18,107 nt of DNA from Desulfuromonadales bacterium (GTDB lineage Bacteria > Desulfobacterota > Desulfuromonadia > Desulfuromonadales > BM103). The notes beneath the pieces were generated by a model. That model was not told the DNA's origin. It did no database searches and saw only the letters and a list, made by a program, of their open reading frames with translations. The stretch spans positions 1 through 18,107 of the forward strand of contig DAOWJU010000043.1 of assembly GCA_030640215.1 (NCBI GenBank), given 5' to 3'. Position numbers and translations under genes: made by a program. Below, one piece after another: positions 1 through 18,107 of the stretch (positions are counted from its first letter, which is position 1; each line of letters starts with the position of its first letter).

Positions 1-3
1 AAA

Positions 4-1233
4 ATGTCACAATCTGAGGTCAAAGTCTCAGTTAAAAACCTGTTCAAGATATTCGGTCCTCATCCGAAAAAAGCCATGACCATGCTTGAAAAAGGCTTGG
101 ATAAAGAGGCAATTTTTGAAAAGACCGAGACAACGATCGGCGTACAGAATGCCAGCTTCGAAATCTATACCGGAGAAATCTTTGTCATCATGGGCCTCTC
201 CGGCTCTGGAAAATCGACCATGGTGCGGATGCTCAACCGTTTGATCGAGCCAACCGTTGGACAGGTCTTTATCGATGGCGAAGATATCGTCAGTATGACC
301 AATGATGAATTGGTCAAGATGCGGCGCAAGAAAATGAGTATGGTTTTCCAGTCCTTTGCCCTGATGCCACACATGACGGTTCTGCAAAATGCCGCCTTTG
401 GCCTTGAGATGGACGGTATCGATAAGCAAACCCGTGAAGCACGGGCATTGCAGGCTCTGGAGCAGGTTGGCCTGGAAGCCTGGGCTGGTAGCATGCCGGA
501 TGAACTCTCTGGGGGTATGCAGCAGAGAGTCGGTTTGGCTCGAGGACTGGCGGTCGACCCCGACATCCTCTTGATGGACGAGGCTTTCTCAGCGCTTGAC
601 CCCCTGATCCGCACCGAAATGCAGGATGAACTTCTTAAACTGCAAGCGAAGGCGAAACGAACCATCGTCTTTATCTCCCACGATCTCGATGAAGCGATGC
701 GTATTGGTGACCGGATCGCCATCATGGAAGGTGGCAGCGTGGTTCAGGTGGGCACCCCTGAAGAAATTCTCCAGAACCCGGCCGATGATTACGTGCGCGC
801 CTTCTTCCGTGGTGTTGATCCAACCAACATTCTTACTGCCGGGGATATCGCCAGAGATAGTCAGGTGACCATACCAATTACGGAGGGCAAGAACCCGCGG
901 GCGGCGCTACAAAGACTGATCAAGAATGACCGTGATTACGGCTATGTGGTTGATGCCGACCGCATCTTCAAGGGCATCGTTTCATCTGACTCGCTGCGCA
1001 ACATGCTTGACCAGGAGGAACAACCTCACTTGATCTCTAACGCTTATCTTGACGGGATCGTAACAGCACATGCCACTGACTCGATGCAGGACATCCTGCC
1101 CGACGTGGCAAGCCATCCCTGGCCGATACCAATCCTAGGTGATAACGATAAGTATCTGGGTGCCGTATCCAAGAATCTATTCCTACGCACTTTACACCGC
1201 AGCGAACAGGAAACAACAGAAGTGACGGTCTGA
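4..1233 (+). CDS. proV: Glycine betaine/proline ABC importer, ATP-binding subunit
   Basis: This is the cytoplasmic ATPase that powers uptake of glycine betaine or proline betaine as compatible solutes. The 409-residue protein has a Walker A motif GLSGSGKST at about 64-72, the signature LSGGMQQR at 168-175, Walker [13 protein letters not shown] at 188-199 and an H-loop in [10 protein letters not shown]. The ABC domain is followed by about 130 residues with the character of paired CBS domains, as in ProV/OpuAA, where they sense ionic strength. The long N-terminal extension before the ABC core ([15 protein letters not shown]) is also a ProV hallmark. The length is close to E. coli ProV (about 400). 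The permease gene follows after 27 bases and the binding protein after that, so this is the first visible gene of a proVWX operon. The ATG lies at the window edge, so its ribosome binding site cannot be seen. Identification is secure; exact substrate preference is inferred. Confidence 0.95.
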
Positions 1234-1260
1234 TAAACCATACGGAGAGAAGTGAGACTG

Positions 1261-2100
1261 ATGCGAATTTTTAATTTTGATGAACAGCTGATACCACTTG
1301 ATGAATGGGTCCAAACCTTTGTTGACTGGTTGGTGCTCAACTATCGTGACTTTTTCCAGGTCATCAAAGTACCGGTCGAGATCAGCCTGGAAGGGCTGGA
1401 ATGGATCTTCTCCACCCTGCCACCGTTTGTGGTGATCATTCTTTTCGCCGTTGCCGCCTGGCGTTACGCCGGGAAAAGGGTGACTGTTTTTACTGTCCTC
1501 TCTTTCCTGCTCGTTGGTTATCTCGGTCTCTGGGAAGACACCATGACGACCCTGGCGATGGTGATCTGCTCAGTATTGTTTTGTGCTATTGCCGGGATAC
1601 CTCTCGGCGTCATGGCGGGGCGCAGTGATCGTTTCGAGATGTTCCTGCGACCGTTCCTCGATGCCATGCAGACGACTCCGGCCTTTGTCTACCTGATTCC
1701 GGTGGTCATGCTCTTCAGTATTGGTACGGTCTCCGGCATCCTGGCAACCATCGTCTTTGCTCTGCCGCCGATTATTCGTCTGACCAGTCTCGGCATCCGC
1801 CAGGTTCATCCTGAACTGGTTGAAGCGGCACTCGCTTTTGGTGCCACGCCCTGGCAGGTTTTACGCAAGGTCCAGTTTCCGCTCGCTATGCCATCCGTTA
1901 TGGCGGGGCTTAACCAGACCATTATGATGGCACTGTCGATGGTTGTTATTGCAGCGCTGATTGGTGCTGGTGGCTTGGGAAATCCAGTAGTGCAAGGCTT
2001 GAACACTCTGGAGATTGGCCTGGCCACCATCGGTGGATTATCGATTGTTCTCTTGGCGATGGTGCTTGATCGGATTACTCAAGGGATGTCTCAAAAATAA
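1261..2100 (+). CDS. proW: Glycine betaine/proline ABC importer, permease subunit
   Basis: This is the inner-membrane channel of the betaine importer. The roughly 280-residue protein has several hydrophobic spans, starting near FVVIILFAVAAW, and the EAA loop EAALAFGATPWQVLRKVQFP that docks on the ATPase. The MAGLNQTIMMALSMVVIAALIGAGGLG stretch after it is typical of ProW/OpuAB. It is shorter than E. coli ProW (354), lacking that protein's long N-terminal tail, and is closer to OpuAB in length. Two starts are possible: GTG at 1252 and ATG at 1261. I chose ATG because the GGAGAG at 1244-1249 is only a few bases from the GTG but is well placed for the ATG. It sits between proV and proX in the same direction. 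Confidence 0.93.
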   Translation: MRIFNFDEQLIPLDEWVQTFVDWLVLNYRDFFQVIKVPVEISLEGLEWIFSTLPPFVVIILFAVAAWRYAGKRVTVFTVLSFLLVGYLGLWEDTMTTLAMVICSVLFCAIAGIPLGVMAGRSDRFEMFLRPFLDAMQTTPAFVYLIPVVMLFSIGTVSGILATIVFALPPIIRLTSLGIRQVHPELVEAALAFGATPWQVLRKVQFPLAMPSVMAGLNQTIMMALSMVVIAALIGAGGLGNPVVQGLNTLEIGLATIGGLSIVLLAMVLDRITQGMSQK

Positions 2101-2143
2101 CCTTTAAAGATGCATTCACCCATACAGTTAAAAGGAGAAAAGT

Positions 2144-3163
2144 ATGAAACGTATTTTATTAGTTCTACTGATGTTGGCTCTATCAATACCAGCTTTAGCT
2201 GACCAGCAAAAGCCCGGCAAAGGCATCAAAGTTCAACCTGCCCGCGCAACCTGGAATACAGGCTACTTTCAGGAAGCTCTGGTAAGTGCCGGCCTGAAAG
2301 AGCTTGGCTACAATGTCAAGAAGCCAAAAGAGCTTTCAAACCCACTCTTTTATCAAGCTCTCGCATTGGGTGATCTCGACTACTGGACCAACGGTTGGTT
2401 CCCGGTCCACGACGGTCAAATGCCGAAAAACTTTTACGAGAAGGGTGAGAAAGTCGGTTATGTCGTCAAAGCTGGTGGCTTGCAAGGTTACCTGGTTTCA
2501 AAAAGGGACGTGGAAAAATACAACATTCAATCCATTGCCGACTTCAAACGTCCTGAAGTCAAAGCTGCGTTTGACGCTGACGGCGATGGCAAAGCGGATT
2601 TAACGGCTTGTCCTGCTGGTTGGGGCTGCGAAAAAACGATCGATTTTCATATGAAGGCCTACGGCCTGGAAGATGACATCAAACCGATTAAAGCTGCTTA
2701 TTCGGCGAGTATGGCCGATGCCCTGGCCCGTTATAAATCCGGCAAGCCTGTCTTTTTCTACACCTGGGCGCCAAACTGGACCATCTTTAAATTTAAGCCT
2801 GGCGAAGATGTGCTTTGGATGAACGTCCCCGAGATCAAACCGACAGAAGCCCAAGAGCCTCAGGTTGATCGCTTGACCATGAGTGGCATTACCGGTGCAG
2901 TCAGTGATCCAATCAAGCTTGGTTTTGTAGCTGCTGACATCCAGATAGTTGCCAACAAGGAATTCCTTGCCGCGAATCCTGCTGCGAAAGAGTTCTTTAA
3001 AGTCTTCACTCTGCCCCTCGGTGATATCAATGCGCAAAACACCAGAATGCAAGAAGGTGAAAAATCGCAGAAAGATATCAATCGACACGTCAAAGAGTGG
3101 ATTGCCAAACACCAGGAAAAGTGGAACGGTTGGTTAGAGGCAGCAAGAAAAGCAGCCATGTAA
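2144..3163 (+). CDS. proX: Glycine betaine-binding periplasmic protein
   Basis: This periplasmic protein captures betaine and delivers it to ProW. The N-terminal 20 residues form a clear Sec signal peptide (basic MKR, hydrophobic core, ALA before DQQ). It is not a lipoprotein, which fits a Gram-negative host. The body carries features shared with E. coli ProX: a DxDGDGKADL segment followed by CPAGWGCE, and aromatic-rich stretches YWTNGWFPVHD and FFYTWAPNWTIF. Trp and Tyr residues of this kind form the aromatic box that holds the quaternary ammonium group. The length of 339 is normal for the family. AAGGAGA lies 7-10 bases before the ATG, and the gap from proW is 43 bases, so it is probably co-transcribed. 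A hairpin follows the stop codon. Confidence 0.94.
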   Translation: MKRILLVLLMLALSIPALADQQKPGKGIKVQPARATWNTGYFQEALVSAGLKELGYNVKKPKELSNPLFYQALALGDLDYWTNGWFPVHDGQMPKNFYEKGEKVGYVVKAGGLQGYLVSKRDVEKYNIQSIADFKRPEVKAAFDADGDGKADLTACPAGWGCEKTIDFHMKAYGLEDDIKPIKAAYSASMADALARYKSGKPVFFYTWAPNWTIFKFKPGEDVLWMNVPEIKPTEAQEPQVDRLTMSGITGAVSDPIKLGFVAADIQIVANKEFLAANPAAKEFFKVFTLPLGDINAQNTRMQEGEKSQKDINRHVKEWIAKHQEKWNGWLEAARKAAM

Positions 3164-3187
3164 AATTATCTAAATCAATATTCGACA

Positions 3188-3226
3188 CTAAGGGCCGGAG
3201 GATTTATTCCTCTGGTCCTTAGTTGT
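3188..3226 (+). terminator. Hairpin terminator after proX
   Basis: A 14-base stem (3188-3201 against 3209-3222, with two G-U pairs in the RNA) encloses the loop ATTTATT, 25 bases after the proX stop. The run after it is TTGTCT rather than a clean U tract, so it may be a weak terminator or an mRNA-protecting hairpin. It most likely marks the end of the proVWX transcript. Confidence 0.6.
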
Positions 3227-3483
3227 CTCGTGAAGAGTGCCGTTGGCAATAAAGCTAAATCCCTATAGACGCTACATTCCAGTAAAGATTAAACCTTCCT
3301 GATATCTGATCTCCTGCTGCCATTGATGGATAGAACCTTCAAAATCGTCTCCCGAATTCTTGAAACCTACACAAATAGGATGTTGCCAATTATACGCGTT
3401 CAGGAGTCGAGGTCAAAGAAGAGAGTTTCTTGTTTATCCTCCCACATTGCTTGGGATGGTTCAGATTGACGAAAGCAAGATTC
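3223..3483. other. Non-coding gap between proX and the patatin gene
   Basis: The two flanking genes converge here. I see no recognisable gene, RNA or repeat. On the minus strand a 46-codon stretch without its own start (3272-3412) reads like protein but resembles nothing I know. The minus strand is the downstream side of the patatin gene, so this could be decayed coding sequence or plain intergenic DNA. Confidence 0.4.
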
Positions 3484-4503
3484 TTACTGATCCTGCATTC
3501 TAGTAACGTTGAAAGCTTCCTGGCAGTCGTGATTTCTAACAAATTTCCGACTTAAAATACGGTCAAGCTGTGCCTTGGTCTCCTTGTATCCTTCTGCAAT
3601 AGCTTCTTCTGCACGGTTGAATTCAAGGAACTTGAGATGACTCAGATTGGGCTGGATCAAAAGGTCAGGTGGGTCGGTCTTGAGGTTTGTCGCTGTAATT
3701 TGTGCTTCCATAATATTGATGGAGGATGTTAATACTTCAAAAATGTTGGGGGCCGGTTCCGTCTTCATCCACTCCCTTATCTGCGATAGGGCAGAAAAAT
3801 CAATCGAAGCTATTCTGTGGTTCAATAGCTCCAAGATTTTATTCTTTTTTTCTGCGAGCTGTCCATCCTTGTCTCCCGAGAGGGATTCACTCAAGAGAGG
3901 GGGTGCCGTCTGGCGAAATCCTTTTTCAGCAGCAATGCCATGGTTCAGATCAACCGCGATAACAAAATCAGCACCCATCTGCCTTGCAACACTTACAGGA
4001 ACCGGATTCACCAATCCACCGTCCACCAGAAACGCACCATTCTTTTTAACCGGCGTAAATATCCCAGGAACAGAAATACTGGCTCTGACAGCATCAATGA
4101 TATCTCCATTCTGGATGATGACCTCATCTCCCGTGGCTAGGTCCGTTGATACGGCACCAAGAGGTATAGGAAGCTCTTCTATGTTTACCCCGTTCACATG
4201 ACTGCGGACGAAGGCTGACAACTTTTTACCATCAATAAGACCCGATTTCGGTAAAACGACATCAAAGAAATAAGCGATCTGCTTCCAGTCAAGTTGGAGA
4301 ACAACCTCCTCCAGGGTGTCAATGTTACCCGAAGCATAGACAGCTCCGACCACCGAGCCGATACTGGTGCCAGCAATATAATCTATGTTGATGCCAGCTT
4401 CGGACAAAGCCCGAACCACTCCGATATGTGCCCACCCTCGTGCGGAGCCACTGCCCAGAGCCAAACCTATTTTCCCAGGGATTTTTTGACCGTTGTTTTT
4501 CAA
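3484..4503 (-). CDS. Patatin-like phospholipase (RssA-type)
   Basis: This is a predicted cytoplasmic serine lipid hydrolase with a Ser-Asp dyad. The 339-residue protein has the glycine-rich oxyanion loop GSGSARGWAHIGV near residues 17-29, the nucleophile elbow GTSIG with Ser47, and the catalytic Asp161 in DGGLVNP, all in patatin order. The family (RssA/NTE-like) acts on phospholipids or lysophospholipids, but the substrate here is unknown. The start codon is TTG; it is preceded by AAGGA (4515-4519) 11 bases upstream, and no better start is nearby. The last 130 residues beyond the patatin core show no motif I recognise. It lies 79 bases after the tolC-like gene in the same direction, so it could be the last gene of the efflux operon, perhaps linked to membrane repair. 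That link is inference. Confidence 0.88.
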   Translation of the reverse strand: MKNNGQKIPGKIGLALGSGSARGWAHIGVVRALSEAGINIDYIAGTSIGSVVGAVYASGNIDTLEEVVLQLDWKQIAYFFDVVLPKSGLIDGKKLSAFVRSHVNGVNIEELPIPLGAVSTDLATGDEVIIQNGDIIDAVRASISVPGIFTPVKKNGAFLVDGGLVNPVPVSVARQMGADFVIAVDLNHGIAAEKGFRQTAPPLLSESLSGDKDGQLAEKKNKILELLNHRIASIDFSALSQIREWMKTEPAPNIFEVLTSSINIMEAQITATNLKTDPPDLLIQPNLSHLKFLEFNRAEEAIAEGYKETKAQLDRILSRKFVRNHDCQEAFNVTRMQDQ

Positions 4504-4526
4504 TCTATTGGTTGTCCTTTCCGTTT

Positions 4527-4573
4527 TTTAGCAGTCTTTGTCTCTATAACCATCACTGGTATGGTCTGCTAAA
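4527..4573. repeat. Nested inverted repeat between tolC-like and patatin genes
   Basis: TTTAGCAG (4527-4534) pairs with CTGCTAAA (4566-4573), and inside it ACCAT (4549-4553) pairs with ATGGT (4561-4565). The RNA of the minus-strand transcript could fold into a bulged stem just before the patatin ribosome binding site. In that direction it is followed by A residues, not U, so it is not a standard terminator. Confidence 0.5.
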
Positions 4574-4582
4574 CGTCTTCAT

Positions 4583-5878
4583 TTACAATTCGCCAATGGT
4601 TCGTTTTAAGCTTAATATCGCTAACATTCTGTCGTAACGAGCGTTTGCGTGATTATATTGACTCTTGGTTCGCAGGCTCTCGGCATCTAGAACTTCTGTA
4701 TTCGTTGCTAAGCCGGAACTGTAACGATTTTTGCTTACTTTGATGTTCTCCTCCGCTAGAGCAATGGCTTTGCTTGTAACCTGTATACGCTTTTGTGTTT
4801 CCTGAAGATCCAGCCATGCTTGTCGGACTTGCAATGAAATGATAGAAGAAAAATCGTTATACTGCTCCTGCAGGGCGTTTGCCTGCCGGACTATGGCATT
4901 GGCTTTGTGATTGGAAACACCTCCATCAAACAAGTTCCATTGTAATCCAAGCGTGAGAGACCATTGACCTTCATCAACAAGGTAGTCGTTTTGTTGATAC
5001 CCATATCCACCTGCCAATGCAATCTGAGGCAGGTCTTCGGCTCGGACGCCTGTTGCCTGGTTCCGCGTGGCCTGAATTCTTTTGCTCAATGCCACAAGCT
5101 CACTACGTTGGTTAAGAGCTTTTTGGGTCAGAACCGGAATGGCTTCGTTGATGTTCTCAAGTGGTAATTCTTCCAATGTGTTCACATGGTCTAATGATCG
5201 CTGGAGAAGCCGGTTGAAAGAGGCTTGAGCCAAATCCAGGCTGTTTTCGATCTGAATCATTTGCTGTCTGGCGTCGGCCAGAGAGACATGGGAGGCTAAG
5301 TGATCGTTCTTGGCGACCATCCCCTGCTTATAGAGAGCAAGCACATCACGTTCATGGGCCTCAAGGCTCACCACATGACTTTCTGCCACTTCGAGTCCGC
5401 GCTGGGCGCGTAAAACAAACACATAGGCTTCGGCTACCTGCATTTTTAGATTCAGCCTAACACTTTCCTCATCGGCTTCAGATGCTTTGATCGTTGCTGT
5501 GCTTGCATCAATACCACTTGTAATGCGACCACTGGTGTACAGCGGTATAGAAGCTGTTGCCTGATAGGATAAACTGTATTTATTCTCAATAGGTAATGCC
5601 ATTACGGTCGGCCCTAGAGAGGCTATTAATTGCGGTTCTTTGTCCCGCGCTGTGTATCCTGATTTAAATGAAAGGCCAGGGAGTCTAACGGCCTTGGCCG
5701 CTTGCAATTGTTCCTCCGCCGATGCTACGGTTTCTTTCGCCGCCTTGAGGCTATGATTCTCAGCTAAAGCTATTTCCCACGCCTGTGGGAGCGTCTCAGC
5801 GTGTACGGAAACTGTAGTCAATATTCCCAGCAAGGGGAAAATCCAGCAAAAACATCTAAGAGCGGAAGAGCACATCAT
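4583..5878 (-). CDS. TolC-family outer membrane efflux protein
   Basis: This is the outer-membrane and periplasmic exit duct of the efflux pump encoded beside it. The 431-residue protein starts with a signal peptide ending near SVHA-ETL. It then shows the two-fold repeated, mostly helical coiled-coil pattern of the OEP/TolC family: repeated Ala/Gln-rich helices such as AAKETVASAEEQLQAAKA, and the second-repeat helix LQETQKRIQVTSKAIALAEENIKVSKNRY-like region near the C-terminus, where NRYSSGLATNTEVLDAE is a typical family turn. The length is normal. Its ATG overlaps the stop codon of the RND gene by four bases (ATGA), and an AGGAG lies seven bases ahead, which argues for translational coupling. 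No lipobox cysteine is evident at the cleavage point, although Cys residues occur inside the signal peptide. The substrate cannot be read from the sequence. Confidence 0.92.
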   Translation of the reverse strand: MMCSSALRCFCWIFPLLGILTTVSVHAETLPQAWEIALAENHSLKAAKETVASAEEQLQAAKAVRLPGLSFKSGYTARDKEPQLIASLGPTVMALPIENKYSLSYQATASIPLYTSGRITSGIDASTATIKASEADEESVRLNLKMQVAEAYVFVLRAQRGLEVAESHVVSLEAHERDVLALYKQGMVAKNDHLASHVSLADARQQMIQIENSLDLAQASFNRLLQRSLDHVNTLEELPLENINEAIPVLTQKALNQRSELVALSKRIQATRNQATGVRAEDLPQIALAGGYGYQQNDYLVDEGQWSLTLGLQWNLFDGGVSNHKANAIVRQANALQEQYNDFSSIISLQVRQAWLDLQETQKRIQVTSKAIALAEENIKVSKNRYSSGLATNTEVLDAESLRTKSQYNHANARYDRMLAILSLKRTIGEL

Positions 5879-8800
5879 GAAAACTCTCCTGAGACAGAAT
5901 TTAATTCGGGATTGGTTTTGTTTCGCAGCACCAGATAAAGGACGGTTGGGACCACAATCATGGTCAGGATTGTGGCGGAGATGGTGCCGAATATCAAAGA
6001 GATTGCCAAGCCCCCAAATACAGGATCGGTCAGCATGACGGTGGTACCCATAACTGTAGTAAGTGCTGTAAGAAGGATCGGTCGCAGGCGGACGGCACCC
6101 GCTTCTTTGATTGCATCATATAGAGGCATGCCCTCTTTCATGTAATCCAGGACAAAATCTATAATCAATAAGGAATTGCGAACAACTATTCCAGAGAGAG
6201 CAATGATGCCGATTATAGAGGGGCCACTAAACATCTGTCCCATTAGCCAGTGCCCACCAAAAACCCCAATTAGGCCTAAAGGGATGGCGGACATTGCCAC
6301 CACAGGAATTCTGAAAGAACGGTAGTACGCAACCAGAAGCAAATAGATAAATGACAAGGCCACCAGCAAGGCACCGGCTAAATCCCGATAAATATCAAGG
6401 GTCATGCGCATTTCCCCGCCCCAGAACAACTGATAACCGTCAATGGTATCCGGTACCTGATCCTTGATGGTCAGATTACCTGTTCGCATGACTTTGCCAT
6501 CCTCAATGGGCAGATTCTGTAGACGGTGATTCAGATCAAGTACAGCGTATACCTGTGATGTGCTGGCAAGTTCACCACCCACAAAAGTAACCCGTTCGTA
6601 ATCTTTATGTAGGATAGGTCGGTCTTGCCAAGATGGAACTAGCCTTACCATTTCGGACACGGGAATCTTTTTCGCCTGGGAATTAGTAACAAAAATACGT
6701 GAAAGATTTTCCGGATTGATCTGAGAGCGGCGGGGAACATGCACCCTGATGGGGATGGGGGTTTTTTCACCTTCAATATGGAGACGACCAAGTTCCACAC
6801 CATGAACGAGAGTTCGTAGTGCCTGGGCTATCTGGGCGGTACTGACACCCGACAACGCCGCTTTTTCCTTATCGACAATGACATTGATTTTCTGGACATC
6901 CTCCGACTCTGTATCATGGACGTCAACCATGTCATACGTCTCTTGGAAAGCATTGTTAACTTGGCCTGCAAGTTTCCGTAAAATTTTCGGATCAGAACCG
7001 TAGATTTCTGCCAGGACTGTGGCTTGGACAGGTGGACCAGGAGGGTCTTCCACAAGTTGTATCACGCTTTTTGGATAACGCTCCTGGATTTTCCCTATCT
7101 CGGGACGTAACTCTTGTGCCAAGGTGATAGAACTGATACTTCGGTTCTTTTTGTCCATGAGATTGACGCGAATTTCGGCCACGTGCGCACCCTGCTTATT
7201 GCCGGAGCCACGCAACAGACCATTAAAGTCGATTATCCCGGCCTCACCTATCCATGTCTGATAATTTCTGACATACGCATTTTTACGGAGCAGCACACCC
7301 AACTCCCGAGCTATCTGGTCAGTGGTTTCCACCGGAGTGTATTCAGGCATATCAATGGTAATATTGAAGGTGTTTTTATCATCCTTGGGTAACATTCCCA
7401 CGGCGACGCAACCAGGGGTTAACGGGCCGGACACACCCTGTGGACGCACAAACTGCCAGCCAACCTGCATCACTGCTGCCATGATGAGTAGTCCTGTCAC
7501 GAGAAAAACCATATTGCGAACTCTAGGACGATCAAGAATTGGTGTAATTAAGGCGTAATAGAGGCGATGAAGCTTCTCCTTGGGAACATTTTCTTCAGAG
7601 TCATGTGTATTGTTTCCCGTCATCCAGAGATTGGCGGCCCATGGTGTAACAATGTAGGCTACCAGTAGTGACGCCAGCATGGTAATTGGGACATTAAATG
7701 TGATGGGGAAAAAATAAGCACTTGGCATGCCGGTGAGGATGAGCATAGAGAGGAACACCAGCATGATGGCCAAAGTCGCCAAATTGGTCGGGTTGCCTAT
7801 TTCATTGGTGGCTAGAATTGCAGTAAGGCGTTTATCTCCGTTCTTCATTTTACTGAAGTGGCGATGAATATTTTCTACTACGACAATGGCCGCATCTACT
7901 AAAAGCCCCATAGAGAGAATTAATGCAAAAAGGGTGATTCTGTTAATGGTCACTCCAAAGAAATAATCAGCCCCCAGAGTTAGCGACAGCACGAGAGGAA
8001 CACAAATACCAATGATGACGGCCTCTTTGAATCTCAGAAATAAAATCGCGACCACAAAGACAGATATCAGAGCTATCCCCAGATTACTAATAAGCTGATT
8101 AACACTGTCATCTGCCCGTTTACCATCATTGCGGGTTACAATTACATGGACATCCTGAGGAACAAAACTGGCCTGCATCCTTTCAATTCGCTTCAGGATA
8201 TCATTGGCGACAAAGACGGCGTTGGAGCCCGGCTTTTTTGCTATAGCCAGAGTTACTGCCGGGAGTTCCGAAGCTTGAGTGACGGTGAAATTCTTGTCAG
8301 CCGGGCCAAAAGAAAAACGACTGAGACGCTGGCGTTCGACAGGTGGGCCGTCAATAACTTCTGCAACATCCTCCAGGAAAACAGGCCTACCCTGATGACT
8401 GCCGACAACCAACCTGCGGACATCTTGTGCGGAGTGCAGGTGACCATCAACAAAAAGGCTACTGTTCTGCCCCTGCTGGAGAAGAGAACCGGCAGAGGTG
8501 GCCACATTAGCCGACTGGATTAAAGTTTTGGTAATATCTCCTGAAATGCCATAGGCTTGTAACCGCTCCGGATCCAGCTCAATTCGAAGCTCCCGATCCC
8601 GGCCCCCTTTTACATAGGTAACCGATACCTCTTCCATACTTCGTAAACGCTCAATCATACGATCAGCCAGTCGTTTCAAGGCATAATCGTTATATTTTTC
8701 TGAAGCCAGGGTTACTGTGACAATGGGCACATCGTCCACATCAACACTACGAATAATCGGTCTGCTGGCATCAGCAGGCAATTCCTGCCAATGCCCCTGT

Positions 8801-9159
8801 ATCCGGTCATGGAGGTTAACTAGGGAACGTTCTTTGTCTTCCCCCACCTCAAACTGTACCTGAATTATAGCCATGGAATTCATGGCCACGGCAAAGGTGT
8901 GGTCCACACCACTGATTTGACGTACCAAGGCCTCTAGTGGATTAACCACCAGTTGCTCAACTTCATGAGCCGATGAACCTGGTAGAGTCACCATGATCTC
9001 TGCCCCAGGCACCAGAATTTGCGGGTTTTCCTCGCGAGGTGTCTGGGTTACGGCGACCACCCCAAGAATGGCACAGGCCAGGATAAATAATGGAGTGAGT
9101 TTGGAGCTGACAAAGATTTCAGCTATTCGACCAGCCGGATTCAGTTTCACTCTATTCAT
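5875..9159 (-). CDS. RND-family efflux pump, inner-membrane permease
   Basis: This proton-driven transporter spans the inner membrane and works with the adaptor and outer-membrane duct on either side of it. The 1094-residue length and layout fit AcrB/CusA-class RND proteins: a first membrane helix near residues 20-38, a large periplasmic loop (about 40-350), a bundle of helices (about 355-570), a second periplasmic loop and a C-terminal bundle (about 905-1085). Helix 4 reads GLLVDAAIVVVEN, with Asp422 as the proton relay. The drug pumps of the AcrB group have two adjacent Asp here; this one has Asp-Ala, as in CusA. The start overlaps the adaptor gene by eight bases and the end overlaps the tolC-like gene by four. 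Although Asp-Ala is metal-pump-like, I do not see methionine clusters that would prove metal export, so substrate is left open. Confidence 0.94.
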   Translation of the reverse strand: MNRVKLNPAGRIAEIFVSSKLTPLFILACAILGVVAVTQTPREENPQILVPGAEIMVTLPGSSAHEVEQLVVNPLEALVRQISGVDHTFAVAMNSMAIIQVQFEVGEDKERSLVNLHDRIQGHWQELPADASRPIIRSVDVDDVPIVTVTLASEKYNDYALKRLADRMIERLRSMEEVSVTYVKGGRDRELRIELDPERLQAYGISGDITKTLIQSANVATSAGSLLQQGQNSSLFVDGHLHSAQDVRRLVVGSHQGRPVFLEDVAEVIDGPPVERQRLSRFSFGPADKNFTVTQASELPAVTLAIAKKPGSNAVFVANDILKRIERMQASFVPQDVHVIVTRNDGKRADDSVNQLISNLGIALISVFVVAILFLRFKEAVIIGICVPLVLSLTLGADYFFGVTINRITLFALILSMGLLVDAAIVVVENIHRHFSKMKNGDKRLTAILATNEIGNPTNLATLAIMLVFLSMLILTGMPSAYFFPITFNVPITMLASLLVAYIVTPWAANLWMTGNNTHDSEENVPKEKLHRLYYALITPILDRPRVRNMVFLVTGLLIMAAVMQVGWQFVRPQGVSGPLTPGCVAVGMLPKDDKNTFNITIDMPEYTPVETTDQIARELGVLLRKNAYVRNYQTWIGEAGIIDFNGLLRGSGNKQGAHVAEIRVNLMDKKNRSISSITLAQELRPEIGKIQERYPKSVIQLVEDPPGPPVQATVLAEIYGSDPKILRKLAGQVNNAFQETYDMVDVHDTESEDVQKINVIVDKEKAALSGVSTAQIAQALRTLVHGVELGRLHIEGEKTPIPIRVHVPRRSQINPENLSRIFVTNSQAKKIPVSEMVRLVPSWQDRPILHKDYERVTFVGGELASTSQVYAVLDLNHRLQNLPIEDGKVMRTGNLTIKDQVPDTIDGYQLFWGGEMRMTLDIYRDLAGALLVALSFIYLLLVAYYRSFRIPVVAMSAIPLGLIGVFGGHWLMGQMFSGPSIIGIIALSGIVVRNSLLIIDFVLDYMKEGMPLYDAIKEAGAVRLRPILLTALTTVMGTTVMLTDPVFGGLAISLIFGTISATILTMIVVPTVLYLVLRNKTNPELNSVSGEFS

Positions 9160-10258
9160 CCCTGTCCCCGGTTGTGATTAAATCGCCATCATGGATCAGA
9201 GAGACAGAGTCGGCGACAATACGTTCGCCTTGAGACACTCCTGCTTGCACTTGCAGTCGATCCGGCCATTCTTTGCCAAATCGTAACCAACGAAAATGAG
9301 CACGTTGCTCAGCATTCACAACAAATACCCCGCGTAATCCACCTCGTTCAATAATTGCAGCCCGTGCGATTACAGGCGACATTTCAGTACCAACCTGAAA
9401 TCGAACACGACCGAACATTCCCGGCAGGAGGTCTGTCATGTTGTTCAAGCTTATTTTTATTTCATAACTTCTGGTGACCGGATCCCCTGAAGGAACAATT
9501 CTTGAGATATTACCGTTCAATGTCTTTCCAAGGGCGTCAATAAAAACCGTTATGTCATCACCCTGTACAAGCTTTTGAATTTGACTTTCAGGAACAAATG
9601 ATTTGAAAAGAAGTGCTTTTTCCGCTTCAATTGAGATAATGGGAAAGCCTGGTGTAGCAAGATCCCCGGCACGTTTTTGACAATCTACAACAACGCCATC
9701 TACGGGGCTTTTGATCAGGACATATTGCCGTTGAGATTTTGCTGTTTTAAGGGCTGCCAAAGCTGCATTTAATGTTTCCTGGCTGACATCTCTTTGCAAA
9801 CGTATCTTTCGTAATGCATTTTCTGGGACACTGTCTTCCTTGAAAAGGACTTCATAATGCTCGAAATCGATTTGAGCGTCTTTCAGAGCTGACCGGGATT
9901 TATTTACGCCCGCCTCCGCCTGTTGTATTGCTCCATCAATATCGGCACTGTCCAGCGAAACAAGGAGATCTCCTTTGCGTATCTGTTGTCCTTCTCGGAC
10001 TGGAATTTCATCAATATAACCGGTAATACGCGAGGTGACTTGTATCCGATCGTCTGAAATCACTGAACCCGTTGTTGAATAATAGACAGGGACTTCCACG
10101 TTTACGATCTTCGACACTGAAAGAGTGTGAATCACAGGTTCCTTAATGACGGGTAAGTCTGGTTCCTGATTATAGTTCAAGAAGATACATACCAGAGCAA
10201 CGGCCGACGCACTGGCTAAAAGCCAGATGGCCAACTTACTTTTTTTACTTTTAAGCAT
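9152..10258 (-). CDS. RND efflux periplasmic adaptor (HlyD/AcrA-type membrane fusion protein)
   Basis: This protein bridges the RND pump and the TolC-type duct in the periplasm. The 368-residue protein has an N-terminal membrane anchor (about residues 9-27, after a KSKKSK basic stretch) and no lipobox, so it is tethered by a helix. A lipoyl-like half (QVTSRITGYIDEIPVREGQQIRKGDLLVSLD) is followed by an alpha-hairpin (about 105-165). The second lipoyl half is KSPVDGVVVDCQKRAGDLATPG, and then come the beta-barrel and membrane-proximal domains. This order is diagnostic for the family. AGGAC lies seven bases ahead of the ATG. It is 48 bases after tetR and overlaps the RND gene by eight bases. Confidence 0.93.
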   Translation of the reverse strand: MLKSKKSKLAIWLLASASAVALVCIFLNYNQEPDLPVIKEPVIHTLSVSKIVNVEVPVYYSTTGSVISDDRIQVTSRITGYIDEIPVREGQQIRKGDLLVSLDSADIDGAIQQAEAGVNKSRSALKDAQIDFEHYEVLFKEDSVPENALRKIRLQRDVSQETLNAALAALKTAKSQRQYVLIKSPVDGVVVDCQKRAGDLATPGFPIISIEAEKALLFKSFVPESQIQKLVQGDDITVFIDALGKTLNGNISRIVPSGDPVTRSYEIKISLNNMTDLLPGMFGRVRFQVGTEMSPVIARAAIIERGGLRGVFVVNAEQRAHFRWLRFGKEWPDRLQVQAGVSQGERIVADSVSLIHDGDLITTGDRDE

Positions 10259-10306
10259 TTTATGTCCTGTTTTTTTGATTGATTGATGGTTCGGAACTAA
10301 CCTGGA

Positions 10307-10900
10307 TTAGCCTGTTTTCAACCCCTGAAGTGCAAAATTAGTGACATGGCGGGCTATTACTTGTGGATCACTGTGCTGCTCTTTGCTGTGAGCAAGGTAG
10401 GGCCTCATTGGAGCAGTCTGAAAATGATACATTACCATCCCTATAATTGAGATAGCCAAAAGGTAGGGATCCTGTTTCGGATCCAGTTCTTGGCACAAGT
10501 TAGTAACACCTTGAAATAGGTCATGGTAGACCTCTGTAGCCAGAAGTCGGAGCCTGGATTCGTCACCGTCCATCATCTCCCTTTGAATCAGCATGCAGAA
10601 ATCATTATCTTTATCCACCACTTCACAGAAACTGGTCATGAATTGGGCAAGTCGTTTTTTGGGTTCAATACTGCTGCTAAGTATTTCTCCAAGTCTTTCA
10701 TCCTTATCGACGAAGACTTGAGTCATCGCGGCAAGGTAGAGAGTCTGCTTGTCTGGAAAGTGATGGTAGAGTGCTGCGACAGTTACACCAACTTTTTGTG
10801 CTATAGACCGCATTGATACGCCACTGTAACCAGATCGGGCAAACAGGGGGATGGCTAATGCAAGAATATCTTCTTTGCTTTTGGTGTTAAGTGGTCTCAT
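10307..10900 (-). CDS. TetR/AcrR-family transcriptional repressor
   Basis: This is a DNA-binding regulator that probably represses the efflux operon and itself until a pump substrate binds. The 197-residue protein has a TetR N-terminal domain at about residues 8-55, with the helix-turn-helix SMRSIAQKVGVTVAALYHHFPDK, and a helical ligand/dimer domain after it. GGAG lies eight bases before the ATG. It is the first gene of the minus-strand group tetR-adaptor-RND-tolC, so it would control its own transcript. This differs from the common arrangement with a divergent repressor gene. A palindrome at 11036-11049 is a plausible operator. The ligand is unknown. Confidence 0.92.
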   Translation of the reverse strand: MRPLNTKSKEDILALAIPLFARSGYSGVSMRSIAQKVGVTVAALYHHFPDKQTLYLAAMTQVFVDKDERLGEILSSSIEPKKRLAQFMTSFCEVVDKDNDFCMLIQREMMDGDESRLRLLATEVYHDLFQGVTNLCQELDPKQDPYLLAISIIGMVMYHFQTAPMRPYLAHSKEQHSDPQVIARHVTNFALQGLKTG

Positions 10901-11035
10901 GCGTGCTCTCCAGGGTTGTTAATGCGATCTTTATTACGGTTCAATTGTCACCTTTTCCATACTGATCTCCATACCTAAACCTGACGAAGTCTTGGAGCTT
11001 CTTACATGGCATATTCAATAAGAACGCGACCATAC

Positions 11036-11049
11036 TAAACGAACGTTAA
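11036..11049. promoter_or_regulatory. Candidate TetR-type operator upstream of the efflux operon
   Basis: TAAACGAACGTTAA is an inverted repeat of the form T-N-AACG-NN-CGTT-N-A, matching in both halves except at two outer positions and the centre. It lies 136 bases ahead of the tetR start, in AT-rich DNA where a promoter is expected. TetR-family sites are often palindromes of this size. I found no convincing -35/-10 pair, so the link to tetR rests on position only. Confidence 0.4.
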
Positions 11050-11185
11050 GTTAATTAATGGCAGGTCTCTTGACTGTTGTAAAGGAAAAACCCAGGGCCC
11101 CTAATAAGGGTCACGTTCAGCGCGGACTAAGTGTGTCATGTGAATAGGAAAGTAACTAGTATTTCGATTCTCTAAAATGTTTACA

Positions 11186-12060
11186 TTAAGCGACATCAAG
11201 ATCAAATTTTTTCCAGCGATGCACAACCGGGGCAGAGTTGATCTCCTTGATCCCCAGGAGGATACGTTCCTTGAGTTCCTTTTTAGAGGAAACTCGAATA
11301 TGACGTAAAAAGGTTCGGGCCATTTTTAAAAATGACGTTTCTACTAAATTCAACCACAAACCATGCTTTGGCGTGTGTACGTAAGCAAAGCGGCCCGGAC
11401 GAGAGGCAAGATATTTCATGGTCTCTTTTGAGATATGTGCTGAATGATTGTCCAGGATGACACGAATCGTACTCTCTTTTGGATAATAGGCATCAAGTTC
11501 TTTGAGTAACATAATAAATTCTCTACTGCGATGACGATCATGGACTTGCGCTATAATTTTACCGCTATGCAGATCAAGGGCTGCGAGTATTGATACGGTG
11601 CCAAGCCGCTTGTACTCATAGTCTCGTCCGACCGTTTTATACTTTCCCGGCTTCGGCGGTAAGTCGGGAGCAATATTGGCAATGGCTTGAACGCCAGGTT
11701 TCTCGTCAACGGACACAGTGATCATTGCCGGAGGTAAATCGTTGGATACAGCTTGGTCGTTTTGGAGATTGACCTCTTGGTAGACCATGAGAACTTCCTG
11801 CATTTTTTGCTCAAAGTCTGGGTCTCTGCGCTCCAGATAATATTTGATTTTATGAGGACGTATTTCATTGGCCGAGAGGATTCTCCAAACCGTTGCTTTT
11901 ACGGCTTTTGACAGAGATACATGCCCTGCAGTCGGTGCATGTATGCAGGTATACTTGGCAAGCTCGCTATAGGTCCAAAGCTCAGCACGACAATCAGGGT
12001 GACTCTTATGCGAAGCGTCTGTTAGGATACATTTGCATGTACTGATGATATGTCCGTGAT
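11186..12060 (-). mobile_element. IS630-type insertion sequence remnant
   Basis: The stretch with clear IS630 protein similarity covers this range. The left end must lie somewhere in 11061-11185 and the right break near 12050-12110. I could not find terminal inverted repeats or a TA duplication, so the limits are minimum estimates. One end has been lost, as shown by the missing N-terminal part of the transposase. Confidence 0.6.
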
Positions 12061-12106
12061 AAAGTTCTTCGTTTTGATCGCTTTTTGGAGTCACATGATA
12101 TGGCAT
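11186..12106 (-). CDS. IS630-family transposase, N-terminally truncated
   Basis: This is the catalytic part of a DDE transposase of the IS630 family (IS630/Tc1/mariner group, TA target sites). The 306-residue reading frame keeps the acidic triad: Asp134 in SVDEKPG, Asp219 in VILDNHSAH and Glu256 in WLNLVE. The family regions ELWTYSELAKY and HRWKKFD are also present. Intact members carry about 100 more N-terminal residues with helix-turn-helix DNA-binding domains; those are absent. Family resemblance begins around residue 18 (HGHII), and the first codons overlap the start of the CRP/FNR gene on the other strand. A Leu replaces the usual Ser before WLNLVE, which may be drift. I therefore read it as a non-autonomous remnant, though the remaining frame is open throughout. 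Confidence 0.85.
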   Translation of the reverse strand: MPYHVTPKSDQNEELYHGHIISTCKCILTDASHKSHPDCRAELWTYSELAKYTCIHAPTAGHVSLSKAVKATVWRILSANEIRPHKIKYYLERRDPDFEQKMQEVLMVYQEVNLQNDQAVSNDLPPAMITVSVDEKPGVQAIANIAPDLPPKPGKYKTVGRDYEYKRLGTVSILAALDLHSGKIIAQVHDRHRSREFIMLLKELDAYYPKESTIRVILDNHSAHISKETMKYLASRPGRFAYVHTPKHGLWLNLVETSFLKMARTFLRHIRVSSKKELKERILLGIKEINSAPVVHRWKKFDLDVA

Positions 12107-12795
12107 CCACCTGTGGCAATATGAATTTACTGAAACAGGCTCAGCTGTTTGCAGACCTTTCTCTGAAAGAGTTAGAGTCTATTTCCTGCCGAGTTACTCT
12201 CAGAGAATTCAAGAAGGGTGAAGTTATCCTTTATGAGGAGGATGCCAACAAGTATATGTATTCGGTCCTTGAGGGTGAGGTAAAGGTTTATTACTCCTCT
12301 GAGGATGGTAAGGAGTCGATTGTTGCTTTTCATGGTGCGGGAGAATCTTTCGGTGAAGTTTCCCTGATTGATCAGAAAACGATCCCGGCGATGGTCGCAG
12401 CTATGGAAAAATCACTTGTTCTTGTCATCGGCAGAGATGATTTTTTTGCCATTATCCAAAGTCAACCAAAAGTCATGCATAAACTGCTTCTGCTGTTGTC
12501 GGGGCGTTTGCGACACTCCTGGAAGCAGGTACGTATGCTCCATTTCAAGGATGCCTCTAATCGTGTGATGGCTTCAATCAAGGAAATGGCTGCAGAACGC
12601 GGTGAGGTAGGGCCTGAGGGAGTGTTGTTGACGCTACGTCTGACACATCAGAATATAGCTGATCTGACCGGCCTGACTCGTGAAACGGTAACGCGTATAA
12701 TTGACAAATGGAAAAAATCAGGCCTGGTGTCTTTAGATGAAAACCGTCACATGTTAATTCGGCACAGTTTCTTTGAAGAAAATTTCAGTTTGTGA
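12100..12795 (+). CDS. CRP/FNR-family transcriptional regulator
   Basis: This is a two-domain DNA-binding regulator. From ATG 12100 it has 231 residues: a cyclic-nucleotide-binding-like beta-roll (about 14-120, with EGEVKVYYSSEDGKE and GESFGEVSLI), a long dimer helix, and a C-terminal winged helix with LTHQNIADLTGLTRETVTRIIDKW (about 181-204). In cAMP-binding members the sequence after GE(L/V) contains Arg-Ser for the phosphate; here the same place reads TIPAMV, so classical cAMP binding is unlikely. Only two cysteines (5 and 30) lie at the N-terminus, so the four-Cys FNR iron-sulfur pattern is missing. GGAG at 12087-12090 favours ATG 12100 over TTG 12085 or ATG 12121. Its upstream region is IS630 debris, so its present promoter may not be the original. 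The signal and targets are unknown. Confidence 0.9.
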   Translation: MASTCGNMNLLKQAQLFADLSLKELESISCRVTLREFKKGEVILYEEDANKYMYSVLEGEVKVYYSSEDGKESIVAFHGAGESFGEVSLIDQKTIPAMVAAMEKSLVLVIGRDDFFAIIQSQPKVMHKLLLLLSGRLRHSWKQVRMLHFKDASNRVMASIKEMAAERGEVGPEGVLLTLRLTHQNIADLTGLTRETVTRIIDKWKKSGLVSLDENRHMLIRHSFFEENFSL

Positions 12796-12840
12796 TTCAG
12801 ATTACATCTTTGTGTTTTATCTCCTTTTAGAATGCCCGTA

Positions 12841-12854
12841 ACGATTTAGATCAA
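12841..12854. promoter_or_regulatory. Possible FNR/CRP-type half-palindrome
   Basis: ACGATTTAGATCAA has the core GAT-N4-ATC of FNR-class sites (TTGAT-N4-ATCAA), with one complete half (ATCAA) and one weak half. It lies between a CRP/FNR gene and the riboswitch leader, so that regulator could act on the leader's promoter. No clear promoter is visible around it, and the match may be chance. Confidence 0.3.
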
Positions 12855-12868
12855 GTTGTTTGGTCTAT

Positions 12869-12962
12869 ACTCTGCCCAGAGCAAACCGTGGGAAACCGCG
12901 GGACGCAGAGCCACGGAGCTAACAGAAGGTTCTCCTTCAGATGCCAGCCGAGCCGCCAGAGT
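12869..12962 (+). promoter_or_regulatory. GEMM-I riboswitch, probably cyclic AMP-GMP (3',3'-cGAMP) selective
   Basis: This RNA leader matches the GEMM-I (c-di-GMP-I) aptamer: GAGCAAACC at 12879-12887, a P2 stem (CCGTGG/CCGCGG) capped by a GAAA tetraloop at 12892-12895, GGGACGCAGAGCC at 12900-12912, CTAAC at 12919-12923, a P3 hairpin GAAGG/CCTTC, and GCCAGCCG at the end. A six-base P1 closes it (12869-12874 with 12957-12962). Counting with the Vibrio Vc2 numbering, position 20 is A (12880), and A47 is kept (12907). G at position 20 is usual for c-di-GMP sensors, and A20 marks the Geobacter-type GEMM-Ib switches that prefer cGAMP. Ligand preference is inferred from this base. The switch precedes a secreted-protein gene. 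Confidence 0.88.
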
Positions 12963-12993
12963 TATCAATGCTCTGGCGGTTTTTTGTTTTTTT
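12953..12993 (+). terminator. Riboswitch expression platform: intrinsic terminator
   Basis: CCGCCAGAG (12953-12961) pairs perfectly with CTCTGGCGG (12971-12979), followed by TTTTTT, G and seven more T. The left arm contains the 3' strand of aptamer stem P1 (12957-12962), so the aptamer and the terminator cannot form fully at once. Ligand binding should stabilise P1 and let transcription continue, which makes this a predicted ON switch. Confidence 0.85.
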
Positions 12994-13007
12994 AAGGGAG
13001 GTTCACC

Positions 13008-13841
13008 ATGAGATCAATTCCAGCAGGCCATCATGATAAAAGGGTTAAACTCTTTTGCGATGGGGTATGGCAATTGTTTGTACTGTCGCTGCTTGCGCTC
13101 TCTTTATTGTGCTTTGCTACCGAGATCCAGGCGGCGCAAATAACATTTGCCCCGAATGGTTTGACGGTTCATGTCGCGCCTGGAGAAACCGTTGCGGTGC
13201 CAATCGCAGTGTCATTGGAAAACACCTCTTTGCCAAATTCATATGCCAGCTTCGGCCTTGCCCATGTTGGCGGCTCTCTTGATCGTAACTGGATAAACAG
13301 CCAGATTTATATATCTTTGAATTCCTGGTACAAAACACGACAGGCTGTTCTTCAGGTCAAGGTTCCCGCTGATGCGCAAGGCGGTGTCTACAGGGGTGTA
13401 TTGAAAACTGTCTGGCTCAGGTCGAACGAGAGTATTGCCCCTGCTGAGTTCGAGATTAATGTAGACGTAGATAGCTTTGTGAGTTGCAGTCAGGTCCCCT
13501 TGTTCTCAAATATTGTTGCATCACAGGAATCCATCAATATGCGCAACAATAAGCAGGTAAACATAGGGTTGTCGGGGTCCGTTTCCGTGCCTGATGGTTG
13601 TGAAATTGACAATGCTTATTATCAGCTCGTAGACGAGTATGGTGAGCTGGACAAAATTGAAGATTTGCAGTTTGGCGATGGTGGAAGCTTTACTGTTGCG
13701 GTACCGATGGTTGCTTCACGGAAAGGCGATGACAAAGACGGCAGGCTTTATATCGTTAAATTTGTAGCAGAAAATGAGGCAGGAGTCGGCGAAAGCGTCG
13801 AGACCAACATCGTTGTTAAGCATGACAACAGTAAAAAATAA
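13008..13841 (+). CDS. Secreted protein of unknown family under riboswitch control
   Basis: I do not recognise this 277-residue protein. It has a long, basic N-region (HHDKRVK), a hydrophobic core at about 22-38 and a likely signal peptidase site after IQA near residue 43, so it should be exported. The rest is rich in alternating beta-type sequence with no membrane helix and looks like two beta-sandwich domains. The first is about 44-150, starting ITFAPNGLTVHVAPGETVAVPI; the second is about 160-270, ending ETNIVVKHD. Its two mature cysteines, in VSCSQ and DGCEI, could form a disulfide. It has no CXXCH heme motif, no lipobox and no sorting signal. GGGAGG lies seven bases before the ATG. Control by a probable cGAMP riboswitch suggests a role in surface attachment or extracellular electron transfer; that is inference. 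Confidence 0.8.
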   Translation: MRSIPAGHHDKRVKLFCDGVWQLFVLSLLALSLLCFATEIQAAQITFAPNGLTVHVAPGETVAVPIAVSLENTSLPNSYASFGLAHVGGSLDRNWINSQIYISLNSWYKTRQAVLQVKVPADAQGGVYRGVLKTVWLRSNESIAPAEFEINVDVDSFVSCSQVPLFSNIVASQESINMRNNKQVNIGLSGSVSVPDGCEIDNAYYQLVDEYGELDKIEDLQFGDGGSFTVAVPMVASRKGDDKDGRLYIVKFVAENEAGVGESVETNIVVKHDNSKK

Positions 13842-13875
13842 ATTATGTAGGATAGTAACTTGCTTGCGTAAAATG

Positions 13876-13908
13876 AAAAGCCACCTGGTTTACTACCGGG
13901 TGGCTTTT
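13876..13908. terminator. Bidirectional-looking terminator after the riboswitch-controlled gene
   Basis: AAAAGCCACCTGG pairs with CCGGGTGGCTTTT (one T-G wobble) around the loop TTTACTA, 34 bases after the stop codon. The stem has A on its left edge and T on its right edge, so it could end transcripts from both sides, including the ccdAB transcript coming from the right. Confidence 0.8.
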
Positions 13909-14033
13909 CGCTTGCAGAGTGTGGGAGCCATCTCCACTCCCACGTTTTGCCTTGACCCCTTCCAGGCTCTTCAGAATACGGTGTCAGGAATGCAAAGCTG
14001 TAAGCTTGACACAACATTGTCTCAGCACCAGCG

Positions 14034-14336
14034 TCAAATACCGGTAAACAACAGATCTATCGAGGCAATGATTTCATTACGCTGTAAAGCGGCGGAACCA
14101 ACCGGCCTACCAAGACTTGAGGCAGGAATCGCCGCCATCAAATGCGTCAGCAAAATGTATTGTTCACCACCGAGTGAAATTTGTGGATTGAGGGTTCTCA
14201 TTGGAGAACCAACAGAATCCAATGTCGCGAGAGGAGCAACAACACGGGTCGAAAGGTCACTCAGCATCTCGTCCTGAAGATTCAATAGAAAGTCACAACC
14301 TTCGCCAGTTCCTTTGTAGATGTCGAATTGAGCCAT
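14034..14336 (-). CDS. ccdB: CcdB-type toxin (DNA gyrase poison family)
   Basis: This small cytoplasmic toxin belongs to the family whose F-plasmid member traps DNA gyrase on DNA. It has 100 residues, against 101 in F-plasmid CcdB, and matches along its length: QFDIYKGTG at the start, LSTRVVAPL, LNPQISLGGEQYILLTHLMAAIP in the middle, and IDLLFTGI at the end. The C-terminal trio Trp-Gly-Ile, needed for gyrase poisoning in F CcdB, is Thr-Gly-Ile here. The ATG at 14336 overlaps the ccdA stop (TGATG), and GAGG lies eight bases ahead. A GTG nine bases further upstream is less likely. It is the second gene of a ccdAB pair, flanked by terminators on both sides. Confidence 0.88.
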   Translation of the reverse strand: MAQFDIYKGTGEGCDFLLNLQDEMLSDLSTRVVAPLATLDSVGSPMRTLNPQISLGGEQYILLTHLMAAIPASSLGRPVGSAALQRNEIIASIDLLFTGI

Positions 14337-14569
14337 CAAAAACACCTCAGTCTATCACTCCACAAACCATGCTCAGTCACAAACCGATTGGCAGCATCAA
14401 TCGCCTCCCGATTCTCATCAAGCCAGGCATGACGATCCTGCTCCTTCAGAATCTTCTCCAGCTTTTCCTCAAGCGTCTGTGAGAGATTGATCTTGTTTTC
14501 CTTGGCCCGCTGAAGCAGGTCACTTCTGATACTCAGGTTTGCCGATTGTTTTCGTACGGTATTTCCCAT
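14336..14569 (-). CDS. ccdA: CcdA-type antitoxin
   Basis: This antitoxin neutralises CcdB and normally represses the operon with it. The 77-residue protein has a ribbon-helix-helix-like N-terminal half (ANLSIRSDLLQRAKENKINLSQTLEEKL) and the C-terminal CcdA signature. In HAWLDENREAIDAANRFVTEHGLWSD this parallels the RWKVENQEGMVEVARFIEMNG region of F-plasmid CcdA, which wraps around the toxin. AGGAGG lies five bases before the ATG. The stop codon overlaps the ccdB start, the usual antitoxin-first order. A palindrome directly upstream is a candidate operator. Chromosomal ccdAB pairs often travel by horizontal transfer; nothing else here shows how this one arrived. Confidence 0.88.
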   Translation of the reverse strand: MGNTVRKQSANLSIRSDLLQRAKENKINLSQTLEEKLEKILKEQDRHAWLDENREAIDAANRFVTEHGLWSDRLRCF

Positions 14570-14579
14570 AAAGGCCTCC

Positions 14580-14600
14580 TATGCGCGTAGCATGCGCATA
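14580..14600. promoter_or_regulatory. Candidate ccdAB operator (inverted repeat)
   Basis: TATGCGC (14580-14586) and GCGCATA (14594-14600) form a perfect inverted repeat with a seven-base spacer, directly upstream of the ccdA ribosome binding site. On the minus strand a TTGACT (14623-14628) lies 17 bases ahead of a weak -10, CATGGT (14600-14605), so the repeat would cover the transcription start. This is where CcdA/CcdB autoregulation is expected. Confidence 0.5.
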
Positions 14601-14703
14601 CCATGAAACAAATTAACTCTTTAGTCAAGACTGCTCTTTGGTAAGAAACTGCTCGACAGAAACGGGGTAAGGGGGGCAGGACTAAAACTATTCTCAGACA
14701 GCA

Positions 14704-14738
14704 AAAAAAACGGTGAACAGAAACTTATTCTGTCCACC
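14704..14738 (-). terminator. Intrinsic terminator after dxs
   Basis: Read on the minus strand, an 11-base stem with one mismatch (14728-14738 against 14712-14722) and a five-base loop is followed by a run of eight T. It lies 40 bases after the dxs stop and ends the xseB-ispA-dxs transcript. Confidence 0.85.
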
Positions 14739-14777
14739 ATTGCTGCATTTACCAACCTATAGTCCTTCAACGACTGA

Positions 14778-16649
14778 CTATTTTTTTAGTGCATCCTTAA
14801 CTGTAGCGACAATCCCTTTGACATCCAAACCATATCTTGCCCGTAACTCGGCTTGACTGCCCTGCTCGACAAACTTATCCGGCAGACCGATTCGCTTAAC
14901 GGGGACAGTGACTCCTGCCTCGCAAAAGAGCTCCAGAACCGCAGAACCGAAACCACCCTGAAGAGCATTTTCTTCCACAGTGAAAACGGAGCCGGTCCTG
15001 ACGGCCTCAGCCACCAGCAAATCTTTATCAAGAGGCTTCAGGAAGATCGGATCGACAACTGCGAGGTCGAAACCATCAGCACTCAGCACTTCTGCAGCTG
15101 CCAAGGCCTCTGTGACCAGAGGACCAGCAGCAAAGATGACCCCATCCTTGCCTTCACGCAGTTTCTCACCCTGACCCACAACCAGAGGCTGCGGCTCGAC
15201 CATCGCAACTCCGGTTCCCGCACCTCGCGGATAGCGGAAGGCAAAAGGCCCATCAAAATTCAACGCAGTGATCGCGGCATGACGTAAATAGTTTTCGTCA
15301 CGGGGAACCATGAAGACCATGTTGGGTATATGCCGCAAATAAGAGAGATCGAACACACCATGGTGCGTTGGACCATCGGCACCAACCAGACCGCCACGAT
15401 CGAGGCAAAAAGTAACCGGCAGGTTCTGCAAACAAACATCGTGCAGAACGTTATCGTAAGCACGCTGAAGGAAAGTGGAATAGATGACAAGGAACGGTTT
15501 GAGGCCCTGGGTTGCCATGCCCGCCGCGAAAGTAACGGCATGCTGCTCTGCAATACCAACATCAAAACAGCGCTCAGGAAAACGCTCAGCAAAAGCATTG
15601 AGTCCGGTTCCTTCCAGCATGGCTGCCGTAATCGCCACGATGCGATCATCTTCCTCAGCCAGTGCAGTCAAGGCTTTGCCAAAGACCGATGTATAACTGG
15701 GCGGACCACTGCTGCCCTTCTTCACTTCACCAGTGACCGGGTCAAAGGGTCCAACCCCGTGGTAAAGATGTGGATTCTCCTCCGCAGGAGGAAAGCCCTT
15801 ACCCTTCTTGGTGACCACATGCATCAGGACCGGGCCGTCCATATGGGTAATGTTTTCCAGAGTCTGCACCAGCTCTTCAAGCTTGTGGCCGTCTATCGGG
15901 CCGACATAGTCGAAATCAAACGCTTCGAAAAGCATGCCTGGCGTCAAGAAACCTTTCACTGCCTCTTCTGCCTTTTTCGCCAGACGCCTGAGGTCTTTAC
16001 CGATTTTAGGGACACTATCGAGAAAGTTCTCCGTTTCCCGCTTCAGGCGGACAAAAAAGTCTGACGTCAGTTGTCGGCTGAAAAAGGATGAGAGCGCTCC
16101 GACATTCGGCGAAATCGACATTTCATTGTCATTCAGGATAACGAGCAGATCTTTTTTGAGATGCCCCGCATGGTTCAGCGACTCAAACGCCAGGCCGGCG
16201 GTTAAAGAGCCGTCACCGATAACGGCGACAACTCTCTCGTCACCGCCCTTGGTATCACGCGCTGTCGCCATGCCAAGACCAGCGGAAATCGAGGTACTGG
16301 AGTGACCAACATTAAAACAGTCGTGGGGACTCTCCTCGCGCTTGGGAAAGCCACTAATGCCATCCAGTTGACGCAACGTGTTGAATTTTGCGTAGCGACC
16401 AGTCAAGAGTTTGTGAGCATAAGCCTGATGGCCGACATCCCAGACAATTTTATCCTTGGGGGTATTAAAAACTCGATGTAAAGCAATTGTCAGCTCGACG
16501 ACACCAAGTGAACTGGCCAGATGCCCACCGGTTTCGGCTACGGTATTTATAATAACGTCCCGCAGCTCCCCGGCCAACTGTGGCAGCTCTGCCTCGGGAA
16601 GATCTTTCAGTGCAGCAATAGGGTTTTCCTGTTTCAATATTTCAGACAT
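14778..16649 (-). CDS. dxs: 1-deoxy-D-xylulose-5-phosphate synthase
   Basis: This enzyme condenses pyruvate and glyceraldehyde 3-phosphate into DXP, the first step of the MEP isoprenoid pathway; DXP also feeds thiamine and pyridoxal phosphate synthesis. It is thiamine-diphosphate dependent and cytoplasmic. From ATG 16649 it has 623 residues, the family norm. Visible features are the N-terminal [13 protein letters not shown], the ThDP motif GDGSLTAG (145-152) running on to [19 protein letters not shown] with the catalytic Glu near 370, and [15 protein letters not shown]. The frame stays open to a TTG at 16688, but that would overlap ispA, and family sequences begin near MSEIL, so I prefer the ATG even though its ribosome binding site is weak. 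It follows ispA after 19 bases. Confidence 0.96.
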
Positions 16650-16668
16650 ATTCACCACGTATATTGTT

Positions 16669-17562
16669 TCAAGATTTTCGATCAACAATGTAGCGGGCCA
16701 ACAGCTTCAGGGCTTCTGCAGCGGGCCCCAAGGGTGTTAGTGACTCCACAGCAATACCACAGAGTTCGTCAGCCCGCTGACGCGCTTCAGCAAGACCGAG
16801 CATGGCCGGGTAAGTCGCCTTACCACGAGCCTGATCGCTGCCAACGTCCTTACCAAGCTCCGCCTGGTCGCCAACAACGTCCAAGATATCATCTGCGATC
16901 TGAAAAGCCAATCCGGCCGCACCACCAAAACGGGTCAGCGCGGCGATTTGTTCTTCATCGCCTCCGCCGAGTAGAGCACCGACCTGAACCGAAGCCAGGA
17001 TCAAGCCACCGGTTTTATGGATATGAATATATTCCAGGGTTGGAAAGTCAATCTCCTTACCCTCAGATTCCATATCGACAACCTGTCCACCGACCATGCC
17101 CTGTGAACCGGCATAACGGGCAACCAGTTCAATGACTCTCAGCACCGTTGCGGGCGCGACTAACCGGTTGGCGTCAGCATCTGCGAGCAATCGGAAGGCT
17201 TCGGTCAACAGAGCATCACCGGCAAGAATCGCCGTAGCCTCGCCATAAGTTTTGTGATTGGTTGGTCGACCACGGCGGAAATCATCATCGTCCATGGCTG
17301 GCAAATCGTCATGCACCAGAGAATAAGTGTGAATCATCTCCAGGGCACATGCGGCATGCATCACCTGTTGCGCAGAGCCGCCGACCGCCTCACTGGCTGC
17401 GATCATCAAGATCGGCCGCAAGCGTTTACCACCAGCAAAAATCGAATAACGCATAGACTGATGCAGTGAGAAGGGCAAAACACTCTCGCTCGGCAGCCAA
17501 CGATCAAGGGCCTGGTCCACCAGAATCAACCGGTCAGCTATATAATCCTTGAGTTCCATCAT
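16669..17562 (-). CDS. ispA: Farnesyl diphosphate synthase (polyprenyl synthetase)
   Basis: This enzyme adds isopentenyl diphosphate to allylic primers to make farnesyl diphosphate, the precursor of quinones and undecaprenyl lipid. Both aspartate-rich motifs are present: [17 protein letters not shown] (DDxxxxD at 85-91) and QIADDILDV (DDxxD at 224-228). The sequence before the first motif, [10 protein letters not shown], closely resembles E. coli IspA. From ATG 17562 the protein has 297 residues (E. coli 299). A TTG at 17589 that overlaps the xseB stop would add nine residues but has its AGGA directly against it, too close for a good site. Geranylgeranyl diphosphate as the product cannot be excluded. 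It lies between xseB and dxs in one operon. Confidence 0.94.
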
Positions 17563-17585
17563 GTCTTTTAGTTCCACAACGGGGA

Positions 17586-17825
17586 TCAATCCTGATCTAC
17601 ATGCCTACCGAAAGGCTCGGTGGTAAAGGAACCATCACTGTTTTTCGTCAGCATTTCAATCCGCGCCTCAACAGCCTGCAACTTTTTTCGACACAGGTTG
17701 GCACTCTGCACGCCTGCCTCAAAAGAGTCCAGGGCTTCATCCAGAGGTATTTGTCCCTTCTCCAGTCGGGCCACAGCTTCTTCCAGCTTCTGCAGCGCCT
17801 CCTCAAATGTCGTTTCTTCAGGCAT
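17586..17825 (-). CDS. xseB: Exodeoxyribonuclease VII small subunit
   Basis: This is the small subunit of exonuclease VII, which degrades single-stranded DNA together with the large XseA subunit. The 79-residue protein fits the family length (about 80) and carries FEEALQKLEEAVARLEKGQIPLDEAL and the following helix SANLCRKKLQAVEARIEML, the two helices of the XseB coiled coil. Another ATG lies at 17843, but it has no ribosome binding site, while AAAGGA sits nine bases ahead of ATG 17825. A TTGACA (17871-17876) with a weak -10 at 17848-17853 would start transcription near 17843, which also favours the shorter form. xseA is not next to it; an M23 peptidase gene is. Confidence 0.92.
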   Translation of the reverse strand: MPEETTFEEALQKLEEAVARLEKGQIPLDEALDSFEAGVQSANLCRKKLQAVEARIEMLTKNSDGSFTTEPFGRHVDQD

Positions 17826-17847
17826 GTGCACTTTTCCTTTCATCGTT

Positions 17848-17876
17848 AAGACACCACGCTCTCTCTATTCTGTCAA
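17848..17876 (-). promoter_or_regulatory. Possible promoter for xseB-ispA-dxs
   Basis: On the minus strand a perfect -35 TTGACA (17871-17876) is spaced 17 bases from a poor -10 TGTCTT (17848-17853). It lies between the M23 peptidase gene and xseB, so it could start the isoprenoid operon. The weak -10 keeps confidence low. Confidence 0.35.
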
Positions 17877-17914
17877 GCAACTTTAAGTTCTGCATTCATG
17901 AGCCATTCACGGAT

Positions 17915-18107
17915 TCAAGTCCCTTCAAAAGCCGCCAACAATGCGAGCGGATCAACGCGCTCTCCCAACAGTCTCACAGTAAGGTGCAGATGAGCGCCAG
18001 TCGACCGACCGGTACTGCCGACTTCACCAAGCACATCACCGCTCTGAAGATCATAGCCTTCGTCCACCAGCATCTTTGACAGGTGTGCGTAGACAGAGAT
18101 CAGTCCC
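17915..18107 (-). CDS. M23 (LytM-type) peptidase, C-terminal fragment
   Basis: The last 63 codons of a gene that starts beyond the right edge are visible on the minus strand, in the frame beginning GLISVYAHLSKM and ending at TGA 17915-17917. The sequence VYAHLS, then SGDVLGEVGSTGRSTGAHLHL and VDPLALL, is the standard end of the M23 metallopeptidase domain. HLH supplies a zinc-site histidine pair and YAH another active-site His. Such proteins cut or regulate cutting of peptidoglycan in the periplasm. Whether it is an active enzyme or a NlpD/EnvC-like activator cannot be told, since the N-terminal part is missing from the window. Confidence 0.85.
   Translation of the reverse strand, partial: GLISVYAHLSKMLVDEGYDLQSGDVLGEVGSTGRSTGAHLHLTVRLLGERVDPLALLAAFEGT

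Follow-up and report, generated by a model that had tools for sequence, protein, structure and literature searches.

The locus considered here raises a question about ligand and target: does a GEMM-I riboswitch with A at the position where the c-di-GMP-binding type has G respond to 3',3'-cGAMP, and which gene would it control? The switch lies on the forward strand of a contig of a Desulfuromonadales bacterium; below, 'the window' means the whole stretch of DNA that was analysed (18,107 nt). In our assessment the element is most probably a GEMM-Ib (A20) riboswitch that acts as a cGAMP-responsive transcriptional ON switch of the gene at 13008-13841, which has a secreted-looking product. The features on which the argument depends are the following.

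12100..12795, + strand: Crp/Fnr-family transcription regulator gene (alternative start TTG 12085); Pfam cNMP_binding 1.1e-23 and HTH_Crp_2 1.4e-12 for the frame from 12085
12847..12867, unstranded: 21-nt inverted repeat TAGATCAA-GTTGT-TTGGTCTA, ending 2 nt before the aptamer; operator or RNA hairpin
12870..12961, + strand: GEMM-I aptamer including P1 (RF01051, 54.2 bits; P1 5/5 pairs; 18/22 model pairs)
12870..12875, + strand: CUCUGC, 5' strand of P1 and arm of a competing helix (minimum-energy folds)
12880, + strand: A at the equivalent of Vc2 position 20 (cmscan alignment; 5/5 orthologous loci)
12905..12910, + strand: GCAGAG, partner in the competing helix, containing the equivalents of C46, A47 and G48 (minimum-energy folds)
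12953..12979, + strand: intrinsic terminator stem-loop of 10 pairs (fold and overlap with P1)
12980..12993, + strand: U tract (6 U, G, 7 U), from the sequence
12996..13001, + strand: GGGAGG, likely ribosome-binding site, from the sequence; also found before the ATG in four other loci
13008..13841, + strand: open reading frame; 277-aa product whose N-terminus resembles a signal peptide (by eye); orthologs 53-81% identical

The GEMM-I aptamer and its base at position 20

When the whole window was searched with cmscan, the single structured RNA at or above its gathering score was a match to RF01051 (c-di-GMP-I / GEMM-I) at 12870-12960 of the plus strand, with 54.2 bits against a gathering score of 35. 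Given the E-value of 2.3e-8, a chance match was rejected. The first-pass annotation had placed a GEMM-I switch at 12869..12962, which proved right to a base or two, and had read A at position 20; the Rfam covariance alignment agrees, with A12880, not G, at model position 11, immediately 5' of the pair G12881-C12906. We equate model position 11 of RF01051 with Vc2 position 20 in the usual numbering, and A at that position is the mark of the GEMM-Ib (cGAMP) subclass. In the portion of PMC9262584 available to us, G11 of Cd1 corresponds to G20 of Vc2, in agreement with this assignment.

P1 is complete, CUCUG (12870-12874) facing CAGAG (12957-12961) in 5/5 pairs, and 18 of the 22 pairs of the model are standard; the remaining four are A-A, A-C, C-A and A-C. 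With a score above the curated threshold and with pocket and helices conserved, the element belongs to RF01051. Its fold energy is unremarkable (z -0.44; 62 of 200 shuffles folded equally well or better) and does not single out the aptamer, thus the evidence for it is the covariance score. By score it ranks 7th among the eight GEMM-I matches of its own genome.

Alignments showed A20 in 5/5 orthologous loci from four genomes (own locus counted), and for this reason a sequencing error at position 20 was rejected as well. At the equivalent of position 48 we read G in the window switch (L007), as well as in L008, L084 and L086.

One could take the low rank, the four non-standard pairs and a fold energy like that of shuffles, together with an ortholog in genome G003 that has no comparable terminator (see below), as signs of a degraded relic, i.e. 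a non-binding aptamer with a constitutive terminator, or a gene controlled in its expression solely by the Crp/Fnr protein; yet among loci of the same genus the aptamer keeps 93-95% identity, against 82% for the coding region and 69-75% for the 51 nt upstream, and the pocket, tetraloop and receptor letters are retained across the aligned orthologous loci. We regard a relic as highly improbable and continue with a working GEMM-Ib switch as the preferred reading.

The terminator and the direction of switching

All of P1's 3' strand (12957-12961) falls inside the 5' arm of the terminator (12953-12962), as does the conserved CC from the 3' end of the model. Terminator and P1 are thus mutually exclusive in the window, as in switches of the pilM type. 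The terminator stem with the first six U folds with -19.1 kcal/mol (z -6.22). Scans for terminator-like and promoter-like sites returned 2 sites against 2.0 expected and 2 against 2.1 expected, respectively; as these counts are at chance level they are meaningless alone, and we put the weight on the hairpin fold and its overlap with P1.

For the unbound RNA, CUCUGC (12870-12875) is predicted to pair with GCAGAG (12905-12910) across the ligand pocket. The ligand-free minimum fold, with both the terminator and this competing helix, has -49.5 kcal/mol, versus -28.6 kcal/mol with the aptamer pairs forced. The competing helix appeared in the minimum fold of the window locus only and was absent from the aptamer minimum folds of the four other loci. 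Terminator hairpins were predicted in the window (-21.2 kcal/mol), in G015 (-15.9) and in both copies in G016 (-14.3 and -18.7). For the G003 ortholog we found no comparable terminator (-5.6 versus -21.2 kcal/mol in the window), so the mutually exclusive arrangement is not predicted there and the platform is not retained in every ortholog.

A platform in which the 3' strand of P1 lies entirely within the terminator's 5' arm has the look of an ON switch, and from this we infer the direction of switching. In the proposed mechanism, the 3' strand of P1 would in the absence of ligand be captured by the strong terminator, a capture favoured in the window RNA by GCAGAG, which would hold the 5' strand of P1 in a helix across the pocket, and transcription would stop near 12980-12993. 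3',3'-cGAMP, which would be produced by GacA-like Hypr GGDEF enzymes of the same genome, would on binding close P1 and block the terminator, so that the gene would be transcribed in the cell. The sections of PMC9262584 that we could consult describe the same logic for the pilM cGAMP ON switch, in which the terminator is set against P1 and the Watson-Crick partner of the ligand is sequestered.

Candidate cGAMP synthases and the other GEMM-I switches

The genome that harbours the switch is fragmented (2.71 Mb in 347 contigs, 83% complete) and gave 13 GGDEF matches, with Ser at the Hypr position in three, the canonical Asp in eight and a degenerate residue there in two. The three Ser-bearing domains are those of L016 and L017, with GGDEF, and of L021, with GGDDF; L017 and L021 run off contig ends. 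The combination of Ser with GGDDF is that of GSU1937 in the part of PMC8835794 available.

L016 (457 aa) is GacA-like, with a receiver-like N-terminus; its best PDB match is 6d9m (3.3e-52), a lysozyme-fused diguanylate cyclase domain that we take to be the Gmet_1914 (GacA) construct of PMC6456294. In the numbering of the 6d9m alignment, L016 has the equivalents of Asn 339, Ser 348 and Asp 374, i.e. the signature of Hypr GGDEF enzymes of the GacA kind (Ser at 348 with GGDE[F/Y], Asn339, Asp374). At the equivalent of 304 it has His, whereas Geobacter GacA has Tyr at this cross-dimer position. Across the GacA-like proteins of the family (L117-L137) the residue is His in 19 of 21 and Tyr in the two others (G007, G008). 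Within the accessible text of PMC6456294, Tyr, Ser, Ala or Gln at 304 gives mainly cGAMP and Arg gives more c-di-GMP; His is not named among these residues.

Matches to L016 at E <= 1e-80 were present in 21 of the 22 family genomes, own counted, the lone exception being G013, which is 71% complete. The Hypr Ser was read in all 21, in G002 with GGDEY. In one genome (G010:C185) the gacA-like gene matches as two pieces (L137 and L138), one of them with a stop codon.

With a GEMM-Ib switch one looks for a candidate cGAMP synthase among the genes of its host, and the first-pass annotation had counted the lack of a Hypr GGDEF enzyme as grounds for giving up its cGAMP reading. The search identified the GacA-like L016 and the two further Ser-bearing GGDEF domains as such candidates. 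The likely cGAMP sensor that it had proposed is therefore supported, at the level of sequence, by the alignment of A20, by A20 in the four other orthologous loci and by a GacA-like Hypr-Ser protein in this genome and in 20 of the 21 other family genomes searched.

A20 by itself does not guarantee selectivity. As far as the available portion of PMC9262584 goes, position 20 is a selectivity factor and not a hard filter, and a protonated adenine allows cGAMP switches to bind c-di-GMP; sensitivity to both ligands is reported, in the part of PMC6456294 at hand, for a Geobacter switch that precedes omcST. Moreover, c-di-GMP is probably present in the host, because eight of the 13 GGDEF matches show the canonical Asp. 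All this would suit a switch that is dual or still mainly c-di-GMP-sensing, with A20 merely loosening its selectivity. We consider such a switch improbable: A20 has been retained in all five orthologous loci while the same genome has five G20 switches, and selectivities for cGAMP of ∼1600-fold for Gm0970 and ∼1200-fold for the pgcA switch are given in the accessible parts of PMC8835794 and PMC6456294. That cGAMP is the natural ligand of the window switch is what we infer.

Eight GEMM-I matches were found in the genome, three with A20 (L001, the window switch L007, and L008) and five with G20, which makes it probable that switches for cGAMP and for c-di-GMP exist side by side there. One of the three, L001:1500-1579 (G000:C192), matches best with the Rfam c-di-GMP-I-UAU model (74.5 bits), yet has A20; downstream of it follows a long reading frame in which glycine-rich repeats and a signal-like beginning were read by eye.

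GEMM-I matches occurred in 22/22 family genomes, at least 2 to at least 38 in each; up to 123 candidates were scored per genome, and these counts may be undercounts. The richest genomes were G015 (at least 38), G017 (at least 36) and G016 (at least 27), with at least 2 to at least 20 in the other 19. For G015, the best-assembled member, the 38 matches listed (two of them below the gathering score) comprised 16 with A20, 21 with G20 and one unclear; a fixed rule made 28 of the calls (15 A, 13 G) and the 10 that it left open were assigned by eye. Five of the G015 switches (L061, L074, L076, L077 and L078) combine A20 with a swapped C21-G46 pair. A further 26 family loci, an unfair sample as they were chosen by high score, had A20 in 5 and G20 in 20, with one left open by the rule.

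The cassette and its relation to known systems

The sequence comparisons indicate that the switch sits in a small conserved cassette made up of a regulator gene, the 21-nt repeat, the A20 aptamer and the gene of a secreted-looking protein. Relatives of the 277-aa protein were found in four of 22 family genomes, own counted (E <= 1e-3), and in six of 136 genomes of the order (E <= 1e-6). The family relatives occupy five loci in four genomes, all with an A20 GEMM-I switch upstream and a Crp/Fnr-type gene before the switch. Orthologs of the regulator, 71-87% identical, precede the corresponding switch in G003, in G015 and, with two copies, in G016, and at E <= 1e-60, a strict cut-off of our choosing that covers close relatives and leaves out more distant Crp/Fnr proteins, the regulator occurs in the same four of 22 genomes and in these five places only. 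The cassette is present twice in G016. In the window a transposase gene with a DDE_3 domain (11186-12106), which we read as IS630-like, directly adjoins the Crp/Fnr gene, and its ORF overlaps the TTG-started frame.

The 277-aa protein had no Pfam or NCBIfam match above cut-off (best sub-threshold E-values 0.023 and 0.024), and a profile of it and its relatives searched against PDB gave no chain at E <= 0.5. Two distant homologs from two other families of the order (L114 and L115) had no GEMM-I at the gathering score in the stretches examined, thus the protein itself is not tied to the switch.

The first-pass annotation had also hinted at life on mineral surfaces and electron transfer. For this gene the hint was not borne out: the 277-aa protein has no CxxCH (haem) motif, so nothing that we found ties the gene to electron transfer. 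Checked on first downstream genes, the link is not supported for this gene. In G015, where downstream frames were chosen by a crude rule, the first frame contained CxxCH after one of 16 A20 switches and after three of 21 G20 switches, one switch being unassigned. Elsewhere in the own genome a protein with 13 CxxCH motifs was read (L140, G000:C337), on the same contig as the G20 switch L006.

The repeat at 12847-12867 may be a putative operator of the regulator or an RNA hairpin. If the Crp/Fnr protein encoded next to it used it as its operator, the gene would be gated twice, at initiation and, through cGAMP, at termination; this would supplement the ON-switch explanation. It fits that the four of 22 genomes with the regulator (E <= 1e-60) are also those with the secreted-looking protein (E <= 1e-3), but adjacency alone could account for the joint inheritance of the two. 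Identity of the repeat in the four other loci is 100, 100, 95 and 76%, better than that of the preceding 51 nt (61-75%). Base changes in the stem, on the other hand, leave it able to pair as RNA (by eye), the loop-closing pair of G003 being the one exception, so that an RNA hairpin fits as well; folded as RNA the repeat has z -4.95. At the cassette the repeat pattern is mismatch-free in the own genome, G015, G003 and one G016 copy and has one mismatch in the other G016 copy; however, the exact matches in the own genome and G003 hold by construction, since the pattern was built from the own locus and its G003 relative. With up to one mismatch allowed, in the five genomes searched, the pattern had one place in the own genome and one in G015, at the cassette locus, while further one-mismatch places were found elsewhere in G003, G012 and G016. 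A further point against is that the promoter scan, at chance level as given above, offers no transcription start relative to which the repeat could be placed. We consider the operator possible, while leaning against it.

A broader proposal is that of a self-contained cassette, found in two genera of one family, in which initiation would be controlled by a dedicated Crp/Fnr regulator binding an operator of its own, and termination by a cGAMP riboswitch, forming a two-input AND gate on a surface protein unrelated to cytochromes. We offer it tentatively, as a rather doubtful reading. The cGAMP-responsive ON switch, our preferred explanation, stands with or without it.

Confirmation of the ligands would mean that cGAMP control extends well beyond cytochromes. 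The basis for this wider reach is the presence of GacA-like Hypr-Ser proteins in 21/22 and of GEMM-I in 22/22 family genomes, and the A20 switches of G015 (16 of the 38 listed) with CxxCH in 1/16 first downstream frames. On the same condition, the cassette would offer a compact system for dissecting the control of one gene by a protein and an RNA.

In the literature, as far as the portions available reach, most of what is said on cGAMP riboswitches concerns Geobacter and deals with cytochromes, pili and metal respiration, although these switches occur in several gram-negative bacteria (PMC9262584). Our literature search found no paper joining them with Desulfuromonas, nor with Crp, and the part of PMC3543383 available makes no mention of GEMM.

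Compared with c-di-GMP GEMM-I switches (Vc2, RF01051), the window switch has the same fold, conserved blocks, and GAAA tetraloop and CUAA/AUG receptor letters; it differs by A, not G, at position 20 and by G at the equivalent of 48. On the enzyme side, L016 shares with GacA (GSU1658 / Gmet_1914) and GSU1937 a receiver-like N-terminus and a GGDEF domain with the Ser348 equivalent, and L021 shares Ser with GGDDF; L016, a candidate enzyme judging by its residues, differs from GacA by His in place of Tyr at the 304 equivalent. The closest known systems are the Geobacter GEMM-Ib switches (pgcA, omcAHG, pilM and Gm0970), with which the window switch has in common the GEMM-I fold, A20, mutual exclusion of P1 and terminator and a GacA-like protein in the genome. 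Unlike these, it precedes the gene of a secreted-looking protein without CxxCH and has a Crp/Fnr gene and an inverted repeat upstream, and its cGAMP selectivity and switching direction are presumed. The switch is thus of a known kind, GEMM-Ib, and the window locus is a good new example of that kind.
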